64,000 bases of DNA from an uncultured Anaerolineae bacterium (GTDB taxonomy: Bacteria; Chloroflexota; Anaerolineae; Anaerolineales; Villigracilaceae), in NCBI GenBank assembly GCA_903875215.1, contig CAIQVH010000010.1, forward strand, positions 62,001 through 126,000. Reading direction: 5' to 3'. The notes beneath the pieces were generated by a model. The model was not told the origin of the DNA. It worked only from the letters and a program-made list of their open reading frames with translations, and ran no database searches. Below are positions 1-64,000 of the stretch, piece after piece; the first letter of the stretch is position 1; each line of letters starts with the position of its first letter. The position numbers and the translations under genes were made by a program.

Positions 1-642
1 ATGAGAACACTGTTCGTCAGCCTGCTTACCCTGCTGCTAACAGCCTGTGCCAGCACGGCCACCCCCGCGGCGGAGACACCCCCCCCGCCCATCATCAGAG
101 TCCACGCCTCAACAGCCGCCCAGCCCTGGCTGGAACAGGTCTATGCCTGCGGGCAGACCACCCACAACCTGATCATCCTTTCCGTCTCCGAATCTGCCGC
201 AGATGTGCGCCTGCGCGTGGGCGAGCCGCCCAGCCTGACCGGACCCGCCTACCAGATCGGCAGTGAAGATTTGCTGATCGTCACCGGACGCACAAGCCCG
301 CTTCAGAACCTGGATGCGGCCCAGGCCCGCGCCCTGTTCTCTCAGGGTCAGGCCGGGATCCAGCTCTGGATGTATGCTTCCGGGGAAGATATTCAGCAGG
401 TGTTCGAGCGGCAAGTCATGCAGAGTACGGGCATCCACTCCCTGGCGCGGCTGGCCGCCCATCCCCAGGAAATCCTTGGCGCGATAAATAACGATCCTGC
501 CACCGTCGGGCTGTTGACCGGGCACTGGAAAGCCGCTTCCCTGCGGGTGATCTATACCCTTCCTGGCCTGCCGGTGCTGGCCATCCCCACCGCAGAAGTC
601 AGCGGGGCGCTCAAAGATCTGCTGGCTTGCTTAATGGATTAG
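1..642 (+). CDS. Secreted lipoprotein, periplasmic-binding-protein-like
   Basis: 213 residues. The N-terminus is a lipoprotein signal peptide: a hydrophobic stretch ends in LLTAC, so Cys16 would be the lipidated residue, followed by a Thr/Pro/Ala-rich tether. The remainder (IIRVHASTAAQPWL, then alternating strands and helices) resembles the fold of PstS-type substrate-binding proteins but is shorter than that family. No ligand can be named. The ATG at base 1 gives a complete signal peptide, so the gene seems whole although its promoter is outside the window. The HAD phosphatase gene follows 35 bases downstream on the same strand. The lipoprotein call is well supported; the binding-protein call is a fold-level guess. 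Confidence 0.6.
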   Translation: MRTLFVSLLTLLLTACASTATPAAETPPPPIIRVHASTAAQPWLEQVYACGQTTHNLIILSVSESAADVRLRVGEPPSLTGPAYQIGSEDLLIVTGRTSPLQNLDAAQARALFSQGQAGIQLWMYASGEDIQQVFERQVMQSTGIHSLARLAAHPQEILGAINNDPATVGLLTGHWKAASLRVIYTLPGLPVLAIPTAEVSGALKDLLACLMD

Positions 643-677
643 CCCAAAGAAGACGGGATTTTGAATACGAGGTTTTT

Positions 678-1331
678 TTGAAACCAAACGCCATTATTTT
701 TGACCTGGACGGCCTGTTGATCGACTCTGAGCCGTATTGGTACGAAGCAGAACGATTATTCTTCAAAAAAGTCGGCCTTGAGCTGACCGACGAAGATTGC
801 CTGCTCACCACCGGGATGCGCATTGATAAAGTCACCCAATACTGGTATGAACGCCGGCCCTGGCACCTGCCGCCCTCTCCCGGCCAGCTGGCAGAAGAAA
901 TCAATGCATTTGTGATCGAGGCCATTTGCACACGCGCGGAGTTGCTGCCGGGCGCCAGGGAAGCGATACAGCTGGCGCACGGGCTGGGTTTGCCGGTCGG
1001 GTTGGCCTCTTCCTCGCACCTGAATCTGATCGAGGCGGCGTTGGATGCCTTCGACCTGCGCCGCTATTTTCACAGCGTGGCTTCTTCAGAGCAAAGCGGA
1101 TATAGCAAGCCGCATCCAGGCGTTTATCTGCTGGCTGCGGACCGACTGGGCGTGGAGCCTGATAGCTGCCTGGCGGTGGAAGATTCAGTCAACGGGCTGA
1201 TCGCCGCCAAGGCCGCGCGCATGAAGTGCCTGGTTATCCCTGGTCACGGGCTGGAAGATGATCCGCGCTTTGTGCTGGCGGATGCACGTCTCGGTTCCTT
1301 GCTGCAATTTGAAAGCGTGCTCTTGAAGTAA
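678..1331 (+). CDS. HAD-superfamily sugar-phosphate phosphatase/phosphoglucomutase-like
   Basis: 217 residues from a TTG start at 678, chosen because GAGG lies at 669-672 with five bases spacing and the family's first motif follows at once. Motif I is DLDGLLIDS (nucleophile Asp9, general acid Asp11), motif II the SSS of LASSSH, motif III KPHPGVY, and motif IV EDSVNG. A helical cap of about 60 residues sits between motifs I and II, as in the beta-phosphoglucomutase and 2-deoxyglucose-6-phosphatase subfamily. It is a cytosolic enzyme acting on a small phosphorylated metabolite, probably a sugar phosphate; the exact substrate cannot be read. It is convergent with the amidase gene: the two stop codons are one base apart and I see no terminator between them. 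Confidence 0.85.
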   Translation: MKPNAIIFDLDGLLIDSEPYWYEAERLFFKKVGLELTDEDCLLTTGMRIDKVTQYWYERRPWHLPPSPGQLAEEINAFVIEAICTRAELLPGAREAIQLAHGLGLPVGLASSSHLNLIEAALDAFDLRRYFHSVASSEQSGYSKPHPGVYLLAADRLGVEPDSCLAVEDSVNGLIAAKAARMKCLVIPGHGLEDDPRFVLADARLGSLLQFESVLLK

Positions 1332-1332
1332 A

Positions 1333-2682
1333 TTACCCGCCCAGAGCCCGCTCAAAGGCCTGACCAGCGCGCAACACTCGGGCTTCAGCCCAGGCCGGGC
1401 CAACCAGCTGCAACCCAATCGGCATGCCATCCGAGGAGGTTCCACAGGGCAGGGAAAGCGCCGGGAGACCGGTCAAATTGAAGGGCGCGGTAAAACGAGT
1501 CAGGCGGGGGGCATAGGCCGCCGAATCGAGCCCTTCGATGTGGGCAGCGATTACGGCAGTGGTTGGCAGCATAAGCAGATCGTATTCCGCAAAGAACAGG
1601 TCAAAATAGCGGCGCATTTCCGCCTGGGTTCGGCGTGCCAGGGCATAGTCGGTCGAGGTAACCGCCCGGCCCTTTTCGAGCCGCTCGCGTACGTCTGCGC
1701 CAAACCAATCGGGATGCGCGGCGAGGCGATCACGATGAAAAGCCGCCGCGTCGGCCACCACCATGGTGCCATTGGCTGTCGCTGCTTCGCGCAGGCGTGG
1801 AATTTCCACTTCACGGACTTCTGCGCCCAGACTGGCAAATCGATCCGCTGCACCCCGTACCGCGGCCAACACCTCCGGTTCGCATTCTTCCACATAGCTG
1901 CCCACTGCAAACGCAACCCTCCAGCCGCGCACGCCGCCCGCGAGACCGGTCAGGTAGTCATCCACCGGGACATCCTGCGAGGCTGGATCCTGCGAATCGT
2001 AACCGGCAATGACACCCAGCAGGATGGCGATATCTTCCACCGTGCGAGCGATCGGTCCGACATGATCGAAATTCCACGATAACGGCAGAACGCCCCGGGT
2101 GCTGACACGGCCCACGGTCGGCTTCAACCCAGCCACGCCGCACAGCGCCGCGGGAATACGGATCGACCCGCCGGTATCGGTTCCCAACGCGCCAAAAGCC
2201 ATGCCACTGGCGACGGCGGTTGCGCTGCCGCTGGAAGATCCGCCCGTAATGCGGCGTGGATCGTGCGGATTATAGACAGCCCCCGTGTGGGGATTGATGC
2301 CAGTGATCCCGAGCGCGATCTCGTGTGTGTTCGTCTTGCCAAGGATGACTGCACCGGCCGCTTTGAGTTTTTCCACCGCGACAGCATCCTTCAGCGCTGG
2401 TTGGTGACCAAAAAACTTCGGCGACCCGGCACCGCTGGGCAGGCCGGCGACATCCACCAAATCTTTGATGGCAACGGGAATGGACAGGAGCGGTTGGTCC
2501 GTTCCGGGCTGGAGGGTTGGCAGTTGAGGCGGGTCAATTGTGCAGTTGAAGGCATTCAGGGCCGGGTTTTTTGCTTCGATCACGGCGAGACAGGCAGCGG
2601 TGAGGTCTTCGGGGGAACATTTTCCAGCGCGAAGAAGGGCTCGGGCGGCGGCAAGCGAATGTCCTGTGAGTGATGTGTCCAT
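1333..2682 (-). CDS. Amidase signature family hydrolase (GatA-like)
   Basis: 449 residues from the ATG at 2682; a start at 2724 would overlap the upstream gene, whose stop is at 2690. The amidase signature is intact: the catalytic Lys in SIPVAIKDLVD, then the Gly/Ser-rich segment GGSSSGSATAVASG and GTDTGGSIRIPAA with the cis-Ser and nucleophilic Ser. Family members hydrolyse amides through a Ser-cisSer-Lys triad; some are the A subunit of Glu/Asp-tRNA amidotransferase. No gatB or gatC lies nearby, so a stand-alone amidase is more likely than the tRNA enzyme. It is probably co-transcribed with the membrane protein gene eight bases upstream. Confidence 0.85.
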   Translation of the reverse strand: MDTSLTGHSLAAARALLRAGKCSPEDLTAACLAVIEAKNPALNAFNCTIDPPQLPTLQPGTDQPLLSIPVAIKDLVDVAGLPSGAGSPKFFGHQPALKDAVAVEKLKAAGAVILGKTNTHEIALGITGINPHTGAVYNPHDPRRITGGSSSGSATAVASGMAFGALGTDTGGSIRIPAALCGVAGLKPTVGRVSTRGVLPLSWNFDHVGPIARTVEDIAILLGVIAGYDSQDPASQDVPVDDYLTGLAGGVRGWRVAFAVGSYVEECEPEVLAAVRGAADRFASLGAEVREVEIPRLREAATANGTMVVADAAAFHRDRLAAHPDWFGADVRERLEKGRAVTSTDYALARRTQAEMRRYFDLFFAEYDLLMLPTTAVIAAHIEGLDSAAYAPRLTRFTAPFNLTGLPALSLPCGTSSDGMPIGLQLVGPAWAEARVLRAGQAFERALGG

Positions 2683-2689
2683 TTTTTCC

Positions 2690-4222
2690 CTATTTGAACA
2701 TGAGTATCTGATAATCACCGACAAACTTTAGAATTTTTATATTTTCAGGGAGATAAGTTTCCTGATAAATTTCGCCAAAGTAAGGCGCCAGCTCGTAGCT
2801 GTAGGGGTTGAGCACCAGGAAGCGGACTCCTTGAGCCTGGCAGGCGGCGGAAAACTCTTCCCAGGTGCCAACAGGCAGCTCGGGATATGCGGTGCGGTAA
2901 TTCCAGAGGATGGATGAATCCCAGCCGCCGTTGGAGCGCGGCTGGTAAGGTGGCGTAGTGGGCAGGTAAAAATTATAGCGATTGGTGAAAACTTCGTCGG
3001 GCGAGGTCAGGCCCTGGGCGCGTAAGCGGCGCTCAATGTTGAGATAGCGCTCGTGCTGATCGCTGAAGGCCTGAATAAAGCGGGTGTTTTCTTGATACCA
3101 TTGAAAGGTCATCAAAGCAGCCAGGGCCAGAAATGCAGTCCAGGCCGCCAACCGGAGCCAAAATCGGGTGGACAGTCGCTGAGTTATCTCACCGACGAGC
3201 AAACCAAAAGCAGTAAATGACAATGGTGTGATCGCCAGCGGCGCGCGTGGACTGCTGCCAAAGGCAACCGGCAGCGCATAGAGACAGATGACCATCGCGG
3301 TAAAGATGGCATAGCGCCGGTAGGCGGGTTTTTTGCTGACCATGTAAAGCGGCACAGCTGGCCAGGTATATAGGGCAACGTTCCAGACATGCGGGAGATA
3401 TTGTTTAAGAATGGGAATGGGACGGGTGAGAAAAAGATTGATGAGCAGTTGATTGTTGGCATCTTTTGGAACCGTCAGCCAATCATTGCCAAAAAAGGTT
3501 TTATAGATATTGAAATATTGGGCATTTTCAGCTGCGCCATGACCTGCCAGCAGATTGACCAGAACCTGGATGCCGGCGACGAGAAGAAAGGCCAGCCATA
3601 AGGTTTTACGCTGCCAGAGTGTTTTAACTCCCATGATGCCGGTATGGACGAGCAGAATGGCCAGCCCGGCGACAATGGCATGACTGCGCCAGAGCGAGGC
3701 CAGAGCGAGGCTGCCCCCGGCCAAAGCCCAGTTCACCTGTTGCCACTTCCCCGCGCCCTGGGAATTGTTCTCAGCCAGCATATCTCTCCACAGGAAGAAC
3801 AGGCCAAGCGCTATGAAGGTGACAACGCCAATATCGGGCCCGGTGGTGTTTGCATAGCGGAAAGTGAGCGGGTAAAAAATGGCGCACAATCCGACCAAAA
3901 CTGCAGGCCAGCTGCGGTGTTCGGTCAGGACCAGCGCAGAGGTGGCAGTAACGGCCAGGCTGGCGAGGGCTACATTCAGGTAAAAAGCCATCCACAAGGC
4001 GTGCCGGACAGGCATCAGGTGCAGAATTGTGGCATATCCGATCGGGAAAAGGCTGTTTTGCAACGAGGCAGGAATGGACAGGTTAAGGTTGCGGGCGTAA
4101 TAAAACACAGTCCAAAAGTCGTTCAGGACTACCTGAAACCCTAACGCACGCGCAGTCAGGGTATAGGTGATGGCGCTGACAAGAAAAAAAAGCGCCAGAA
4201 ACAATAGAGCCTTTTTGGTCAT
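2690..4222 (-). CDS. Polytopic membrane protein, GT-C-like
   Basis: 510 residues with about ten to twelve hydrophobic helices through residue 390 and a soluble C-terminal part of about 110 residues. The layout, an early acidic residue after the first helix (NDFWTVFYYARNL), and the soluble tail resemble GT-C lipid-linked glycosyltransferases of the PMT/ArnT type. I do not see a definitive DD or DE motif, so the activity is a guess. It starts the transcript that continues into the amidase gene. Alternative: an uncharacterised membrane protein of unknown function. Confidence 0.6.
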   Translation of the reverse strand: MTKKALLFLALFFLVSAITYTLTARALGFQVVLNDFWTVFYYARNLNLSIPASLQNSLFPIGYATILHLMPVRHALWMAFYLNVALASLAVTATSALVLTEHRSWPAVLVGLCAIFYPLTFRYANTTGPDIGVVTFIALGLFFLWRDMLAENNSQGAGKWQQVNWALAGGSLALASLWRSHAIVAGLAILLVHTGIMGVKTLWQRKTLWLAFLLVAGIQVLVNLLAGHGAAENAQYFNIYKTFFGNDWLTVPKDANNQLLINLFLTRPIPILKQYLPHVWNVALYTWPAVPLYMVSKKPAYRRYAIFTAMVICLYALPVAFGSSPRAPLAITPLSFTAFGLLVGEITQRLSTRFWLRLAAWTAFLALAALMTFQWYQENTRFIQAFSDQHERYLNIERRLRAQGLTSPDEVFTNRYNFYLPTTPPYQPRSNGGWDSSILWNYRTAYPELPVGTWEEFSAACQAQGVRFLVLNPYSYELAPYFGEIYQETYLPENIKILKFVGDYQILMFK

Positions 4223-4249
4223 GGTGGCCGGGATTATAACATTGTGAAA

Positions 4250-4288
4250 GCAGAAAAAGAAAACAGGGCGAGCCGCTGGCCCGCCCTG
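4250..4288 (-). terminator. Rho-independent terminator after fhs
   Basis: Arms CAGGGCG (4264-4270) and CGCCCTG (4282-4288) form a perfect 7-bp stem. In the minus direction it is followed by a T-rich tract (TTTTCTTTTT). It lies 25 bases past the fhs stop. Confidence 0.85.
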
Positions 4289-4312
4289 CTTGTTATTAAT
4301 TCTTGCTCTCTA

Positions 4313-6217
4313 TTAGAACAATCCCAGCACCTTGCCGGTTTCGAGGTCGAGATCGACATCGTAGAAGACCGGGCGGGTGGGCAAGCCAGGCATGGTGCGC
4401 ATGGTGCCCAGTAGCGGATAGAGGAAGCCAGCGCCAACCGAGGCGCGGATGTCGCTGATGGTGACGCGGAAGCCGCGCGGAGCGCCCTTGAATTCAGCCT
4501 TGTCGGTGAAGGAAAGGTGAGTCTTGGCCATGCAGAGCGGCAGGTCGCCAAAGCCGAGCCGGGTGAATTGCTCGATCTTGGCTTCGGCTTCGGGAGTGTA
4601 ATCGACGCCGTCGGCGCGGTAGATTTCGCGGGCGATGGTTTCGATCTTTTCCTTGACCGGGATGTTCAGCGGATAAAGGAATTTGAAGTTGTTGGGCTTC
4701 TCGCAGGCCTTGACAACCGCTTCAGCGAGAGCGATCGCGCCCTTGCCGCCTTCCATCCAATGTCGGGAGACGACCGCATCCATCGCGCCGGCTTTGAGCG
4801 CGGCTTCGCGGACGAGTTCGACTTCGGCGGGGGTGTCGGTGGCAAAGGAGTTGACCGCGACGACAACGTTGACACCGTATTTGAGGGCGTTCTCGATGTG
4901 CTGGATCATGTTGGGCAGGCCCTTCTTGAGCAGCTCGAGGTTCTCGTCGGTGTATTCTGCGGCCAGCGGCTTGCCAGCGACGACTTTCGGGCCGCCGCCG
5001 TGCATCTTGAGAGCGCGGACGGTGGAGACGAGCACGACCACGTTCGGGATCAGGCCGGAATAGCGGCACTTGATGTCCATGAACTTTTCCATGCCGATAT
5101 CTGCTCCGAAGCCGGATTCAGTCACGACGTAATCGGCCAGCTTCAGGGCGATTTTGTCGGCGATGATCGAGCTCTGGCCGTGGGCGATGTTAGCAAACGG
5201 GCCGGCGTGGACGATGGCGGGGGTGCCTTCGAGAGTCTGCATCAGGTTGGGTTTGATGGCGTCTTTCATCAAAACCGTCAGGGCGCCCGCAACACCGATG
5301 TCTTCGGCGGTGACGGCAGCGCCCTTGCGGCTGACGGCCACCACCATGCGACCCAAGCGTTCGCGCATATCGGCCAGGTCAGTGGTCAGGGCCAGGATGG
5401 CCATGATTTCGGAAGCGACGGTAATGTCATAGCCGGATTTGTGTTCGTAGCCGGCTTCTTCCTTGCCGAGGCCGGTCTGGATTTCGCGCAGCATGCGATC
5501 GTTGATGTCGATGACACGCCGCCACTGGACACCGTCAAAGCCGATGTCGAGGCGAGCAAAGCGCGAGCGTTCTTCGGGGGTCAGTTCGTTCGGGTCAGTC
5601 TTTTCGATGCCGAGTTTCTTCAGGCGGCGCATCATGGTCGGGGAGAACTTGCGTTCGCCCTTCTTGTTGGGCGGGCAGAGCGCGTCGAAGAGTTTGTTGT
5701 CATCGGGAGTGGCGGCTTCGTGCATGATGCGGGCATCCAGTGCGGCGGCGCACAGGTTGTGCGCGGCGGTGATGGCGTGGATGTCGCCGGTCAGGTGCAG
5801 GTTGAAGTCTTCCATCGGGATGACCTGGCTGTAACCGCCGCCAGCAGCGCCGCCCTTGATGCCAAAGGTCGGCCCCTGCGAGGGCTGGCGGATGACGGTC
5901 ATGACGTTCTTGCCCAGGTGGGCGCCAAGGGCCTGCGAAAGTCCCACCGTGGTGGTGGTCTTGCCCTCGCCGAGCGGGGTGGGGGTAATGGCAGTCACGT
6001 CGATGTACTTGCCGGAGGGGCGTTCTTTCAGGCGCTCCAGGATTTCGAGTTTGATCTTGGCCTTGTAGGGGCCAAACATTTCCAGTTCATCCGTCTCGAT
6101 GCCCAGTTCTTCGGCAATCTGCGTGATGGGTTTTAATGTCCCGGCTTGCGCGATATCAATATCGGAAGGGACCGGGTTTAGAAGTGTGAGCGGGGTGGGA
6201 CTGAATTTGCGAACCAT
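4313..6217 (-). CDS. fhs: Formate-tetrahydrofolate ligase
   Basis: 634 residues. It makes 10-formyl-THF from formate, THF and ATP in the cytosol; this feeds purine synthesis and, in acetogens, the methyl branch of the Wood-Ljungdahl pathway. The P-loop [13 protein letters not shown] is followed by [28 protein letters not shown] and [11 protein letters not shown], all family hallmarks. It is longer than the usual bacterial enzyme (about 556 residues). The extra length includes a segment around [11 protein letters not shown] and [12 protein letters not shown] that resembles the synthetase domain of eukaryotic C1-THF synthase. The start at 6217 is preceded by AAGGAG at good spacing; an upstream in-frame ATG at 6355 has no support. 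It has its own promoter (6248-6276) and terminator. Confidence 0.97.
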
Positions 6218-6247
6218 AGATTCTCCTTTGATATGGAAATACCCTCT

Positions 6248-6276
6248 ATTATGGAAATAATTCACAAATAAAGCAA
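6248..6276 (-). promoter_or_regulatory. Sigma-70-type promoter of fhs
   Basis: On the minus strand: -35 TTGCTT (6271-6276), 17-base spacer, -10 CATAAT (6248-6253), about 30 bases from the start codon. The 9-mer ATTTCCATA occurs twice in the same leader, at the -10 and again nearer the ribosome site, and could be a direct-repeat operator. Confidence 0.6.
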
Positions 6277-6341
6277 GCCATATCTGGCATTGATTCGGCA
6301 TGATATTTATCCTTACCTTGCCTGTCACGGTGAAAAAAAAA

Positions 6342-7142
6342 CTAATCCGCCGCAATCAACGTTCCCAGAGAGCCGCCACCGAGCGCCTGTTCCAGGTTTC
6401 CGGGCGGTTCCGCACTGAAGATTTGAGCTGTCAAGCCGGGGATTTCCTGCACCAGCGCGAGCATTTGCCGCACTTTGGACTCCATTCCTCCGGTAACATC
6501 CGCGCCATGCGAACCACCCACCCCGGCCCGGATCTCCTCAAACGAAGCGGGGGTAATTTTCTCCACCCGCCGCGTTCTCGCGGGAAAATCAGCCCAGACT
6601 GCTCCTTCCAGGCCGGCCAACAGGATGCGTTTTGGCAGCAGCGCGCGGGCCAGGTGCTCGAACAGGTCTTCGGTGGAAAGGATCGTGCCGCCGCGCTGTT
6701 CGTCGAAGCAAACATCGCCATAGATGACCGGTACCAGCCCGCGAGCAAGGGCTGCCTGTAACGGGGACAGGTTCCAGTGCAGGATTTTCCCATCCCGAGC
6801 GGTGACCGCCGCAACGGGAGCCAGCGCCAGGGCGGGAATATTGGCCGAGTGCAGGGCAGTCATCACATGGCGGTTCAGCGCCGAGGCCTGGTACCAGACT
6901 TCGGCAAATCCGGCCCATTGCAAGGCGGTTTGCACACCCTGGCGTGTGCCATGCTGCCTGGCGGCGGTGTGACCAAAGGAGCCCGAGCCATGCCCCAAGA
7001 TGAGAGCCAGGCCGGGGTGGGTGGCCTGCGCGGCGGCAATCTGGGCGGCAAGTTGATTCAGTTGCTCCAGGCGCGGCGTGTATGGCAGGGTTTTATCCGT
7101 AATCAGCGAGCCACCGAGTTTGAGCAGAACGATTTCAGACAT
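6342..7142 (-). CDS. Isopentenyl phosphate kinase
   Basis: 266 residues, amino acid kinase fold. It phosphorylates isopentenyl phosphate to isopentenyl diphosphate with ATP. Diagnostic features: [10 protein letters not shown] at the N-terminus, GHGSGSFGH with the catalytic His that separates this family from other amino acid kinases, [20 protein letters not shown], and [10 protein letters not shown] near the C-terminus. The family is known from archaea, plants and some Chloroflexota. Its presence points to an alternative mevalonate-type or salvage route to isoprenoids. It is divergent from the TPT-rich membrane protein; fhs follows downstream with its own promoter. Confidence 0.92.
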
Positions 7143-7165
7143 GCAATAATTATAAGAGGAAAGGG

Positions 7166-7171
7166 TATAAT
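7166..7171 (+). promoter_or_regulatory. TATAAT -10 box seven bases before a start codon
   Basis: TATAAT at 7166-7171, then a seven-base T-rich spacer and the ATG at 7179. The transcript would begin at or next to the start codon, with no room for a ribosome binding site. Confidence 0.6.
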
Positions 7172-7178
7172 TTTTTTA

Positions 7179-8144
7179 ATGGATATCAAAGCCGGCATTC
7201 AAACTGCCATTTTTCTGGCCGTCCTGGGAGGTTTATTGTGCTTTTGGCTGGGGCTGCGCGCCATCCGGTCGGCGCGCCGGCTGTTGTATTACCAGCTGCG
7301 GCATAAGCGTGTGGCGCAAGGGCAGCGGCTGATCCTGACGGCCGCCGGGCTGGGGCTGCTGGCCTTGGTGCTTGGTCGTTTTGGCGAACCGGTGGCGTAC
7401 ACGTTCTACCAGCCCTCGCCCACCATCACCCCATCACCGACCATCACTCTCACGCCCACCATTACGCTCTCTCCGACCATCACGCTGACTCCCACCGAAA
7501 CCGAGACCCCGTCGATCACAGACACACCAACCGTAACAACGACGCCTTATATTCCTCCTGAAGTGGAGGCGGTCTTCACCAGCGTCGTGACGCCCAACCC
7601 GGCGGCGCTGTTCAGCCCGCTGGTCTTTGCTGAAGGCTTCAACCTGCAGACCTACGCGCCGGTCAAAGCAGGCACGGTCTTCCAGAATCCGCTTCAAAGG
7701 ATCGTGGCGATTTACAGTTACGACGGCATGCTCAGCGGGGTCCAGTGGAGCGCACTTTGGTACCGCGAGGGTCAGCTGGTGCATTTTGAAAGCGGGCCGT
7801 GGGATGGAAATACGGGCGGCTATGGCTTCACAGAGTGGAATCCGCCGGCGGATCAGTGGCAGCCGGGTAATTACGAGGTGCAAATTTTCGTCGGGCTGGA
7901 TTGGAAAGTGGTTGGAAGATTCATTGTGGAGGGAGCTGCCAGCACTGCAACACCTACGCCACCCGCCTCGCCAACGGCCAGCGCCACCGCCACAATGCAG
8001 ATTCAGCCCAGCACGACTGATACCGCCACCCCCCTGCCCAGCGCCACCCGCATACCGACGCTAACCTTCACGCCTTCACGGCTTCCAAGCGCAACGCGGA
8101 CGCCACGTCCCTCGGATACGCCCTGGCCGACCCAAACTCCCTGA
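7179..8144 (+). CDS. Membrane-anchored protein with Thr/Pro-rich linkers
   Basis: 321 residues. Residues 5-30 and about 48-68 are hydrophobic helices with a basic segment between them (RSARRLLYYQLRHKR). Then comes a low-complexity TPSPTITLTPT linker of about 45 residues, a globular domain of about 130 residues (PEVEAVF to GRFIVEG), and a second Thr/Ser/Pro-rich tail. The globular part resembles beta-rich extracellular domains with a Trp-rich core (WSALWYREG, FTEWNPP). Function unknown. Such TPT linkers recur in this window and are typical of cell-surface proteins in Anaerolineae. The start at 7179 is set by the -10 box seven bases upstream. Confidence 0.75.
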   Translation: MDIKAGIQTAIFLAVLGGLLCFWLGLRAIRSARRLLYYQLRHKRVAQGQRLILTAAGLGLLALVLGRFGEPVAYTFYQPSPTITPSPTITLTPTITLSPTITLTPTETETPSITDTPTVTTTPYIPPEVEAVFTSVVTPNPAALFSPLVFAEGFNLQTYAPVKAGTVFQNPLQRIVAIYSYDGMLSGVQWSALWYREGQLVHFESGPWDGNTGGYGFTEWNPPADQWQPGNYEVQIFVGLDWKVVGRFIVEGAASTATPTPPASPTASATATMQIQPSTTDTATPLPSATRIPTLTFTPSRLPSATRTPRPSDTPWPTQTP

Positions 8145-8169
8145 GCGTGCACATCCTCCAATCAAATGA

Positions 8170-8200
8170 AAAACTCCGGGATAACGCTTCCCGGAGTTTT
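8170..8200. terminator. Bidirectional terminator between convergent genes
   Basis: Perfect 12-bp arms AAAACTCCGGGA (8170-8181) and TCCCGGAGTTTT (8189-8200), with A and T tracts on both sides, serve the membrane protein gene and psuG. Confidence 0.9.
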
Positions 8201-8224
8201 GAATCAACGCTGCTTTTCCTGCTG

Positions 8225-9139
8225 CTAATAGCTGACCAGTTGGCGGGCAATTTGGGCAGCCAGCCGGGCGTTATTCAGCAACAATTCCAAATTGGCGCGC
8301 AGAGATTTTCCATCCGTGAGTTCGTTGACACGGCGCAGCAGGAAGGGCGTCAGGGCCTGCCCGCGAATCTTTTTCTCCTGGGCTTCCCGGGAGGCGATTT
8401 CTTCGGCGGCATTGGCAAGCTGCGGATCCAGGGCGTGTATTTCGGGGATGGGCTGGCAGACCAGCAGCGCGGAATTCAGTCCCAGGCTCCAATGGGTGCG
8501 GGCAAACCCGGCAATTTCCTCGGGAGTATTGAGCCGGATGCTGACCGGAAATTCTCTGCCGCGCGAGAAAAATTCGGGAAAGTGATCGGTGCCGTAGCCG
8601 ATGACTGGCACGCCGAGCGTTTCGAGCACCTCGAGCGTGGCGCGCAAATCGAGGATGGATTTTGCCCCCGCGCAGACCACAATCATGGGAATCGAGGCCA
8701 GCGCTTGCAAATCGGTGGAGACGTCGTAAGAATATTCCTTGTGAACTCCGCCTATGCCACCTGTGGCAAAGACCTTGATGCCGGCTTTTTCAGCGGCGAA
8801 CAGGGTGCCAGCCACGGTTGTTCCGCCTGCTTTGCCTGAATTAATGGCAGTGGCAAAATCGCGCAGACTGACCTTGACGGCCTCGCCGGTGCTGGCCAGT
8901 CGCTGCAATTGATCCGGGCTGGCGCCGACCAGGATTTTGCCATCCAGGACGGAAATGGTGGCGGGCAAAGCGCCCATTGAGCGGACAGCCGCTTCCATGT
9001 CCTGGGCCAGGGCCAGGTTTTGGGGTTGAGGCAGGCCGTGCGTGATGACAGTCGACTCGAGGGCGACGATCGGGCGCCCGGTACGTTGGGCGGAAGCGAT
9101 TTCAATTGATACAGAGAAAGCCTTGGATAATTCAGTCAT
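8225..9139 (-). CDS. psuG: Pseudouridine-5'-phosphate glycosidase
   Basis: 304 residues, full length for the family. It cleaves the C-glycosidic bond of pseudouridine 5'-phosphate to uracil and ribose 5-phosphate. Motifs: ALESTVITHGLP with the conserved Glu, GGTTVAGT, ATGGIGGVHK, the YDVSTDL Asp, and VVCAGAKSILDLRATLE with the catalytic Lys. The partner kinase gene psuK lies 44 bases upstream, so the two form the complete PsuK-PsuG pathway. Both are the tail of an operon that begins with two SPFH-like genes. Confidence 0.95.
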   Translation of the reverse strand: MTELSKAFSVSIEIASAQRTGRPIVALESTVITHGLPQPQNLALAQDMEAAVRSMGALPATISVLDGKILVGASPDQLQRLASTGEAVKVSLRDFATAINSGKAGGTTVAGTLFAAEKAGIKVFATGGIGGVHKEYSYDVSTDLQALASIPMIVVCAGAKSILDLRATLEVLETLGVPVIGYGTDHFPEFFSRGREFPVSIRLNTPEEIAGFARTHWSLGLNSALLVCQPIPEIHALDPQLANAAEEIASREAQEKKIRGQALTPFLLRRVNELTDGKSLRANLELLLNNARLAAQIARQLVSY

Positions 9140-9183
9140 GGTTGGGTTTTTGAAAACGGCGAGGCTGATGGGAAGGATGAGGC

Positions 9184-10125
9184 TCAGAGCGCCAGTTCGC
9201 TGTAGAGCTTTTCGAGGGTGAGGTCAGGGAGCACGGTGCCGGGGCAGCGCAGGGTCAGGGCGGCAGCAGAAAGCCCAAGCCGGGCGGCATCGTCCACATC
9301 CAGGTTGTTGAGCAGGGCAAAGATGGCGGCAGCGGTCAGGGCATCTCCCGCTCCAGTCGGGTCGATGATCTGAGTGCGCAAGGCTGGCAGATGTCCCATG
9401 GTCTTGGAGGTGGCGTAGCACACCCCAAATTCAGCCAGGGTAACGAAGACGGTTTCCACGCCCTGGTTGACAAGGTAGCGGGCGGCTTCCAGGGCAGCGT
9501 CGCGGTCGGATGAGTCGAATGGCCGCCCGGTAAGGATGCCAGCTTCCACGCTGTTCGGCGCTATCAATTTGAGGTGGCGCAGGTGAGGAGAGAGGCGCAG
9601 CGCCAGTGAGGCGGAGGTAGGGTCGGCGCAAACGGGCAGATGGTATTTTTGGGCCAGGGTAAATGCCAGGGCCATGGCGGGTTCGGGCAGATTGGCATCC
9701 AGGAAAATCAGCGCGCTTTGTTCAAACAAGTCGCTGTGGTAAAGCAGATAGGCTTCGGTCAGCTCGTCCATCACGCGCATATCGTCAAAGCCAAACTGGC
9801 GCGTACCGTCGGCATCGAGCACACTCATGTAAAATCCGGAGGGGTATTTTTCGGTGCGATGAACATGGGTGACATCCACACCAGATTGGCGGGTGTGGGC
9901 CAGGATCTCTTCTCCGAGGCGGTCTCTGCCGATGACCGTCAGCAGTTTGACAGGCTGCCCCAGCCTGGCCAGGTTTTCAGCCACGTTGCGCGCCACACCC
10001 CCGAAGGAGGTGCGAATATTTGCGGGATTGGATGTGCCAGGGCGCAATACGCCATCCAGGCGGCTGACGACATCCAGCCCGGAGGCGCCAATTACGAGCA
10101 CGTGGTTTTCAGAAGGTTCGCTCAT
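9184..10125 (-). CDS. psuK: Pseudouridine kinase, PfkB family
   Basis: 313 residues, ribokinase (PfkB) fold. It phosphorylates pseudouridine to the 5'-phosphate used by PsuG. The N-terminal GASGLDVVSR and FGGVARNVAENLARLG, the ADPTSASLA segment, and the DPTGAGDALTAAA signature with the catalytic Asp are intact. The substrate is assigned from the adjacent psuG. The gene starts nine bases after the stop of the upstream SPFH-like gene, so it is co-transcribed with it. No nucleoside transporter is nearby; pseudouridine presumably comes from RNA turnover. Confidence 0.9.
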   Translation of the reverse strand: MSEPSENHVLVIGASGLDVVSRLDGVLRPGTSNPANIRTSFGGVARNVAENLARLGQPVKLLTVIGRDRLGEEILAHTRQSGVDVTHVHRTEKYPSGFYMSVLDADGTRQFGFDDMRVMDELTEAYLLYHSDLFEQSALIFLDANLPEPAMALAFTLAQKYHLPVCADPTSASLALRLSPHLRHLKLIAPNSVEAGILTGRPFDSSDRDAALEAARYLVNQGVETVFVTLAEFGVCYATSKTMGHLPALRTQIIDPTGAGDALTAAAIFALLNNLDVDDAARLGLSAAALTLRCPGTVLPDLTLEKLYSELAL

Positions 10126-10134
10126 TTTTTTGCC

Positions 10135-11934
10135 TCAGAGCGCGTTATGTTCAAACCGGAGTCTGCTCAAGGCTCCGATCACATCCTGCAAATGGTTGTA
10201 AGCTTTAATATCCTCGTGCAAACTTTTCACATCCTGCACAAATGCCAGGTCTTCAGGCAAAAGATCTTCAATCAACAACATGTAATTTTCGTCAATCTGG
10301 CGCAGGAAGTCCTGAAGATTTTCGTCAAAAACATAATTTCCGGGCCGATCCTTCAAATCTGACAGTAAGTTGTCGTAGAAGGGATTGTTCGGGCGATCCG
10401 ATCGTTCAAAGAGAATGCGCGCCTGCCGGATGAGTTGCGCAAAGCGGAAGTCCAGATCATTGGGGCCGCGCACATACAACTCGGCGGCCCGCTGAAAGAT
10501 ATTCTCATATTCCAACAACATGGCCTTAACCAGTTCGTCGTCACTTTGCTCTTGTTCAGACTTGTCATAAAAAGTGGTGATTGGCAGCCTCTGAATTAAA
10601 CGCAACAGTTCCTGCAACTTGGCTTCGGCGCGCAGGGCATTCAACGCCTCGGGATTTCCCCGCACCAGGTTGTCACGGCTGATCTTCCAGGCTTCGCGGT
10701 GGTTGGCCGGAATGATCTCAGCAGGAGTTTGCCATGTGCCAACGCCGATCCAGTTCAGCTGGAAGCCTTTTTGTGCCAGGCGGTTTTGGAATTCGTCCTG
10801 CTTGTAAAACAGGGATGTGAGAGTCGGTCTCGCATCAAATTTCCCTGCCGTGAGAGGCGGCTCACCTGCCTGTTGGCCCTCGAGCCCTGAAAGGCGCTGG
10901 CTGAGTCGTTCAATTTCCTGCTCGTTCGAATTCAACAGGGTGGTTTCCGGTTCACCAATCTCTGCCAGAAACTGGCTCAAGCCGCGCGTGCTGATGAATT
11001 TACCGATCTCGGCGCGAACGGAACTGCCCATTTTGAAAGGATCCAGCTGCCATTCGTGTTGAGGCGTCGAGGGCTTGTCCGGCTGAACAACGCGGATGTC
11101 TCGGTAAACCAGAGTCTCAAAAGCGGCTTGTGAAAATGGGTAAGGCGTCTTCAAAGTCCGTACAGGATTTTCACCACGATAAATGCTGTTCGAAAACTGC
11201 ACATCGCGGGCTCTGACATTGATTCCATCCTGAGAGCGGGTGGACACCTGGTCAATCAGATCAAGGCTGTCCGTCAAATCGATCACGCGGCGGATACGCT
11301 CAAATGCGTCGATTACCACACCGGCGGTCGGACGAATCACACGAGATGTGCCATCCGGCTTCTCAAACAGTGCCGCGCTATCAAGATCCACCGCCACCGT
11401 ACCCGGTCCACCAATCTGAATGATGACTGAGGCCTGATCCGCTTCAGCAACCCGGCCCTGGCTGATTTGAATGGTGCTATAACCCCGTCCAAAAGCCGCC
11501 TGCATAATGAATTTGCGCGCCACCCCCTGATCCTCACGCTCAAAAATATCAGCCAGGTAAACAGCCGTGACTCGATGCATCAACCAGAACGGGACATAGA
11601 GCGCCAACAGGTGACGAATGACCGCCGGATGGAAAAAAACCGTAAAACCAATCGTAGCCAGAACATTCAGAGCCGAGGAGGGATCCGCCACAATCCCCAA
11701 TAAAGACTGCAGCGCCTGCGTCCACTTGGCGGCGGGGACAACCAGTAGAATGGAAACCAGCCAGGCCAGCCCCCATCCCAACATCAAGGCACGCCAGCGA
11801 ATGACGGAGACGCGATGGGTCAGAGAAAAGACCTGGTTCAACACATCGTCGACCAAACGGGTCAGAAAAGTATTGACCTGCTTGAAAAACGACCCGGGGA
11901 TGGCTCCGGCGGTCACCGGTTGCAACTGTTTCAT
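10135..11934 (-). CDS. SPFH-like membrane protein, second of a pair
   Basis: 599 residues. The start at 11934 overlaps the stop of the upstream gene in an ATGA, a sign of translational coupling. Two hydrophobic segments (about residues 47-68 and 90-130) are followed by a beta-rich region (GGPGTVAVDLDSAALFEKPDG, STRSQDGINVRARDVQFSN) that reads like a divergent SPFH/band 7 domain, then helical, partly coiled-coil sequence to the C-terminus. The order resembles HflK/HflC pairs that build membrane microdomain scaffolds, though similarity is low and no protease partner is visible. psuK follows nine bases later. Role unknown. Confidence 0.6.
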   Translation of the reverse strand: MKQLQPVTAGAIPGSFFKQVNTFLTRLVDDVLNQVFSLTHRVSVIRWRALMLGWGLAWLVSILLVVPAAKWTQALQSLLGIVADPSSALNVLATIGFTVFFHPAVIRHLLALYVPFWLMHRVTAVYLADIFEREDQGVARKFIMQAAFGRGYSTIQISQGRVAEADQASVIIQIGGPGTVAVDLDSAALFEKPDGTSRVIRPTAGVVIDAFERIRRVIDLTDSLDLIDQVSTRSQDGINVRARDVQFSNSIYRGENPVRTLKTPYPFSQAAFETLVYRDIRVVQPDKPSTPQHEWQLDPFKMGSSVRAEIGKFISTRGLSQFLAEIGEPETTLLNSNEQEIERLSQRLSGLEGQQAGEPPLTAGKFDARPTLTSLFYKQDEFQNRLAQKGFQLNWIGVGTWQTPAEIIPANHREAWKISRDNLVRGNPEALNALRAEAKLQELLRLIQRLPITTFYDKSEQEQSDDELVKAMLLEYENIFQRAAELYVRGPNDLDFRFAQLIRQARILFERSDRPNNPFYDNLLSDLKDRPGNYVFDENLQDFLRQIDENYMLLIEDLLPEDLAFVQDVKSLHEDIKAYNHLQDVIGALSRLRFEHNAL

Positions 11935-13532
11935 CGCAGCACCCCGCGCTCCTTCAACCAACCTTTGATCATGGAAAGCTCGTTTTGCTCGGTACTTGTG
12001 CGCTTTAACAAGGCGGAATTGCGGCGCAACCCCTTGAAGGTGCCCTGCACCAACATGGACAGGGCAGAAAACTTATCCGGCAGCGGATCAGGTTTGAATT
12101 CGCGCGTCGAATCCAGGGCATAATCCTTCAGGGCAAACTCCTGGCCTTCAGTTTCAGCCTGTTTTCTCTTACGCTCCACCTGGTCGCGCTCCTTTTCAGC
12201 GTTCGTCTTCCACTGCGTCGTCCACTGGCTGATCAAGCGCTCTTCGATATCAGGCGCAAACATCACGCGCTTCACACTGACACTAATCACCTGCAAGCCC
12301 ATCCTGGAAAGCTGATCAAATTCCAGGCTGGCAACCTTGACCAGGTACTCGGAGGCATCCGCAGCCCTTTTATGACTCATCAGGAAGGAATACATTCCCT
12401 GCCAGCTAAATTCATCCGAAGACTTGAACCGATCCAACTCAGACTGGAGGCTGATATAGCGGCCTTCATTTTGGTGGCTGCGAAATACCGCTTCACACTC
12501 CTCGGCCGATTTAACCACCATCCGGCCAAACGGATCGAACTGCTCGACCTCTTTCTGCCTCAAACGTTTCGCCACAACCGCGCTGATCAGCTCCAGGCCG
12601 GTTTCCGGACGATCCTCCGAGCTCTCAAACAATTCACTGAACCGGTAGCGGCTCAGGTGCTCGCGCCAGACGTCCACAGCCATCTTGGCCGGCAGCGGAT
12701 TCCAGACCGGGCGCGACAGATCAGCTCCACGGGTAATGCTATCGCGGATTGCTTTTTCGGCATTGGCCTGGTTGAATCCAAACCGCGTGTTTCCTTCGCC
12801 CTCCTTGGCAGAAATTCGAAACATCACTGAAAGCGAGGCCACGACTTCAATGCCATCCCGCGTCATCGCGCTGGTCTCCCAGCGGCGCTTCTGAATGGCT
12901 TCATAATCCTCGGGAATATGTGCCTGATCGTTGGCAGCCTTGGCTTTTTCGGACTTGAAGGGGTCTTTCTCATTCACATCCGTATCGAGAGGCCCCAAAT
13001 TCTGAAGTAACTGGTGCAAATCGACTGTTGCGTAAATGAATTCGTCCGCATCCGTGAAATACACCCCGGGCCCAATGGTGCGCTTAAATTCGACGCGTGT
13101 GCGCAAAACTGCCGCGCTGGCGCTATCCAACCAGATCACGCCCGGTCCTGAACGTTTGGTCTCGCCCTCCTTGGCGCGCACATGACCATTTTCCACGAAC
13201 AAGGCCGGACCATGCCCGCCAAACGGGGGCGGCAGGATATATGTCACCAGCCGGCTGACCACCTTCAACCGGTCGCCGACTGTTTTGACCGGCAAAACAA
13301 ACTGGGCAAAAAACGCCAGCCAGACCCCCAGCCCGAGGACACACAGCAGGGCATCCGCGGCCTGAGTGGACGGATTCTGCAGCGGCTCCAAGGCCATCTC
13401 CTCCTTGAACAACAAAGCCCACAGGGGCGAGAGCCATCCCAAGAGAAAATAGACAAAAACAAATGCAAAAAAAGCGCCTGCAGCGCGCACCCGGTAATCT
13501 TTTAAAAGGCTGGTTCGTTCTTCCATCATCAT
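11931..13532 (-). CDS. SPFH/band 7-like membrane protein, first of a pair
   Basis: About 533 residues. Three consecutive ATGs (13532, 13529, 13526) are possible starts. A TATAGA/TAGAAT-like -10 sits just upstream, so the transcript may be leaderless from the second or third ATG. Two N-terminal hydrophobic helices precede an SPFH-like domain (GPGVIWLDSASAAVLRTRVEF, IGPGVYFTDADEFIYATVDL, TRDGIEVVASLSVMFRIS), then a long charged helical region (ERDQVERKRKQAETEG) typical of the coiled coil after SPFH domains. It probably assembles at the membrane with the product of the next gene. Confidence 0.65.
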   Translation of the reverse strand: MMMEERTSLLKDYRVRAAGAFFAFVFVYFLLGWLSPLWALLFKEEMALEPLQNPSTQAADALLCVLGLGVWLAFFAQFVLPVKTVGDRLKVVSRLVTYILPPPFGGHGPALFVENGHVRAKEGETKRSGPGVIWLDSASAAVLRTRVEFKRTIGPGVYFTDADEFIYATVDLHQLLQNLGPLDTDVNEKDPFKSEKAKAANDQAHIPEDYEAIQKRRWETSAMTRDGIEVVASLSVMFRISAKEGEGNTRFGFNQANAEKAIRDSITRGADLSRPVWNPLPAKMAVDVWREHLSRYRFSELFESSEDRPETGLELISAVVAKRLRQKEVEQFDPFGRMVVKSAEECEAVFRSHQNEGRYISLQSELDRFKSSDEFSWQGMYSFLMSHKRAADASEYLVKVASLEFDQLSRMGLQVISVSVKRVMFAPDIEERLISQWTTQWKTNAEKERDQVERKRKQAETEGQEFALKDYALDSTREFKPDPLPDKFSALSMLVQGTFKGLRRNSALLKRTSTEQNELSMIKGWLKERGVLR

Positions 13533-13587
13533 AATTCTATAACAAAAACAACAAAAATGGGAACTCTGCCTCAGGGGGAAGTGACGG

Positions 13588-13593
13588 TATAAT
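13588..13593 (+). promoter_or_regulatory. TATAAT -10 box eight bases before a start codon
   Basis: TATAAT at 13588-13593 with ATG at 13602. A -35-like CTGCCT (13566-13571) lies 16 bases upstream. Placement predicts a leaderless mRNA. Confidence 0.6.
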
Positions 13594-13601
13594 CGCGGCC
13601 T

Positions 13602-14267
13602 ATGGAACGCCTGCGTGTCGAATTTCACTGCCACACAATCTATTCAAAGGATTCGCTCGTCACGCCGCGCCAGCTGGTGGATACGGCCCGCCGGATCGGG
13701 ATCGATCGCCTGATCGTCACCGACCACAACCGGCTGGGCGGCGCAATGGAAGCAAAAAAACTGGACCCGGAGCTGATCATCCCCGGCGAGGAGATTCTCA
13801 CCACCCGCGGCGAATTGCTGGCCGCGTTTGTGACGGAAGAAATCCCCGCCGGGCTGGAACCGCGCGAGGTGATTCGCCGTCTGCGGGCGCAGGAGGCCTT
13901 CATCAGCGTGTCACATCCCTTAGACAGGTGGCGCGGCTGGAGGCGGGAGGATTTGCTGGAAATCATCCCGTTCGTGGATGCGATTGAAACGTTCAACGCA
14001 CGCTGCATGGATCCCGGTTTTAATGATGCGGCGCAGGATTTTGCCCGCCAGCATGGCCTGGCCGGAACAGTCGGGTCGGATGCGCACACGCTGCGCGAGC
14101 TGGGACGTGCCACTTTAACGGTGGAACGCTTCAGCGGGGCGCGGGAGCTCGGTCAGGTACTCTGCCGGGGCGCGGTGGAATCGACCCAACTGTCATCTCC
14201 CTGGATCCATATTTCCTCGCGCTATGCCACGACGTTGAAAAAAATTGGTCTCGTCAATCAACCCTGA
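13602..14267 (+). CDS. PHP-domain metal-dependent phosphoesterase
   Basis: 221 residues. The PHP metal ligands are in order: EFHCHTIYS, VTDHNRLGG, PGEEILT, SVSHPLDRW, and GSDAHTLRE at the C-terminal end. Stand-alone PHP proteins hydrolyse phosphoesters such as histidinol phosphate or nucleotide derivatives. Without a his operon nearby the substrate cannot be named. It is divergent from the SPFH operon, with 69 bases between starts that contain its TATAAT box. Confidence 0.85.
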   Translation: MERLRVEFHCHTIYSKDSLVTPRQLVDTARRIGIDRLIVTDHNRLGGAMEAKKLDPELIIPGEEILTTRGELLAAFVTEEIPAGLEPREVIRRLRAQEAFISVSHPLDRWRGWRREDLLEIIPFVDAIETFNARCMDPGFNDAAQDFARQHGLAGTVGSDAHTLRELGRATLTVERFSGARELGQVLCRGAVESTQLSSPWIHISSRYATTLKKIGLVNQP

Positions 14268-14276
14268 AAGAATATC

Positions 14277-14304
14277 TTGACAATCTATATTCGAACATGA
14301 TAAT
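14277..14304 (+). promoter_or_regulatory. Promoter of the cold-shock gene
   Basis: Consensus -35 TTGACA (14277-14282), 16-base spacer, -10 GATAAT (14299-14304). This leaves a 5' leader of about 45 bases, short for the thermosensing leader of E. coli cspA. Confidence 0.75.
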
Positions 14305-14354
14305 CTTGCCCGGTCGGGTTGCTCCGGCTAAAATTTCCTGCAGGAGAAAGAAAA

Positions 14355-14567
14355 ATGTCTGAACGTCTGATCGGAACTGTCAAATGGTTCAACGCCACCA
14401 AGGGCTATGGCTTCATTGGTTATGAGGGCGGCGAGGATGTGTTCGTGCACTTCTCGGCCATCAACATGGAAGGCTACAAGCGCCTGGACCCGGAACAAAA
14501 GGTGGAATTCTCCATCGAAACGGGGCCAAAGGGCGCGCAAGCGGCCAATGTCGTCCCGGTAAAATAG
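14355..14567 (+). CDS. cspA: Cold-shock domain RNA chaperone
   Basis: 70 residues, one cold-shock domain. RNP1 reads KGYGFI and RNP2 VFVHF, with the N-terminal [14 protein letters not shown] characteristic of the family. It binds single-stranded RNA and DNA and melts secondary structure. AGGAG lies upstream of the ATG at 14355. It is a single-gene transcription unit with its own promoter and strong terminator. The gene symbol is generic; Csp paralogs cannot be told apart from sequence alone. Confidence 0.95.
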
Positions 14568-14588
14568 CGCCTACGTTATCTGACCAAA

Positions 14589-14617
14589 ACAGGGCTGTGC
14601 TGCACAGCCCTGTTTTT
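14589..14617 (+). terminator. Rho-independent terminator after the cold-shock gene
   Basis: Near-perfect palindrome 14589-14612 (ACAGGGCTGT paired with ACAGCCCTGT around GCTGC) followed by a run of five T. Confidence 0.95.
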
Positions 14618-14710
14618 ATTCCGGCTGTGGAAAAAGTAAAACCGGCCTATAATTATTGTAAGGCGTTGCGCCCATAACTTTTCCTTTGAGAAGGCGACCA
14701 TATAGCTGAG

Positions 14711-14977
14711 ATGAATTTCCTGAAGACGTTATTCCCTGAACATGCGCGCCGGCAGGTGATGGCAACCGGACAGGTGGTGCCCGATTCGGCGCGCTGCGTG
14801 CAATGCGGCATTTGTTCTTATAATTGCCCAATCGGGATTGACGTACGCCGCCATGCTTGGGACGGTGAGCCGGTCAAGCACAGCCAGTGCATCACATGCG
14901 GCGAATGTGTGACACGTTGCCCGCGCGGGGTGCTGCGCTTTGAGCGTACGGATCTGTTCACCGAGGGAGCCTCATGA
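14711..14977 (+). CDS. Two-cluster [4Fe-4S] ferredoxin, HdrC-like
   Basis: 88 residues with two 4Fe-4S motifs, CVQCGICSYNCP (Cys29 to Cys40) and CITCGECVTRCP. The spacing is that of the small iron-sulfur subunits of heterodisulfide reductase and related complexes (HdrC, GlpC). It probably passes electrons between the FAD oxidoreductase and the membrane cytochrome encoded just downstream. Its stop overlaps the next start in an ATGA, so the two proteins are likely made in equal amounts. It is the first gene of a four-gene redox operon. Confidence 0.85.
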   Translation: MNFLKTLFPEHARRQVMATGQVVPDSARCVQCGICSYNCPIGIDVRRHAWDGEPVKHSQCITCGECVTRCPRGVLRFERTDLFTEGAS

Positions 14978-16326
14978 ACTCCCAGGATTTTCGACCCGCC
15001 ATGCAGCGTCATTTGATCATCGGCACGGGGGTGGCAGCCATCTCCGCGGCGGAGGCCATCCGCAGCGTGGATGAGCGGGGTTCGATCGATTTTGTCGGTG
15101 CGGATTCGCACGGGTATTATTCCCGCCCTGGTCTGGCCTATTTCCTGACCGGTGAACTGGACGAAAAACAGCTTTTTCCGTACCGCCCCGAAGATTACAA
15201 GCAGCTGAGGGCCCGCTTTCATCGCGGCACAGTAACTCGCATTCTGAGGGCTGAAAAAGTGCTGGAAATGAACACCGGCGCCCGGCTGGCATACGACCGG
15301 CTGCTGATTGCCACCGGTTCGAGCGCCATCCGGCTGAATGTTCCCGGCGCAAGCCTGGCAGGTGTCTACAAGCTAGATCACCTGGAGGACGCCCGGCGCC
15401 TGCTGGCCCGCGCCAAACAAGTGCGCAGCGCAGTGGTGACGGGTGGTGGCATCACCGCGCTTGAGCTGGCGGAAGGGCTGGCAGCCCGCGGGGTGCAGGT
15501 GAATTTCATCATCCGCAACGAACGCTACTGGCCGACCGTGCTCGATGAAATCGAGTCGCGCATCGTTGCCGAGCGCCTGCGCGCCGAAAATATCCGCGTC
15601 CACTTCCAATCAGATGTGGCCGAAATTCTGGGCAAAAACGGCCAGGTTGCCGGGGTGCGATTGACAAACGGTAGACAAATTCCAGCCGGGCTGGTCGCAT
15701 ATGCCATCGGAATAGCTCCCCGCGCAGAACTGGCCCGGGAAGCGGGCCTGGCCTGCGAGCGCGGCATCCTGGTCAACGAACGGATGGAAACCAGCCAGCC
15801 GGACGTATTCGCCGCCGGAGATGTAGCGCAGGTGTACGATCCACTCGCCGACCGGCACATCCTCGACAGCCTGTGGACTCCGGCGCGCGAACAGGGACAG
15901 GCCGCTGGCTGGAACATGGCCGGGCGTCCACGCGCCTATCTCAAATCGGTCCCTTTCAACGTCACCCGCCTGGCCGGGCTGACCACCACCATCATCGGCG
16001 CGGTTGGCACCGGCGGGCAGGAGGACCTGATTGGCATCGCCCGCGGCGACAGCGAAACCTGGCGGCAGATCCCTAACGCCATCATTGCCCAGGGCGGATT
16101 TGACGTCAACCACCTGCGGCTGATGGTCGGCGAGAACTTCATTCTCGGCGCAATCGTCATGGGCGACCAGAAGCTTTCTGCACCCCTGCAGGCCATCATC
16201 CGCGACCAGGTGGACATCACCGCAATCCGTGCCCAGCTGCTGGCCCCACAGGCCGCCATCGCCGATATCCTGGCCCGTTTTTGGGCTGATACCCACCAGC
16301 GGCAACGCTTCACGCCCATGCAATAA
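14974..16326 (+). CDS. FAD/NAD(P)-dependent oxidoreductase
   Basis: 450 residues, two-dinucleotide-binding-domain flavoprotein. The FAD Rossmann motif IIGTGVAAISAAEAI is at the N-terminus, the NAD(P) motif VVTGGGITALELAEGL lies mid-protein, and the second FAD contact VFAAGDVAQ follows. No redox CxxxxC or CxxC is present, which places it with the NirB, rubredoxin and ferredoxin reductase group rather than disulfide reductases. Context suggests it moves electrons between NAD(P)H and the upstream ferredoxin, then to the membrane cytochrome b and multihaem cytochrome c. Confidence 0.88.
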   Translation: MNSQDFRPAMQRHLIIGTGVAAISAAEAIRSVDERGSIDFVGADSHGYYSRPGLAYFLTGELDEKQLFPYRPEDYKQLRARFHRGTVTRILRAEKVLEMNTGARLAYDRLLIATGSSAIRLNVPGASLAGVYKLDHLEDARRLLARAKQVRSAVVTGGGITALELAEGLAARGVQVNFIIRNERYWPTVLDEIESRIVAERLRAENIRVHFQSDVAEILGKNGQVAGVRLTNGRQIPAGLVAYAIGIAPRAELAREAGLACERGILVNERMETSQPDVFAAGDVAQVYDPLADRHILDSLWTPAREQGQAAGWNMAGRPRAYLKSVPFNVTRLAGLTTTIIGAVGTGGQEDLIGIARGDSETWRQIPNAIIAQGGFDVNHLRLMVGENFILGAIVMGDQKLSAPLQAIIRDQVDITAIRAQLLAPQAAIADILARFWADTHQRQRFTPMQ

Positions 16327-16364
16327 CCCCACCCGACGCCAAGCTGCACCTCCCGGAGAACGCC

Positions 16365-16928
16365 ATGCTACGCAACGCAAAAGAACTCTGGCTCGCCACC
16401 CTGGCCTGCCTCTTGATTACCGGCCTGTACGGCGGGGTTTTCCTTCTGACCCGCGCCATCCCCGCCGCGAGCGGCTTTTTCGGCCACAGCTTGGGCCTCC
16501 TCGGGTTCCTGCTCATGCTGCTAACCGAAATTGCCTACACTCTGCGCAAACGCTCCCGCTCTGCGCGCTGGGGCCGCATGGCCGATTGGCTCCAATTCCA
16601 CATCTTCACCGGCATTGTCGGCCCATACATGGTACTCCTGCATACCTCCTGGAAATTTAACGGCCTGGCCGGCGCCACCCTGCTGATGACGGTCATCATC
16701 GTCCTCAGCGGCTTTGTCGGCCGTTATATCTACACCCGCATCCCACGCACCGCCGACGGCATTGAAGACCCCGGCCTGGTTGGGCAGATGCAAACCGCCG
16801 CGTTGGCCAACGCCCGCCGACTGATGGCCCTCTGGCACACCCTCCACATCCCCATCGGCATGGCCCTGTTCACCGCGGCCTTCGCCCACATGCTCGGCGC
16901 CATCTATTACGCAACCCTGCTCAAATAA
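16365..16928 (+). CDS. b-type cytochrome-like integral membrane protein
   Basis: 187 residues with about five hydrophobic helices. Several histidines lie within or at the ends of helices (FGHSLGLLGF, LQFHIFTGIVG, VLLHTSWKF, LWHTLHIPIG, FAHMLGA), as expected for haem b ligands in a ferric-reductase or cytochrome b561-like four-helix core. It would carry electrons across or along the membrane to the 20-haem cytochrome encoded three bases downstream. Helix and ligand assignment is by eye. No quinone-site motif is recognised. Confidence 0.75.
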   Translation: MLRNAKELWLATLACLLITGLYGGVFLLTRAIPAASGFFGHSLGLLGFLLMLLTEIAYTLRKRSRSARWGRMADWLQFHIFTGIVGPYMVLLHTSWKFNGLAGATLLMTVIIVLSGFVGRYIYTRIPRTADGIEDPGLVGQMQTAALANARRLMALWHTLHIPIGMALFTAAFAHMLGAIYYATLLK

Positions 16929-16931
16929 ACC

Positions 16932-18518
16932 ATGCCAACCAACCGCCTCGGCTGCCTCTCCCCACTCGCCATTCTCGGCACTCTCCTGACGCTCGCCGCC
17001 CTCGTCGCCGCTGAGTTCTTCAGCGGAAACAGCCTGTTCGCCCCCGGGGCGCTCAACGCCGAACCTGGCGGCGCGCTGAGAGGCCACATCTCCCATGCCG
17101 AATTTGCAAAAGAGTGCGGCTTATGTCACGCCGCCCCCTGGAGCGCTCAAGGCATGTCCGACCTTTGCCAGACCTGCCACACCAGCATCGCCGCCGAACT
17201 GGAGAATCCCACCAGCCTGCACGGCGCGATCGTCGACCGGCACACCGGCCTGGAATGCCGAACCTGTCATCCCGAACACCGCGGCCCGCACGCCTCGCTG
17301 ACTCTCGCCACCGAACAGGATTTCCCGCACGAAGTGGTCGGCTTTGCCCTTAACGCCCACAACAGCCGCTCCCCCGGCATCCCTTTCACCTGCGCAGACT
17401 GCCACACCACCAACCTGGATGCCTTCATTCCACAGACCTGCCTCGACTGCCATAAACAACTAAACCTGGTCTTCAGCACCGCCCACGTCCTGGAATTCGG
17501 TCTCGATTGCCTGGCCTGCCACGATGGCATCGACCGCTACGGCCAGTTCAGCCACCGCCAGACACAATTCGACTTAACGGGCAAACACAGCCAGACAATT
17601 TGTTCCAAATGTCACCTCAACGCCCGCACCCAGGCCGATTTGCAGCACACCCCCACCAGCTGCCCAGCCTGCCATCTCAGCTCAGATCCCCACAGCGGAC
17701 GTTTCGGACAGGAGTGCGGCACCTGCCACAATCCCAATGGCTGGTCAGACAACGTCAAATTTGACCATACTCTGGCCAGTTTCCAACTTGAAGGCGACCA
17801 TGCCGAAGTCGCCTGCGAAGCATGCCACCTGAACAGACAATTCCAGGGCACACCCAGTGACTGCTTCTCCTGTCACAAACAAATTGACCCCCACCGGGGC
17901 GAATTTGGCACCGACTGCGCCGTCTGCCACAACCCCTCCAGCTGGGATAATGTCCGCGTCGACCACGACTCATTCAATTTCAAACTGACCGGCGCACACC
18001 TGAAAACAGAGTGCACTGCCTGTCACCAAAATGGGGTATTCACCAACACCCCCTCCGACTGCTTCGCCTGCCACCAAAACAAGGACGAACACCAGGGCCG
18101 TTTCGGCACCGACTGCGCCACCTGCCACAGCACCACCGCCTGGGAACCCGCCACATTCGACCATAACCGTTCCAATTTCCCCCTGACCGGCGCTCACAGC
18201 TCCACTGCCTGCGAATCCTGCCATATAAACGGGCAATTCCAGGGGCTCCCGAGCACCTGCGCCAGCTGTCACGGCGACCCAGCCTTCCATGCCGGGCTAT
18301 TCCGCGGGCAGGATTGCTCTGCCTGCCACAGCACCAGCACCTGGGTTCCAGGGGAATTCAATGGCTCGCATCCGGGCATTACCGATGAAGGCGGCTCAGG
18401 CGTCAATCATGGCGGACAGGGATGCCGGTCCTGCCACACCGTCAATCTGAACACAGCCACCTGCACCGCCTGCCACGACAGCAACAATCCCGATGGCAAA
18501 GAAGGTGGAAACGATTGA
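16932..18518 (+). CDS. Twenty-haem c-type cytochrome
   Basis: 528 residues with an N-terminal hydrophobic signal/anchor (about residues 10-27) and twenty CxxCH haem-binding motifs, from CGLCH near residue 62 to CTACH near residue 515. Residues from about 200 to 460 are built from a repeat of about 65 residues containing FG-x-DCA-x-CH, W, FDH, F-x-LTGAH, C-x-x-CH and PS-x-C-x-x-CH. Many extra histidines could be sixth ligands. It is exported and probably forms a haem wire at the cell surface. It closes the operon and is followed by a strong terminator. The electron acceptor is unknown. Confidence 0.93.
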   Translation: MPTNRLGCLSPLAILGTLLTLAALVAAEFFSGNSLFAPGALNAEPGGALRGHISHAEFAKECGLCHAAPWSAQGMSDLCQTCHTSIAAELENPTSLHGAIVDRHTGLECRTCHPEHRGPHASLTLATEQDFPHEVVGFALNAHNSRSPGIPFTCADCHTTNLDAFIPQTCLDCHKQLNLVFSTAHVLEFGLDCLACHDGIDRYGQFSHRQTQFDLTGKHSQTICSKCHLNARTQADLQHTPTSCPACHLSSDPHSGRFGQECGTCHNPNGWSDNVKFDHTLASFQLEGDHAEVACEACHLNRQFQGTPSDCFSCHKQIDPHRGEFGTDCAVCHNPSSWDNVRVDHDSFNFKLTGAHLKTECTACHQNGVFTNTPSDCFACHQNKDEHQGRFGTDCATCHSTTAWEPATFDHNRSNFPLTGAHSSTACESCHINGQFQGLPSTCASCHGDPAFHAGLFRGQDCSACHSTSTWVPGEFNGSHPGITDEGGSGVNHGGQGCRSCHTVNLNTATCTACHDSNNPDGKEGGND

Positions 18519-18534
18519 AAGCCGCCGTAATCAG

Positions 18535-18569
18535 AAAAAAAGCAGACCCACAGGGATCTGCTTTTTTTT
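18535..18569. terminator. Bidirectional terminator after the redox operon
   Basis: Arms AAAAAAAGCAGA (18535-18546) and TCTGCTTTTTTT (18557-18568) enclose a ten-base loop. The MFS gene converges from the right. Confidence 0.9.
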
Positions 18570-18599
18570 AAGGGACTCACCCACCGGCAGCGTTCTCCG

Positions 18600-19904
18600 C
18601 TACTCAGCAGAAGGCAGCTGCAGCGGGGATAATTCCACAGCATCAACGCCGGAGCGTTGATCCTCCACATTAATTACCGCCGGCACCAGGAATGCGCCCG
18701 CCCCGACCAATAAACAGACCACCCCGCCAAAAATATACCAGCTGCGGATCCCGATCCAATCCGACAGCGGACCCGCCACAGCCAGCGAAAGCGGAGTCAT
18801 GGCTGTCGCCGCGCTGCTGACCAGCGACATCACCCGCCCCTGCATCTCCGGCTTGACCGCTGATTGCAGAATGGCATGCAACGGCCCATTGGTGAATGGA
18901 TTCGTCAGACCCATCCAGCCCATGCCAACCAGGGCCAGCCAGAACATATTCGCCGGCGCCAGGCCAATCATCACCACACCCACTCCCAAGCCTATGATAC
19001 CCAGCAGGACGGTTACGATGCGCCGTTTGAACCCACCCCACGCACTGAGCAAAATGCCGCCTACAATCAGCCCTATGCCAAAAAGCGAATCCGTGAGCCC
19101 GAATTCCAGCGCGCCCAGTCCAAAGTAGCGGGTTACCAGCAACGGCATCAGCGAACTCGCCGGGGTAAGCAGAAAATTGAGTAGCACTGCGATCACCAGG
19201 ATGGCCATCAAACCCGGCCAGGAAGCCACGTAGCGAAACCCATCGCGCACATCCTGCCAATAAGAGGTCGTCAACCGGCCATCAGTAGTCTGTTCCCGAG
19301 CCGGCTGCGGAATGGCAATCATCAGCAACGGGAAAATCGCCAGCAGCGCGGTGACAATGTCAATCATCAGCACACCCTGGGTCGAAAGCAAGCCAATGAG
19401 CAGCGCGCCACTGGGCGGCGCAACAATGCTCACCAGCCCTCCCAGCGTCTGCTGCATCCCAGCCACCCGCCCAAGCTCTTCCTTTGGCACCATCAATGAC
19501 GTGGAAGCCGCCATCGCCGGCCAGTGGAACGCCCCACCCGCCGAGCGGATTAACAGGATGGCAAAAATCTCCCAGACCTGTACCTTGCCAGCCCAGAACA
19601 ATCCCGCCAGCCCCAAAGTGGACAGCGCAATCACACCATCCGCCACAATCATCACCATACGGCGATTCCAACGATCAACCAACGCCCCAACAAACGGACC
19701 CAGCACCACCTGCGGCAACATGGCTACCAGTGTTGCAGTCGCCAGGATAGTGGCAGAGCCCGTCTGCCGGGTCAAATACCAGACCAAGGCAAACTGCACC
19801 AGCGCAGAGCCAAACAGCGAAAATGCCTGGCCAGTGAAAATGGTAAAGAATTTTGGCTTCCAGTTCTGCAAAAACTCGTCCGATGAGATTTGGGTAATAT
19901 TCAT
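18600..19904 (-). CDS. MFS efflux transporter
   Basis: 434 residues, twelve predicted helices. It has the MFS loop motif after the second helix (GALVDRWNRR) and the overall composition of the EntS/MefA exporter family (TIFTGQAFSLFGSALVQFALVWYL at the start). Substrate unknown; relatives export siderophores or macrolides. It is monocistronic with its own promoter. A distant relative of the same family lies at 25838-27070. Confidence 0.88.
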   Translation of the reverse strand: MNITQISSDEFLQNWKPKFFTIFTGQAFSLFGSALVQFALVWYLTRQTGSATILATATLVAMLPQVVLGPFVGALVDRWNRRMVMIVADGVIALSTLGLAGLFWAGKVQVWEIFAILLIRSAGGAFHWPAMAASTSLMVPKEELGRVAGMQQTLGGLVSIVAPPSGALLIGLLSTQGVLMIDIVTALLAIFPLLMIAIPQPAREQTTDGRLTTSYWQDVRDGFRYVASWPGLMAILVIAVLLNFLLTPASSLMPLLVTRYFGLGALEFGLTDSLFGIGLIVGGILLSAWGGFKRRIVTVLLGIIGLGVGVVMIGLAPANMFWLALVGMGWMGLTNPFTNGPLHAILQSAVKPEMQGRVMSLVSSAATAMTPLSLAVAGPLSDWIGIRSWYIFGGVVCLLVGAGAFLVPAVINVEDQRSGVDAVELSPLQLPSAE

Positions 19905-19950
19905 TCTAATCTCTCAATAATTAATATACGGCTTGTTTTTATTTATTTTT

Positions 19951-19978
19951 ATTCTATTCTTAATCAATATTTTGTCAA
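19951..19978 (-). promoter_or_regulatory. Promoter of the MFS gene
   Basis: Minus strand: -35 TTGACA (19973-19978), 16-base spacer, -10 TAGAAT (19951-19956), in an A/T-rich stretch. Confidence 0.7.
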
Positions 19979-19983
19979 TAGGC

Positions 19984-20029
19984 TTTAATTAAAAAAGCCG
20001 GGGCATCCAACCCGGCCTTTTTAATTAAA
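19984..20029. terminator. Long bidirectional terminator hairpin
   Basis: Left arm TTTAATTAAAAAAGCCGGG and its near-exact complement on the right (one base indel) around GCATCCAA. It ends the minus-strand etfBA transcript eight bases past its stop. Confidence 0.9.
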
Positions 20030-20036
20030 CGGGCGT

Positions 20037-21026
20037 TTACTTGCCCAACTTTTGTTTAAAGGCAGCCGTCAACGCCGGCAGGATGGTGAACAGGTCGCCC
20101 ACCACGCCAAATCGCGCCGCCTGAAAAATCGGCGCTTCGGCGTCCTTATTGATCGCCACCACCAGCTTGGCACTGCGAATTCCAACCACATGCTGGATGG
20201 CCCCAGAAATGCCCGCCGCAATGTAGAGATCGGGAGCAACCACCTTCCCCGTCTGCCCAACCTGGTGCGCGTACGGAATATACCCCGCATCCACCACAGC
20301 CCGCGAGGCGCCCACCGCGCCACCCAACAGGCCCGCCAGTTCGCCGAGCAATTCAAAGCCCTTTTGAGCCGTTGCGGCTTCATCCAATCCCAGCGCAGGA
20401 GCATTGCTCACGCCCCGGCCGCCAGCCACGATCACCCCGGCATCCGCCAGGCTGACACTGCTTTCGCTCGCCGCATATCCCGCCACCGTTGTCAGGGCTT
20501 TGCCGGCTGCCGAAACCTGTCTGGGCGTTCCGCTACGCCCCGGGACACGCGCAGGCCGCGGGAAAGCGCGTGCGCGCAGCAGCACAAACTGCGGCCTCGC
20601 CGCGCAGATTGTTTTCTCGAACAATTTGCCTTCGTAGATGGGTCGAATAGCGCTGACCTGCTCGCCATCGAATTCCAACGCACCCACATCCGTCAGCACG
20701 CCGCTTTGCAGATCAATGGCCGACATGGCGGCCACCTCGCGTGTGCGTGTCGTTGCCGGAAGCAGGATCAGGGCGGGAGCATCCTCCGCCAGCACCGCAC
20801 TCAAAGTGGAGGCATAGGTCTCCGGGCGGAAATCCACCAGGGCGGCATCATCAGCGACGATGATTTCATCCGCGCCATATTCAAACGCCTGTCCAACAAT
20901 TTCCGCGACGCCGGAGCCAAACACCAGCCCAACCGCTTCGCCAAAAGATTTGGCCACACCCAGCGCTTCCCAGGCCGCCGGTACAACCTCACCCCGAAAA
21001 TGATCGAGATAGACGTATGTTTTCAT
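20037..21026 (-). CDS. etfA: Electron transfer flavoprotein alpha subunit
   Basis: 329 residues. The N-terminal half is the nucleotide-binding-like domain. The C-terminal half carries the FAD-binding signature (VIVAGGRGVSN, GASRAVVDAGYIPYAHQVGQTGKVVAPDLYIAAGISGA shortened here to key parts, VVAINKDAEAPIF). With EtfB it shuttles electrons between flavin dehydrogenases and a quinone or ferredoxin partner. Its start overlaps the etfB stop in an ATGA. No acyl-CoA dehydrogenase or EtfX is nearby, so the partner dehydrogenase is encoded elsewhere. Confidence 0.96.
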   Translation of the reverse strand: MKTYVYLDHFRGEVVPAAWEALGVAKSFGEAVGLVFGSGVAEIVGQAFEYGADEIIVADDAALVDFRPETYASTLSAVLAEDAPALILLPATTRTREVAAMSAIDLQSGVLTDVGALEFDGEQVSAIRPIYEGKLFEKTICAARPQFVLLRARAFPRPARVPGRSGTPRQVSAAGKALTTVAGYAASESSVSLADAGVIVAGGRGVSNAPALGLDEAATAQKGFELLGELAGLLGGAVGASRAVVDAGYIPYAHQVGQTGKVVAPDLYIAAGISGAIQHVVGIRSAKLVVAINKDAEAPIFQAARFGVVGDLFTILPALTAAFKQKLGK

Positions 21027-21793
21027 AGCACCTTCTCCGCCAGAATTTTATCCACCAGCGCCGTGGCGATGGCTTCGGGGGTTTCACCGCTAATCAGCTC
21101 ACAGGCGGCCTCGCGCAGCGGCGGATCAAGCAGTTGCAGGCGCGTGACAACCGCCGCGGGGACCGAAACGCCCAGATCGGCCAGCGTCCAGACCGGGATG
21201 ACCGCCTTGGAGGCCTTACGAATCCCCATAAAAGATGGGTAGCGCGGCTCACCGATGCTCTGGATGACACTCATCACGGCTGGCAGAGACGCACAGACGG
21301 TTTGCTTGCCTTCTTCGATGGTACGTTCGACGGTGGCTTCAACACTGCCAAGTTCGATCTTGCCCACGAAGCTGAGCAAAGGCCAGCCGAGAATGCGCGC
21401 CGTTTGAGCTGCGGTGACGCCAGCTCCGTTATCGAGTGTCTGGCGGCCAAAGATGACCAGGTTGGCATCCCCAATTTTTTGAATTGCGGCTGCCAGCAGT
21501 CGCGCAGCCCCCTGGCTGTCGAACGTTTCCAGCGCCGGGTCAGAGACGAGAATAGCCTCGTCGGCCCCCATGGCCAGGGCGTGTTTGAGCGCTTCCCGCG
21601 CGGTATCCGGCCCCAGGCAGAGCGCAGTCACCGTCGCGCCGCTGGCATCCCGTTGCTGGAGCGCGGCTTCAACCGCGTATTCATCGAACGGGTTGATGAC
21701 AAGCGGCGACTCGCCCCACGAAACCTGCCCATTCTGCGCCGTTACCTTGGCTTCAGAGTCGGGCACTTGCTTAATGCAGGTGATTATTTTCAA
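21023..21793 (-). CDS. etfB: Electron transfer flavoprotein beta subunit
   Basis: 256 residues. Family features: CIKQVPDSEAKV at the N-terminus, NPFDEYAVEAAL, a nucleotide-loop region around LGPDTAREALKHALAMGADEAI, and LPAVMSVIQSIGEPRYPSFMGIRKA. A strong ribosome site, AAAGGAGGAG, precedes the start. It heads the etfBA unit. A small unknown gene (21850-22137) lies upstream, separated by a short hairpin (GCACAG and CTGTGC around 21820-21840). Confidence 0.96.
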   Translation of the reverse strand: MKIITCIKQVPDSEAKVTAQNGQVSWGESPLVINPFDEYAVEAALQQRDASGATVTALCLGPDTAREALKHALAMGADEAILVSDPALETFDSQGAARLLAAAIQKIGDANLVIFGRQTLDNGAGVTAAQTARILGWPLLSFVGKIELGSVEATVERTIEEGKQTVCASLPAVMSVIQSIGEPRYPSFMGIRKASKAVIPVWTLADLGVSVPAAVVTRLQLLDPPLREAACELISGETPEAIATALVDKILAEKVL

Positions 21794-21849
21794 GGCTCCT
21801 CCTTTGGTTGCCTGGAGTCAGGCACAGCATGAGTCTGTGCTGCTCCAGC

Positions 21850-22137
21850 TTATAAAATTTTGATTGCCTGGAAGATTTTTCCGTTTTTCAAATTCAGTTC
21901 ACAGGAATGGCCGCTTACCGTATACGCAGAAATCGTTTCATCATCATTCAGCCGCACCCGCGAATACAACGTATTGGGATCGGGTTTTTCGGCGGCCCAG
22001 ACCAATACACCCGAGCCGCCCAGACAATATAAATTGGACTCGCCCCTGGGGAAACCGTCCAATGCTTCAAGAACCAACAATCCGACCTTGGTTACAATGG
22101 TCTTAACCGCCTGTGTGTGCAAAGGTGCAAAATCCAT
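21850..22137 (-). CDS. Small conserved-looking protein of unknown function
   Basis: 95 residues, no signal peptide or membrane helix. It reads as an alternating alpha/beta protein: an N-terminal helix (LHTQAVKTIVTKVGLLVLEAL), then strands ending in INLK-type segments (CELNLKNGKIFQAIKIL). AAGG lies upstream of the ATG. It is in the same direction as etfBA. I do not recognise the family. Coding-like composition and position support a real gene, with moderate confidence. Confidence 0.5.
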   Translation of the reverse strand: MDFAPLHTQAVKTIVTKVGLLVLEALDGFPRGESNLYCLGGSGVLVWAAEKPDPNTLYSRVRLNDDETISAYTVSGHSCELNLKNGKIFQAIKIL

Positions 22138-22252
22138 TTTATCGCCTTCTTGATGAAATGCCTTGATTATAAGCTCGAAAAATGCTTTGCATCAGCCTCG
22201 CTTACAAGCGCCAGCCGGGCCATTGGTTTGCCAGCTTGGGTTTGATTATATC

Positions 22253-22282
22253 AAACCTACCTACCGTTCGGTAGGTAGGTTT
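22253..22282. repeat. Perfect 14-bp inverted repeat, possible operator
   Basis: Arms AAACCTACCTACCG (22253-22266) and CGGTAGGTAGGTTT (22269-22282) are separated by two bases. The layout resembles operators bound by TetR-family dimers (ACCTACC and GGTAGGT half-sites). It lies 35 bases upstream of the tRNA-Leu promoter. There is no T tract, so a terminator is unlikely. Confidence 0.7.
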
Positions 22283-22316
22283 CGGGAATCGCCCCTGGAA
22301 TTTCAGGACTAACGGG

Positions 22317-22344
22317 TTGACAAATTACCAAAGTAGAGTAAAAT
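22317..22344 (+). promoter_or_regulatory. Promoter of tRNA-Leu
   Basis: -35 TTGACA (22317-22322), 16-base spacer, -10 TAAAAT (22339-22344), 31 bases before the tRNA. Confidence 0.8.
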
Positions 22345-22375
22345 ACCATCCGCTCAAGCCAGAACACATCAATTT

Positions 22376-22457
<82 letters not shown>

Positions 22458-22460
22458 CAC

Positions 22461-22490
22461 AAAAAGCCTCGCGAAATGCGAGGCTTTTTG
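22461..22490 (+). terminator. Terminator of tRNA-Leu
   Basis: Perfect 12-bp hairpin AAAAAGCCTCGC (22461-22472) and GCGAGGCTTTTT (22478-22489), starting three bases after the tRNA. Confidence 0.95.
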
Positions 22491-22521
22491 TGTGCCGAAA
22501 ACTGGAGGATACCCTGAGGTA

Positions 22522-23349
22522 CTAACCGTACAATTCCTTGCGAAAAAACTCAGGCAGGGCAAATGCCGCCCGGTGGACTTCCGGGTTGAGATATTCGTTC
22601 CCGCCGGGCGGGTAAGGGGTTTTCAGGCCATTTGTCCAGGGTGTATCAGAGACATACATAAACCCGATCCCGCCACCGGGGTAGGTGGGGATTTGGGCGT
22701 AGTAATAGGCCGGGTTTTTGCTGAGGGCGCAGGCCGATTGGTAAATGCTCTTGATCAGCGCAGTGTCAAAGTACGGCTGCTCACACTGCGTAGCCGCCGC
22801 GCCGCCCGGGGCCAGCGCGCGAACCATCAGCCGGTAAAATTCATCCGAAAACAGGCGTTCCGCCATCCCGATTGGATCAGTCGTATCAGAAATGATGACA
22901 TCAAACTGGCCAGGGTTTTCTTCCAGATACCCGAAAGCGTCTCTCACCAGCAGTGTGGCGCGAGGATCTGCCCATGGATCGCCAAAATTTGGAAAATACT
23001 GGCGACTTAAATCAACCACGCGCCGGTCGAGTTCGCAGACAACCACCTGCTCAACCTGTGGATAGCGCAATACCTGCCGTAACGAGCCACCATCTCCGCC
23101 GCCAACGATTAATACCCGTCGGGGCGCACCAACCGCCAGCATGGGTACATGGACAATCATCTCGTGGTAACCCATGTTATCCTGCTCGGTCAGCTGGATG
23201 ATTCCATCCAAAACCAATGCGTTCCCAAAATATTCCGTCTCGATCACCTGTAAATGCTGGAACTCCGTCTGCTCATCGGCCAGGATGCGCCTGACATGCA
23301 GAGATTTTCGATAGTATGGATGCAGTTCTTCGGTAAACCAGATGCTCAT
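22522..23349 (-). CDS. speE: Spermidine synthase
   Basis: 275 residues, full length. It transfers aminopropyl from decarboxylated AdoMet to putrescine. Motifs: YFGNALVLDGIIQLTEQDN, GYHEMIVHVP, VLIVGGGDGGSLRQVLRYP (the cofactor glycine loop), and DVIISDTTDPIGMAE (active-site Asp region). It starts in an ATGA overlap with the end of speD, so the two are coupled. Its cofactor requires an active AdoMet decarboxylase, and the adjacent SpeD lacks the usual catalytic serine. Confidence 0.95.
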   Translation of the reverse strand: MSIWFTEELHPYYRKSLHVRRILADEQTEFQHLQVIETEYFGNALVLDGIIQLTEQDNMGYHEMIVHVPMLAVGAPRRVLIVGGGDGGSLRQVLRYPQVEQVVVCELDRRVVDLSRQYFPNFGDPWADPRATLLVRDAFGYLEENPGQFDVIISDTTDPIGMAERLFSDEFYRLMVRALAPGGAAATQCEQPYFDTALIKSIYQSACALSKNPAYYYAQIPTYPGGGIGFMYVSDTPWTNGLKTPYPPGGNEYLNPEVHRAAFALPEFFRKELYG

Positions 23350-23753
23350 ATCGCCTCAGGAATCTGTTCAGAAACGAGGGAAACGGCCGGCCGGAACAGT
23401 TCGGTATCCCGGTCCAGTTTGCAGATGCTGAAATGTGTGGCGCCAAACTCATCCCGAATGCGCTCAATGAGCGGAAGTAAATCTTTGCCGATGGCGCAGG
23501 TGAACAAGTCAATGGCACAATAGCCATATTCAGGCCAGGCGTGCAAGCTTGCGTGAGGCTCTGCGAGCAACAAAAAGCAAGTAAAGCCGTGCGGGCTGAA
23601 CTTGTATAAGCCCTCGTCCACTACCGTCAGGCCGCTATCGCGAACAGCGCGAGAAAAGCTCTGATAAGCGCGCTCGCTATCCAGGAGCATGGTTCGGTTG
23701 CAGTTGGAGAGATCAACCAGATAATGCTCTCCGAGTTTCAGAGACGTGTTCAC
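23346..23753 (-). CDS. speD: S-adenosylmethionine decarboxylase-like protein lacking the pyruvoyl serine
   Basis: 135 residues, the size of the bacterial class 1B proenzyme. GTG start at 23753 with GGAGGT just upstream. The active-site block reads AEPHASLHAWPEYG where the family has (S/A)ESH-x-(S/T)-x-H-x-WPE. Glu65 is kept, but the self-processed serine that becomes the pyruvoyl cofactor is Pro66 (codon CCT). The other catalytic residues, His71 and Cys86 (DLFTC), are present at the expected spacing. Cleavage and pyruvoyl formation cannot occur in the usual way. The frame is intact and coupled to speE, so this is not an obvious pseudogene; it may be a regulatory partner or a changed enzyme. 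Confidence 0.85.
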   Translation of the reverse strand: MNTSLKLGEHYLVDLSNCNRTMLLDSERAYQSFSRAVRDSGLTVVDEGLYKFSPHGFTCFLLLAEPHASLHAWPEYGYCAIDLFTCAIGKDLLPLIERIRDEFGATHFSICKLDRDTELFRPAVSLVSEQIPEAI

Positions 23754-24050
23754 TCTACCTCCAGGGATCGGATTTCATAACGAATGCGCATTATCCTTCA
23801 GGATGGCGTAGTGTCCATATCTCCAGTCCATGAATTATCATCAAGTTTTTTTGTCAAAATCCGCATTATCCGCATCGAATCCAAAAATTAGTGCGGATTA
23901 AGCACAATTAAAGAAAATCCCTGCATGCTTCTCGCCAAGCCCTTTAACGATTGCGCAAAAACAACAGGCCGAAAATGCCGATTTTGCAGCGGGCGGTTAT
24001 GGTAAGATTAACCCGTCACCTGATCCTGCCATATCACCCTCTCACCCGCT
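23754..24050. other. Intergenic region between divergent speD and the NAD synthetase genes
   Basis: 297 bases without a gene. The 10-mer CGCATTATCC occurs twice (23787-23796 and 23862-23871) and a related CCGCAT follows at once, suggesting operator-like repeats upstream of speD. The speD ribosome site GGAGGT lies at the left edge. I see no convincing sigma-70 promoter for the rightward genes beyond a TAAGAT at 24003-24008. Confidence 0.4.
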
Positions 24051-24896
24051 ATGAAACTCACCCTGGCTCTGGCTCAAATCAATACCAAACTCGGCGATAT
24101 CGACGCCAATCTTGAAAATCACCTTGCCCTGGCACACTCCGCCTGGAAACAAGGCGCTGACCTGCTCATCTTTCCCGAACTCTCCCTGACCGGCTATGTC
24201 CTGCAGGATCTGGCCGCCAGCGTAGCCCGCCTCCCCAACGACCAGGACCCGCACCTGCGCAAACTTCTACAAGCCTCCAAAGATTTGGATATGATCGTCG
24301 GGTTTGTCGAAGCCGATTCGCGCCACCGCTTCTACATTGCCTCCGCCTACCTCTCAGACGGAAAAATCACCCATCTCCACCGTAAAGTTTACCTGCCCAC
24401 CTACGGAATCTTCGACGAAAAACGCTACTTCGCCGCCGGAAACAGCTTCCGCGCCTTCGATACCAAATTCGGCCGCGCCGGAATTCTGATCTGCGAAGAC
24501 TTCTGGCACGTTTCCTCGCCCTACACTCTCTGGCTCGACGGCGCAGACCTGTTTTTCTTGACCTCCGCTTCGCCAGGGCGCGGCATCACCGATGAAATCA
24601 TTGGCTCAGCCCAGTGGGTACAGGATATCAACCGCGCCTACTCCGGGCTGTTCACCTCCTTTTTCGCGCACGCCAATCGCGTCGGGTTTGAAGACGGCCT
24701 GAACTTCTTCGGCGGCTCAACCGTTTTCGACCCGGATGGCCGCCTGGTGACCCGGGCACCCTTTAACGAAGAAGGACTGACCCTGGCCGAGCTTGACCTC
24801 GCCCAACTCCGCCGCACCCGCACCCGCCTGCCGCTGCTGCGAGACGAACAACCCGAACTTGTTCAGCGCGAACTCCAGCGCATCCTCGGAAAGTAA
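24051..24896 (+). CDS. Nitrilase-family amidohydrolase, probable glutaminase partner of NadE
   Basis: 281 residues, carbon-nitrogen hydrolase fold. The catalytic triad is visible: Glu in FPELSLTGY, Lys in HRKVYLPTYG, and Cys in ILICEDFWH. These segments resemble the N-terminal glutaminase domain of glutamine-dependent NAD synthetases. The next gene, two bases downstream, is the synthetase domain as a separate protein, so the pair probably forms a two-subunit enzyme in which this subunit frees ammonia from glutamine. Confidence 0.88.
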   Translation: MKLTLALAQINTKLGDIDANLENHLALAHSAWKQGADLLIFPELSLTGYVLQDLAASVARLPNDQDPHLRKLLQASKDLDMIVGFVEADSRHRFYIASAYLSDGKITHLHRKVYLPTYGIFDEKRYFAAGNSFRAFDTKFGRAGILICEDFWHVSSPYTLWLDGADLFFLTSASPGRGITDEIIGSAQWVQDINRAYSGLFTSFFAHANRVGFEDGLNFFGGSTVFDPDGRLVTRAPFNEEGLTLAELDLAQLRRTRTRLPLLRDEQPELVQRELQRILGK

Positions 24897-24897
24897 T

Positions 24898-25722
24898 ATG
24901 AACATCGATCTTTCCATCAACCCCGACCTGGTCCGCGATCTACTGACACGTTTCCTGCGCTCCGAAATTTCCCGCACCGGCCTGACCCGGGCCGTCATCG
25001 GCATCTCCGGCGGCATCGACTCAGCCCTGGTAGCCTTTCTCGCCGCCGAAGCCCTCGGCGCTAAAAATGTTCTCGGCGTGCGCATGCCTTACAAAAGCTC
25101 CTCCCAAGATTCACTCGATCACGCCATGCTGGTCATAGAGACTCTCGGCATTCCACATAAAACCATCCCCATCACCGAAATGGCCGACGGGCTGATCCAG
25201 AAATTCCCCGAAATGTCGAACATGCGCAAAGGAAACATCATGGCCCGCAGCCGGATGATCACCCTCTACGATCAATCTGAAGCCTTTCAAGGGCTGGTGA
25301 TTGGAACCGGCAATAAAACCGAAATCCTGCTGGGCTATTCCACCCTCTATGGAGATGGAGCCCACGCCATCAATCCAATCGGCGACCTGTACAAGGCGCA
25401 GGTGCGCCAGCTCTCACGCGCCATCGGCGTGCCCCAGCCGATCATCGACAAGCCCCCCTCCGCCGATTTATGGGCCGGGCAAACAGACGAACAGGAGCTC
25501 GGATTCACCTACGAAGAAGCCGACAAACTACTCTACCTGCTCGTCGACCAGCGCTACACCCCCGAAGAAGCGATCGAAGCCGGTTTTGCGCGCCAGTTTG
25601 TCGAAACGGTCATCCGCCGCATCCGCCGCAACCATTTCAAGCGCGTCATGCCGGTCGTAGCCAAAATCACCACCCGCACCGTCGGCTATGACTTCCTCTA
25701 CCTGCGCGATTGGGGCACGTAA
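24898..25722 (+). CDS. nadE: NAD synthetase, synthetase subunit
   Basis: 274 residues. It amidates deamido-NAD with ATP in the last step of NAD synthesis. Motifs: GISGGIDSALVAFLAAEALG (ATP pyrophosphatase P-loop), GTGNKTEILLGYSTLYGDGA, INPIGDLYK, and KPPSADLWAGQTDEQELG. The length matches the ammonia-dependent form, which lacks a glutaminase domain. The upstream nitrilase gene, two bases away, probably supplies that activity in trans. An upstream in-frame start at 24793 would overlap the nitrilase gene and is rejected. Confidence 0.95.
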   Translation: MNIDLSINPDLVRDLLTRFLRSEISRTGLTRAVIGISGGIDSALVAFLAAEALGAKNVLGVRMPYKSSSQDSLDHAMLVIETLGIPHKTIPITEMADGLIQKFPEMSNMRKGNIMARSRMITLYDQSEAFQGLVIGTGNKTEILLGYSTLYGDGAHAINPIGDLYKAQVRQLSRAIGVPQPIIDKPPSADLWAGQTDEQELGFTYEEADKLLYLLVDQRYTPEEAIEAGFARQFVETVIRRIRRNHFKRVMPVVAKITTRTVGYDFLYLRDWGT

Positions 25723-25741
25723 AACCCAGGAGTCAAATGTT

Positions 25742-25835
25742 CGAGTATCAGGTGTCAGGTCACACAACCTGGCGCCTGATTTTTCTGCCTCACCCTGCCA
25801 CCTGAGCCATCACCTGAAACCTGGAACCTGAGCCC
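25742..25835 (+). repeat. Degenerate CAGGT/ACCTG intergenic repeat
   Basis: Short elements such as TCAGGTGTCAGGT, ACCTGGCGCCTGA and ACCTGAAACCTGGAACCTGAG alternate in direct and inverted orientation through the spacer. The region can fold on itself but has no terminator T tract. It looks like a low-complexity intergenic repeat rather than a gene. Confidence 0.5.
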
Positions 25836-25837
25836 TT

Positions 25838-27070
25838 ATGCACATTCCTCCCGCCCTCAAACATCGCCGCTTTTTCCTGATCTGGCTCGGCCTGATGATT
25901 TCCATCGCCGGGACACAAATGCAGAATGCCGCCATCCACTGGCACATCCGCGAACTGAGCGGCACGCCCGACCCGCTCGCACTGGGCGGCATTGGCCTGG
26001 CGCGCATTTTACCGGTGATTGTCTTTTCCCTGTTTGGGGGCGTTATCGCCGATTCATTCAACCGCCGCACCATCCTCTACATCACCCAGAGCCTGATGGC
26101 TCTTACCGCGCTCGGGCTGACTTACCTGACCCTGGCCGGTCACATCCAGATCTGGCAGATCTACCTGCTGACAGCCATCCAGGCCGCGGCTGTGGCCTTC
26201 GACGGCCCGGCGCGCCAGGCAATGATCCCCAACCTGGTGCCCGCCCAGGATCTGCCGAACGCCTTCAGCCTGACTTCGATCGCCTTCAACACCGGCGCTA
26301 TTATCGGCCCGGTCTTGAGCGGGGTGGTGATTGCAACGCTCGGACAGGCTTATACCTACCTGTTCAATGCCATCTCCTTCCTGGCCGTGATTGTCGCCTT
26401 GCTGATGATCGGTGAAATCCAGCAGGATGCGCGCCAGGCCAGCGGCGTCAGCCTCAGCGCCATCGGCGATGGAATTCGCTTTATTTTCGCGCGCAAAATC
26501 ATCCTGTCGACGATGGTAATGGACTTTTTCGCCACCTTCTTTGCCTCGGCCAACACGATGATGCCAATCGTCGCCCGGGATATTCTCCAGGTCGGCGAGG
26601 TCGGCTACGGGTGGCTCGTTTCGGCGCAAAGCATGGGTTCGGTCACCGCCGGGGTGATCATTTCACAATTGCCAGGTATCCGCAAACAGGGGCCGACTTT
26701 CCTGGTTTCGGTGGCCATTTTTGGGCTGGCAACCGTGCTCTTTGGCCTATCGGACAGCTTCCTGCTGGCGTTTCTCGCCCTGGTCATCATCGGCGCGGCA
26801 GACACCGTCAGCACCATCATCCGCAATACCATCCGCCAGTTGAACACCCCCGACCACATCCGCGGGCGGATGACCAGTATCAACCAGATTTTCTTTCAGG
26901 GTGGGCCGCAGCTGGGCGAGGTGGAAGCTGGCCTGGCAGCAGCTGCCTTTGGCGTGCCGTTTGCTATCGTCAGCGGGGGCATCGGCACAATCGTGGCAGC
27001 CTGGCTAATCATGCAGAAGTGGCCGATGCTGCGAAATTACGACGGTCATCACCCTGCGCCGGAGGAATGA
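25838..27070 (+). CDS. MFS transporter (EntS-like)
   Basis: 410 residues with about twelve helices. It has GGVIADSFNRRTILY after the second helix, the NAFSLTSIAFNTGAIIGPVLSG segment, and DTVSTIIRNTIRQLNTPDHIRGRM, all typical of the EntS/YfiS exporter group within the major facilitator superfamily. Substrate unknown. It may be a stand-alone gene; the spacer repeat separates it from nadE. Confidence 0.88.
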   Translation: MHIPPALKHRRFFLIWLGLMISIAGTQMQNAAIHWHIRELSGTPDPLALGGIGLARILPVIVFSLFGGVIADSFNRRTILYITQSLMALTALGLTYLTLAGHIQIWQIYLLTAIQAAAVAFDGPARQAMIPNLVPAQDLPNAFSLTSIAFNTGAIIGPVLSGVVIATLGQAYTYLFNAISFLAVIVALLMIGEIQQDARQASGVSLSAIGDGIRFIFARKIILSTMVMDFFATFFASANTMMPIVARDILQVGEVGYGWLVSAQSMGSVTAGVIISQLPGIRKQGPTFLVSVAIFGLATVLFGLSDSFLLAFLALVIIGAADTVSTIIRNTIRQLNTPDHIRGRMTSINQIFFQGGPQLGEVEAGLAAAAFGVPFAIVSGGIGTIVAAWLIMQKWPMLRNYDGHHPAPEE

Positions 27071-27211
27071 GCTTTCGTCGGCGGGGGGCGGCGACTGAGA
27101 TAACGGCCCGCCAGCGAGGCGTGAAGGGCGAGGGTGTTCTCAACGGAAAAGCCCGACATTACAGCGACCTGTCATTTATCCTACGTTTGTCATACGATGC
27201 GGTTTTGTCGG

Positions 27212-27240
27212 TTGACTCCGCGCCCAATTCGTCATATACT
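27212..27240 (+). promoter_or_regulatory. Promoter of the SWIM-protein leader
   Basis: -35 TTGACT (27212-27217), 17-base spacer, -10 TATACT (27235-27240). Transcription should begin near 27247, giving an RNA of about 80 nt to the terminator at 27327. The 140 bases upstream (27071-27211) hold nothing I recognise. Confidence 0.7.
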
Positions 27241-27254
27241 TTCGCCAAGGTCAA

Positions 27255-27299
27255 ATGCTTATGCATGTGTTAACGGACATCGCCCCGCTCGACTTTTGA
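27255..27299 (+). CDS. Possible 14-residue leader peptide
   Basis: ATG at 27255 preceded by AAGG; the frame encodes MLMHVLTDIAPLDF and stops with TGA at 27297-27299, on the first base of the terminator stem. Translation to the stop codon would place a ribosome against the hairpin, the arrangement expected of an attenuator. No codon run suggests a sensed amino acid. It could equally be chance. Confidence 0.3.
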   Translation: MLMHVLTDIAPLDF

Positions 27300-27327
27300 A
27301 AGGCACGCTCTTTCTGCGTGCCTTTTT
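27299..27327 (+). terminator. Terminator hairpin inside the SWIM-protein leader
   Basis: Arms AAAGGCACGC (27299-27308) and GCGTGCCTTT (27316-27325), a seven-base loop, and a T run. It stands between the promoter at 27212 and the gene at 27355, so it is either an attenuator or the 3' end of a small RNA. Confidence 0.85.
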
Positions 27328-27354
27328 CATTTCTATCCATAAAGGAGAGTAAAA

Positions 27355-27600
27355 ATGGACTACGGATTGATCGGAAAGATCGAAAAAGCCAAACGCTATG
27401 CCGAGGATCGGAAACGATTCCACTTTAATCAATTTGATATCACCTTCCACGGTGACAATAATGACCATCACGTCTCGTTTGCCGGGGGCATTTTTGCCTG
27501 CGACTGCGAGTTTTTCCTGACGCACAAGCGTTGTGCGCACACCATGGCCCTCGAAGACCACCTGCTTAAGGGCATGCTCCCCGAAACGCAACAGGCTTAA
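27355..27600 (+). CDS. Small SWIM-type zinc-finger protein
   Basis: 81 residues with a very good ribosome site (AAAGGAGAG) before the ATG. The C-terminal part contains CDCEFFLTHKRCAH: Cys49, Cys51, Cys60 and His62 match the CxC-x(n)-CxH pattern of SWIM zinc fingers, which bind DNA or proteins. The N-terminal half is basic and aromatic. No other domain is present, so it may act as an adaptor or regulator. It is a single-gene unit between two terminators. Confidence 0.75.
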   Translation: MDYGLIGKIEKAKRYAEDRKRFHFNQFDITFHGDNNDHHVSFAGGIFACDCEFFLTHKRCAHTMALEDHLLKGMLPETQQA

Positions 27601-27621
27601 GAAAAACTGAATACAACGCTG

Positions 27622-27659
27622 GCCCCAAAGGCGCGCAAGGCCTTTGGGGCTTTGTTTTT
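27622..27659 (+). terminator. Terminator after the SWIM-protein gene
   Basis: Arms GCCCCAAAGG (27622-27631) and CCTTTGGGGC (27641-27650), followed by TTTGTTTTT. Confidence 0.92.
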
Positions 27660-27663
27660 CGGG

Positions 27664-27669
27664 TAAAAT
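27664..27669 (+). promoter_or_regulatory. TAAAAT -10 box seven bases before a start codon
   Basis: TAAAAT at 27664-27669, spacer ACTCCTT, ATG at 27677. It predicts a leaderless mRNA for the transpeptidase and begins directly after the previous terminator. Confidence 0.55.
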
Positions 27670-27676
27670 ACTCCTT

Positions 27677-28726
27677 ATGATGTCCAAAATCTCCCGTCGT
27701 GATTTTTTGAAGATAGGCGGCAGCGCGCTGGGCGGGCTGGCGATTTTCCCTGCCGCATCGCCGCTTAACGAGTTTGCCGATGGCAAGATCGTGCGCGTGG
27801 CCACAACCCACGTCAGCGTGTACAGCCAACCAACCGATGAAAGCCTGATCGTTGGGCAGGTTACCCGCGACCAGTTGCTTAATGTGTACGAGGAAGTCAA
27901 TTCGGGCACGCCCGGCTACAACCCGGTCTGGTACCGGGTCTGGGGCGGGTATGTCCACCGGGCGCGCATGCAAAAAGTTGAATTTATCTACAACCCGATC
28001 GCCAGCCAGATTCGCGAAAACGGCCAGCTGGCAGAAGTCACTGTGCCATACACCCAGGCCTTGCGCCAGATCGGCAAGGAGTGGCAGGCAATCTATCGGC
28101 TGTACTACACCTCGGTGCACTGGGTGACCGGCGTTTTTGAGGGCCCCGACGGCGCACCCTGGTACACCCTGCTGGATGAGCTGCTTGAAATCAAATATAG
28201 CGTTCCAGCGCAGCACTTACGGCTGATCCCCGACGAGGAACTCGCGCCAATTTCTCCCGCAGTTCCGCTCGAGCAAAAACGCATCGTGGTCGAAATTCCC
28301 ATTCAAAAATTGACCTGCTTCGAGGCAGATCAAGCCGTCTTCAGCACCAGCATTTCCTCCGGACGGTTGAACAGCCAGCCCGGCCCAAACGGCATCCCCA
28401 CCCGCACCCCGGCTGGAGATTTCCGCATCCTGGTCAAAATGCCATCCAAACACATGGGCCAGGGCAACCTGTCGGGAGATATCGAAGCCTATGTCCTGCC
28501 CGGCGTGGCCTGGACGAGCTTCTTCACAACCCAGGGCCACGCCTTTCACAGCGCCTACTGGCACGACAACTTCGGCGTCCCCATGAGCAGCGGCTGCATC
28601 AACATGCGCCCCGAAGAAGCTAAATGGCTCTTCCGCTGGAGCCAGCCGGTCAGCGCCGTCGCAGACATCGACCCCAAGACACTCGATCGAAAAGGATACG
28701 GCACTGCCGTCCAAATCATCGCCTGA
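27677..28726 (+). CDS. Tat-exported L,D-transpeptidase (YkuD family)
   Basis: 349 residues from the first of two adjacent ATGs. The N-terminus carries a twin-arginine signal, SRRDFLK, then a hydrophobic stretch. Residues about 40-90 look like a small SH3-like domain (VATTHVSVYSQPTDE to VWGGYVHRARM). The C-terminal YkuD domain has HSAYWHDNFGVPMSSGCINMR, containing the catalytic Cys and conserved His/Ser/Gly/Arg. Such enzymes cross-link or modify peptidoglycan, or attach proteins to it, outside the membrane. Tat export of this enzyme class is uncommon. Confidence 0.9.
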   Translation: MMSKISRRDFLKIGGSALGGLAIFPAASPLNEFADGKIVRVATTHVSVYSQPTDESLIVGQVTRDQLLNVYEEVNSGTPGYNPVWYRVWGGYVHRARMQKVEFIYNPIASQIRENGQLAEVTVPYTQALRQIGKEWQAIYRLYYTSVHWVTGVFEGPDGAPWYTLLDELLEIKYSVPAQHLRLIPDEELAPISPAVPLEQKRIVVEIPIQKLTCFEADQAVFSTSISSGRLNSQPGPNGIPTRTPAGDFRILVKMPSKHMGQGNLSGDIEAYVLPGVAWTSFFTTQGHAFHSAYWHDNFGVPMSSGCINMRPEEAKWLFRWSQPVSAVADIDPKTLDRKGYGTAVQIIA

Positions 28727-28781
28727 ATCTCGGAATCCGCGCCTGCCAGATTCACAACCCCGGCAGCATTCCCCCACACCC

Positions 28782-30005
28782 ATGCCCTCACTCCACTGGA
28801 ACGGAAAAGACCCATCCCCGCCGCAGCCGGCCTCCCTCACCCTGGATACGATCATCCACCCAGGCGGAGCTGGCTGGCCAGCCGCCACGCCGCACAGTCA
28901 CCTTTACCATGGCGACAACCTGGCCGTCATGGCCGCCCTGTTGCCCACTTACACCGGCCAGATCAACCTGATCTACGCTGACCCGCCCTTCTACACCAAT
29001 CGGCACTTTTCAGCCCGCATCGGGCGCGGCGAAGACTCGCGCAAACCACGCGAATGGCAGCTCACCGCCGGCTACACCGACCACTGGGACAGCCTGGACG
29101 ATTACCTCCAATTCCTCTACGCCCGGCTGAGCCTGATGCACCACCTGCTCGCCCCCGGTGGAACGCTCTACCTGCACCTCGACTGGCATGCCGACGCCTA
29201 CGCCCGCCTGCTCCTGGATGAACTGTTTGGCCCCGAAAATTTCCTCAACGAAATCATCTGGACCTACCACGGCCCATCCCCCATCCGCTCAGCCTTCAAC
29301 CGCAAACACGACACACTGCTGGTCTACACCAAAGGGCCTGACTACACCTTCAACGCCGACGCCGTGCGAATTCCGTACGACCAGACCACCCTAAAGACCT
29401 TTGCCGCATCACGCAAAGCCGGCTTTGGCAAAATCCCCGACCTGGCACGCGGCAAAGTTCCGGAAGACTGGTGGTACTTCCCAGTCGTCGCCCGTCTGCA
29501 CAACGAACGCACCGGCTACCCCACCCAAAAACCTGAGGCGCTGCTCGAACGCATCCTGCTTGCCTCATCAAACCCCGGCGACCTGGTAGCCGATTTTTTC
29601 TGCGGATCAGGCACCACAGCACTCATTGCAGCCCGACATGGCCGCCGCTTCCTGGCCGCCGACGGTTCCTTCCGCGCCATCCACACCACCCGCACCCGGC
29701 TCGTGCGCGAAAACACACCTCCCTTCGGAATCTGGCTGACACAACCACCCCAACCGCTGGACAAACCAGCCTACCACTTTCAACTTTCCGCCAGCACCGT
29801 CAGTCTGTGCGATGAAACCATCCCCTCCTACTGGGAAATCGACCCGGCCTGGGACGGCCAGACCTTCCGCAGCTACGCCCAGGCAGTATTACCCCTGCGT
29901 GCCGGAGAAATCACACGAAAACTGGAACTTCCTCCCGAAAGGGGCAACCTATGCCTGCGCGCCGTCTCTGTTGGGGGTGAACAAACCCAGCTTATCTTGA
30001 AATAA
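28782..30005 (+). CDS. Solitary DNA methyltransferase (amino-methyltransferase, beta-class order)
   Basis: 407 residues. Motif IV, LIYADPPFYT, comes first and motif I, DFFCGSGTTALIA, later: the order seen in beta-class N6-adenine or N4-cytosine methyltransferases. GYPTQKPEALLERIL lies between them, as in type III Mod-like and solitary enzymes. The motif IV variant DPPF replaces the commoner DPPY. A C-terminal extension of about 110 residues is not recognised. No restriction endonuclease is nearby, so it probably acts in regulation or self-marking. No clear ribosome site precedes the ATG. Confidence 0.88.
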   Translation: MPSLHWNGKDPSPPQPASLTLDTIIHPGGAGWPAATPHSHLYHGDNLAVMAALLPTYTGQINLIYADPPFYTNRHFSARIGRGEDSRKPREWQLTAGYTDHWDSLDDYLQFLYARLSLMHHLLAPGGTLYLHLDWHADAYARLLLDELFGPENFLNEIIWTYHGPSPIRSAFNRKHDTLLVYTKGPDYTFNADAVRIPYDQTTLKTFAASRKAGFGKIPDLARGKVPEDWWYFPVVARLHNERTGYPTQKPEALLERILLASSNPGDLVADFFCGSGTTALIAARHGRRFLAADGSFRAIHTTRTRLVRENTPPFGIWLTQPPQPLDKPAYHFQLSASTVSLCDETIPSYWEIDPAWDGQTFRSYAQAVLPLRAGEITRKLELPPERGNLCLRAVSVGGEQTQLILK

Positions 30006-30033
30006 AAAACGGGACGGCACACTCGCCGTCCCG
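30001..30033 (-). terminator. Terminator of the response-regulator gene
   Basis: Arms CGGGACGGC (30010-30018) and GCCGTCCCG (30025-30033); in the minus direction a T6 run follows. It overlaps the end of the methyltransferase gene. Confidence 0.85.
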
Positions 30034-30053
30034 AATTAATTCTACGAACCAAT

Positions 30054-30716
30054 TCACACATCCAGCCGGTATCCCACGCCGCGCACGGTATGCAAAAAGC
30101 GCGGATGCAGCGGGTCAATTTCCAGCGCATGGCGCAGCCAGGAGATATGCACATCCAGCGTACGCGTATCGCCGGTATAGTTCGTATCCCAGACCTTTTT
30201 GAACAATTCCTCGCGCTCAATCACCTCGCCGCGATGCTGGAGTAACACCTGCAATAAACTGGACAACCGCGGCGTCAGGCGGGCACTTTTGCCCAGGCAC
30301 TTCACCCGCCGATGCTCGGTATCCAACCGGATCGGGCCAAAATGCAAAACATGGGTCCCATCCCCCGGCAGCAACGGCTTAAGACGATTGACCAGCTTCT
30401 GCACCGTAAACGGCAAATTCAAAACCGCATCAGCCACCGATTTTTCGACCAGCCGGCCCTCGTCCAGGATCAGTACAATCGGCAAATGCTCATCCAATTG
30501 CTTGTCGCGCAATGACTGACAAATCCGCAGCCCGGTGGACCCCAGCGAAGCAGCATTGACCACAACCAGGTCCGGTCCCAGTTCTGGCAAGCGGGCCAGC
30601 GCCTCCGTGCCATTCAGTACCGAAACAACGTTAAAACCCTTCTTCTGCAGAGGAGCCGCAAAAGAAGAACGCTCATTTTTTTTGCCTTCGACGATTAAGA
30701 TAAGGGCGTTGGTCAT
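30054..30716 (-). CDS. Atypical OmpR-family response regulator with degenerate receiver
   Basis: 220 residues from ATG 30716. The C-terminal 100 residues are a winged helix of the OmpR/PhoB type (RLTPRLSSLLQVLL, EREELFKKVWD, TRTLDVHISWLRHALE, FLHTVRGVGYRL), intact. The N-terminal receiver fold is recognisable but lacks the phosphorylation chemistry: the usual acidic pair is Glu10-Gly11, the phospho-acceptor Asp is Asn54 (PDLVVVNAAS), and the conserved Lys of the KPF motif is Leu (NLPF). It probably works without phosphorylation. No histidine kinase is adjacent. Confidence 0.85.
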   Translation of the reverse strand: MTNALILIVEGKKNERSSFAAPLQKKGFNVVSVLNGTEALARLPELGPDLVVVNAASLGSTGLRICQSLRDKQLDEHLPIVLILDEGRLVEKSVADAVLNLPFTVQKLVNRLKPLLPGDGTHVLHFGPIRLDTEHRRVKCLGKSARLTPRLSSLLQVLLQHRGEVIEREELFKKVWDTNYTGDTRTLDVHISWLRHALEIDPLHPRFLHTVRGVGYRLDV

Positions 30717-30864
30717 CCTTAATACCTGGTACTCAACATCGGCTGGTAGCGACTCCCCGCGCAACAAAAAAAACTAACCTGAAAGACCTGTCAACCAGCA
30801 CCGGACTCAAATTATACCCGAAACCTGGCCAGGAAAACCACCCAAGGGTACCAATTTTAAAGAA

Positions 30865-30888
30865 ATGTTAAATATAGATTCTTAACAT
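30865..30888. repeat. Inverted repeat ATGTTAA-N10-TTAACAT
   Basis: Arms at 30865-30871 and 30882-30888 in the 322-base spacer between the divergent response-regulator and rplI genes. One helical turn separates the arm centres less than two turns apart, as for a dimeric regulator. It is a candidate site for the adjacent response regulator. The rest of the spacer holds the rplI promoter and leader. Confidence 0.45.
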
Positions 30889-30925
30889 TCATGATAAGGT
30901 ATTTTCAAAATTCAAAAGCTGAACG

Positions 30926-30954
30926 TTGACGCGCCAATCAGCCTCTGGTAAAAT
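30926..30954 (+). promoter_or_regulatory. Promoter of rplI
   Basis: -35 TTGACG (30926-30931), 17-base spacer, -10 TAAAAT (30949-30954), leaving a leader of about 77 bases before the rplI start. Confidence 0.8.
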
Positions 30955-31038
30955 AATGGGCCGAGCGTTGTACCCTTCGCTTGCACCATCAACCTGCGCG
31001 AAATGCAGGAATTACTCCCAGAAAGGGCTTGACACACA

Positions 31039-31536
31039 ATGAAAGTACTCCTTCTTAAAGATGTTTATAAACTTGGCCGGGCTGGCGACGTCAAAAAAGT
31101 CGCCGACGGGTTTGGCCGCAACTACCTGATCCCCCAGCGGCTGGCACTACTCGCCACGCCCGGGGCGCTCAAGCAGGCTGAAAAAATCAAGGCCGACGCC
31201 AGCACCGAGCGTGCCAAACTGAATCATGAGATGGGCGCAGTCGCCAGCCTGATCAGCGGCCTGGCACTTGGTTTCGCCGCCAAAGCCGGCGAAACGGGAA
31301 AACTCTACGGCTCCGTGACCGCCGAAAGCGTTGCTGTGGCGCTCAAAACCAAAGCCAATGTAGATGTCAAACGCCAGCAGATCGATATGCAGCCCATCCG
31401 CAACCTGGGCGAACACAAAGCCCACATCCGGCTGACAATGGATTTGATCCCCGAAATCAAAATCGTCGTCTACCGTGAAGGCGAAAACGACCCGACCGCC
31501 AAGGCCGCCGAATCCCCCGTCAGCGAACAAGCCTAA
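31039..31536 (+). CDS. rplI: 50S ribosomal protein L9
   Basis: 165 residues. The start, MKVLLLKDVYKLGRAGDVKKVADGFGRNYLIP, is the L9 N-terminal domain (quoted by key parts: LLLKDV, LGRAGDV, GFGRNYLIP). A long helix and the C-terminal RNA-binding domain (GKLYGSVT, IDMQPIRNLGEHK) follow. It binds domain V of 23S rRNA and supports frame maintenance. The C-terminus has an extra tail of about 17 residues. It is followed by a strong hairpin and the RodZ-like gene. Confidence 0.97.
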   Translation: MKVLLLKDVYKLGRAGDVKKVADGFGRNYLIPQRLALLATPGALKQAEKIKADASTERAKLNHEMGAVASLISGLALGFAAKAGETGKLYGSVTAESVAVALKTKANVDVKRQQIDMQPIRNLGEHKAHIRLTMDLIPEIKIVVYREGENDPTAKAAESPVSEQA

Positions 31537-31553
31537 ACTCCCCCCGATAGACC

Positions 31554-31593
31554 ACATCACCGATCCATCCCACCCGGGCGCGATCGGTGATGT
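31554..31593 (+). terminator. 12-bp hairpin between rplI and the RodZ-like gene
   Basis: Perfect arms ACATCACCGATC (31554-31565) and GATCGGTGATGT (31582-31593). The T tract is weak (GTTTGCTT) and the next start lies 11 bases on, so it may only partly terminate, or control translation. Confidence 0.65.
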
Positions 31594-31604
31594 TTGCTTA
31601 ACCC

Positions 31605-32969
31605 ATGCCAACCATCGGTGAACAGCTCAAACAAGCTCGTCTGGATCGTAATCTGAGCCTCAAGCAAGTGGTCCAGTCTACCCGCATCCGCGCCCACTAC
31701 CTCGAAGCCTTTGAGGCCGACGATCTCTCCGCTTTGCCATCGCCAGCGCAGGCGCGGGGGTTTTTGCGCCTGTATGCCGAATTCCTGCAGTTAAATCCCG
31801 ATGACATGCTCCGCAATTTGCGCGGGGAGGTGGAGCATGCCACAATTAGGCCGGAGGGGGTCGCAGCCCCAGCCCCCCTGGAAGAATCGTCGCCCGACCC
31901 AGAAATTTCCCCATCGCTCCCGATCGAAACAGAAGCCAACCCGGAGGTTGAACCACCCATCACCGCAACAGAAGACAGCGCACCCGCCGCACAACCACTC
32001 TCGCAGCGTTTATTCCATGAAATCGGTGCACTTCTCCGTGAGCGGCGTGAATTACTCAGCCTGACCCTCGAAGAAATCGAACGGCACATTCACGTCCGCC
32101 AGCATCACCTGGAGAAAATTGAAGCAGGACAGTTTGACGACCTGCCATCCCCAGTCCAGGCGCGGGGCATGCTGAATTCCTACGCCAGCTTTTTAGACAT
32201 GAATGCCGACAGCCTGCTCCTGCGCTTCGCCGAAGCGCTTCAGGCCCGGCGCGCCGAAAATCAGCCCAAACAAACCACCCGGCCCAGGCCGAACCTGCGC
32301 ACCGGGCAGCCTTCATTGCTGGGGCGTTTGATCAGCCCCGACCTGATCTTTGGCGGCAGCATGATTCTGACCCTGCTTGGACTTTCCATTTGGGGTACCG
32401 CCCGCCTTTTTTCCATCAACGCTCCGGCCCCAGCCAGCGCCACATCAGGTCCTTCCATCTCTGAAATTCTGCTGGCCACCCCACTTGGGGGAGAAACACC
32501 CACACAGGAATTAATTCCCACCAGCGTGCCCGAACTGGCTACCGCCATCGCCACGACCGACCCTGGCCTGCTCCCACCCACTGAAACTGCCACTCCCATT
32601 CAGGCCTTCACCCCATCTTCGGCCGTGCAATTGACCATTATCGTCTTGGAACGCACATTCCTGCGCGTCACCGTCGACGGGGTCGTCCAACAAGAAGGCC
32701 GCGTCGCCCCCGGGGCGGCCTTGAGCTTTGATGGCAATGAACGCATCGAAGTGCTGACCGGCTCGGGCGCTGCACTACAAATCGTATATAACCAGCAAGA
32801 TTTAGGGGTTCTGGGCAATTTTGGGGATGTCGTCGACCGAATCTACACCCGTACTGGAATTCAAACCCCCACGGCCACCGTCAGCCCTACTGCCAGCTCC
32901 ACACCCCGCCAGACACCCATCCCGACGCCAACGCAAACACCACGCCCCACTCAAGCCTCGGCCCCATAG
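31605..32969 (+). CDS. RodZ-like membrane protein with two tandem HTH domains
   Basis: 454 residues. Two copies of the RodZ-type helix-turn-helix lie at residues about 4-75 (IGEQLKQARLDRNLSL, LPSPAQARGFLRLYAEFL) and about 130-205 (IGALLRERRELLSLTL, LPSPVQARGMLNSYASFL), joined by an acidic Pro-rich linker. One transmembrane helix (about 245-265) is followed by a Thr/Pro linker and a DUF4115-like beta domain (VQLTIIVLERTFLRVTVDG), ending in a TPT tail. RodZ links MreB filaments to the membrane. It normally has one HTH; the duplication is unusual. Confidence 0.82.
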   Translation: MPTIGEQLKQARLDRNLSLKQVVQSTRIRAHYLEAFEADDLSALPSPAQARGFLRLYAEFLQLNPDDMLRNLRGEVEHATIRPEGVAAPAPLEESSPDPEISPSLPIETEANPEVEPPITATEDSAPAAQPLSQRLFHEIGALLRERRELLSLTLEEIERHIHVRQHHLEKIEAGQFDDLPSPVQARGMLNSYASFLDMNADSLLLRFAEALQARRAENQPKQTTRPRPNLRTGQPSLLGRLISPDLIFGGSMILTLLGLSIWGTARLFSINAPAPASATSGPSISEILLATPLGGETPTQELIPTSVPELATAIATTDPGLLPPTETATPIQAFTPSSAVQLTIIVLERTFLRVTVDGVVQQEGRVAPGAALSFDGNERIEVLTGSGAALQIVYNQQDLGVLGNFGDVVDRIYTRTGIQTPTATVSPTASSTPRQTPIPTPTQTPRPTQASAP

Positions 32970-32982
32970 GACAATTACCGTT

Positions 32983-34329
32983 ATGTCAAAAAAAACGTTT
33001 CACCTTGTTTCCCTGGGATGCGCCAAAAATACCGTTGATTCAGATTCGATGGCACAACTTCTGATGAATGATGGCTACGAACCTGTCGAAACCGCAAAAA
33101 AAGCAGGCGTGTTGATCGTCAACACCTGCGGCTTCATCGGCCCCGCCAAGGAAGAATCGATTACTACCCTGCAATCGCTGGCCGCCAAAAAACGAAGTGA
33201 CCAGCTGCTGATTGCCGCCGGCTGCCTGACGCAGCGTTATGGCGTGGAAGTAGCCCAAAAAGTACCCGGCATTGACGGTATCCTTGGCACGCGACGGTGG
33301 ATGGATATCGTACAGGTCATCAGCCAGTTGCGCGCCACACCCCACCCCGCCCCAGTTTACCATTTGCCCGCAGCGGCCACCGTCGGCAGCGATGAACACG
33401 ACGCACTGCGTGCAAGCCTGGCTGGAGCCAGTGCATATCTAAAAGTTGCGGATGGCTGCCGCCGTCCGTGCGCTTTCTGCGCCATCCCTTTGATCAAGGG
33501 AACCGCGGTTAGCCGGCCGCTGGAAACGATCCTGGCCGAGGCCCGCGAACTACGCGAGATGGGCATCCGCGAGTTGATCCTGATCGCACAAGACACCACC
33601 GATTATGGGCATGATCTGGGTCTGAAAGATGGCCTGGCAGTTCTGCTGGAATCTCTGACCAATGCTGTCCCGGATATGGACTGGATTCGAGTGATGTATT
33701 CTTATCCCGGCTACGTCACCGACCGAATGATCGAAGTGATGGCCTCCCACAAACAGATATTACCGTATCTCGACATTCCTCTTCAGCATGCGCATCCACA
33801 AATGCTGAAACTCATGAAGCGCCCCGCCAATATTGATTGGGTCTATAAAACCCTGGCCAAGATGCGCGCCAGCCTGCCCGACCTGGCGATTCGCACCACC
33901 TTTATCGTCGGGTATCCGGGCGAGGGCGAATCTGAATTCCAGACCCTGCTGGATTTTATTCAGGAGATCCGCTTTGACCGTGTCGGGGCATTCAAATTCT
34001 CTTTCGAGCCGGGCACCAGCAGCGAGGCGTTGGGCGATCCGATCCCGGCTGAAGTGAAGGAAGAACGCTGGGGACGATTGATGTCCATCCAGCAGAACAT
34101 ATCCCTGCAAATCAATCAATCGTATGTAGGCAAAACATTGGATGTATTGGTGGAAGGCTTTGACAAGGGCCTAACGATCGGGCGCTCATACCGCGATGCG
34201 CCCGAAATTGACGGCCTGGTGTTTGCAGAAGGTCAGACCGAACCAGGCCAACTGGTCAAGGTCCGGATTACTGGCGCAATGGCCTATGATTTGACGGGCA
34301 CGATCCTGCCAAGTCCCATTCAGTTATAG
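32983..34329 (+). CDS. rimO: Ribosomal protein S12 methylthiotransferase
   Basis: 448 residues, from the ATG at 32983; an upstream in-frame start would overlap the previous gene. Three parts are visible: the N-terminal UPF0004 domain with cysteines in LGCAKNTVDS, NTCGFI and AAGCLTQRY; the radical-SAM motif CRRPCAFCAIP; and a C-terminal TRAM domain (VGKTLDVLVEG). It inserts methylthio groups at the conserved Asp of ribosomal protein S12. The YSYPGYVTD and QHAHPQMLKLMKRP segments are typical of RimO rather than MiaB. Terminator follows. Confidence 0.96.
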   Translation: MSKKTFHLVSLGCAKNTVDSDSMAQLLMNDGYEPVETAKKAGVLIVNTCGFIGPAKEESITTLQSLAAKKRSDQLLIAAGCLTQRYGVEVAQKVPGIDGILGTRRWMDIVQVISQLRATPHPAPVYHLPAAATVGSDEHDALRASLAGASAYLKVADGCRRPCAFCAIPLIKGTAVSRPLETILAEARELREMGIRELILIAQDTTDYGHDLGLKDGLAVLLESLTNAVPDMDWIRVMYSYPGYVTDRMIEVMASHKQILPYLDIPLQHAHPQMLKLMKRPANIDWVYKTLAKMRASLPDLAIRTTFIVGYPGEGESEFQTLLDFIQEIRFDRVGAFKFSFEPGTSSEALGDPIPAEVKEERWGRLMSIQQNISLQINQSYVGKTLDVLVEGFDKGLTIGRSYRDAPEIDGLVFAEGQTEPGQLVKVRITGAMAYDLTGTILPSPIQL

Positions 34330-34332
34330 AAA

Positions 34333-34359
34333 AAACTCCCCGGTTTTCCCGGGGAGTTT
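34333..34359. terminator. Bidirectional terminator after rimO
   Basis: Arms AAACTCCCCGG (34333-34343) and CCGGGGAGTTT (34349-34359). Confidence 0.9.
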
Positions 34360-34374
34360 CGCTGTTAAGGGGTT

Positions 34375-35436
34375 TTATGGGGTCGCAGAGGGGATGATCA
34401 GGGCCGGATCAGTGGTTGCGGTGGGTGTGATGAGCAAGGCCGGGTCAATCGTTGGGGTGGGCGGGTTGCAGCTCAGGTTGAGGGCGTTGAATTTGTAAGC
34501 GTAGTCATTATCGAGCGGCGAGATGGAATTGGCCAGGCTCCAGGATTCGAGAGCCCGGCAGCTGTCGGACTGCTTTTTCGCCTGTGCCTGCAAATCGCCA
34601 ATATTTAACAGGACTTCGCGGTAGCGCCTGGCAACGGTTACATCGGTGGAATCGCGCAGGCCCGGATACAAGCGGTACACTTCGCTGAAATATTGTTCAG
34701 CCTGCACCCAATCGACCCCGTAGAACGAGGAAGCCAGCACAAACATGCGTGCACCGGTACGCAAGCTTTCCGCCTCGTTGTCCAAGGGGCCAAAGCGCTC
34801 GGCCAGCGTCAGGTCGTAGATACCGCCTTCCATGTTGGTCTGCTGGAAGGAGCCGCTGCCGTTGATTTGATCGACACCGCGATTGCGGAGGGCCATGTAA
34901 TACATACCATCCACCTGCACGGTAAAGTAAGTCAGATCGGCCTTGCGCAAGGCGTCAATCGAAGCCAGCGCCCCGCTCCAGTCGCGATTCTGCATCTGCT
35001 GCTGGGCCTGGGCATAAATCGCCTCCTGGCTGCGCAGGTCAGGGGTGGGGGTCATGGTGGGCGTGGAAGTTGGCACGAGCGTGGGCGTGATCGAGAGCTT
35101 GACCTGAACTTCAACGAGCATGTCACCAATACCGGGATAAGCGGCATTCTTCTGCAGCATGAATTCCAGACGCTGACGGGCGATTTCGTATCGTCCTTCG
35201 TCAATATCCTGACGAGCCAGCGCAAATTGTTCATCCAATTGCTGCTGCAACTGGGCCTTTTCGGCGTTTACACGCTGAAAAATACCCAGCCCGTATCCGC
35301 TCAGACTGCCAAGAATGACAACCACGAACAAAACCAACAGGCTGATCCAAAAGGAAGAACGGCCAGAGTTGGGATTTTTATTTGGATTGGGTTGAATACC
35401 AGAAGGATTGGTAGGTTGTGTATCAAACATAGACAT
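34375..35436 (-). CDS. Membrane-anchored protein with TPR-like repeats
   Basis: 353 residues. A Pro/Asn-rich cytosolic N-terminus precedes one helix (about residues 30-52), then a short coiled coil (VNAEKAQLQQQLDEQ), TPR-like helical pairs (ARQDIDEGRYEIARQRLEFML, AQQQMQNRDWSGALASIDAL, AEQYFSEVYRLYPGLRD), a TPT linker and a Pro/Thr tail. TATAAT lies seven bases before an internal ATG at 35430, so translation may start there on a leaderless mRNA. It lies 15 bases after murJ. It may act in cell-envelope assembly; function not known. Confidence 0.7.
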   Translation of the reverse strand: MSMFDTQPTNPSGIQPNPNKNPNSGRSSFWISLLVLFVVVILGSLSGYGLGIFQRVNAEKAQLQQQLDEQFALARQDIDEGRYEIARQRLEFMLQKNAAYPGIGDMLVEVQVKLSITPTLVPTSTPTMTPTPDLRSQEAIYAQAQQQMQNRDWSGALASIDALRKADLTYFTVQVDGMYYMALRNRGVDQINGSGSFQQTNMEGGIYDLTLAERFGPLDNEAESLRTGARMFVLASSFYGVDWVQAEQYFSEVYRLYPGLRDSTDVTVARRYREVLLNIGDLQAQAKKQSDSCRALESWSLANSISPLDNDYAYKFNALNLSCNPPTPTIDPALLITPTATTDPALIIPSATP

Positions 35437-35451
35437 GATTATATCCCAATT

Positions 35452-36951
35452 TCATAACCGGAAAAGCAGTCGGAATTCATTCCAGACAATGAGCAGGGCG
35501 ATCAGCCCACCGACCAACATGCCCGCCAGCGCGGTAAGGATGGCCCCACCCGGTAAATAGAGCGCCAACCCGTAAGCCGTGATCCCGCCAAACAAAGAGG
35601 CGGCCAGGCCTTTAATGATGGCCGTCAATAAAACCAGCGGACGCTCCAGCCTCCGGTTGAGCAGGAAAAACAGCAACCCGGCTTCAACCGTCAAAGCCAG
35701 CTCGGCGGCCGCGATGACCGGCGCCCCCACGCCCGGGAAAATTCTCATTCCGAACAAGCCAATCGCAAGATAGATGACCAGCCGCGCAACAACACCGAGG
35801 AGCGGCAGCAACGGTTCCTGGCGAGCGTAGAATGCTCGCGCCAGCGTCTCTTGCACGGCGTAGCCAGCCAGAGTTAACAAGAAAACGCGCGCCGTCCAGG
35901 TAATCAACGTTGAATCTGCAGCGTCGAAGCCAAAGACCGCCCGCACCAACGGCGCCAGGCCGGCTATCAACACCGCGGCCACCGGCAGGGTCAGCGCCAG
36001 CATGACGCGCAACGCGCGTTCCAGGGTGACGCGGAAAACTTCCCAGTCGCGCCGGGCCGCCAGCTCGGAGAGAGTCGGCAGAAGGGCGGTGGCAATGGCG
36101 GTGCCGAGCAGGGTTTCCGGCACCTGCATGATCATCCAGCCGAGCGTAAGCGAAGTAACCGCGCCAGGCTGCCCAAGGCGGGAGGCCAGGTTATCGCGGA
36201 TAATCATCATCAGCTGGATGCCGCCCATCGTCAGCAGGCGCGGAGCGATCAGCCGCAGGGCCTGGAGCAAACCCGTATGGTGCAAATTAAGGGAGGGCGT
36301 CCAGCGAAATCCAAATTTCACCAGGGCGGGAATCTGGATCAGGAGATGAAGAACTGCTCCCAGAATGACCCCAAAAACCAAACCGCGGATGCCATAATGC
36401 GGAACGAGAACCAGGGCGCCAAATATCTGGCCGGCATTATAAGCTATCGGCGCCAGGGCCGGCAAAAGAAAGTGCTGGTTAGCCTGCAGGCTGGCCATCA
36501 CCAGCCCGCTGATGGAAAATATCAGCGTACTGATCAGGTTGAGGCGCATCAGGTCTGCCAATAACTGGCGCTGGTCAAGCGGAAACCCGGGCACAATCAC
36601 CCGATCGGCAATTTGTTGGGCGAAAACTGCCACAACCAACGCTGCGAGGCCAGTGACCACAAAGGCGAGATTGGCTACCCGCGAAAAGAGGTCCCAGGCC
36701 GCGGCACGGTCTTTTTGCGTCAGGGTGTCAGTCAGGAGCGGGATGAAGGCCATTGCCAGTGCCCCGCCGGAGATCAAGGCAAACAGCGCATCGGGCAGAT
36801 TGTTCGCCGCATTGAAGGTATCCAGTAATTGCACCGAATCGCGGTATTGGCGCGAGATAACGCCCGCCCGGACGAAAGCCAGGACTTTATCCAGCCCGAA
36901 CAGGAAGAAAAGCAACAGCGCAGTGCGCGTCAGGTGAGAGAATTTACGCAT
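35452..36951 (-). CDS. murJ: MurJ-type lipid II flippase
   Basis: 499 residues, about fourteen helices. Family features: FGLDKVLAFVRAGVISRQYR at the start, FNAANNLPDALFALISGGALAMAFIPLL, RLNLISTLIFSISGLVMASLQA, and ETLARAFYARQEP in the second half. It translocates the peptidoglycan precursor lipid II across the membrane. Other Mvin-family members export different polyprenyl-linked sugars, so substrate is inferred. The TPR-like gene follows in the same direction. Confidence 0.88.
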   Translation of the reverse strand: MRKFSHLTRTALLLFFLFGLDKVLAFVRAGVISRQYRDSVQLLDTFNAANNLPDALFALISGGALAMAFIPLLTDTLTQKDRAAAWDLFSRVANLAFVVTGLAALVVAVFAQQIADRVIVPGFPLDQRQLLADLMRLNLISTLIFSISGLVMASLQANQHFLLPALAPIAYNAGQIFGALVLVPHYGIRGLVFGVILGAVLHLLIQIPALVKFGFRWTPSLNLHHTGLLQALRLIAPRLLTMGGIQLMMIIRDNLASRLGQPGAVTSLTLGWMIMQVPETLLGTAIATALLPTLSELAARRDWEVFRVTLERALRVMLALTLPVAAVLIAGLAPLVRAVFGFDAADSTLITWTARVFLLTLAGYAVQETLARAFYARQEPLLPLLGVVARLVIYLAIGLFGMRIFPGVGAPVIAAAELALTVEAGLLFFLLNRRLERPLVLLTAIIKGLAASLFGGITAYGLALYLPGGAILTALAGMLVGGLIALLIVWNEFRLLFRL

Positions 36952-36973
36952 CGAAATCAGCTCGCTTCCCGCA

Positions 36974-37013
36974 GAAAAGCAAAACGCCCCGCAATGATAC
37001 CAGATGCGGGGCG
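36974..37013 (-). terminator. Terminator after the small zinc-ribbon gene
   Basis: Arms CGCCCCGCA (36985-36993) and TGCGGGGCG (37005-37013); in the minus direction TTTTGCTTTT follows. It separates this gene from murJ. Confidence 0.9.
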
Positions 37014-37044
37014 CCAGTGTTGTAAAAATCTCAAAGTTACAGGC

Positions 37045-37233
37045 TTAATGCTCGTGGTTGGCAGGCGCGAAATCTTCTGCGCCAGGCAGTTTCCCGGCCA
37101 GGTTTTGGGGCTTGTGAATCATCACCGGCAGGCATTGCGCACAAAGGTGATAGATTGTGTCACGATATTCCAGTGTCAGCAGCGGAATAGTGTCGGCATC
37201 CCGACCGCAGTTTAAACAGGTTTTAAGGTTCAT
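37045..37233 (-). CDS. Small CxxC...CxxC protein, zinc-ribbon-like
   Basis: 62 residues from the ATG at 37233, chosen for the GAAGGAGA ribosome site upstream. Two Cys pairs, CLNCGRD and CAQCLP, are 25 residues apart and probably bind zinc. The C-terminus is His-rich (APANHEH). No signal or membrane helix. I do not recognise the family. It is flanked by a terminator and has a strong ribosome site, so it is likely real. Confidence 0.65.
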   Translation of the reverse strand: MNLKTCLNCGRDADTIPLLTLEYRDTIYHLCAQCLPVMIHKPQNLAGKLPGAEDFAPANHEH

Positions 37234-37320
37234 AGAGTCTCCTTCGATTTTCTGGCGACTATACCAGTTCAGGCAGTACGCGGCTATGACAAAAGTCGTA
37301 GCCACAAAAACCTGTTCAGG

Positions 37321-38112
37321 CTAGAAGGTGCCCTTATACATGCCGCCATCCACCGGCAGCATGACGCCGGTAAGATAGGAAGCCAGGGGCGAAAGCAGAA
37401 AAACCGCCGCGCTGGCAAATTCTTCCGGCCTGGCCAAACGCCCTAATGCGCTTTCACGCGACTGCTTAACCAGCTCTTCTGCCAGTGTGGTGCCATTGGC
37501 ATGCGCGCGGGCCGTCATCAACTCGGTAACTCGTTCCGTCTCCGTCCAGGCCGGGAGAATGGAATTGAAACGGATGCCATCCTTGCCCAATTCAAGCGCC
37601 AGAGATTTCGTCAGGCCAACGGTGGCGGCGCGAATGGAATTGGACAACACCAGGTTGGGAATCGGCTGTTTGACCGAGTAGGAGGTCACCGTCAGCACAC
37701 AGGCGGCTTCCGAGCGGCGCAAATACGGCAGCGCCGCCTTTATCAGGCGCACATTACTCATAAATGACAGGTTGATGGCCTTCATCCAGATTTCTTCATC
37801 GAAGGAGTCAAAAGCCCCGGGCGGCGGGCCACCCGCATTGCAGACCAGAAAATCCAGCCCACCCAGGGTTTCCGCCGCATCATGGACTATTTTTTCCACC
37901 GTCGTAGGCTGGCTGACATCACCCTGAATGCCATAAACGGGCCTGCGGGTCTCATTGGAAATTTTTAATACGGCCGTTTGCAAACGGGTATCATCCCGCC
38001 CATTGATGGCCACAAGTGCGCCTTCCTGTGACAATAAGCGGGCTGTGGCAAAACCCAAGCCGCGGGTAGCGCCGGTAATGAGCGCGCGTTTACTCAATAA
38101 TTTAAGATCCAT
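37321..38112 (-). CDS. SDR-family oxidoreductase lacking the YxxxK motif
   Basis: 263 residues. The NAD(P)-binding TGATRGLG, the NAG motif in LVCNAGGPPPG, and a C-terminal PVDGG are those of 3-oxoacyl-ACP-reductase-like short-chain dehydrogenases. The catalytic Ser is in TSYSVKQP, but the usual YxxxK is replaced by SNSIR (NLVLSNSIRAAT). This matches a known subgroup of reductase-like SDRs with an imperfect tetrad. Substrate unknown. Confidence 0.85.
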   Translation of the reverse strand: MDLKLLSKRALITGATRGLGFATARLLSQEGALVAINGRDDTRLQTAVLKISNETRRPVYGIQGDVSQPTTVEKIVHDAAETLGGLDFLVCNAGGPPPGAFDSFDEEIWMKAINLSFMSNVRLIKAALPYLRRSEAACVLTVTSYSVKQPIPNLVLSNSIRAATVGLTKSLALELGKDGIRFNSILPAWTETERVTELMTARAHANGTTLAEELVKQSRESALGRLARPEEFASAAVFLLSPLASYLTGVMLPVDGGMYKGTF

Positions 38113-38184
38113 ATTGCCTCCAAACTGCTTTCAAGTATACATGCAAAAAGCCCCGAACGAACATTCCATTCCATTACCGCCCCT

Positions 38185-38469
38185 CTAGCCATGCAATTCC
38201 AGTCGCTGCGCGATGACATCCCCATCGCTCCAGTTGGCCGCCACCCAGCGGCGCACCGTCTCCAACGCTGATTGCAGGAAAGCCGCCTCGCCAGCGATCA
38301 TCGCGCAACCAATCAGCGCCTCCTGGTGCGCATCCTGCAAATCCAGCTCAGCCACAGATACATTGAACTCACGCCGCAGCCGGGCAATCAACGGTCGAAT
38401 CCGCCCACGCTTCTCCTTAAGAGAAGCGCAGCCTGGCAGGTGCAAATGAATCAGCAAAGTTCCCAGCAT
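38185..38469 (-). CDS. DUF503 family protein (YlxP-like)
   Basis: 94 residues. Family features: LLIHLHLPGCASLKEKRG at the start and the alternating beta-alpha pattern with EFNVSVAELDLQD. Relatives lie in ribosome-maturation operons; function is not established. It is divergent from folC; the starts are 55 bases apart. Confidence 0.85.
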   Translation of the reverse strand: MLGTLLIHLHLPGCASLKEKRGRIRPLIARLRREFNVSVAELDLQDAHQEALIGCAMIAGEAAFLQSALETVRRWVAANWSDGDVIAQRLELHG

Positions 38470-38511
38470 AACAATCCGTTCTTAACGATTTACGAATTCC
38501 AAATTACGTTT

Positions 38512-38517
38512 TACAAT
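38512..38517 (+). promoter_or_regulatory. TACAAT -10 box six bases before the folC start
   Basis: TACAAT at 38512-38517, spacer GCCCGC, ATG at 38524. It predicts a leaderless folC mRNA. Confidence 0.55.
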
Positions 38518-38523
38518 GCCCGC

Positions 38524-39840
38524 ATGGACATCGAAACCCGCTACAACCTCGCATTGGATTACATCTACTCATTTGTGGATTATAGCCTCAAAAAAGCCGA
38601 TCAGCTTGCCGCCGCAAACTTCGACCTGGGCCGCATGCGCCAGTTCATGGCCGCGCTGGGCAACCCCCAAGATCGCTACCCCAGCCTGCACGTGGCCGGA
38701 ACGAAAGGCAAAGGCTCCGTTTCTGCCCTATGCGCCAGCGCCCTGACCGCTTCCGGGCGCGCCACCGGCCTGTACACCTCCCCCAACCTGCTTGATTTCA
38801 CCGAGCGCATCCAGATTGACGGCCAACCCATCTCACACTCCGACCTGGCCAGCCTGACCGACGAAATCAAACCGATCGTGGCTCAAATTCCACAGCTGAC
38901 CACCTTCGAAATCACCACCGCCCTGGCCTTCCTGTATTTTTCCCGCCAAAACGTCGCTGCCGCCGTCATCGAAGTCGGCCTGGGCGGAAGGCTGGATGCC
39001 ACCAACGTCATCACGCCGCGCGTCTCCGTCATCACCTCCCTTTCTTATGATCACATGGCGGTGCTGGGCGATACTCTGGCCAAAATAGCCGGTGAAAAAG
39101 CCGGCATCATCAAGCCTGGCGTGCCGGTCGTCTCGGCACCCCAAAAACCAGAAGCGCTGGAAGTGCTCAAAAAAGTAGCCACCGAACGACATGCAGACCT
39201 GAGCCTGATCGGCACTGATATATTATACGAGATTCAGAAATTTTCTCTCGATGGGCAGACCTTCCGCCTCTCCCAGCCGGAACAGGCTCCCGTCACCTTA
39301 CAAATTCCCCTACTCGGAGCGCACCAGGTCGTCAACGCGGCCACAGCCTATGCCGCCCTGCAGCAAAGCGGCCTGTCGCTGAGCCCGGACGCCATTTCGC
39401 AGGGATTTGCCAACGTACGCTGGCCGTGTCGCTTCGAAATTGCCAGCCGCGCCAACCCCACCCTGATCTTCGATTCGGCGCACAATGAAGACTCTTTCGA
39501 AAAGCTGGCAGCCACAATTAATGATTATTTCCCCGGCCGGCAGGTGATCTTGATCTTTGGCGTTTCAGAAGACAAGCACATCGCCGCCATGTTAAGCGCT
39601 ATCCGGCCCCAACTGCGCCAGCTGATCGTAGCGCGCGCCGATCACCCGCGGGCGCTGGAGGCGGGGCCGATTGTCGAAACGGCAAAAACACTGGCAGTGG
39701 CGGCGGAAGCGGCTGAATCTGTCGAGGCAGGACTGGCGCGGGCGATGGAATTGTCAAAAATAACGGATGACGTGATCGTTTCAGCCGGGAGTATGTTTCT
39801 GACCGCAGAAGTGAAGCGGGCCTGGCTCCAGCAGCGTTGA
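38524..39840 (+). CDS. folC: Folylpolyglutamate/dihydrofolate synthase
   Basis: 438 residues from the ATG at 38524. The Mur-ligase ATP loop reads HVAGTKGKGSVSALCASAL; then LYTSPNLLDFTERIQIDG, VEVGLGGRLDATN, SYDHMAVLGDTLAKIAGEKAGIIKPG, and FDSAHNEDS in the C-terminal domain. It adds glutamates to folates and may also make dihydrofolate. It supplies polyglutamylated THF for enzymes such as Fhs. A terminator follows 17 bases after the stop. Confidence 0.95.
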   Translation: MDIETRYNLALDYIYSFVDYSLKKADQLAAANFDLGRMRQFMAALGNPQDRYPSLHVAGTKGKGSVSALCASALTASGRATGLYTSPNLLDFTERIQIDGQPISHSDLASLTDEIKPIVAQIPQLTTFEITTALAFLYFSRQNVAAAVIEVGLGGRLDATNVITPRVSVITSLSYDHMAVLGDTLAKIAGEKAGIIKPGVPVVSAPQKPEALEVLKKVATERHADLSLIGTDILYEIQKFSLDGQTFRLSQPEQAPVTLQIPLLGAHQVVNAATAYAALQQSGLSLSPDAISQGFANVRWPCRFEIASRANPTLIFDSAHNEDSFEKLAATINDYFPGRQVILIFGVSEDKHIAAMLSAIRPQLRQLIVARADHPRALEAGPIVETAKTLAVAAEAAESVEAGLARAMELSKITDDVIVSAGSMFLTAEVKRAWLQQR

Positions 39841-39857
39841 TTCAGGAAGAAAGAAGT

Positions 39858-39894
39858 AAATCAGCCGGCCAGAACTTGTGGCCGGCTGATTTTT
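39858..39894. terminator. Bidirectional terminator after folC
   Basis: 14-bp arms AAATCAGCCGGCCA (39858-39871) and TGGCCGGCTGATTT (39879-39892) with a seven-base loop, ending in a T tract. The Nramp gene ends 20 bases further right on the opposite strand. Confidence 0.93.
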
Positions 39895-39913
39895 GATTCC
39901 TGGGTGGAGGGTT

Positions 39914-41200
39914 TCAGAATTTGAAGAAAGAAGCCGCCACGGTGAAGACGGAGGCGATCACAATGACGATGGTGCAGACAATGGCGAACCATTTCTGGAA
40001 GGGGTTGTTGGCAAATTCTCCCATCAACTGTTGGTCATTCGTCAGCCGGATCAGGTAGAAAAAGACGAGCGGCAGGGCGATGGCATTAATGGTCTGGGTC
40101 AGCACGGCGATCTGGAACAGGGAGACCTGCGAGAAAATGGCAACGGCCATTGCCACCAATAGTTGCAGACCGTACAGGAAGTAAAAAGTTTTGCTTTGTT
40201 TGAAGCTGTCATCCAGGCTGCCAGAGACGCCGAAGAATTCGGCGAAAGCATAGGCGGTGGAGAGTGAGACGACGACCAGGCCCATAAACCCGGCATTGAG
40301 AATACCGAGGGCGAAGAGTGTGCCAGCCAGGTCGCCAGCGAAGGGTTTGATGGCCAGGGCGGCCTGGGCGCCATCGACCAGCTCGGTGCGATTGACGTAG
40401 AGCGTTGCAGCGGTGGCCACGATCATGAAAAAGGAGAAGAAATCTGTCAGGAATGCGCCCCAGTAGGTTTCTAGCTGGGAGAGGCCAACCTTGCCTTTTT
40501 CGATCTTCTTATCGTACGCAAAACTGCTGATAAAGAACTGCCCCCAGGGGGTGATGGTGGTTCCCAGGACGCCCATGCCAATCAGGAGGTAGTCACGCAG
40601 GTAGGTTTTGGTAAAGTCCACGCCATGCGGGTAGAGCAGGTTGCTGGTGGCCAGGCCCCAATCGGGGCGGGCCTTGATGGCAGAAAAGATGTAAGCCAAA
40701 AAGAACAGGCAGGCCACCAGCATGATGTTCTGAGTGAGCTTGTAGTTGCCGCGTGTGATCACTAAAAACGAAACCAGCACAATGGCGACGACGGCCGGGG
40801 CGGGCGAAATATTAAAAATAGCGCTGGTGGTCTTGACGGCGGAAAGTTCCGTTACCAGGGTGCCAATGTTAGCCACCAGCAGGGCGGAGAACATGAAGAG
40901 GGCGGCGCGAACCCCATATTTCTCGCGGATCAGATCAGCCAGGCCGCGGCGCGTGATGATGGTCAGGCGCATGCCCATCTCCTGGGTGACGGCCAGTAGC
41001 AGTGTGATGACCGGCAGCAGGAATAAAATCGGGTAGCCGAGCCTGGCGCCAGCAATGGAATAGGTTGCCACGCCGCCGGCGTCGTTATCAGCCATGGCAG
41101 TGATGGTCGCCGGGCCAAAGACCGACAGGAAGAGCAGGGCTTTTTTCCACAGGGAAGAAAGGAAGCGACGTTCCTTGTTGATGATGAATTCGGGCTGCAA
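39914..41200 (-). CDS. Nramp-related metal transporter, probably magnesium
   Basis: 428 residues, about eleven helices, Nramp fold. The metal-binding motif of helix 1, DPGN in Mn/Fe transporters, is DAGG here (Asp40 to Gly43), so the Asn ligand is missing. In helix 6 the A-x-x-MPH segment is TTITPW (Thr214 to Trp219), so the Met that selects for Mn/Fe is Thr. This resembles the Nramp-related magnesium transporters. The gene lies 18 bases after an MgtE-N/CBS gene and downstream of an M-box riboswitch, which independently supports magnesium as the substrate. Confidence 0.85.
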   Translation of the reverse strand: MQPEFIINKERRFLSSLWKKALLFLSVFGPATITAMADNDAGGVATYSIAGARLGYPILFLLPVITLLLAVTQEMGMRLTIITRRGLADLIREKYGVRAALFMFSALLVANIGTLVTELSAVKTTSAIFNISPAPAVVAIVLVSFLVITRGNYKLTQNIMLVACLFFLAYIFSAIKARPDWGLATSNLLYPHGVDFTKTYLRDYLLIGMGVLGTTITPWGQFFISSFAYDKKIEKGKVGLSQLETYWGAFLTDFFSFFMIVATAATLYVNRTELVDGAQAALAIKPFAGDLAGTLFALGILNAGFMGLVVVSLSTAYAFAEFFGVSGSLDDSFKQSKTFYFLYGLQLLVAMAVAIFSQVSLFQIAVLTQTINAIALPLVFFYLIRLTNDQQLMGEFANNPFQKWFAIVCTIVIVIASVFTVAASFFKF

Positions 41201-41218
41201 GCTGGCCTCCTTTCTGGG

Positions 41219-42475
41219 TTAACGATAAAAGCGTGGGAGACGTTTCTTCCAGGCCGTCGGAATGATTTTATCAAGCGCATCATCGGCGGTAACAATGCCA
41301 AGCATCACGTTGGTTTCATCCACCACCGGCACAGCCAGCAGGTCATACTTGGTGATCACCTGGGCAACTTCATCCTGGTCATCCAGCGGCGCCACCGTCT
41401 TGACGCGGTCATCCATAAAATCATGGACAAGGGCACCCGGCTCGGCAAACAACAGGTCAGTCAGCTCAAACACGCCCCGCAGGTGATCGGTCTCATCCAA
41501 AACGTAGATATATGCGAAGGTCTCCACGTCATCGGCCATTTTGCGCAACGACTGGATCGCTTCCCCGGCAGGCATATCGGGAGAGACATAGGCGTAACCG
41601 GTCGTCATAATCCCGCCCGCCGAATCTTCCGGGTAGGTCAACAACATCCGGACTTCATCGGCCTCGTCCTGCTCCATCAACGCCACCAGGCGGCGGCTGC
41701 GTTCCTCCGGAAGTTCGGCCAGCAAATCGGCCGCCTCATCCGGTTCCATTTCCTCCAACAGGTCGGCCACCTTTTCATCCGACATGTGCTCGACCAGTTC
41801 CACCTGGAATTCAGTTTCAACCTGCTCCAGTGTGTCGGCCACCTGCTCCACTTCCAGCGCCTCCAAGAGCTGACCGCTCTCCAGCCGATTCAGGTCACTG
41901 ATAATCTCAGCCACATCGGCCGGATGCAGCTCGGCAATACTATCGGCAGGAACGCGCAGGCGCATGAATTGATCATGGCGCAGCAATTCCACCGCATCCC
42001 AGGCAATCGTATTCTCGGGCAAGCGCAGTTTGAAAGCCGAAGCCAGGCTGTAAGTCGGCGCAGCCAGGCCGACACGGCGCAAAATCCCCATCATGCCAAT
42101 ATCCACATTGCTGACGTATAGTGTGCCACTGATGCGGACCAGTTCGAGATCATTCACGCGCACCACGCGCGCGCCATCCGTATCGATGATCTGTTTATCG
42201 AGCACATCGCGCGAGAGAAAAACATCCTGCTCGGCCGGCTCATACTGCGGCAGATCATCGGCATGACACTTCAAAGGAATGGCCGGGGCGAATAAAGACA
42301 TCACCACCGCAAAAGGCACGGTCACCATCCGGCCATGCCGGTTGATCACCACTCCATCCACCACCGGGTGTGGGAACTCAGCCAGCTCTCGCGCCACCAG
42401 GTCCTCCAGCTTCCCGATAAAGACACCATCCAAATCAGTGATTGTACGGCCCAAAACTTCACTCAAAAACGCCAT
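41219..42475 (-). CDS. Soluble MgtE N-terminal/CBS domain protein with PRC-barrel
   Basis: 418 residues, no membrane helix. Order: two PRC-barrel-like segments (residues 1-60 and about 85-150), an MgtE N-terminal helical domain (about 180-280, SIAELHPADVAEIISDL, LLEEMEPDEAADLLAELP), and a CBS pair (about 285-415). In MgtE channels these parts sense Mg2+ and gate the pore; here the pore is absent and an Nramp homologue follows. It probably regulates that transporter. AGGAGGT precedes the ATG. The leader carries an M-box riboswitch. Confidence 0.88.
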   Translation of the reverse strand: MAFLSEVLGRTITDLDGVFIGKLEDLVARELAEFPHPVVDGVVINRHGRMVTVPFAVVMSLFAPAIPLKCHADDLPQYEPAEQDVFLSRDVLDKQIIDTDGARVVRVNDLELVRISGTLYVSNVDIGMMGILRRVGLAAPTYSLASAFKLRLPENTIAWDAVELLRHDQFMRLRVPADSIAELHPADVAEIISDLNRLESGQLLEALEVEQVADTLEQVETEFQVELVEHMSDEKVADLLEEMEPDEAADLLAELPEERSRRLVALMEQDEADEVRMLLTYPEDSAGGIMTTGYAYVSPDMPAGEAIQSLRKMADDVETFAYIYVLDETDHLRGVFELTDLLFAEPGALVHDFMDDRVKTVAPLDDQDEVAQVITKYDLLAVPVVDETNVMLGIVTADDALDKIIPTAWKKRLPRFYR

Positions 42476-42493
42476 AAGTACCTCCTGTTGCTT

Positions 42494-42637
42494 TTATTTC
42501 TTGCCGAAACGGGCCAAGAACCGGCCGATCAGCGTAATAAGCAATGTCAGGCAACAAAAAACCGCCAGCAAAAGTGCCAGGCGGAGTTTGAGAGGCGTGA
42601 GGCTTTCCCCCGAGAAAAAAGATGAAACCCTGAGACT
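42494..42637 (-). other. Open frame for a single-helix peptide without a standard ATG
   Basis: In the leader between the riboswitch and the MgtE-N gene, one minus frame is open from the TAG at 42638-42640 to a TAA at 42494-42496. Its end encodes LRLALLLAVFCCLTLL then ITLIGRFLARFGKK, a good transmembrane helix with a basic tail. There is no ATG or GTG; an internal TTG could start a 25-residue form, but it has no ribosome site. It could be a small membrane protein with an unusual start, or a decayed one. Confidence 0.25.
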
Positions 42638-42801
42638 CTAACTGGCGAAAGACCTCTCCAGAGCCAGGAGAAATGCACCATCACGCATCGCAAACAACCA
42701 CTGCCTGCCATATTGAGACCTTGGTAGACTACTATCAGCGTCCATGCGCAGACCTCCTCCACAACCATGTGCTAAATTTGGCCAAAGCCAGACACGGCGG
42801 C

Positions 42802-42864
42802 AAAAAGAAACCTCCCGGCCGGGAACCAGGAGGGCATGCACAAAAAAAACCGCGCCTCCTGGTT
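42802..42864 (-). terminator. Expression platform of the M-box: terminator and competing antiterminator
   Basis: Minus strand. Terminator stem: CCTCC (42829-42833) with GGAGG (42811-42815), followed by TTTCTTTTT (42802-42810). Antiterminator: AACCAGGAGG (42855-42864) pairs perfectly with CCTCCTGGTT (42824-42833), which contains the 5' arm of the terminator. AACCAGGAGG also belongs to aptamer helix P1, so Mg2+ binding should free the terminator and turn expression off. Confidence 0.75.
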
Positions 42865-43019
42865 GAGTTTTGGCACTGTGCGTCGTAGAGGAAACCTTCC
42901 CAGCCACATTGGACGGAGCCTTAAGCCGACCCCACCTGGTCTACCCTTTGGCGTCTTTCGACGTTTCAGGACAATGGCCTGTGTTCCACACAGCCGCCTC
43001 ACCTAACGAGGGCTTCAGA
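42855..43019 (-). promoter_or_regulatory. M-box (ykoK) magnesium riboswitch
   Basis: The minus-strand RNA contains the conserved M-box segments in order: CGTTAGGTGAGGC near its 5' end, ACGTCGAAAGACGCC, AAGGGTAGACCAGG, GGCTTAAGGCTCC, and ACAGTGCCAAAACTC near its 3' end. These match the ykoK/mgtE leader of Bacillus as I know it. The P1 helix can form between CCTCGTT at the 5' end and AACCAGGAGG at the 3' end. It lies between a promoter (43030-43058) and a terminator, and controls the MgtE-N/CBS and Nramp genes. The remaining leader (42476-42801) holds no confident gene. Confidence 0.93.
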
Positions 43020-43029
43020 TTGCATGGTT

Positions 43030-43058
43030 ACTATACTCCCGCCGTGCAGAAACGTCAA
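43030..43058 (-). promoter_or_regulatory. Promoter of the M-box transcript
   Basis: Minus strand: -35 TTGACG (43053-43058), 17-base spacer, -10 TATAGT (43030-43035). Transcription would start at about 43023, just before the aptamer. Confidence 0.8.
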
Positions 43059-43127
43059 GCGCTTTGTGAAACATTTCGCAGAGCCTGACTCGAAATTGCA
43101 AGGATCCACAACCGAAGGAAAATACCA

Positions 43128-43156
43128 TTGCATCAATTCTCCACAACCGGTATAGT
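43128..43156 (+). promoter_or_regulatory. Promoter of the deacetylase gene
   Basis: -35 TTGCAT (43128-43133), 17-base spacer, -10 TATAGT (43151-43156), 33 bases before the ATG. Confidence 0.75.
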
Positions 43157-43188
43157 TAACCCACCCCACTGGAAAAGGAATCCCGGCC

Positions 43189-44220
43189 ATGCAAGTCTTC
43201 CACTCTGACGCTCACATCCAGCACGCGCCGCCTTTTGAAATTTTTGACGGCGGAGAAAAAATCCCCAATTTTGAGAGTCCCGAGCGCATGGAACGCATCC
43301 TCGCCGCATTGCGCAGCTCCGGAAATTTCGAAATCCTCCCACCCGAGGACTTCGGCCTGACCCCCATCCTTGCCATCCACGACCAGGGATACCTGGACTT
43401 TCTCGCCAGCGCTTACGCAGAGTGGATGCAGGAACCAACCCCGTACGAAAAAAGCGCCCTGATCCCAGCCACCTTTCCGCCGGGTGGATGGCGCAACCAT
43501 ATCCCCACCTCAGTGCTGGGCAAAGCCGGTTATTACGTCATGGATCTGGCTGCTCCCATTGCCGCCGGAACCTTTAGCGCGGCACTCGCCTCGGCCAACT
43601 GCGCTCTGAGCGGCGCGGCCGCGCTGGCAGCGGGCAGTCGCGCCATCTTTGCCCTGTGCCGGCCACCCGGACATCACGCCGGGCGTGCCAACTGTGGCGG
43701 CTACTGCTACCTGAACAACGCCGCCATCGCCGCCCAATGGCTCTCCCGCCACGGGAATGTTGCCATCCTCGATATTGACTACCACGCCGGGAACGGCACC
43801 CAGGAGATTTTCTTCTCGCGCGCCGACGTTTTAACCATTTCCCTCCATGCCGACCCCAACGAGGAATATCCCTATTTTGCCGGATATGCCGATGAAACCG
43901 GGGCTGGCGCAGGGCTGGGCTTTCACCGCAACTTTCCGCTGCCGCTTGGGGCCGATGATGCGCTCTATTTGCAGACTCTCAGCCAGGCCTGCGAGTTGAT
44001 CCGCGCTTTCGCCCCACAAGCCCTGGTTGTTTCAGCCGGGATGGATATCTATGGCGAGGATCCGCTCGGGAGAATTCGCGTCTCACGCGAAGGCATATCC
44101 CAGATCGGAAAAATGATCGCCGGGTTGAACCTGCCCACGCTGGTGGTGATGGAGGGCGGCTACAACAACGACGCACTGGGCAAAAATGTAGTCGCATTCT
44201 TGAGCAGCTTTCCAGCCTGA
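43189..44220 (+). CDS. Histone-deacetylase-family protein, acetylpolyamine amidohydrolase-like
   Basis: 343 residues, the size of bacterial acetylpolyamine amidohydrolases. Zn-dependent deacetylase motifs: FALCRPPGHHAGRANCGGYCYLNNAA shortened to RPPGHHAG and CYLNNAA (tandem His), LDIDYHAGNGTQE with the metal Asp and His, and SAGMDIYGEDPLG with the second Asp. The N-terminal block (ESPERMERILAALR) is common to the family. Likely role: removing acetyl groups from polyamines, consistent with speD/speE in the same region. It could be another small-molecule deacetylase. Confidence 0.85.
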   Translation: MQVFHSDAHIQHAPPFEIFDGGEKIPNFESPERMERILAALRSSGNFEILPPEDFGLTPILAIHDQGYLDFLASAYAEWMQEPTPYEKSALIPATFPPGGWRNHIPTSVLGKAGYYVMDLAAPIAAGTFSAALASANCALSGAAALAAGSRAIFALCRPPGHHAGRANCGGYCYLNNAAIAAQWLSRHGNVAILDIDYHAGNGTQEIFFSRADVLTISLHADPNEEYPYFAGYADETGAGAGLGFHRNFPLPLGADDALYLQTLSQACELIRAFAPQALVVSAGMDIYGEDPLGRIRVSREGISQIGKMIAGLNLPTLVVMEGGYNNDALGKNVVAFLSSFPA

Positions 44221-44246
44221 TTTGCCCTTCACAACGCAAAAAATGA

Positions 44247-44278
44247 CACCGGGGACTTGCTTACGCAAGTCCCCGGTG
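44247..44278. terminator. Bidirectional terminator between the deacetylase and S41 protease genes
   Basis: 14-bp perfect arms CACCGGGGACTTGC (44247-44260) and GCAAGTCCCCGGTG (44265-44278). In the minus direction a T6 run follows. Confidence 0.93.
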
Positions 44279-44301
44279 CGTTGAACAAATCTCATCCAGC
44301 C

Positions 44302-46836
44302 TTACGGTTTGACGAAAACTCCATACTCCATGATGTAATCGCCGGGCTCGTAATCGGCCATGCCATCATTAATTCTGGCATCAAAGGTGGCCGTAGTGGT
44401 GAGATGATGCTCACCGCCGAGCCACTCGCTGAGGGCCGTATATACCAGGCGACACTGCTGGCCATTGGATTCGGTTTCGTAATTGGTCATCTGGCTGCTC
44501 ACGTCCACACCGTCCAGTTGAAAAGCCAGCTGGATGTGTTCGAAATTCTGCTTGAGCGTGGTGACATCCTTGGCGCACCAGGCGTAGGCCCAGATCAGGT
44601 TTTGAGATTTCACCAGCGGCACGGTAAAGGTGAGGGTGCCGGGCTTGGAATAATCGGCGGTCTCATACTTCTCACGCGCCTTGTCTTCCAGGAATTTTTC
44701 GCCACCGGTCAGGGCGGCTTCGGCCTCTCCGGCACTGGCCAGCTTGGGCGCAGCGGCGGGAGTAATGCCGGCACCCTGGGGCTGGCTGACGACTTTTTCG
44801 GCATAAGTCAGAACCACGTCTTCCCCATCAAATTGGCGTTTGAGAATTTCAAGATTGACAGGCACTTTGACGGTCGGAACAACACCCTTGCCTTCAAGAT
44901 GGATTTCACCCTGCGCATCAACCGCGCGGCCAATCGTCAGCTGAACGGTCGTGCTCTCGGGCATCAGGAACTGCTCCACGCTGCCGCCCGCCCCTTCGCT
45001 GGGGTACTGCCCGACCACGGTGGCGCGGCCATTGATGGTCATGTTATAAGAGAAAAATTCACAGGCGCTGGCGCAGCCCGGCCCAACCATGACAACCACC
45101 GGCCCGTCATACTGCAAATCCGCCTGCGGGGGCAACATGCGGGTTTCATCACCGGGATCCATGTAAAACTGACCGCTGCCTTTGTTATAGAAAGCCGTAT
45201 TGCCAACTACGGTTTCCTGACCGAAGAAGTAAGCTGCCATTTGATCAGCCAACCAGCCGCTACCACCACCATTCAACCGCAGATCGAGTATCACACCCGG
45301 AACCTGATTCTCCTTAAAGTAGCGGATGGCGCGCTCCCAGACCTGAATCGACAGCACGTCGTTATCTGAAAAACTGCTGATCTTGATATACCCATAACCG
45401 CTGGGCAAAACCTTGAATTCAACTGGCAATGCCGTATCCGCAGCACCAGCATAGATGGACGAAGAAGCAAAGCTTTCACGCTCGGCAACGACCGGCAGAC
45501 TGGCAATCTGCTCACTGGCGCCTGGATTTTTAAAGGTGACTTCCACCTGACCCTTATCCAGTTTGAAACGCAGGGCATATCGCAGCTGCTGGTAACGCTT
45601 ATTCGTCGGATTACTGAAAGGCGAAGACCACGGAACCGCCGCATCCACTGCTTCGGCAGCAGATTTCCCATCCAGCGACAGGATTTCCGCGCCCCAGACC
45701 ATACCGGCCTGTTCGGCGGGGCCGCCCGGTAAAATGAAGTTGGCAACGATCTGGCCATCATCCGTTTCGCGCATGGCAAAACCAAGGCCACCGGCGGTCT
45801 CTGCGGTGAAATCGCCGCGGACAGCGGTCTGGTCAAAGCCCACATGAGTATCGGGGATCGACCAGATGAAATCACGCAGGGCAAGGGCATAGGCGTGTTT
45901 GTCCTTGCTTTTCTGGGCTGATTCGAAGCGCGGGCGGAATTCAGCAGCCTTGGCATCCCAATCAATTTTTTTGAAATCGGTAAAGGCGTATTCGCGCTTG
46001 AATTTGTCGAGCATCTTATCGAAGGCGTCAACGTATGAAAGGCTGGAAAAATCATCCAGGGCGGAGCCTTCCGGTTCGAGCAGGTCAACAACCGGGTTTT
46101 CGGAACGATCCATGCCGAAGGGAGTTTGATCCAAATCGATCAGCGACCAGCCAGCCGGCAGGTTGGTGATCGGATCATCATCCGTGAATAGTTTTTTGTC
46201 GTCGCCAAAACCGGAGGGGAATTGCTGACTGGCATCCGGGGCGTAGACGAGGTACTTGCCGCCAAACACTTCCAGGTAAGAATCGCGGCTGTCGCTTACG
46301 CGCGTGGAGGCATAGGCCGAAGACCAACCGCCGCCGCCCTGATCACGCCGTTCGAGATAGGGGTCGCCCCAGGTATTTGTCCAGTAGGCTACGGCGAAAA
46401 CCATCACACCGGTATCCTGTTTACCGTCATGGTTGACATCGTGCAGGCTGCCGTTGGGGACTGCGGGCAGAGTCAGGCTGTAGGTGAACGGGGATTTGTA
46501 AAAATCCGAGGTGATCTGTCCAATCACCTGTGATTCGACCGGGATCACGAACTTGCGGTCGCGGGTGACGAAACCGCCCTGGTCTTCGAGAATGATGACC
46601 GGTTCAGCCACGCCCATAGTGAAAAAGGAATTGGTGTAGGCCACCTGCCCGGTGATGATTTTCGGGCCGCCGCTCTGTTCGGCGGCTGGAGCTGGAGCAG
46701 AGGTTTCGGCGGGCAGCGGGGTGACGGCATTTTCAACGGGTTTGGCTGGCCCGGCCACGGGGGTGACTGGTCCACAGGCCGCAGCCAGGATACCCATGAC
46801 TAATAAACAGGTCAGAATAACCATTTTTCGATGCAT
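44302..46836 (-). CDS. Large S41-family (C-terminal processing) protease lipoprotein
   Basis: 844 residues from the ATG at 46836, which has a GGAGGTAA ribosome site. Lipobox LAAAC with Cys21, then an Ala/Pro-rich tether. Residues about 60-250 form a beta-rich domain of unknown family. A PDZ-like region (AGGLGFAMRE to GGPAEQAGMVWGAEILSLDG) precedes the S41 core, with GVILDLRLNGGGSG and VVMVGPGCASACEFFSYN carrying the nucleophilic Ser. The C-terminal 170 residues are not recognised. It is a surface protease or peptidase, single-gene unit. Confidence 0.88.
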   Translation of the reverse strand: MHRKMVILTCLLVMGILAAACGPVTPVAGPAKPVENAVTPLPAETSAPAPAAEQSGGPKIITGQVAYTNSFFTMGVAEPVIILEDQGGFVTRDRKFVIPVESQVIGQITSDFYKSPFTYSLTLPAVPNGSLHDVNHDGKQDTGVMVFAVAYWTNTWGDPYLERRDQGGGGWSSAYASTRVSDSRDSYLEVFGGKYLVYAPDASQQFPSGFGDDKKLFTDDDPITNLPAGWSLIDLDQTPFGMDRSENPVVDLLEPEGSALDDFSSLSYVDAFDKMLDKFKREYAFTDFKKIDWDAKAAEFRPRFESAQKSKDKHAYALALRDFIWSIPDTHVGFDQTAVRGDFTAETAGGLGFAMRETDDGQIVANFILPGGPAEQAGMVWGAEILSLDGKSAAEAVDAAVPWSSPFSNPTNKRYQQLRYALRFKLDKGQVEVTFKNPGASEQIASLPVVAERESFASSSIYAGAADTALPVEFKVLPSGYGYIKISSFSDNDVLSIQVWERAIRYFKENQVPGVILDLRLNGGGSGWLADQMAAYFFGQETVVGNTAFYNKGSGQFYMDPGDETRMLPPQADLQYDGPVVVMVGPGCASACEFFSYNMTINGRATVVGQYPSEGAGGSVEQFLMPESTTVQLTIGRAVDAQGEIHLEGKGVVPTVKVPVNLEILKRQFDGEDVVLTYAEKVVSQPQGAGITPAAAPKLASAGEAEAALTGGEKFLEDKAREKYETADYSKPGTLTFTVPLVKSQNLIWAYAWCAKDVTTLKQNFEHIQLAFQLDGVDVSSQMTNYETESNGQQCRLVYTALSEWLGGEHHLTTTATFDARINDGMADYEPGDYIMEYGVFVKP

Positions 46837-46930
46837 AAGATTACCTCCATGGTGTGCATAGAATATGCTGGATCGAGGATTCACCGCAAGCGGGGAAATT
46901 GTTCCGCTATTATACAACCGAGTTGGTGAC

Positions 46931-46966
46931 GAAACAAAACCGGCGCCGGACTGTGCGCCGACGCCG
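46931..46966 (-). terminator. Terminator at the end of the fucose operon
   Basis: Stem of CGGCGCCGG (46941-46949) with CCGACGCCG (46958-46966), one G-U pair; in the minus direction TTTTGTTTC follows. It lies about 30 bases after the fucU stop. Confidence 0.7.
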
Positions 46967-46997
46967 ATTCCGCTCACCCGGAAGGTGAGTTTCGGAC

Positions 46998-47432
46998 CTA
47001 AGACATTTTCACCACGCCTTTTTTGAGCACCAGGTTGGCATATTGGGCCATTTCGCTGGTCGCCACCACTGCATAAGCTTGGCGGGCGCGCTCATAAAAA
47101 GCAAACCGTTCGATGGCTTCAAAGTCGGTGAAGGCCGGGTTGTTTTTCTTCAAAATGGCTCGATATTCTTCCCAAATGAGTGGTTTGTACGGGTCCCCGG
47201 GCACGACGGCCATCAGACCGACCGGTTTTTCGACGTAGGTATCGAGCGGAAAAATTTGCAGGATGGCTTCCAGCAGGGGCGGAGCATTCAAGCCGTCGGC
47301 GCGTACCAGTCGCCGGGCCACGCTGCCAGCGGGGAAGTTGCCGTCGGCAATGATCAATTCGTCACCGTGACCCATTTCCATCAAAATTTTGATCAGGTCA
47401 GGCGAAATCAGCGGGGAAATTCCTTTGAGCAT
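46998..47432 (-). CDS. fucU: L-fucose mutarotase (RbsD/FucU family)
   Basis: 144 residues. MLKGISPLISPDLIKILMEMGHGDE is the family N-terminus (key: MGHGDE with the conserved His and Asp), then IADGNFPAGS. It interconverts anomers of L-fucose so that the isomerase or kinase gets the right form. The FucU rather than RbsD call rests on ADGNFPA and on the fucI gene 21 bases upstream. Last gene of the operon. Confidence 0.92.
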   Translation of the reverse strand: MLKGISPLISPDLIKILMEMGHGDELIIADGNFPAGSVARRLVRADGLNAPPLLEAILQIFPLDTYVEKPVGLMAVVPGDPYKPLIWEEYRAILKKNNPAFTDFEAIERFAFYERARQAYAVVATSEMAQYANLVLKKGVVKMS

Positions 47433-47453
47433 GATGTTCTCCCAGAACCATTT

Positions 47454-49250
47454 TTATCCGTAAACGGGGCCAAAGGTGGCGCAGGCGCGATAATCGGCAC
47501 TGGTATAGTCACTGGCGCCAAAAGCGCTCCAGGCGCTTGGGCGGAAAATTTTCTCGTCGGGGACATTGTGCATGCAAACCGGAATGCGCAGGATGGAAGC
47601 CAGGCTGATCATGTCGGCGCCGATGTGACCATAGCTCAAGGCACCGTGATTAGCGCCCCAATTGGCCATGACCGAGTAAACATCACGGAAAGCGCCCTGC
47701 CCGGTGACATTCGGGACAAACCAGTGGGTCGGCCAGGTGGGGTCGGTGCGTTCGTTCAGGGTGGTGTGAACGTTTTCGGGCAGGTCGACGGTCCAGCCTT
47801 CGGCGATTTGCAGGACTGGGCCAAGACCTTTGACCAGATTGAGGCGACTCATGGTGACGGGCATCCCGCCGCGGGTCAGAAATCCGCTGGAGTAGCCGCC
47901 GCCGCGGAAGTAGCCTGTGTTGGCCGGGTACCAGGTGGTTGCCTCGAAGCATTTCCTGGCTTCTGCGGGCGTGACCTGCCACCAGGGTTTGATGGCGGGT
48001 TGGCCGTCGATTTCGTGCCAGCCGGTGGCGTCCAGCGTGGCAGCGCCAGAATTGATGAGATGGATGAATCCGCCCGCCGCGCGGCCGTTGACTTCGTAGC
48101 CAGTAACGCGCTTGACGGCATCTGGGCTCCAGTAGGTGCGCACATCCGCAAAAACCTGGGCGGTATTGGTGAGCAGGTGACCAAAGAGCATGGTTGCGCC
48201 GTTCAGGCTGTCGTTTTCGGTGGCGACGATGTAGGGCTGGCGCGGGCCGTTCCAGTCGAGGGAGGTGTTCAGGATGGCTTCAAGGAAATCGCCATTCGGC
48301 TGGTAATCCGTCCACTGCCGCTGGCCTTGAAAGCCGGATAGGATGGCATTGTGCCCGAGCGCTTCCTCGGCAAATCCAAGTTCGGCCAGGCGCGGGTTGC
48401 CGTTCATCAGGTCGCGGGCGATCAAAGTCATTTTGACAACTTTTTCCCAATCTTGATCTTTTTGGGCGCGCGTGCGTTGATGGCTGGGCGGGTTGTACTC
48501 GCGACCTTCCGGGCAGTTTTCCTTGACCCACGGCATGGCGCGCTGGAACTCTTCAGAGTCGTAGATGCCAAAGTCGATGCGCCGCAGGAATTCGGTTGTA
48601 TCGATGACTTCGACGCGCATCCCCAGATAAGACTCAAAGAACGGCTGGTCAACGATGGAACCGGCAATGCCCATGGAAACGCCGCCCATCGAGAGATATG
48701 ATTTTCCGCGCATGGTGGCGGCTGCCAGCCCGGCGCGGGCAAAACGAAGCAGTTTTTCCTTGACATCCTCCGGGATATTCTTATCTCCGGAATCCTGCAC
48801 ATCGTGCCCGTAAATCGAAAACGCGGGCAAACCTTTCTGGTTGTGCGCGGCCAGCACAGCCGCCAGATAAACAGCGCCGGGGCGTTCCGTCCCGTTGAAG
48901 CCCCAGACCGCTTTCGGGATGAGCGGATCCATATCCATTGTTTCGGAGCCATAGCACCAACAGGGCGAAACAGTGATCGAAAGACCTACGCCCGCGCGGG
49001 AAAATTTCTCGGCACAGGCGGCCGCCTCGGCCACGCCGCCAATATTTGTATCCGCAATGACACATTCTACTGGCTGACCATTTGGATGGCGTAAGTTGGC
49101 GGTCAACAAGTCAGCAACTGCATGTGCCAACGACATGGTAGTCTCTTCGAGCGATTCGCGCACGCCCTGCCAGCGCCCATCAATCGCAGGCCGAATACCG
49201 ATCTTGGGCAATCCGCCAATCCAACGGTTCGGGGCATAGGTTTCAGACAT
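47454..49250 (-). CDS. fucI: L-fucose isomerase
   Basis: 598 residues from the ATG at 49250 with GGAGGTAATA upstream; full length for FucI. Family segments: [59 protein letters not shown] shortened to [12 protein letters not shown], and [18 protein letters not shown] with the metal Glu and Asp. It converts L-fucose to L-fuculose in the cytosol. Many relatives also accept D-arabinose. The matching kinase (fucK) and aldolase (fucA) are not in this window. Confidence 0.95.
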
Positions 49251-49291
49251 TATTACCTCCAAGTGATAAAAAAATGACAATCTGCCGCTCA

Positions 49292-49351
49292 AAAAGATGC
49301 CCTATGCTATAAGCTGGATCGAAACCGGGCTTTAGCAGTAGGGCATCTTTT
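49292..49351 (-). terminator. Intra-operon hairpin between the binding-protein gene and fucI
   Basis: 13-bp perfect outer arms AAAAGATGCCCTA (49292-49304) and TAGGGCATCTTTT (49339-49351), with further inner pairing (TGCTATAAGC with GCTTTAGCA). In the minus direction TTTTT follows. It could attenuate transcription into fucI and keep the binding protein more abundant. Confidence 0.75.
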
Positions 49352-49406
49352 ATTCAGCCCCAGAAGCAGGGCACAGTCAACCGCTGGTGATTAGCCAGCT
49401 GGCAAA

Positions 49407-50384
49407 TTACTTGTACAGCACAGCCTGGATCTTGGCGTCGTCGATGTTGGTCTTGTCGTACCAGTAGAAGCCAGTGTCGATGACCTTGGGCAGAGTCTCG
49501 CCCTTGTAGGCCTTGAGGGCAGCTTCAACGCATTTGTAGCCGATACCGACGGGGTTCTGGGTGATAGCGCCCGCTTCGGTGCCTGCGCGGATGGCGTCCA
49601 TCTGCTGTTGGCCGGAGTCATAACCGATCACAACGATTTTGCCTTCCATGCCCAGTTCCTTTACAGCGTTCAAAACGCCGATGATGGAACCTTCATTGGC
49701 GCCAAAGAAGCCCTTCAGGTTCGGGTGCGCCTGAATGATGGCCTTGGCCAGGTCGGTGGATTTGAGCTGATCGCCGCCGCCGTACTGCGTGTCGACAATC
49801 GTGACTTTCGGGTACTTGCTTACGATCTGGTCGGTGAAGCCCTTGACGCGATCGATACCGGTGCGGCTGGTCTGATCGTGAGCGATGATGGCAACTTCGC
49901 CTTCGCCGCCGATGAGTTCAACCATCTTGTCAGCGGCCAGGTTGGTCGCGGCAATGTTGTCGGTGGAAGCGGTGGCAGCCGGGATGTCACTGTCAACACC
50001 AGAGTCGAAACCGATGACGGGGATGTTGGCGGCTTTGGCTTTTTCCAACAGGGGCTGGAAAGCCTTGGAGTCAACAGCGGCCAGACAAATCGCGGCGGGT
50101 TTCTTGTCCAGAGCGGTCTGGAACATTTCAACCTGCTTGTCCACCATAGCTTCAGATTCAGGACCTTCGAAGGTGATATCCACATTCAGGTCTTTGGCGG
50201 CCTGTTCGGCGCCCAATTTCACTGCCTGCCAGAACTGGTGCTGGAAGCCCTTGGAAATCACGGGAATGTAGGGTTTCGCAGCAGCAGGAGCTTCGGTTGC
50301 CTGTGCGGCAGGGGCGCAACCTGTAACCAGGGCAACCACAACCAAAAGGCTGATCAGGGTGGCTAATACTTTTTTGGTAGTCAT
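49407..50384 (-). CDS. Sugar ABC transporter substrate-binding lipoprotein (RbsB-like)
   Basis: 325 residues. Lipobox VTGC with Cys23. The type I periplasmic binding protein fold of the ribose/galactose family is clear: ISKGFQHQFWQAVKLGAEQAAKDLN, AICLAAVDSKAFQPLLEKAKAANIPVIGFDS in pieces, and GFFGANEGSIIGVLNAVKELG. Linkage to fucI and fucU suggests L-fucose or a related deoxy- or C6 sugar as ligand. Confidence 0.93.
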   Translation of the reverse strand: MTTKKVLATLISLLVVVALVTGCAPAAQATEAPAAAKPYIPVISKGFQHQFWQAVKLGAEQAAKDLNVDITFEGPESEAMVDKQVEMFQTALDKKPAAICLAAVDSKAFQPLLEKAKAANIPVIGFDSGVDSDIPAATASTDNIAATNLAADKMVELIGGEGEVAIIAHDQTSRTGIDRVKGFTDQIVSKYPKVTIVDTQYGGGDQLKSTDLAKAIIQAHPNLKGFFGANEGSIIGVLNAVKELGMEGKIVVIGYDSGQQQMDAIRAGTEAGAITQNPVGIGYKCVEAALKAYKGETLPKVIDTGFYWYDKTNIDDAKIQAVLYK

Positions 50385-50508
50385 AGATTCTCCTCGAATT
50401 GAAATTTTGAATGGTACGTGACAGGATTAATGGATCTTTCTATATCTTATTTGGCGATAATAGGCCTCCTTATAAAGTTATTTTTTAGATTGCCGCGACG
50501 ATCAATTT

Positions 50509-51495
50509 TTAGCGGCGGCGGCGCAAGATGTCCAAGAAAACGGCCAGGATGACGATGCCACCCGTGACCACCATCTGCCATTCCTGTGGCACGGAAAGGA
50601 TACGCAGACCATTGGTAAGAGTGCTGATAATGAAAGCCCCGATAATGGTTCCCAGGATCGAGCCTTCACCACCGCTGAGGGATGTTCCGCCAATCACCAC
50701 GGCCGCAATCGCGTCCAATTCGTAACCAGCGCCCAAAGCCGGTTGGGCCGAGTTCAAACGAGAAGCCATCAAAACTCCACCAATGCCTGCAAAAAAGCCG
50801 CACAAGGTATATACAGCGGTTTTCCAGGCAGCCACATTGACGCCTGAAAGACGCGTGGCTTCTTCGTTGCTGCCCAGGGCAAATGTATAACGCCCGAGGA
50901 CGGTGCGGGTCAGTATAAAGTTAGCAATAATTGCTGCCCCAAACAATATGAAAACGGCATTGGGCACTTCGAAGCCGGGAATGATTTTTCCCAAAATTGA
51001 ACCCATGGCCATTTCACGGAAAGCGGGAGTGTCGTTGAAGTAAATCGGCTTCAACTCTGAAATCACCAGGGAAAGGCCTTTGGTCGCATACAACATACCC
51101 AACGTAGCGATAAAGGGCGGAATCTTCATGCGTGAGATCAAGGTCCCGTTGACGAACCCCGCCAGGCTGCCAGCCAGGACGCCGCCCAGGATCCCGAGCG
51201 GAATGGGCAGATGCCAGTTGGTAATAAACACACCCGTCAACACCGCGGAGAAGGTCAGTACCGTCCCCACCGACAGGTCAATGCCAGCGGTGATGATGAC
51301 GAAGGTCACGCCCAGGGCGAGCACTCCGTTGACGGCTGTCGCCAGCAGGATGCCTACAAAGTTATCAAACGTACGAAAATAGGGTGATGCAACCGAAAAA
51401 CCGATAGACAACACAATCAGGGCACTGAAGGCCATCAGCCGCTGCATGGCGTCAGAACGGAACAAGGTTTGGGCAGTTTTGGTTTCACTTTTCAT
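50509..51495 (-). CDS. Sugar ABC transporter permease (RbsC-like)
   Basis: 328 residues, about nine helices. Features of the BPD_transp_2 family: ITAGIDLSVGTVLTF, the EAA-like loop GSNEEATRLSGVNVAAWK, and AVVIGGTSLSGGEGSILGTIIGA. It forms the membrane channel for the sugar importer. The end of the upstream ATPase gene lies 39 bases before its start. Confidence 0.93.
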   Translation of the reverse strand: MKSETKTAQTLFRSDAMQRLMAFSALIVLSIGFSVASPYFRTFDNFVGILLATAVNGVLALGVTFVIITAGIDLSVGTVLTFSAVLTGVFITNWHLPIPLGILGGVLAGSLAGFVNGTLISRMKIPPFIATLGMLYATKGLSLVISELKPIYFNDTPAFREMAMGSILGKIIPGFEVPNAVFILFGAAIIANFILTRTVLGRYTFALGSNEEATRLSGVNVAAWKTAVYTLCGFFAGIGGVLMASRLNSAQPALGAGYELDAIAAVVIGGTSLSGGEGSILGTIIGAFIISTLTNGLRILSVPQEWQMVVTGGIVILAVFLDILRRRR

Positions 51496-51534
51496 GTTTT
51501 TTTCATTTCCGTGTTTGAAGGATGGATAGCCTGT

Positions 51535-53082
51535 TTATGCACTTGCCTGCACCACACTGCCACGCATGGTGGCAAATTTCATTATGCTTTCCTGGGTTGC
51601 CTCGCTGGCATTCAAAACCCCGGTCACTCGCCCTTCGCACATCACCACCACTCGATGACTCATGCGCAAGACTTCAGGAAGTTCAGAGGAAATCATGATG
51701 ATGGCCTTACCTTGATGGGCCAAATCGTTAAGCAGTTTATAGATTTCACTCTTGGCGCCTACGTCAATGCCGCGCGTAGGCTCATCGAAAATCAAAATAT
51801 CTGTATCCGCTGTCAGCCATTTTCCAACCACCACTTTTTGCTGGTTACCGCCCGAAAGGAATTTTACCTTCTGTTCAAGACTCGGTGTTTTGATATTCAA
51901 AGCCTTAACCATTTCCTGGCCGCGGGCAGCGGTTCTTTTAAAATCCACCCAGCCCAGCCAGCTCAGAAACTTTTTCATGGCAGCCATGGCGACATTTTCT
52001 TTCACATCCATTCCCAGAGCCAATCCATACCGTTTGCGGTCTTCAGAAAGATACCCTACCCCTTGTGAAACCGCATCTCCGGGGCTTTTGATGTGAACCC
52101 TCTGGCCCTTGACGTAAATTTCACCAGAGTCATAGGGATCAGCGCCGAAGATGGCCCGCGCTACTTCAGTCCGCCCGGCACCCATCAGCCCGGCAAAGCC
52201 GAGAATTTCTCCCCTTTTCAAGCTGAAACTGACATCCTTGAGCAATTTTCCGCTGTTCAGGTTGCGGACTTCCAACACAACTTCCTGGCTCGGATTTTCC
52301 GGCAGTTCGGGGGCAGATTCGTAGATGATACGTCCCACCATCAGGCTGATAATTTGATTAATCGGGGCGGCCTGCGTTTGAAGCGTATCGATGTATTTTC
52401 CATCACGCATGACCGTGACACGATCTGAGATTTGCTTGAGCTCCTCCAGGCGGTGTGAAATATGGACAATGCCCACGCCTTTTTCACGCAGCTGCCGGAT
52501 GACGCTGAACAACTCTTCTATCTCTGTGTCCGTCAGGGCAGCTGTGGGTTCATCCATGACCAGGATTTTTGCATTGTAAGATAATGCCTTTGCAATTTCC
52601 ACCATTTGTTGCTTGGCAACCGTCAGGTCCGAGACTTTGGTAGTCGGGTCCAATTGCAGGTTGAGCAACTTGAAAAGATTCTCAGCCTGCTGATTGGTGG
52701 TTTTATCATCCATCAAGAAAGAAATCTTTGAACGGGGTTCGCGCCCGATAAAAATGTTCTGGGCAATCGTCAGATGCGGCATCAGATTCAGTTCCTGGTG
52801 AATAATGCTGATGCCCAGGTCTTGTGCCATGCGGGGAGAATGAATCTCCACTGCGCGGCCTTCCAAATAAACCTGCCCGGCATCCATGTGATAGATCCCA
52901 CCGAGTATCTTCATCAGGGTAGACTTCCCTGCACCATTTTCACCTACCAGGGCATGGACTTCGCCGTAGCGCAGTTCAAAACGGGCATCGCTGAGCGCTT
53001 GAACGCCCGGAAAGGACTTGTACACACCTTCCATGCGGAGCAAAACTTCATGGTTTTCTGATGATGTATTTGGTAGTGTCAT
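51535..53082 (-). CDS. Sugar ABC transporter ATPase with two nucleotide-binding domains
   Basis: 515 residues. First domain: Walker [10 protein letters not shown], degenerate signature [10 protein letters not shown], Walker [12 protein letters not shown]. Second domain: divergent Walker [10 protein letters not shown], signature LSGGNQQKV, and Walker [12 protein letters not shown]. This is the RbsA/MglA layout, in which the second P-loop is altered. It powers import of the sugar bound by the downstream lipoprotein. Confidence 0.95.
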
Positions 53083-53118
53083 AGCTATCCTGAAATAGTT
53101 TTGCCTGAATAAATGGCG

Positions 53119-53892
53119 TTAATCAACGCTGCAGAGGGTGAAAGCAATTCCAGCCTGTTGAAAGCGCACAACCCATTCATCATTCAGATCCGAATCTGTG
53201 TAGATGTGCGTAATTTGAGCCAGGCTGGCAAAGGATGTCAGATCCTCCTTGCCGATTTTGGAGGAATCCACCAGGGCAATAACTTCGTGGGCTGAAGCCA
53301 GCGCTTTACTTTTCAATTCCGCTTCAGCCAGGTGAACATCCGTCAGCCCGCGCGTCAGGCTGAAACCGCTGCAAGAGACAAATGCTTTTTGAACACGCAG
53401 CTCGCGAATAATCTGCTCGCTCAGCGACCCGGTAACCGAGGAACCATCCATGGTAACGATGCCGCCAATGAGTACCACGGTGTTGCTCGAGTTTTTTGCC
53501 AACAGGCGGGCTACATCAATCCCATTTGTCACAGCCCGTAGGCGATGACGATTTTTCAACTGCTGAGCCAGGAAATATACCGATGTGCTGGCATCCAAAA
53601 AAATGGAAGCTCCATCAGCAACAAGCTCCGCCGCCTTTCGGGCAATCGCCAACTTGGAAACTGATTGTGCCTGATAACGAGTCCCAATGTCGGGATCATA
53701 TTGGGTTGATGATCTACCCAAAACCGCCCCGCCATGGACGCGTGTCAACACTCCTTCTTCCTTGAGCGCATCCAGGTCATTGCGGACTGTACCTTTGGAC
53801 ACTCCCAGGGCATTAGCCAACTCGGACACGCGTGTTCCGGGCTGTTTTTGGAGTAGCTGAATGAGAGTTTGCCTGCGTTCGTATGTGGTCAC
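53119..53892 (-). CDS. DeoR-family repressor of the fucose operon
   Basis: 257 residues from a GTG start. The N-terminal DeoR helix-turn-helix reads RQTLIQLLQKQPGTRVSELANALGVSKGTVRNDL by key parts (VSELANALGVSKGTVRND), and the C-terminal sugar-phosphate-binding domain includes DASTSVYFLAQ, VLIGGIV and VDSSKIGKED. It probably senses a phosphorylated sugar. It is the first gene of the transport and isomerase operon and so likely controls itself. Confidence 0.92.
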   Translation of the reverse strand: MTTYERRQTLIQLLQKQPGTRVSELANALGVSKGTVRNDLDALKEEGVLTRVHGGAVLGRSSTQYDPDIGTRYQAQSVSKLAIARKAAELVADGASIFLDASTSVYFLAQQLKNRHRLRAVTNGIDVARLLAKNSSNTVVLIGGIVTMDGSSVTGSLSEQIIRELRVQKAFVSCSGFSLTRGLTDVHLAEAELKSKALASAHEVIALVDSSKIGKEDLTSFASLAQITHIYTDSDLNDEWVVRFQQAGIAFTLCSVD

Positions 53893-53946
53893 AATAACCG
53901 ATTGTTTCTACTTTTTTGTATTATTTTGTCAATTAGATACTAAAAC

Positions 53947-53975
53947 ATCATACGACTTTTGTTTTTGCCTGTCAA
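53947..53975 (-). promoter_or_regulatory. Promoter of the fucose operon
   Basis: Minus strand: -35 TTGACA (53970-53975), 17-base spacer, -10 TATGAT (53947-53952). A second TTGACA lies about 40 bases downstream, nearer the start, so there may be two promoters or an operator repeat. Confidence 0.75.
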
Positions 53976-54031
53976 TTAGTGTTTTTTTATGGATAAATGG
54001 AATGAAAAATATACTCAATATCATCTTTCCA

Positions 54032-55108
54032 TCACCGGCCAGGAGCGGCACAGGAAGCTCGTTTGATAAGATCGACTCGCTGCGGAATTGGATCAACAAC
54101 CGTTTCGCCATTGATCATCTTCATCAGGAGTTGGGCAGCTGTCTGTCCCAGGCGGTAGGAGGGTTGCGACAAAACCGTCAGGGGCGGAGAAAACAACGGC
54201 GCCCAATCATGGTCATCAAAACTGATTAGTGAAATGTCTTCGGGGCAAGCCAAACCGCATTCGCGAATGGCGTACAGCGCGCCCAGGGTGAGCTGGTTAC
54301 TGGTCACAAAGAGCGCGGAGGGCCTGCGGGGTGAACGCAGCAGCACCTGTAAAACTTCGTAAGCGGAACGCATCCCGGGACGGTGCGAGGTGGGACGCAC
54401 GATCGGCACCGAGTGCTGCGCATCCGACTGGATGCCGTAAAAGTGCGGGTCAGCGCGGATCACCAGTTCCCTATCCACCGGTAGACCGGCTTCCTGCAGG
54501 GCGCGTTCCCAACCCTGCAAACGGTCATGCTGGGTAGTGATGGCATCATAATGAATCAGGCAGGCAATGCGTTCGTGACCGAGACTGATCAGGTAGCGAA
54601 TCGCCTGGTAGGCACCATCTTCATTGTTGACGCCGACCATTGGCGCCATTAAGTCGGGGCTGCGCCGGTCGAGTTGGACGATTGGGATGCCACTCTCAGC
54701 CATGGCCAGCAAATTCTCATTGCGAGTGCCGGTCGGGGCAATGATCAGGCCGTCGATCTGCTGGGAGGCCAGCAGGCGCAGACAATCATCCTCGCGCTGG
54801 GGAATTTCATCGGTGTTATTTAAGATGACGTTGTAGTGAGATGTCAAAAAGACATCTTCGATACCACGAACGGCGGCTGTAAAAAATGGATTGGAAATAT
54901 CGGAAATGACCAACCCTATTTTTCGCGTGATGTTGGTGACCAGACTGCGCGCCAGCGCATTGGGCCGGTAACTCAGGGCTTTGATGGCCTCCAGCACCTT
55001 CTGTTCTGTCTCAGGGCTCACAAAGCGCGTCTTATTGACAACGTGTGAGACCGTTGCAATTGAGACACCGGCGAGCCGGGCGACATCCATGCTGGTGGGT
55101 TTGGGCAC
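54032..55108 (-). CDS. LacI-family regulator 1
   Basis: 358 residues from a GTG start at 55108 with AGAGG six bases upstream. The HTH reads SMDVARLAGVSIATVSHVVN, with the hinge helix SYRPNALARSL. The effector domain follows the LacI/PurR plan (VISDISNPFFTAAVRGIE, ISLISFDDHDWAPLF). Its promoter carries two GTAAGCGCTT operators, so it probably represses itself. It lies between the sugar importer and the GDP-sugar operon and may control either. Confidence 0.93.
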   Translation of the reverse strand: MPKPTSMDVARLAGVSIATVSHVVNKTRFVSPETEQKVLEAIKALSYRPNALARSLVTNITRKIGLVISDISNPFFTAAVRGIEDVFLTSHYNVILNNTDEIPQREDDCLRLLASQQIDGLIIAPTGTRNENLLAMAESGIPIVQLDRRSPDLMAPMVGVNNEDGAYQAIRYLISLGHERIACLIHYDAITTQHDRLQGWERALQEAGLPVDRELVIRADPHFYGIQSDAQHSVPIVRPTSHRPGMRSAYEVLQVLLRSPRRPSALFVTSNQLTLGALYAIRECGLACPEDISLISFDDHDWAPLFSPPLTVLSQPSYRLGQTAAQLLMKMINGETVVDPIPQRVDLIKRASCAAPGR

Positions 55109-55180
55109 ACAAGCCTCTTTTTCAAAAAAGGATGCTTCCGAACTTATAAAATTTGGCTAACAATAAAGATTTTGGGGGAC

Positions 55181-55204
55181 GTAAGCGCTTGCGTAAGCGC
55201 TTAC
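55181..55204. promoter_or_regulatory. Two abutting LacI-type operators
   Basis: GTAAGCGCTTGC (55181-55192) and the perfect palindrome GTAAGCGCTTAC (55193-55204) lie directly one after the other, just downstream of the -10 box of the lacI-like gene. The core AAGCGCTT is the classic LacI/CcpA-type half-site pair. Confidence 0.88.
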
Positions 55205-55207
55205 GCA

Positions 55208-55236
55208 ATATTAACATAACGCTGACAGACTGTCAA
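55208..55236 (-). promoter_or_regulatory. Promoter of LacI-family regulator 1
   Basis: Minus strand: -35 TTGACA (55231-55236), 17-base spacer, -10 TAATAT (55208-55213). The operators begin four bases downstream of the -10. Confidence 0.8.
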
Positions 55237-55276
55237 TAAGCAAATTTCGAATAGTAACCCAACCAAACAATCTCCC

Positions 55277-56329
55277 CTACCCGGCGCGAATTTTCTCAAA
55301 TTCGGTGCGTACCAGTTCCGCAGAAAAGCGCAAATAGTCATCTTTGCTGAAGGTCAGCATGTTGCCGGTCAGCTCGAACCAGGCGAAGCCGCTCGTCCAG
55401 CTCGAATGGCGATAGGTGCCCTGTCGCCGCCGCTCAAAGCCATAGATCCGCCCCGGAGTAAATAATAAGTTATACGAAGTTTTGTCGCGGCTGTGGATTT
55501 CTTTCATCCAGACCCAGGCCGTTTGCCAGCTTTCGAACACTTTACAGGGCAGCGGATACTCATCCGCCCCCCCATTGTGTCGCCAGTTCTGCCAGCTGAC
55601 CGGCATCCCGCGTGGTTCGATAAAGGTCTGGAAATGCAGATGGTTGACAGAGGCGAAGGTGCCCAAGGAGTTGTACCCCAGCCCAAAGCCGGGCAAATGA
55701 TCCGCCAGAGAAGCGATCGCATCCCAGGCCCAGGCCAGCAGTTCGTCATCAAGAAATTGGCGCAGCTTGCGCTCCGGCTCAAGCAAAAGCAGGGAATGCA
55801 GCCGCGCAAACGGATATTTGTTGTACAACAAACAGGCCGACTTGCCCGCCAACTTTCCGCACCAGAAGCTTTCCCGCTCCAGGATGCGCGTATCGTAATA
55901 AAACGTCCGTTCGTTGAATGGACTTGAGATGGATGGAACGGGATGCACGGCTGAACGTTGGGGCCGGAAAGAACGCAGTTGATTAAACTGCACATTCCAG
56001 GGACCAACCTGGCGGTGCTCGGTAACTTGCAGCTGATCCAGACCAATCAGCGCGATTTTCAGGAAAACCAGCAAGTCCTCGGCGTATCGGTCATTGAACA
56101 GGCGTCCATGCGAAAGAAAATCCGCACAGACGGCGCGCAGGCGCAGGTAAGAGGCATTCAAAGCGGGTTCCAGCGCGCTCAAAACCTGGCTGTTGAAATA
56201 GGCATTGGCACAAACCAGCACAAACGCGCCCAGACCAAAATCGGGCGCGTTTTCTTCCTCGCGCAACAATAAAGCCAGTTTACGCTGGTAAGCCTCCCAA
56301 AAGGCTGGTTCGGAAGTAAAAATTGTCAT
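55277..56329 (-). CDS. VTC2/GDPGP1-like GDP-hexose phosphorylase (HIT superfamily)
   Basis: 350 residues. The key block at residues 216-234 reads GLGYNSLGTF then ASVNHLHFQ. Plant GDP-L-galactose phosphorylase VTC2 has the almost identical LGYNSLGAF and ATINHLHFQ, with catalytic His in HLHFQ (here His232). A C-terminal FELTGNMLTFSKDDY also matches the VTC2 end (EISGHM, DY). Plants use the enzyme to turn GDP-L-galactose and phosphate into L-galactose 1-phosphate and GDP; animal relatives act on GDP-glucose. It ends an operon headed by a GDP-mannose 3,5-epimerase. I know of no well-studied bacterial case, so the substrate is inferred. Confidence 0.82.
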   Translation of the reverse strand: MTIFTSEPAFWEAYQRKLALLLREEENAPDFGLGAFVLVCANAYFNSQVLSALEPALNASYLRLRAVCADFLSHGRLFNDRYAEDLLVFLKIALIGLDQLQVTEHRQVGPWNVQFNQLRSFRPQRSAVHPVPSISSPFNERTFYYDTRILERESFWCGKLAGKSACLLYNKYPFARLHSLLLLEPERKLRQFLDDELLAWAWDAIASLADHLPGFGLGYNSLGTFASVNHLHFQTFIEPRGMPVSWQNWRHNGGADEYPLPCKVFESWQTAWVWMKEIHSRDKTSYNLLFTPGRIYGFERRRQGTYRHSSWTSGFAWFELTGNMLTFSKDDYLRFSAELVRTEFEKIRAG

Positions 56330-56359
56330 ATTCTGTCCGGAAACAATAAACGATAAGCC

Positions 56360-57184
56360 CTAAAAGCCACGCAGATCGGTAGACTGGCGACGCGGCAGGC
56401 CAGGCGCGGGAGTGCGCTGCAGCACAATATATTCCAGATGATTCTCGGCGCTGAAGGCGCGTTTTTCGGGCTTGTCGCCTTCGGCGTTGACGGCATAAGC
56501 ATCGATGCCCACGCGCTCGATCTCCGGCTCGGCATCCATCCAACCGTGCCCGCTGGTGATGAGCGCCTCCTTCACATAACGGATGGCTTGCACCATGTAA
56601 CGGCGTTCGGCTTCCGGAAAGAGCGGATGGCCCTCGCCTTTGAGCAGGCGCAGGTTGGCGTCATGCCCCACCCCAACATACAAATCACCCAGTCCGGCCA
56701 CTTCTTCGAAAAAGCGGACATGCCCGGAGTGCAGCCAATCGAAACAACCGGTGACGATGACCTTCTTGCGGCTGCTGGCGGGATAATGCTGCGCCGGACT
56801 CCAGGCCGGGAACACGCTCAGGCTGGCTTCGGGGATGACGACATATTCGAGGCCATGGGACTGACAAAACGCCCGTTTCGCAGGGTTATCCGCCGCTTGA
56901 TCGACCACCCACACTTCCGGCTGGATGCCGCTTAGGCAGGGCAGAGCATCAGCCTCGACAGCCTCATCCGGGCAGATTTCCACCGTGCTGACGTAACGAA
57001 TGGCGTTCAACAGATACAGGCGCTCGTCCAGCGGGAATTTGGGGGCGTGACCTTCCAGCCGTTCAGCGGTCACATCGGACCACAGGCGCACACACAGCGC
57101 GCCCAGTTTGGCGGCCTCTTCCAGAAAACGGATGTGGCGCGAGCGCAGGTTGTCAAAGCTACCGGTGACGAAGACGTTTTTCAT
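56360..57184 (-). CDS. Tandem HxGH nucleotidyltransferase with degenerate first domain
   Basis: 274 residues in two cytidylyltransferase-like domains. Domain 2 (from residue 141) has the intact GCFDWLHSGH (His152, His155), LLKGEGHPLFPEAERRYM, and ends RRQSTDLRG, as in the HldE/GmhB-linked ADP-heptose synthases and glycerol-3-phosphate cytidylyltransferases. Domain 1 (residues 1-130) has GSFDNLRSRH, where the first His is Arg14 and the Gly is Arg16, so it is probably inactive. It likely activates a sugar 1-phosphate with a nucleotide. The stop of the GHMP kinase gene overlaps its start in an ATGA. Confidence 0.8.
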   Translation of the reverse strand: MKNVFVTGSFDNLRSRHIRFLEEAAKLGALCVRLWSDVTAERLEGHAPKFPLDERLYLLNAIRYVSTVEICPDEAVEADALPCLSGIQPEVWVVDQAADNPAKRAFCQSHGLEYVVIPEASLSVFPAWSPAQHYPASSRKKVIVTGCFDWLHSGHVRFFEEVAGLGDLYVGVGHDANLRLLKGEGHPLFPEAERRYMVQAIRYVKEALITSGHGWMDAEPEIERVGIDAYAVNAEGDKPEKRAFSAENHLEYIVLQRTPAPGLPRRQSTDLRGF

Positions 57185-57963
57185 AAGCGCACGCGCACCT
57201 TCAAAGCGCCCGGCACGGGCTGATCAGAAATTACATACAAATAGCCTCCGCCGCAGCCGGAATACATTGCCCCGGCGTAGCGCGACTGGTAGTAACGCAT
57301 CAGGCCGACCAGATCCACGCTCAGCGCCGGGTGGCGCACGGTGTGTGGCAGGAGCGTTTCCCAGCAGAGCATGCATTCGTTGAAGGAAGCGCCCAACGCT
57401 CTGGCATCCCTGTCGAGGATGGCAGTGTAACAATCACGGCCGCTCTGCCCCAGCCGCCGCACCCATTGCGGGTCCAGGTTCTTGACTCCCAGCGGGGAAT
57501 AACCCGCCGGGCGCTGATTAACCGGCAGAACGTGCAGCACGTTTTCCAGCCAGGCGGCCACCACCGGATCCGTGTTGGACTCAACGTGAGCGGGAAAATA
57601 GCCGTCGTCCACACTGGCGTCATAGTCCAGGCGATTGACGCCCGGATAAATCAGCCCGGCCATATCCTGTGAACCGGACGGGGCGGTTTTGCCCTTATTT
57701 TCAGCCTGGTACAACTCGCGGACCAGGCTGGCCGGCTCACGGGGGGGAAATGAATCCCCCCACAGGCGCAAGGCAACCTTGCGGGTGCTGGTTCCCATCC
57801 CGCAGCGATCCATCCAATAAAAATCCGGTTCCAACCCCACCACCACCATGGAACCGGGCGGCGTGGGGTTGAGACGCGAGACGAAGGGCTGGTCGATCCA
57901 GCCGCCAGCCAGCGCGGCGCGGTACGGAATGCCGCCGATGACGCGGCGCAGGTCGTTTTCCAT
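57181..57963 (-). CDS. GHMP-family sugar kinase (HddA/fucokinase-like)
   Basis: 260 residues from the ATG at 57963, one base after the epimerase stop. Motif 1 resembles the HddA/fucokinase form (ALAGGWIDQP), motif 2 is CGMGTSTRKVA, the SGSQDMAGLIYPGVNRLDYD segment matches the QDQ-x-A-x-x-GG-x-N-x-x-x-F block of heptose kinases, and motif 3 is GCGGGYLYVIS. It is shorter than FKP-type fucokinases. Expected role: phosphorylating a sugar at C1 to feed the nucleotidyltransferase. Substrate unknown; L-fucose or L-galactose would fit the context. Confidence 0.78.
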   Translation of the reverse strand: MENDLRRVIGGIPYRAALAGGWIDQPFVSRLNPTPPGSMVVVGLEPDFYWMDRCGMGTSTRKVALRLWGDSFPPREPASLVRELYQAENKGKTAPSGSQDMAGLIYPGVNRLDYDASVDDGYFPAHVESNTDPVVAAWLENVLHVLPVNQRPAGYSPLGVKNLDPQWVRRLGQSGRDCYTAILDRDARALGASFNECMLCWETLLPHTVRHPALSVDLVGLMRYYQSRYAGAMYSGCGGGYLYVISDQPVPGALKVRVRL

Positions 57964-57964
57964 C

Positions 57965-59032
57965 TTAGCCGGGCAGGGCGACGGGAGCTTCGGTGACAAC
58001 GCGCTTGCCAGCCTTGCGGTCATCATACTGGCTCTTGATCCAGTTGTAAGTCTTCTCCATGCCAGCGCGCAGGGTGGTGGACGGTTCCCAATCGAGCACT
58101 TCCTTGATGAAAGTGTTGTCGCTGTTGCGCCCGGCCACGCCCTTGGGGGCATCCAGTTTGTAGTGGCGCTCGAGTTTGACGCCCGCGATGTCCTCGACCA
58201 TGCTGACAAGCTGGTTGATGGAGACCAGTTCGGCGGAGCCGAGGTTGATCGGTGTGGCAATCAGGTCTTCGCAGTGCGTGATCTGGTCAATGCCGAAGGT
58301 GCAGTCGTCGATATACATGAAACTGCGCGTCTGCGAGCCATCGCCCCAGATTTCGATGGCGCCGGAGCCGCTGTCGATGGCCTCGATCACCTTGCGGCTG
58401 ATGGCCGCCGGAGCCTTCTCGCGCCCGCCGTACCAGGTGCCGTTCGGCCCGTAGACGTTGTGGAAGCGCGCGATGGCGGTTTTCATGCCGCGTTCGGCAT
58501 AATATTCCTCGCAGAACATTTCGCTGACCAGCTTTTCCCAACCGTAGCCGCGTTCGGCCATGGCGGGGTAAGCGTCGCTCTCTTTCAGCGCCACCACGTT
58601 CGGATCCGTTTGCAGCGTGGTGTTATACGCGCAGGCCGAAGATGAGAAAAAGTAACGCTGCGTCCCGGCGCGATAGGCGGCTTCCAGCAGGTGCGTATTG
58701 ATCAAAATCGAGCGCAGGCACTCAACGCGAAAGCGCTCGATGAAGCCCATCCCGCCCATATCCGCGGCCAGGTTGTAGACCTCCACCGCCCCTTCCACGG
58801 CGCGGATGGCGTTTTCGTTCTCGCTCAAATCCATGCACAGCACTTCCGTGCCGGGCACGCGCTGGTACCACTGCGGCAGCGGTTTCTTATCCACGGCGCG
58901 GATATTGGTAAAGCCCTGCTCGTGAAAGCGGCGCACCAGCGACCCGCCGATAAATCCGCCCGCGCCCGCGACCAAAATCAGGTCGTTTTTTTTCAAATCC
59001 GGGCTGGTGGAAGCAATAACATTTGTTTTCAT
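57965..59032 (-). CDS. GDP-mannose 3,5-epimerase-like enzyme
   Basis: 355 residues, extended SDR. NAD-binding GAGGFIGG at 23-30. It matches plant GDP-mannose 3,5-epimerase through the active site: AADMGGMGFI (89-98), SSACAY with Cys134, YGWEK with Tyr163 and Lys167 (same spacing as Cys145, Tyr174 and Lys178 of the plant enzyme), FHNVYGPNGTWYGGREKAP with the second catalytic Lys, WGDGSQTRSFMYIDD, and GRNSDNT near the end. It converts GDP-D-mannose to GDP-L-galactose (and GDP-L-gulose). AGGAG precedes the ATG. First enzyme gene of the operon. Confidence 0.92.
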   Translation of the reverse strand: MKTNVIASTSPDLKKNDLILVAGAGGFIGGSLVRRFHEQGFTNIRAVDKKPLPQWYQRVPGTEVLCMDLSENENAIRAVEGAVEVYNLAADMGGMGFIERFRVECLRSILINTHLLEAAYRAGTQRYFFSSSACAYNTTLQTDPNVVALKESDAYPAMAERGYGWEKLVSEMFCEEYYAERGMKTAIARFHNVYGPNGTWYGGREKAPAAISRKVIEAIDSGSGAIEIWGDGSQTRSFMYIDDCTFGIDQITHCEDLIATPINLGSAELVSINQLVSMVEDIAGVKLERHYKLDAPKGVAGRNSDNTFIKEVLDWEPSTTLRAGMEKTYNWIKSQYDDRKAGKRVVTEAPVALPG

Positions 59033-59116
59033 GATTTTCTCCTATTGAGTGATTGTGATACCGGTGCCAAAATGAAGTTAACGATGGACCATGGATGATG
59101 GTCTGTCGTCTATGGT

Positions 59117-60118
59117 TTACCGTTTGATAACCGATTTCCGCTCGACGATTTCGACCGGCAAAACAACTTCCTGCGGAGCCTGCGCCCCGTCACCTGCCAA
59201 CCGTTTAATCAGCAGATTCGTCGCCTCGCGGCCCATCTCGTACGCCGGTTGGGCAGCCACCGTCAAAAAGGGATCCAGCAGCAGCGAAGCGGGAAGATCG
59301 TCAAACCCGACCACCGAAATCTCCTCCGGCACGCGGATCCCGGCTGCGCGCAGGGCTTGCATCATCCCGATGGCGATGAAGTTATTCCCGGCAAAAATCG
59401 CCGTCGGGCGCGGCTGAGCCGCCAGCGCCTGGCGTACCATGTCCTGTCCGCTCTGGATGGTGAACGCGCCATAAAAGACACTTTCAGCGTCTGAATCGAG
59501 GCCCGCTTCGCGCAGCGCCCGGCGATAACCCGTGACCCGGTCGGTGGCGGTAGCAACGTGCTCCGGCCCGGTCAGCAGCGCAATTTGACGGTGACCACGC
59601 TCCAGCAGCAGACGAGTCAACTGGTAGGCGCCGCTCTCCGAATCGCAGCGTACCGCATCAGCCAGCGGCTGCGATAGGCGCCGGTCGAGCACCACCAGCG
59701 GCACCTTAAGCATTTGCACGCGCTGAATATCCTCCAGGTCATCCCGCGCCGGGACGAGCAAGACACCATCGACGCGCTTTTGCAGTAAGGCCGTCAGGTA
59801 TTCTTCCTGTTTTTGCGGGGATTCATCGGTATTGCACAAGATGACGTGATAACCGGCCTCGCTGGCGGCATCCTCCACCCCACGCGCCACCGTCGTCCAG
59901 AAGGGATTGGTGACATCCGTCAATACCAGCGCCAGCATGCCGGTCTGCTTCCAACGCAAACTCTGCGAGAGCGAATTGGGCACATAGCCCAACTGGCTGA
60001 CCGCCGCTTCCACCTTCTGACGTGTTTCCGCGCTGATATAGCCCGTGTTGTTGATCACACGCGAAACTGTTATCGGGGCAACACCTGCCAGTTTGGCTAC
60101 TTGTCGAATGGTCGTCAT
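59117..60118 (-). CDS. LacI-family regulator 2
   Basis: 333 residues from the ATG at 60118. The HTH reads TIRQVAKLAGVAPITVSRVIN, the hinge helix YVPNSLSQSLR, and the effector domain has VLTDVTNPFWTTVARGVED and ISVVGFDDLPASLLLDP. Its promoter contains the palindrome GGTACCGGTACC just before the start codon, so autorepression is likely. It lies 84 bases upstream of the GDP-mannose epimerase gene in the same direction and is the probable regulator of that operon. Confidence 0.93.
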   Translation of the reverse strand: MTTIRQVAKLAGVAPITVSRVINNTGYISAETRQKVEAAVSQLGYVPNSLSQSLRWKQTGMLALVLTDVTNPFWTTVARGVEDAASEAGYHVILCNTDESPQKQEEYLTALLQKRVDGVLLVPARDDLEDIQRVQMLKVPLVVLDRRLSQPLADAVRCDSESGAYQLTRLLLERGHRQIALLTGPEHVATATDRVTGYRRALREAGLDSDAESVFYGAFTIQSGQDMVRQALAAQPRPTAIFAGNNFIAIGMMQALRAAGIRVPEEISVVGFDDLPASLLLDPFLTVAAQPAYEMGREATNLLIKRLAGDGAQAPQEVVLPVEIVERKSVIKR

Positions 60119-60122
60119 ATAT

Positions 60123-60134
60123 GGTACCGGTACC
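60123..60134. promoter_or_regulatory. Operator palindrome of LacI-family regulator 2
   Basis: GGTACCGGTACC, a perfect 12-bp palindrome between the -10 box and the start codon. Confidence 0.78.
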
Positions 60135-60138
60135 AGAG

Positions 60139-60168
60139 AGTATAACACAAATCCAAAGAGTGATGCAA
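60139..60168 (-). promoter_or_regulatory. Promoter of LacI-family regulator 2
   Basis: Minus strand: -35 TTGCAT (60163-60168), 18-base spacer, -10 TATACT (60139-60144). Confidence 0.7.
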
Positions 60169-60264
60169 TAACATCCGGCGGGCTTGACGAAGTGTCCTGG
60201 CTGTGGATAATTCAAAAATCCCCTGCCGCTTGAGGCAGGATGCCCACTGACAGAAAGGCCTGAC

Positions 60265-60777
60265 ATGCACATCTCTGAAGCCATCCGCACCAAACGCGCC
60301 GTGCGCGAATTTAACGGTCAACCCATCCCCGAAGCCGACCTGCTCGAGGTGGTCAATGCCGGCCGCCACGCCCAGTCATCCAAGAACAGCCAGCCCTGGC
60401 ACTTTATCGTCATCCGCGATAAGGCCACCCTGCAAGCCTTATCCACCTGCGGAACCTGGGCCGGGCATCTCGCCGGGGCCGCTTTTGCAGTCGCAATCCT
60501 GACCCCCGATCCGGCTGAGAAATTTCAGACGATGTTCGATGCGGGCCAGAGTGCCGCCTATATGCAGATCGCCGCCTGGGAGCTGGGAATCGGCTCCTGC
60601 CCGGCCTCCATTTACCAACCCGAAAAAGCCCGCGAAATTCTCGGCTTCCCAGCTGACCTGCACCTGCGCATCATGCTGTCTTTTGGCTACCCCGCCCAGG
60701 CCAGCCAACTCACCGCCGCGCCTCAGAAAGGGGGCCGCAAGCCGCTGCAGGATCTGCTACACTGGGAACACTGGTAA
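60265..60777 (+). CDS. Nitroreductase-family flavoprotein
   Basis: 170 residues. FMN-dependent nitroreductase features: AIRTKRAVREFNGQPIPE at the start (RxxRxF), SKNSQPWHFIVIRD, and GWELGIGSCPASI-like AAWELGIGSCPAS. It reduces nitro, quinone or similar groups with NAD(P)H. Substrate unknown. The gene is divergent from LacI-family regulator 2. Confidence 0.9.
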   Translation: MHISEAIRTKRAVREFNGQPIPEADLLEVVNAGRHAQSSKNSQPWHFIVIRDKATLQALSTCGTWAGHLAGAAFAVAILTPDPAEKFQTMFDAGQSAAYMQIAAWELGIGSCPASIYQPEKAREILGFPADLHLRIMLSFGYPAQASQLTAAPQKGGRKPLQDLLHWEHW

Positions 60778-60877
60778 CTGCAGCTCCCGCCAAACGCCGC
60801 TGGTTCCATATCCCCCATTTTGTGGATTTATTATGGAGAACACCCTGGAAGGTATATCAAGGTGCCAGTGATTCTGA

Positions 60878-60883
60878 TACACT
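60878..60883 (+). promoter_or_regulatory. TACACT -10 box six bases before a start codon
   Basis: TACACT at 60878-60883, spacer GACATT, ATG at 60890. Confidence 0.45.
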
Positions 60884-60889
60884 GACATT

Positions 60890-61288
60890 ATGACACCTTT
60901 AACCGTAAACCTGATTGGCTGGGCCGGAGTAGTCCTTGTCCTTCTCGCGTACGGACTCTTGTCCGTTGCATATATTGATGGCAATTCCAGGATCTACCAA
61001 TGGCTGAATGTGGCCGGAGCTGGCATGCTGGTCGTCAACTCCGCCTATTTGGGCGCCTATCCTTCCGTCGGCGTAAACGCCGCCTGGGCCGGCATTGCTG
61101 CGGCCATGCTGGTGCGCTTGTGGTGGCGCGGAGAAAACGCCCCGATGCGAATGGCAAACAAGCGTTCCCGCCCCAACCTGCCGCAGCGGCTTCAATTGAC
61201 ATATGCCGCCCTAAAAAATAAACGGCGCGAACTCGCATTAGTTCTTCAGCAGGTTCAAAAGGAGCAAAACCGCGCAAAAAGAAGGTAA
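60890..61288 (+). CDS. Small membrane protein, CBU_0592-like (copy 1)
   Basis: 132 residues. Three hydrophobic helices in the first 80 residues contain NLIGWAGVVLVLLAYGL, QWLNVAGAGMLVVNSAYLGAYPSVGVN; a basic, helical C-terminal tail of about 50 residues follows. The membrane part is clearly paralogous to the 79-residue protein at 63395-63634 (shared GAYPSVGVN and NSAY). I recall this as a CBU_0592-type family of unknown function. The tail is absent from copy 2. Confidence 0.75.
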   Translation: MTPLTVNLIGWAGVVLVLLAYGLLSVAYIDGNSRIYQWLNVAGAGMLVVNSAYLGAYPSVGVNAAWAGIAAAMLVRLWWRGENAPMRMANKRSRPNLPQRLQLTYAALKNKRRELALVLQQVQKEQNRAKRR

Positions 61289-61294
61289 AAATCT

Positions 61295-61322
61295 TTGGAT
61301 TGGGAGACAGCCGTGCTACAAT
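61295..61322 (+). promoter_or_regulatory. Promoter of the acyl-CoA synthetase gene
   Basis: -35 TTGGAT (61295-61300), 16-base spacer, -10 TACAAT (61317-61322), 30 bases before the ATG. Confidence 0.7.
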
Positions 61323-61352
61323 ACCGGCACATTCTGAAACCCTTCCAGTCCC

Positions 61353-63398
61353 ATGACCATTCAAAACTTCTTCCAACCAAAAGGCATTGCCGTCATCGGC
61401 GCGTCCTCCGACCCAGGGAAACTGGGCTATGGAGTGGCGCGCAATTTGATTCAGGGCGGTTATCCCGGCATCATTCACCTCGTCAACCCCAAGGGCGGGG
61501 CCTTGTTCGGACACTCGATGCAGCCCTCGGTCAGTCTGCTCCCCGACCCGGTCGACCTGGCCGTTATCATTGTCCCCGCGCACGCCGCGCCGCAAACTCT
61601 ACGCGAGGTGGGCCAGCGTGGCATCCACGCCGCCATCCTGACATCCGGAGGATTCAAAGAAACCGGGGCCGCAGGCGCAGCGCTCGAAGCGGAAATTCTC
61701 CAGATATGCCGGGATTACCAAATCCGGCTGATCGGACCGAACTGCATTGGTCTGCTGGATACGCATCTCCCGCTTAACACCACCTTTCTTGCCCCGCCCC
61801 CGCCCCCGTCCGGACGCCTCGCTTTTCTCTCACACTCGGGCGCTTTTTGCGCTGCCGTCATAGACTGGAGCCACGCCCAAGGATTCGGCTTCTCGCGGCT
61901 CGTCTCGCTCGGCAACCAGGCCGACGTCACCGAAACCGACCTGCTCCCCGCCATTGCCGCCGACCCTCATACCAGCGCCATATGCCTGTATCTCGAATCC
62001 ATGGCCAATGGCAGCCATTTTATTGAAACGATCCGCGAGATTTCCGCGCATAAGGCCGTTGTCGCGCTAAAAGTGGGCCGCACGCAATCCGGCCAGAAAG
62101 CCGCCGCCTCCCACACCGGCGCGCTGGCCAGCTCCGATACCGCCTTCAGCGCAGCGCTCGAAAAAGCAGGCGCTTTCCGCGCCGACACCACCGAACAGCT
62201 TTTCGACTGGGCCCAGGCCCTGGCCGCCTGTCCCCTGCCGCGCGGACGCCGCATTGGAATCTTGACCAATGCCGGCGGCCCAGGCGTCATCACCGCCGAC
62301 GCACTGGAAGCCCAGGGATTGCAACTGGCCGAATTTTCCCCGACCACCCAGGCGCAGCTGGCCAAATATTTACCAGCCGCCGGCAGCGCCCATAACCCGG
62401 TGGATATGCTCGCATCCGCTTCGCCGCAATTGTACGCCGATTGTCTGGAGACCTTGCTGGCAGATCCCGGTCTGGATGGAGTGATTGTCATCTCGCCGCC
62501 CTCACCCAACCACCCAACCGAAGACATCGCGGATGCGCTCATCCCGCTCATTCAGCAATCCAGCAAACCAGTCCTGGTGGCGCTGATGGGATTTGAGCTG
62601 ACCAGCACGGCGCGCGAACATTTCGCCGCCGCCGGCCTGCCGACCTACCCCTTCCCCGAGCGGGCCGCTTCCGCGCTGGGAATCCTCACGAAACGGGCAG
62701 CCTGGCTGGAAGCAGATCGCGCCACCACCCCCATACAGCCCGACCCGAATGGCAACCCTGCCACGCTGAGCGGGCTGCTCGAAGCTTTTGGTATCGCCAC
62801 CGCGCCGCTCAAGCTGGCCGAAACCCCCGACAAAGCGGCGGAATTCGCCACGCAGTTGGGCTTTCCGCTCGTGTTGAAGATTGCCAGCCCCGATATTCTG
62901 CACAAATCAGATATCGGCGGGGTGCTGCTGGGAATCGATTCGGCGGAAGCAGCCCGGGCGGGGTTTGACCTGCTCATGGCGCGCGCCCAAACCGCCCGCC
63001 CCCAGGCCCGCCTGGAGGGGGTACATCTCCAACGGCAAATCCCAGCCGGGCAGGAAGTGATCCTGGGAATGGTGCGCGATGCCCAGTTTGGGCCGCTGAT
63101 GATGTTTGGCTCGGGTGGCGTGGAAGTGGAGGGACTGAAAGATCTGGCATTTGCGCTGGCCCCGCTCTCCCACGCCGAGGCGGAAGAGATGCTGGAGAAA
63201 ACGTGGGCGGGCAAAAAGTTGGACGGTTTCCGCAGCATCCCGCCGGTCGACCGGGAAGCGGTCATCTCCGCCTTGATGCGCCTGTCCTGGCTGGCACTCG
63301 CCCATCCCGAAATAACCGAAATCGAGATCAACCCGCTGCGCGCTCTGCCACAGGGCGCAGTGGCAGTGGACGTTCGCGCGACAGGTTTTGACGAATGA
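61353..63398 (+). CDS. NDP-forming acyl-CoA synthetase (fused alpha-beta)
   Basis: 681 residues. The alpha part (about 1-450) has the CoA-binding GASSDPGKLGYGVARN, the LIGPNCIGL block, and ASHTGAL with the phosphorylated His. The beta part (about 465-681) is an ATP-grasp domain (GFPLVLKIASPDILHKSDIGGV, FGSGGVEVEGLKD, EIEINPLRALP). The reaction makes ATP or GTP from acetyl- or acyl-CoA, typical of sugar or peptide fermenters. No partner subunit is needed. Copy 2 of the small membrane protein begins in an ATGA overlap. Confidence 0.93.
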   Translation: MTIQNFFQPKGIAVIGASSDPGKLGYGVARNLIQGGYPGIIHLVNPKGGALFGHSMQPSVSLLPDPVDLAVIIVPAHAAPQTLREVGQRGIHAAILTSGGFKETGAAGAALEAEILQICRDYQIRLIGPNCIGLLDTHLPLNTTFLAPPPPPSGRLAFLSHSGAFCAAVIDWSHAQGFGFSRLVSLGNQADVTETDLLPAIAADPHTSAICLYLESMANGSHFIETIREISAHKAVVALKVGRTQSGQKAAASHTGALASSDTAFSAALEKAGAFRADTTEQLFDWAQALAACPLPRGRRIGILTNAGGPGVITADALEAQGLQLAEFSPTTQAQLAKYLPAAGSAHNPVDMLASASPQLYADCLETLLADPGLDGVIVISPPSPNHPTEDIADALIPLIQQSSKPVLVALMGFELTSTAREHFAAAGLPTYPFPERAASALGILTKRAAWLEADRATTPIQPDPNGNPATLSGLLEAFGIATAPLKLAETPDKAAEFATQLGFPLVLKIASPDILHKSDIGGVLLGIDSAEAARAGFDLLMARAQTARPQARLEGVHLQRQIPAGQEVILGMVRDAQFGPLMMFGSGGVEVEGLKDLAFALAPLSHAEAEEMLEKTWAGKKLDGFRSIPPVDREAVISALMRLSWLALAHPEITEIEINPLRALPQGAVAVDVRATGFDE

Positions 63399-63634
63399 AG
63401 ATACTAATCAATCTCCTTGGATGGGGCGGCACGGCCCTGCTGCTGCTGGCTTATTACCTGGTCTCGACGCGGCGCATCGAGGGCGATTCGGCTCTCTACC
63501 AGGTCCTGAACATTCTCGGCGCGCTGATGCTGATCAGCAACTCGGCATATTTTGGCGCATACCCTTCTGTGGGCGTGAATGTGGCCTGGATTGGGATTGC
63601 CCTGCTGACACTGGCACGCCGCCCTCAAAAATAA
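63395..63634 (+). CDS. Small membrane protein, CBU_0592-like (copy 2)
   Basis: 79 residues with three helices. Shares with copy 1 the pattern NLLGWGGTALLLLAYYL, YQVLNILGALMLISNSAYFGAYPSVGVNVAWIGI in pieces. It starts in an ATGA overlap with the acyl-CoA synthetase, so the two are coupled and may work together. Function unknown. Confidence 0.8.
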   Translation: MKILINLLGWGGTALLLLAYYLVSTRRIEGDSALYQVLNILGALMLISNSAYFGAYPSVGVNVAWIGIALLTLARRPQK

Positions 63635-63677
63635 CGCACCGGCAGGCCAGGTTCATTCCGATTGTGTGTGCGCGTGA

Positions 63678-63683
63678 TAAAAT
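63678..63683 (+). promoter_or_regulatory. TAAAAT -10 box six bases before a start codon
   Basis: TAAAAT at 63678-63683, spacer AAAACC, ATG at 63690. Confidence 0.5.
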
Positions 63684-63689
63684 AAAACC

Positions 63690-64000
63690 ATGAAACTCAG
63701 TTCTCTTCAAATCAACCTGCGCCGCCTGGCCATTTTTGTGGCAATTGGCATTCTGCTCGTCCTGATTCTGGACTTCAACAATCGTCTTGAAAAAGCAAGC
63801 CACCTGCAAAACCAGGCCGCAACGGTGCGCGCCGAGGGAACGGCTGTCATGGTCACACAAGTGGCATTGCAGACGGCAGCAGCGGAAGCGACCTCGCCAG
63901 CCGCCGTTGATAAATATGCCCGCGAACAAGCTCACCTGGCCAAACCTGGCGACAAGCTGGTCGCCCCTCTGCCACAACCTGGCGCCACACCCCCGCCAAC
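63690..64000 (+). CDS. FtsB/DivIC-like septum protein, truncated by the window end
   Basis: 103 residues visible, no stop before the window end. A basic N-terminus and one transmembrane helix (about 12-28) precede a heptad-like helical segment (NNRLEKASHLQNQAATV), then YAREQAHLAKPGDKLVAPLP, the C-terminal signature of septum-formation-initiator proteins (ARE-x-x-x-x-x-KPG). The tail turns Pro-rich. FtsB/DivIC-type proteins join FtsL and FtsQ/DivIB in the divisome. The C-terminus lies outside. Confidence 0.75.
   Translation, partial: MKLSSLQINLRRLAIFVAIGILLVLILDFNNRLEKASHLQNQAATVRAEGTAVMVTQVALQTAAAEATSPAAVDKYAREQAHLAKPGDKLVAPLPQPGATPPP

Follow-up and report, generated by a model that had tools for sequence, protein, structure and literature searches.

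VTC2 has been reported from green plants alone; animals and a scattering of protists have similar proteins, and the passages concerned (PMC4396506, PMC11066809) make no mention of a bacterial family member. According to PMC11066809 (in part), VTC2 displays minor guanylyltransferase activity toward hexose-1-phosphates, under 10% of phosphorolysis, and the reverse reaction of the plant enzyme is described as negligible in vivo, with a Km of 45 mM for L-galactose-1-phosphate; the worm enzyme prefers GDP-glucose and is slow with GDP-mannose and GDP-L-galactose. A VTC2 cycle was proposed by Wolucka and Van Montagu in 2007 (cited in PMC11066809, in part). For GDP-mannose 3,5-epimerase (GME), the equilibrium is described as unfavourable for the forward route (PMC8787198, in part), and GDP-L-gulose is also a product (PMC6678494, in part). 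FKP, the Bacteroides L-fucokinase/GDP-fucose pyrophosphorylase, phosphorylates L-galactose and then forms GDP-L-galactose, with an affinity roughly 100-fold weaker than for fucose (PMC11982464, in part). The literature covered, mostly open-access papers, showed no bacterial VTC2-family operon, which is a weak negative.

The window analysed here, 64,000 nt of contig CAIQVH010000010.1 from an uncultured Anaerolineae bacterium (Villigracilaceae; assembly GCA_903875215.1), carries the following genes:

57965..59032, minus strand: GME, GDP-mannose 3,5-epimerase, 355 aa (2c59 match, active-site residues, tree)
57181..57963, minus strand: kin, putative short GHMP-type sugar kinase, 260 aa (profile match to FKP)
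56360..57184, minus strand: NT, predicted tandem RfaE/HldE-type nucleotidyltransferase (PF01467, rfaE_dom_II)
55277..56329, minus strand: VTC2L, predicted VTC2-like HIT protein, 350 aa (alignment to non-database VTC2/GDPGP1 sequences)

The first-pass annotation had described four packed minus-strand genes with one ATGA overlap and one 1-base gap, and the coordinates were reproduced: GME and kin are separated by 1 base, kin and NT share the ATGA, and a 30-base gap precedes VTC2L. A second genome preserves the block at 87% DNA identity, and GME and kin are adjacent again in genomes G715, G718 and G725; the arrangement is therefore more than chance. All four genes are confirmed at their stated positions, and the set is rare, having been found in uncultured Anaerolineae bacteria.

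The first gene is firmly predicted to encode a GDP-mannose 3,5-epimerase, as the earlier call of a plant-type enzyme had it. The best solved-structure match in the PDB was Arabidopsis GME 2c59 (E 8.2e-79; next family, E 1.4e-22), and 133 of 300 aligned residues are identical to the reference. All eight active-site residues named in the accessible part of PMC8787198 are retained (S132, C134, Y163, K167, N192, K206, R236 and R302, for plant S143, C145, Y174, K178, N203, K217, R243 and R306), comprising the Ser/Tyr/Lys triad, the Cys/Lys acid-base pair, and the active-site Arg and Asn. In a tree in which rows L017 and L030 contain one stop each, read as X, the window GME falls inside a 24-row group that carries the GG(R/K)EK(A/S)P motif throughout (24/24), and the GMEs of the islands branch within Chloroflexota rows.

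At family level, kin falls among the probable FKP-type GHMP sugar kinases, L-fucokinase (FKP) being the best match of its family profile. A kin family profile (7 rows) matches FKP structures in the PDB at E 3.3e-13, and FKP residues R592, W599 and D601 correspond, by spacing, to the kept R15, W22 and D24; between the matched motifs, kin falls about 95 aa short of FKP. The window protein gave no GHMP Pfam match at E <= 1; the fused homologue L014 matches GHMP_kinases_C (PF08544) above the cut-off (E 1.1e-5), and L012 does so below it. We propose that kin is an L-galactokinase. NT matches PF01467 (E 1.7e-19) and rfaE_dom_II (E 2.1e-23, below that model's cut-off); read by eye, its first domain has lost HxGH (RSRH) and its second keeps HSGH. 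The gene varies among relatives, being tandem in the window and G714 and fused to the kinase in G715. Judged by family name, RfaE-like proteins are ATP or CTP users; the proposal here is that NT may carry out guanylyl transfer.

VTC2L contains the stretch LGYNSLGTF...NHLHFQ, within which the HxHxQ motif is H230-L-H232-F-Q234. Smith-Waterman scores of the window protein against non-database reference sequences were 116 for VTC2 and 123 for GDPGP1, the largest of 300 shuffles reaching 52 and 49 respectively against the same references; the G715 orthologue scored 111 and 118 against them, and hhalign, likewise with non-database references, tentatively relates VTC2L to the same two proteins. The curated Pfam model detected no HIT domain in the window protein, and the G715 orthologue matched Pfam HIT (PF01230) at E 5e-4 and 21.1 bits, just below the cut-off of 21.5. 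For the proteins of the window and L010, the GalT and Ap4A phosphorylase Pfam models gave no match at E <= 1. AlphaFold2 models were of low confidence (pLDDT 36.5 with 2 alignment rows, 41.1 with 3), and PDB searches with the sequence or a profile gave no match better than E 0.4, the weaker ones being put down to chance. The prediction of VTC2L as a bacterial protein related to the VTC2/GDPGP1 histidine-triad family holds; the earlier VTC2-like label stands as to family, but not as to VTC2 rather than GDPGP1, to which the protein appears just as close. Horizontal transfer from plants was dropped, because VTC2L is not closer to VTC2 than to GDPGP1 and the GMEs of the islands branch within Chloroflexota.

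Equal closeness to the non-database GDPGP1 and VTC2 sequences would also suit a GDPGP1-like clean-up enzyme acting on mistakenly made GDP-glucose rather than in a pathway, as would the GDP-glucose preference of the worm enzyme (PMC11066809, in part). We consider this very unlikely given how VTC2L is distributed: in the samples searched it occurred in 3 genomes of one genus, each with the GME-kin-VTC2L triad (3/3), and these 3 were the only matches among 152 family genomes, so that a gene always borne in the operon looks unlike a general repair enzyme. The profile searches covered Chloroflexota genomes in overlapping samples, and a wider genome-contig scan used a single-sequence query, which detects close relatives only. 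VTC2L was absent from viral contigs and phages and from plasmids (two matches at E 7), and the non-database VTC2 sequence had no plasmid match. One class-level match, in G316 (E 4.3e-4), lay inside a 1161-aa frame with a stop and was taken as chance.

The operon is flanked by regulatory and uptake features:

59117..60118, minus strand: lacI1, LacI-family repressor heading the operon (Pfam LacI and Peripla_BP)
60122..60135, no strand: predicted operator TGGTACCGGTACCA, a perfect 14-bp palindrome
59056..59069, no strand: possible second, weaker operator before GME, 2 mismatches, not significant alone
55189..55208, no strand: 20-bp palindrome TTGCGTAAGCGCTTACGCAA, perfect, upstream of lacI2 and also in L010
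54032..55108, minus strand: lacI2, second LacI-family regulator (family scans)
53119..53892, minus strand: DeoR-family regulator (DeoRC, E 2.2e-45)
51535..53082, minus strand: ATPase of a sugar ABC importer, RbsA-like, assigned from the sequence itself (homologues in L054, L084 and L053)
50509..51495, minus strand: ABC permease, RbsC-like (family scans)
49407..50384, minus strand: ABC sugar-binding lipoprotein, RbsB-like (Peripla_BP_4, E 5.4e-59)
47454..49292, minus strand: L-fucose isomerase FucI (TIGR01089, 1045 bits; cut-off 850)

The likely start of lacI1 is the ATG at 60118 (a longer ORF reaches 60148), and its homologues (58-95% identity) precede GME/kin in all 5 other islands read. The TGGTACCGGTACCA palindrome lies 3 bp upstream of this ATG, adjoining a -10-like TATACT, and exact TGGTANCGNTACCA was present at 10 of 88 loci, each of them a lacI1-GME neighbourhood and together spanning six islands; in G725, exact sites lie before GME (L085, L086). 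Sites with <=2 mismatches numbered 4 against 1.09 expected, a count reached by 5 of 100 shuffles. A near-copy of the TTGCGTAAGCGCTTACGCAA palindrome overlaps it at 55183-55202. The RbsB-like lipoprotein is 83% identical in G718, on the contig that carries the same operon there.

These features bear on whether the operon might instead salvage or supply GDP-L-galactose for a surface glycan, with VTC2L trimming surplus GDP-hexose. Glycan-building genes do stand beside GME elsewhere in the phylum (a glycosyltransferase at 7 of 14 tested loci, of 20 GME loci), and kin and NT resemble FKP, a salvage enzyme; however, no glycosyltransferase was seen by eye in the ORFs of the 12.8-kb block, L053 or L057, and an importer, FucI and LacI operators are present instead, which leaves glycan supply unlikely.

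The relatives carry further indications of the substrate. In G715 the set sits within an L-fucose/L-rhamnose breakdown island. The same genome has corrinoid and MtaA-like methyltransferase homologues (below the models' cut-offs), and fucose mutarotase and alpha-L-fucosidase, as well as FucI, occur near related genes. Together with the formation of GDP-L-gulose by GME (PMC6678494, in part), this would be compatible with another L-sugar as substrate, whether L-fucose, L-gulose or a methylated sugar. We give that idea only a slim chance: L-fucose would presumably finish as 6-deoxy-mannose phosphate, a product of no obvious use, and FucI would already open the usual fucose route. L-galactose is 6-hydroxy-L-fucose, and FucI could process it independently of a GDP route, which counts against GDP-linked catabolism.

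In G725 the operon (on C123) reads lacI1-GME-kin-NT-ManC, with ManC in the slot of VTC2L (PF22640 above cut-off; TIGR01479, a two-domain model, E 3.7e-100 and 336 bits against a cut-off of 373). ManC probably stands in for VTC2L there, and the slot enzyme thus plausibly acts on GDP-mannose or mannose-1-phosphate. The window genome holds a mannose-1-phosphate guanylyltransferase homologue (TIGR01479, 304 bits, below cut-off) and four PGM/PMM-family genes.

The repressor and operator, the importer, FucI, the G715 breakdown island and ManC in the VTC2L slot lead us to favour, over vitamin C synthesis, an inducible catabolic pathway for L-galactose, a GDP-linked counterpart of the Leloir pathway whose substrates and direction we infer; we regard this reading as evenly balanced between right and wrong. 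In it, kin would phosphorylate imported L-galactose at C1, and NT would prime the cycle by converting L-galactose-1-phosphate to GDP-L-galactose with a nucleoside triphosphate, or VTC2L would move GMP from GDP-mannose onto L-galactose-1-phosphate. GME would then form GDP-D-mannose, from which VTC2L would free mannose-1-phosphate for central metabolism, the GMP probably passing either to phosphate or to the next L-galactose-1-phosphate; in G725, ManC in reverse would perform this last step. VTC2L is accordingly proposed as a GDP-mannose phosphorylase or GDP-mannose:L-galactose-1-phosphate guanylyltransferase. It is consistent with this catabolic route that the SDR, GHMP and HIT superfamilies, as in GalE, GalK and GalT, share one operon, the HIT match being just below cut-off. 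Also in its favour are the activity of FKP on L-galactose, the minor guanylyltransferase activity of VTC2, the equilibrium described for GME, and the mannose-1-phosphate guanylyltransferase homologue and PGM/PMM-family genes of the window genome. Counting against it are the shortness of kin and its want of a Pfam GHMP match, the ATP or CTP use suggested by the RfaE-like family of NT, the weak GMP transfer and reverse reaction of VTC2 and the slow worm enzyme, the low-confidence VTC2L models, and a VTC2L homology drawn from non-database sequences and a sub-cut-off HIT match. The first-pass alternative of GDP-sugar interconversion with kinase and nucleotidyltransferase comes close to this reading.

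The same annotation had put first the forward plant route to L-galactose-1-phosphate, which found no support for the very reasons that favour catabolism. The reaction order does match Smirnoff-Wheeler, plant VTC2 strongly favours the forward direction (PMC11066809, in part), and ManC within the G725 operon would fit a role in supplying GDP-mannose, a point that also counts against the catabolic route. However, GTP would be spent making a sugar beside an importer and a LacI operator, the kinase and nucleotidyltransferase would reverse the product, and none of the operon genes is a phosphatase; we therefore hold the forward direction to be improbable.

A bacterial VTC2 relative with its natural partner enzymes provides a system in which to test how the rate-limiting enzyme of vitamin C synthesis originated, and the replacement of VTC2L by ManC looks like a natural experiment that indicates the slot's reaction. 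The operon enzymes are potentially useful to make L-galactose and GDP-L-galactose. A bolder possibility, which we consider doubtful, is that VTC2L is a true GDP-mannose:L-galactose-1-phosphate guanylyltransferase that plays the part of GalT in a full mirror-type GDP Leloir pathway, and that the eukaryotic VTC2/GDPGP1 family has a catabolic relative in bacteria, with the vitamin C enzyme having arisen either from it or alongside it.

Compared with known systems, the operon shares with the Smirnoff-Wheeler route and the VTC2 cycle the consecutive action of GME and a VTC2-family enzyme, and differs in its kinase, NT, LacI repressor and importer and in a direction proposed as reversed. With FKP it shares a related kinase coupled to a nucleotidyltransferase, and FKP accepts L-galactose, the presumed substrate here (PMC11982464, in part); the window, in contrast, has a separate RfaE-type NT gene and a short kinase, not a fused NTP-transferase/beta-helix pyrophosphorylase. 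Oxidative L-galactose catabolism in Luteolibacter LG18 and, as cited in PMC12632266, Phocaeicola vulgatus addresses the same presumed nutrient, but proceeds through L-galactose dehydrogenase to L-galactonate and D-tagaturonate (PMC12632266, in part), in whose main text the term GDP has 0 occurrences; the operon predicts a non-oxidative pathway unlike that known bacterial route. The G725 island, with a pyrophosphorylase where other islands have the HIT enzyme, resembles the Isselbacher route, although its enzyme, judged from gene content, would be a GDP-mannose pyrophosphorylase. In the Isselbacher route, a UDP-sugar pyrophosphorylase can replace GalT in galactose metabolism. The Leloir pathway likewise combines a GHMP kinase, a HIT-superfamily nucleotidyl enzyme and an SDR epimerase in one sugar-regulated operon, with net epimerisation of a sugar-1-phosphate through a catalytic nucleotide sugar, as is proposed here; the window's fourth gene lacks a GalT Pfam match and an extra NT is present, and the present pathway would use GDP (from the identity of GME) with L-galactose and D-mannose, whereas the Leloir pathway uses UDP with D-galactose and D-glucose.

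Transcription of the minus strand runs in the order lacI1 (LacI-type repressor), GME (GDP-mannose 3,5-epimerase), kin (short GHMP-type kinase), NT (tandem RfaE-type nucleotidyltransferase) and VTC2L (a relative of the VTC2/GDPGP1 HIT family), followed by lacI2, deoR, an RbsA/C/B-type importer and FucI (L-fucose isomerase). The window is part of contig C10, from a genome of 3.77 Mb. The coordinates and spacing that the first-pass annotation gave for the four genes from GME to VTC2L were correct, and its plant-type GME call holds: the best solved match is Arabidopsis GME (E 8.2e-79; next solved family, E 1.4e-22), and all eight Arabidopsis active-site residues listed in PMC8787198 are kept. GME is not rare, with matches in 20 of 301 Chloroflexota genomes (E <= 1e-40), or 18 when two matches of 31-32% identity (G017, G027), which lack the GG(R/K)EK(A/S)P motif and stand separately in the tree, are left out. 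Outside the lacI1-GME-kin islands, GME often lies among glycan genes; a glycosyltransferase adjoins it in 7 of the 14 loci tested (of 20; one or two neighbours scanned per locus), and one further locus of the 14, L026, has export-type neighbours. The three island rows form one supported clade in the GME tree, nearest to the GMEs of G233 and G248.

VTC2L of the window had no match in Pfam or NCBIfam at E <= 1 and no credible match in the PDB. Smith-Waterman scores were 116 with VTC2 and 123 with GDPGP1, each represented by a provisional reference sequence, and 300 shuffles reached at most 52 and 49, respectively. Alignment of the three-row VTC2L family with the same two provisional sequences by hhalign gave a probability of 98% (201 columns, 26% identity); the orthologue in G715, another carrier genome, matched Pfam HIT at E 5e-4 (21.1 bits, cut-off 21.5), and the H230-L-H232-F-Q234 motif is the same in all three members. 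The claimed likeness to VTC2 thus stands above shuffled sequences, but a preference for VTC2 over GDPGP1 does not; by sequence VTC2L is equally near to both, and its substrate therefore cannot be read from kinship. At phylum level, 1 of 301 genomes yielded VTC2L; the figures were 2 of 400 for the order and 3 of 152 for the family, where the carriers belong to a single genus. Among 396 class genomes it occurred in the window's genome only, one weak hit being set aside. A scan of an 84,980-species collection, able to find close relatives only, gave one locus, whose contig is as long as G714:C67 and which was therefore counted once with it.

Positions 47332-60149 of the window align with 4146-17050 of L010, a second genome's copy, in a single stretch of 87.2% identity, indicating that the importer and FucI stay linked to the GME operon; the similarity stops at the lacI1 start and, at its other limit, at the end of the fetched L010 locus. 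A contiguous block in G718 comprises the same importer, whose binding protein is 83% identical, together with a fused NT-kinase, lacI1, GME and kin; the contig stops 82 bases beyond kin. The G715 set is flanked on one side by FucI and a fused NT-kinase, and on the other by DeoR, rhamnulokinase, ABC, RhaD, RhaA, AOR and Lut genes. RhaA, LutB and FucI of this island exceed their NCBIfam cut-offs; rhamnulokinase (494 bits, cut-off 528), RhaD (158 against 170 in one model, 112 against 401 in another) and AOR (far below) do not, and LutA and LutC were assigned by eye. ABC sugar-binding lipoproteins with the binding domain twice in tandem, by eye, occur at L054:2-1345 and at L053:19168-20000 with L057:2-1267. 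Homologues of corrinoid proteins and URO-D/MtaA-type methyltransferases also adjoin sugar islands, possibly for O-methylated sugars:

Corrinoid-protein and URO-D/MtaA-type methyltransferase homologues
L053: 810-1442
L053: 1835-3163
L053: 12301-13398
L054: 6982-8112
L085: 5007-6095

The window, L010 and L053 share a perfect palindrome, TGGTACCGGTACCA, just ahead of the lacI1 start; it is kept while the upstream DNA differs in large part between them. Exact TGGTANCGNTACCA occurred in 10 of 88 loci, all lacI1-GME neighbourhoods (six distinct islands); base composition predicts about 0.003 occurrences in the window. In G725, exact operator copies also precede GME or a GME remnant. With two mismatches, the window's second copy falls short of significance on its own (5 of 100 shuffles reach the window's site count). 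A self-regulated LacI-type operon next to an importer typically serves the use of a sugar rather than cell-wall construction. Three more exact copies (L086:618-631, 712-725 and 845-858) lie in the gap separating lacI1 from a divergent lipoprotein-like ORF fragment (3-380) at a contig end; no Pfam model matched the fragment, which may be a binding protein for another importer. Upstream of lacI2, two near-perfect palindromes overlap (window 55183-55208) and probably serve as its operator pair.

Kin (260 aa) had no GHMP match in Pfam; a profile of seven kin-family rows matched FKP structures (Bacteroides L-fucokinase/GDP-fucose pyrophosphorylase) at E 3.3e-13, then heptose kinase at E 0.002. By eye, the first HxGH domain of NT is degenerate and the second intact. 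Among kin homologues are RfaE-type nucleotidyltransferases fused to a kin-like kinase, about 380-406 aa long:

Fused NT-kinases
L014 (G000:C21, the window's genome): 1081-2238
L053: 5554-6774
L054: 9206-10351
L084: 6101-7243
L087: 6275-7417
L088: 7596-8738

The L014 protein matches GHMP_kinases_C above cut-off, and another aligns over 70 residues with PRK13412, a fucokinase model (E 2e-17, below cut-off); the fused protein appears to be an analogue of FKP whose nucleotidyltransferase domain is unrelated. Its neighbours in G688 (fucose mutarotase, rhamnulokinase-type FGGY kinase, aldolases, AOR and, by eye, Lut genes) and in G661 (an adjoining alpha-L-fucosidase) point to sugars of L-fuco/L-galacto configuration. 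In several Anaerolineae, but not in the genome of the window, fused proteins lie near L-fucose genes (mutarotase, fucosidase, aldolases, FucI).

Of 140 family genomes, 5 have short-type kin (at least 67% identity): the three with VTC2L (the window's genome, G714 and G715), G718, whose contig stops beyond kin, and G725. G725 has two copies, one in lacI1-GME-kin-NT-ManC (C123) and one in kin-NT-ManC behind a truncated GME (C92); this remnant (L085, about 1905-2210) lacks most of its central part, with kin, NT and ManC (GDP-mannose pyrophosphorylase) still present. The two ManC proteins share 79% identity, and that of C92 is 47% identical to a homologue of mannose-1-P guanylyltransferase encoded elsewhere in the window's genome; all three match TIGR01479, which models the two-domain enzyme, well but below cut-off, and both G725 proteins pass the PF22640 cut-off. 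With both VTC2L proteins as queries, tblastn found nothing on the two G725 contigs, and among the matches listed for the 152 family genomes VTC2L appeared only in three named genomes, G725 not among them; because G725 is 86% complete, VTC2L is probably, though not certainly, missing from it. We read ManC in place of VTC2L as a swap between GDP-mannose/mannose-1-P enzymes, although ManC may merely supply GDP-mannose.

These enzymes could form a catabolic L-galactose cycle. Kin would convert L-galactose and ATP to L-galactose-1-P, VTC2L would exchange GDP-mannose and L-galactose-1-P for mannose-1-P and GDP-L-galactose, and GME would return GDP-L-galactose to GDP-mannose, for a net conversion of L-galactose to mannose-1-P. 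NT might prime or replace the guanylyl step from L-galactose-1-P to GDP-L-galactose, and ManC would close the cycle using pyrophosphate. GMP transfer to hexose-1-P by VTC2 is described as possible and weak (PMC11066809), and FKP as converting L-galactose to GDP-L-galactose (PMC11982464). Since GDP-L-galactose is reported to be disfavoured at the GME equilibrium (PMC8787198), the catabolic direction would run downhill. Against the route, kin is strongly shortened, the named NT relatives use ATP or CTP, and eukaryotic VTC2L relatives are poor transferases that run mainly towards sugar-1-P. We put the chances of a catabolic L-galactose route in any of these forms at about even, and consider its strict GalT-like form rather doubtful. 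The proposal follows from the substrates of GME together with an anatomy that the operon shares with GalK-GalT-GalE, namely a kinase, a nucleotidyl enzyme and an epimerase of the GHMP, HIT and SDR superfamilies.
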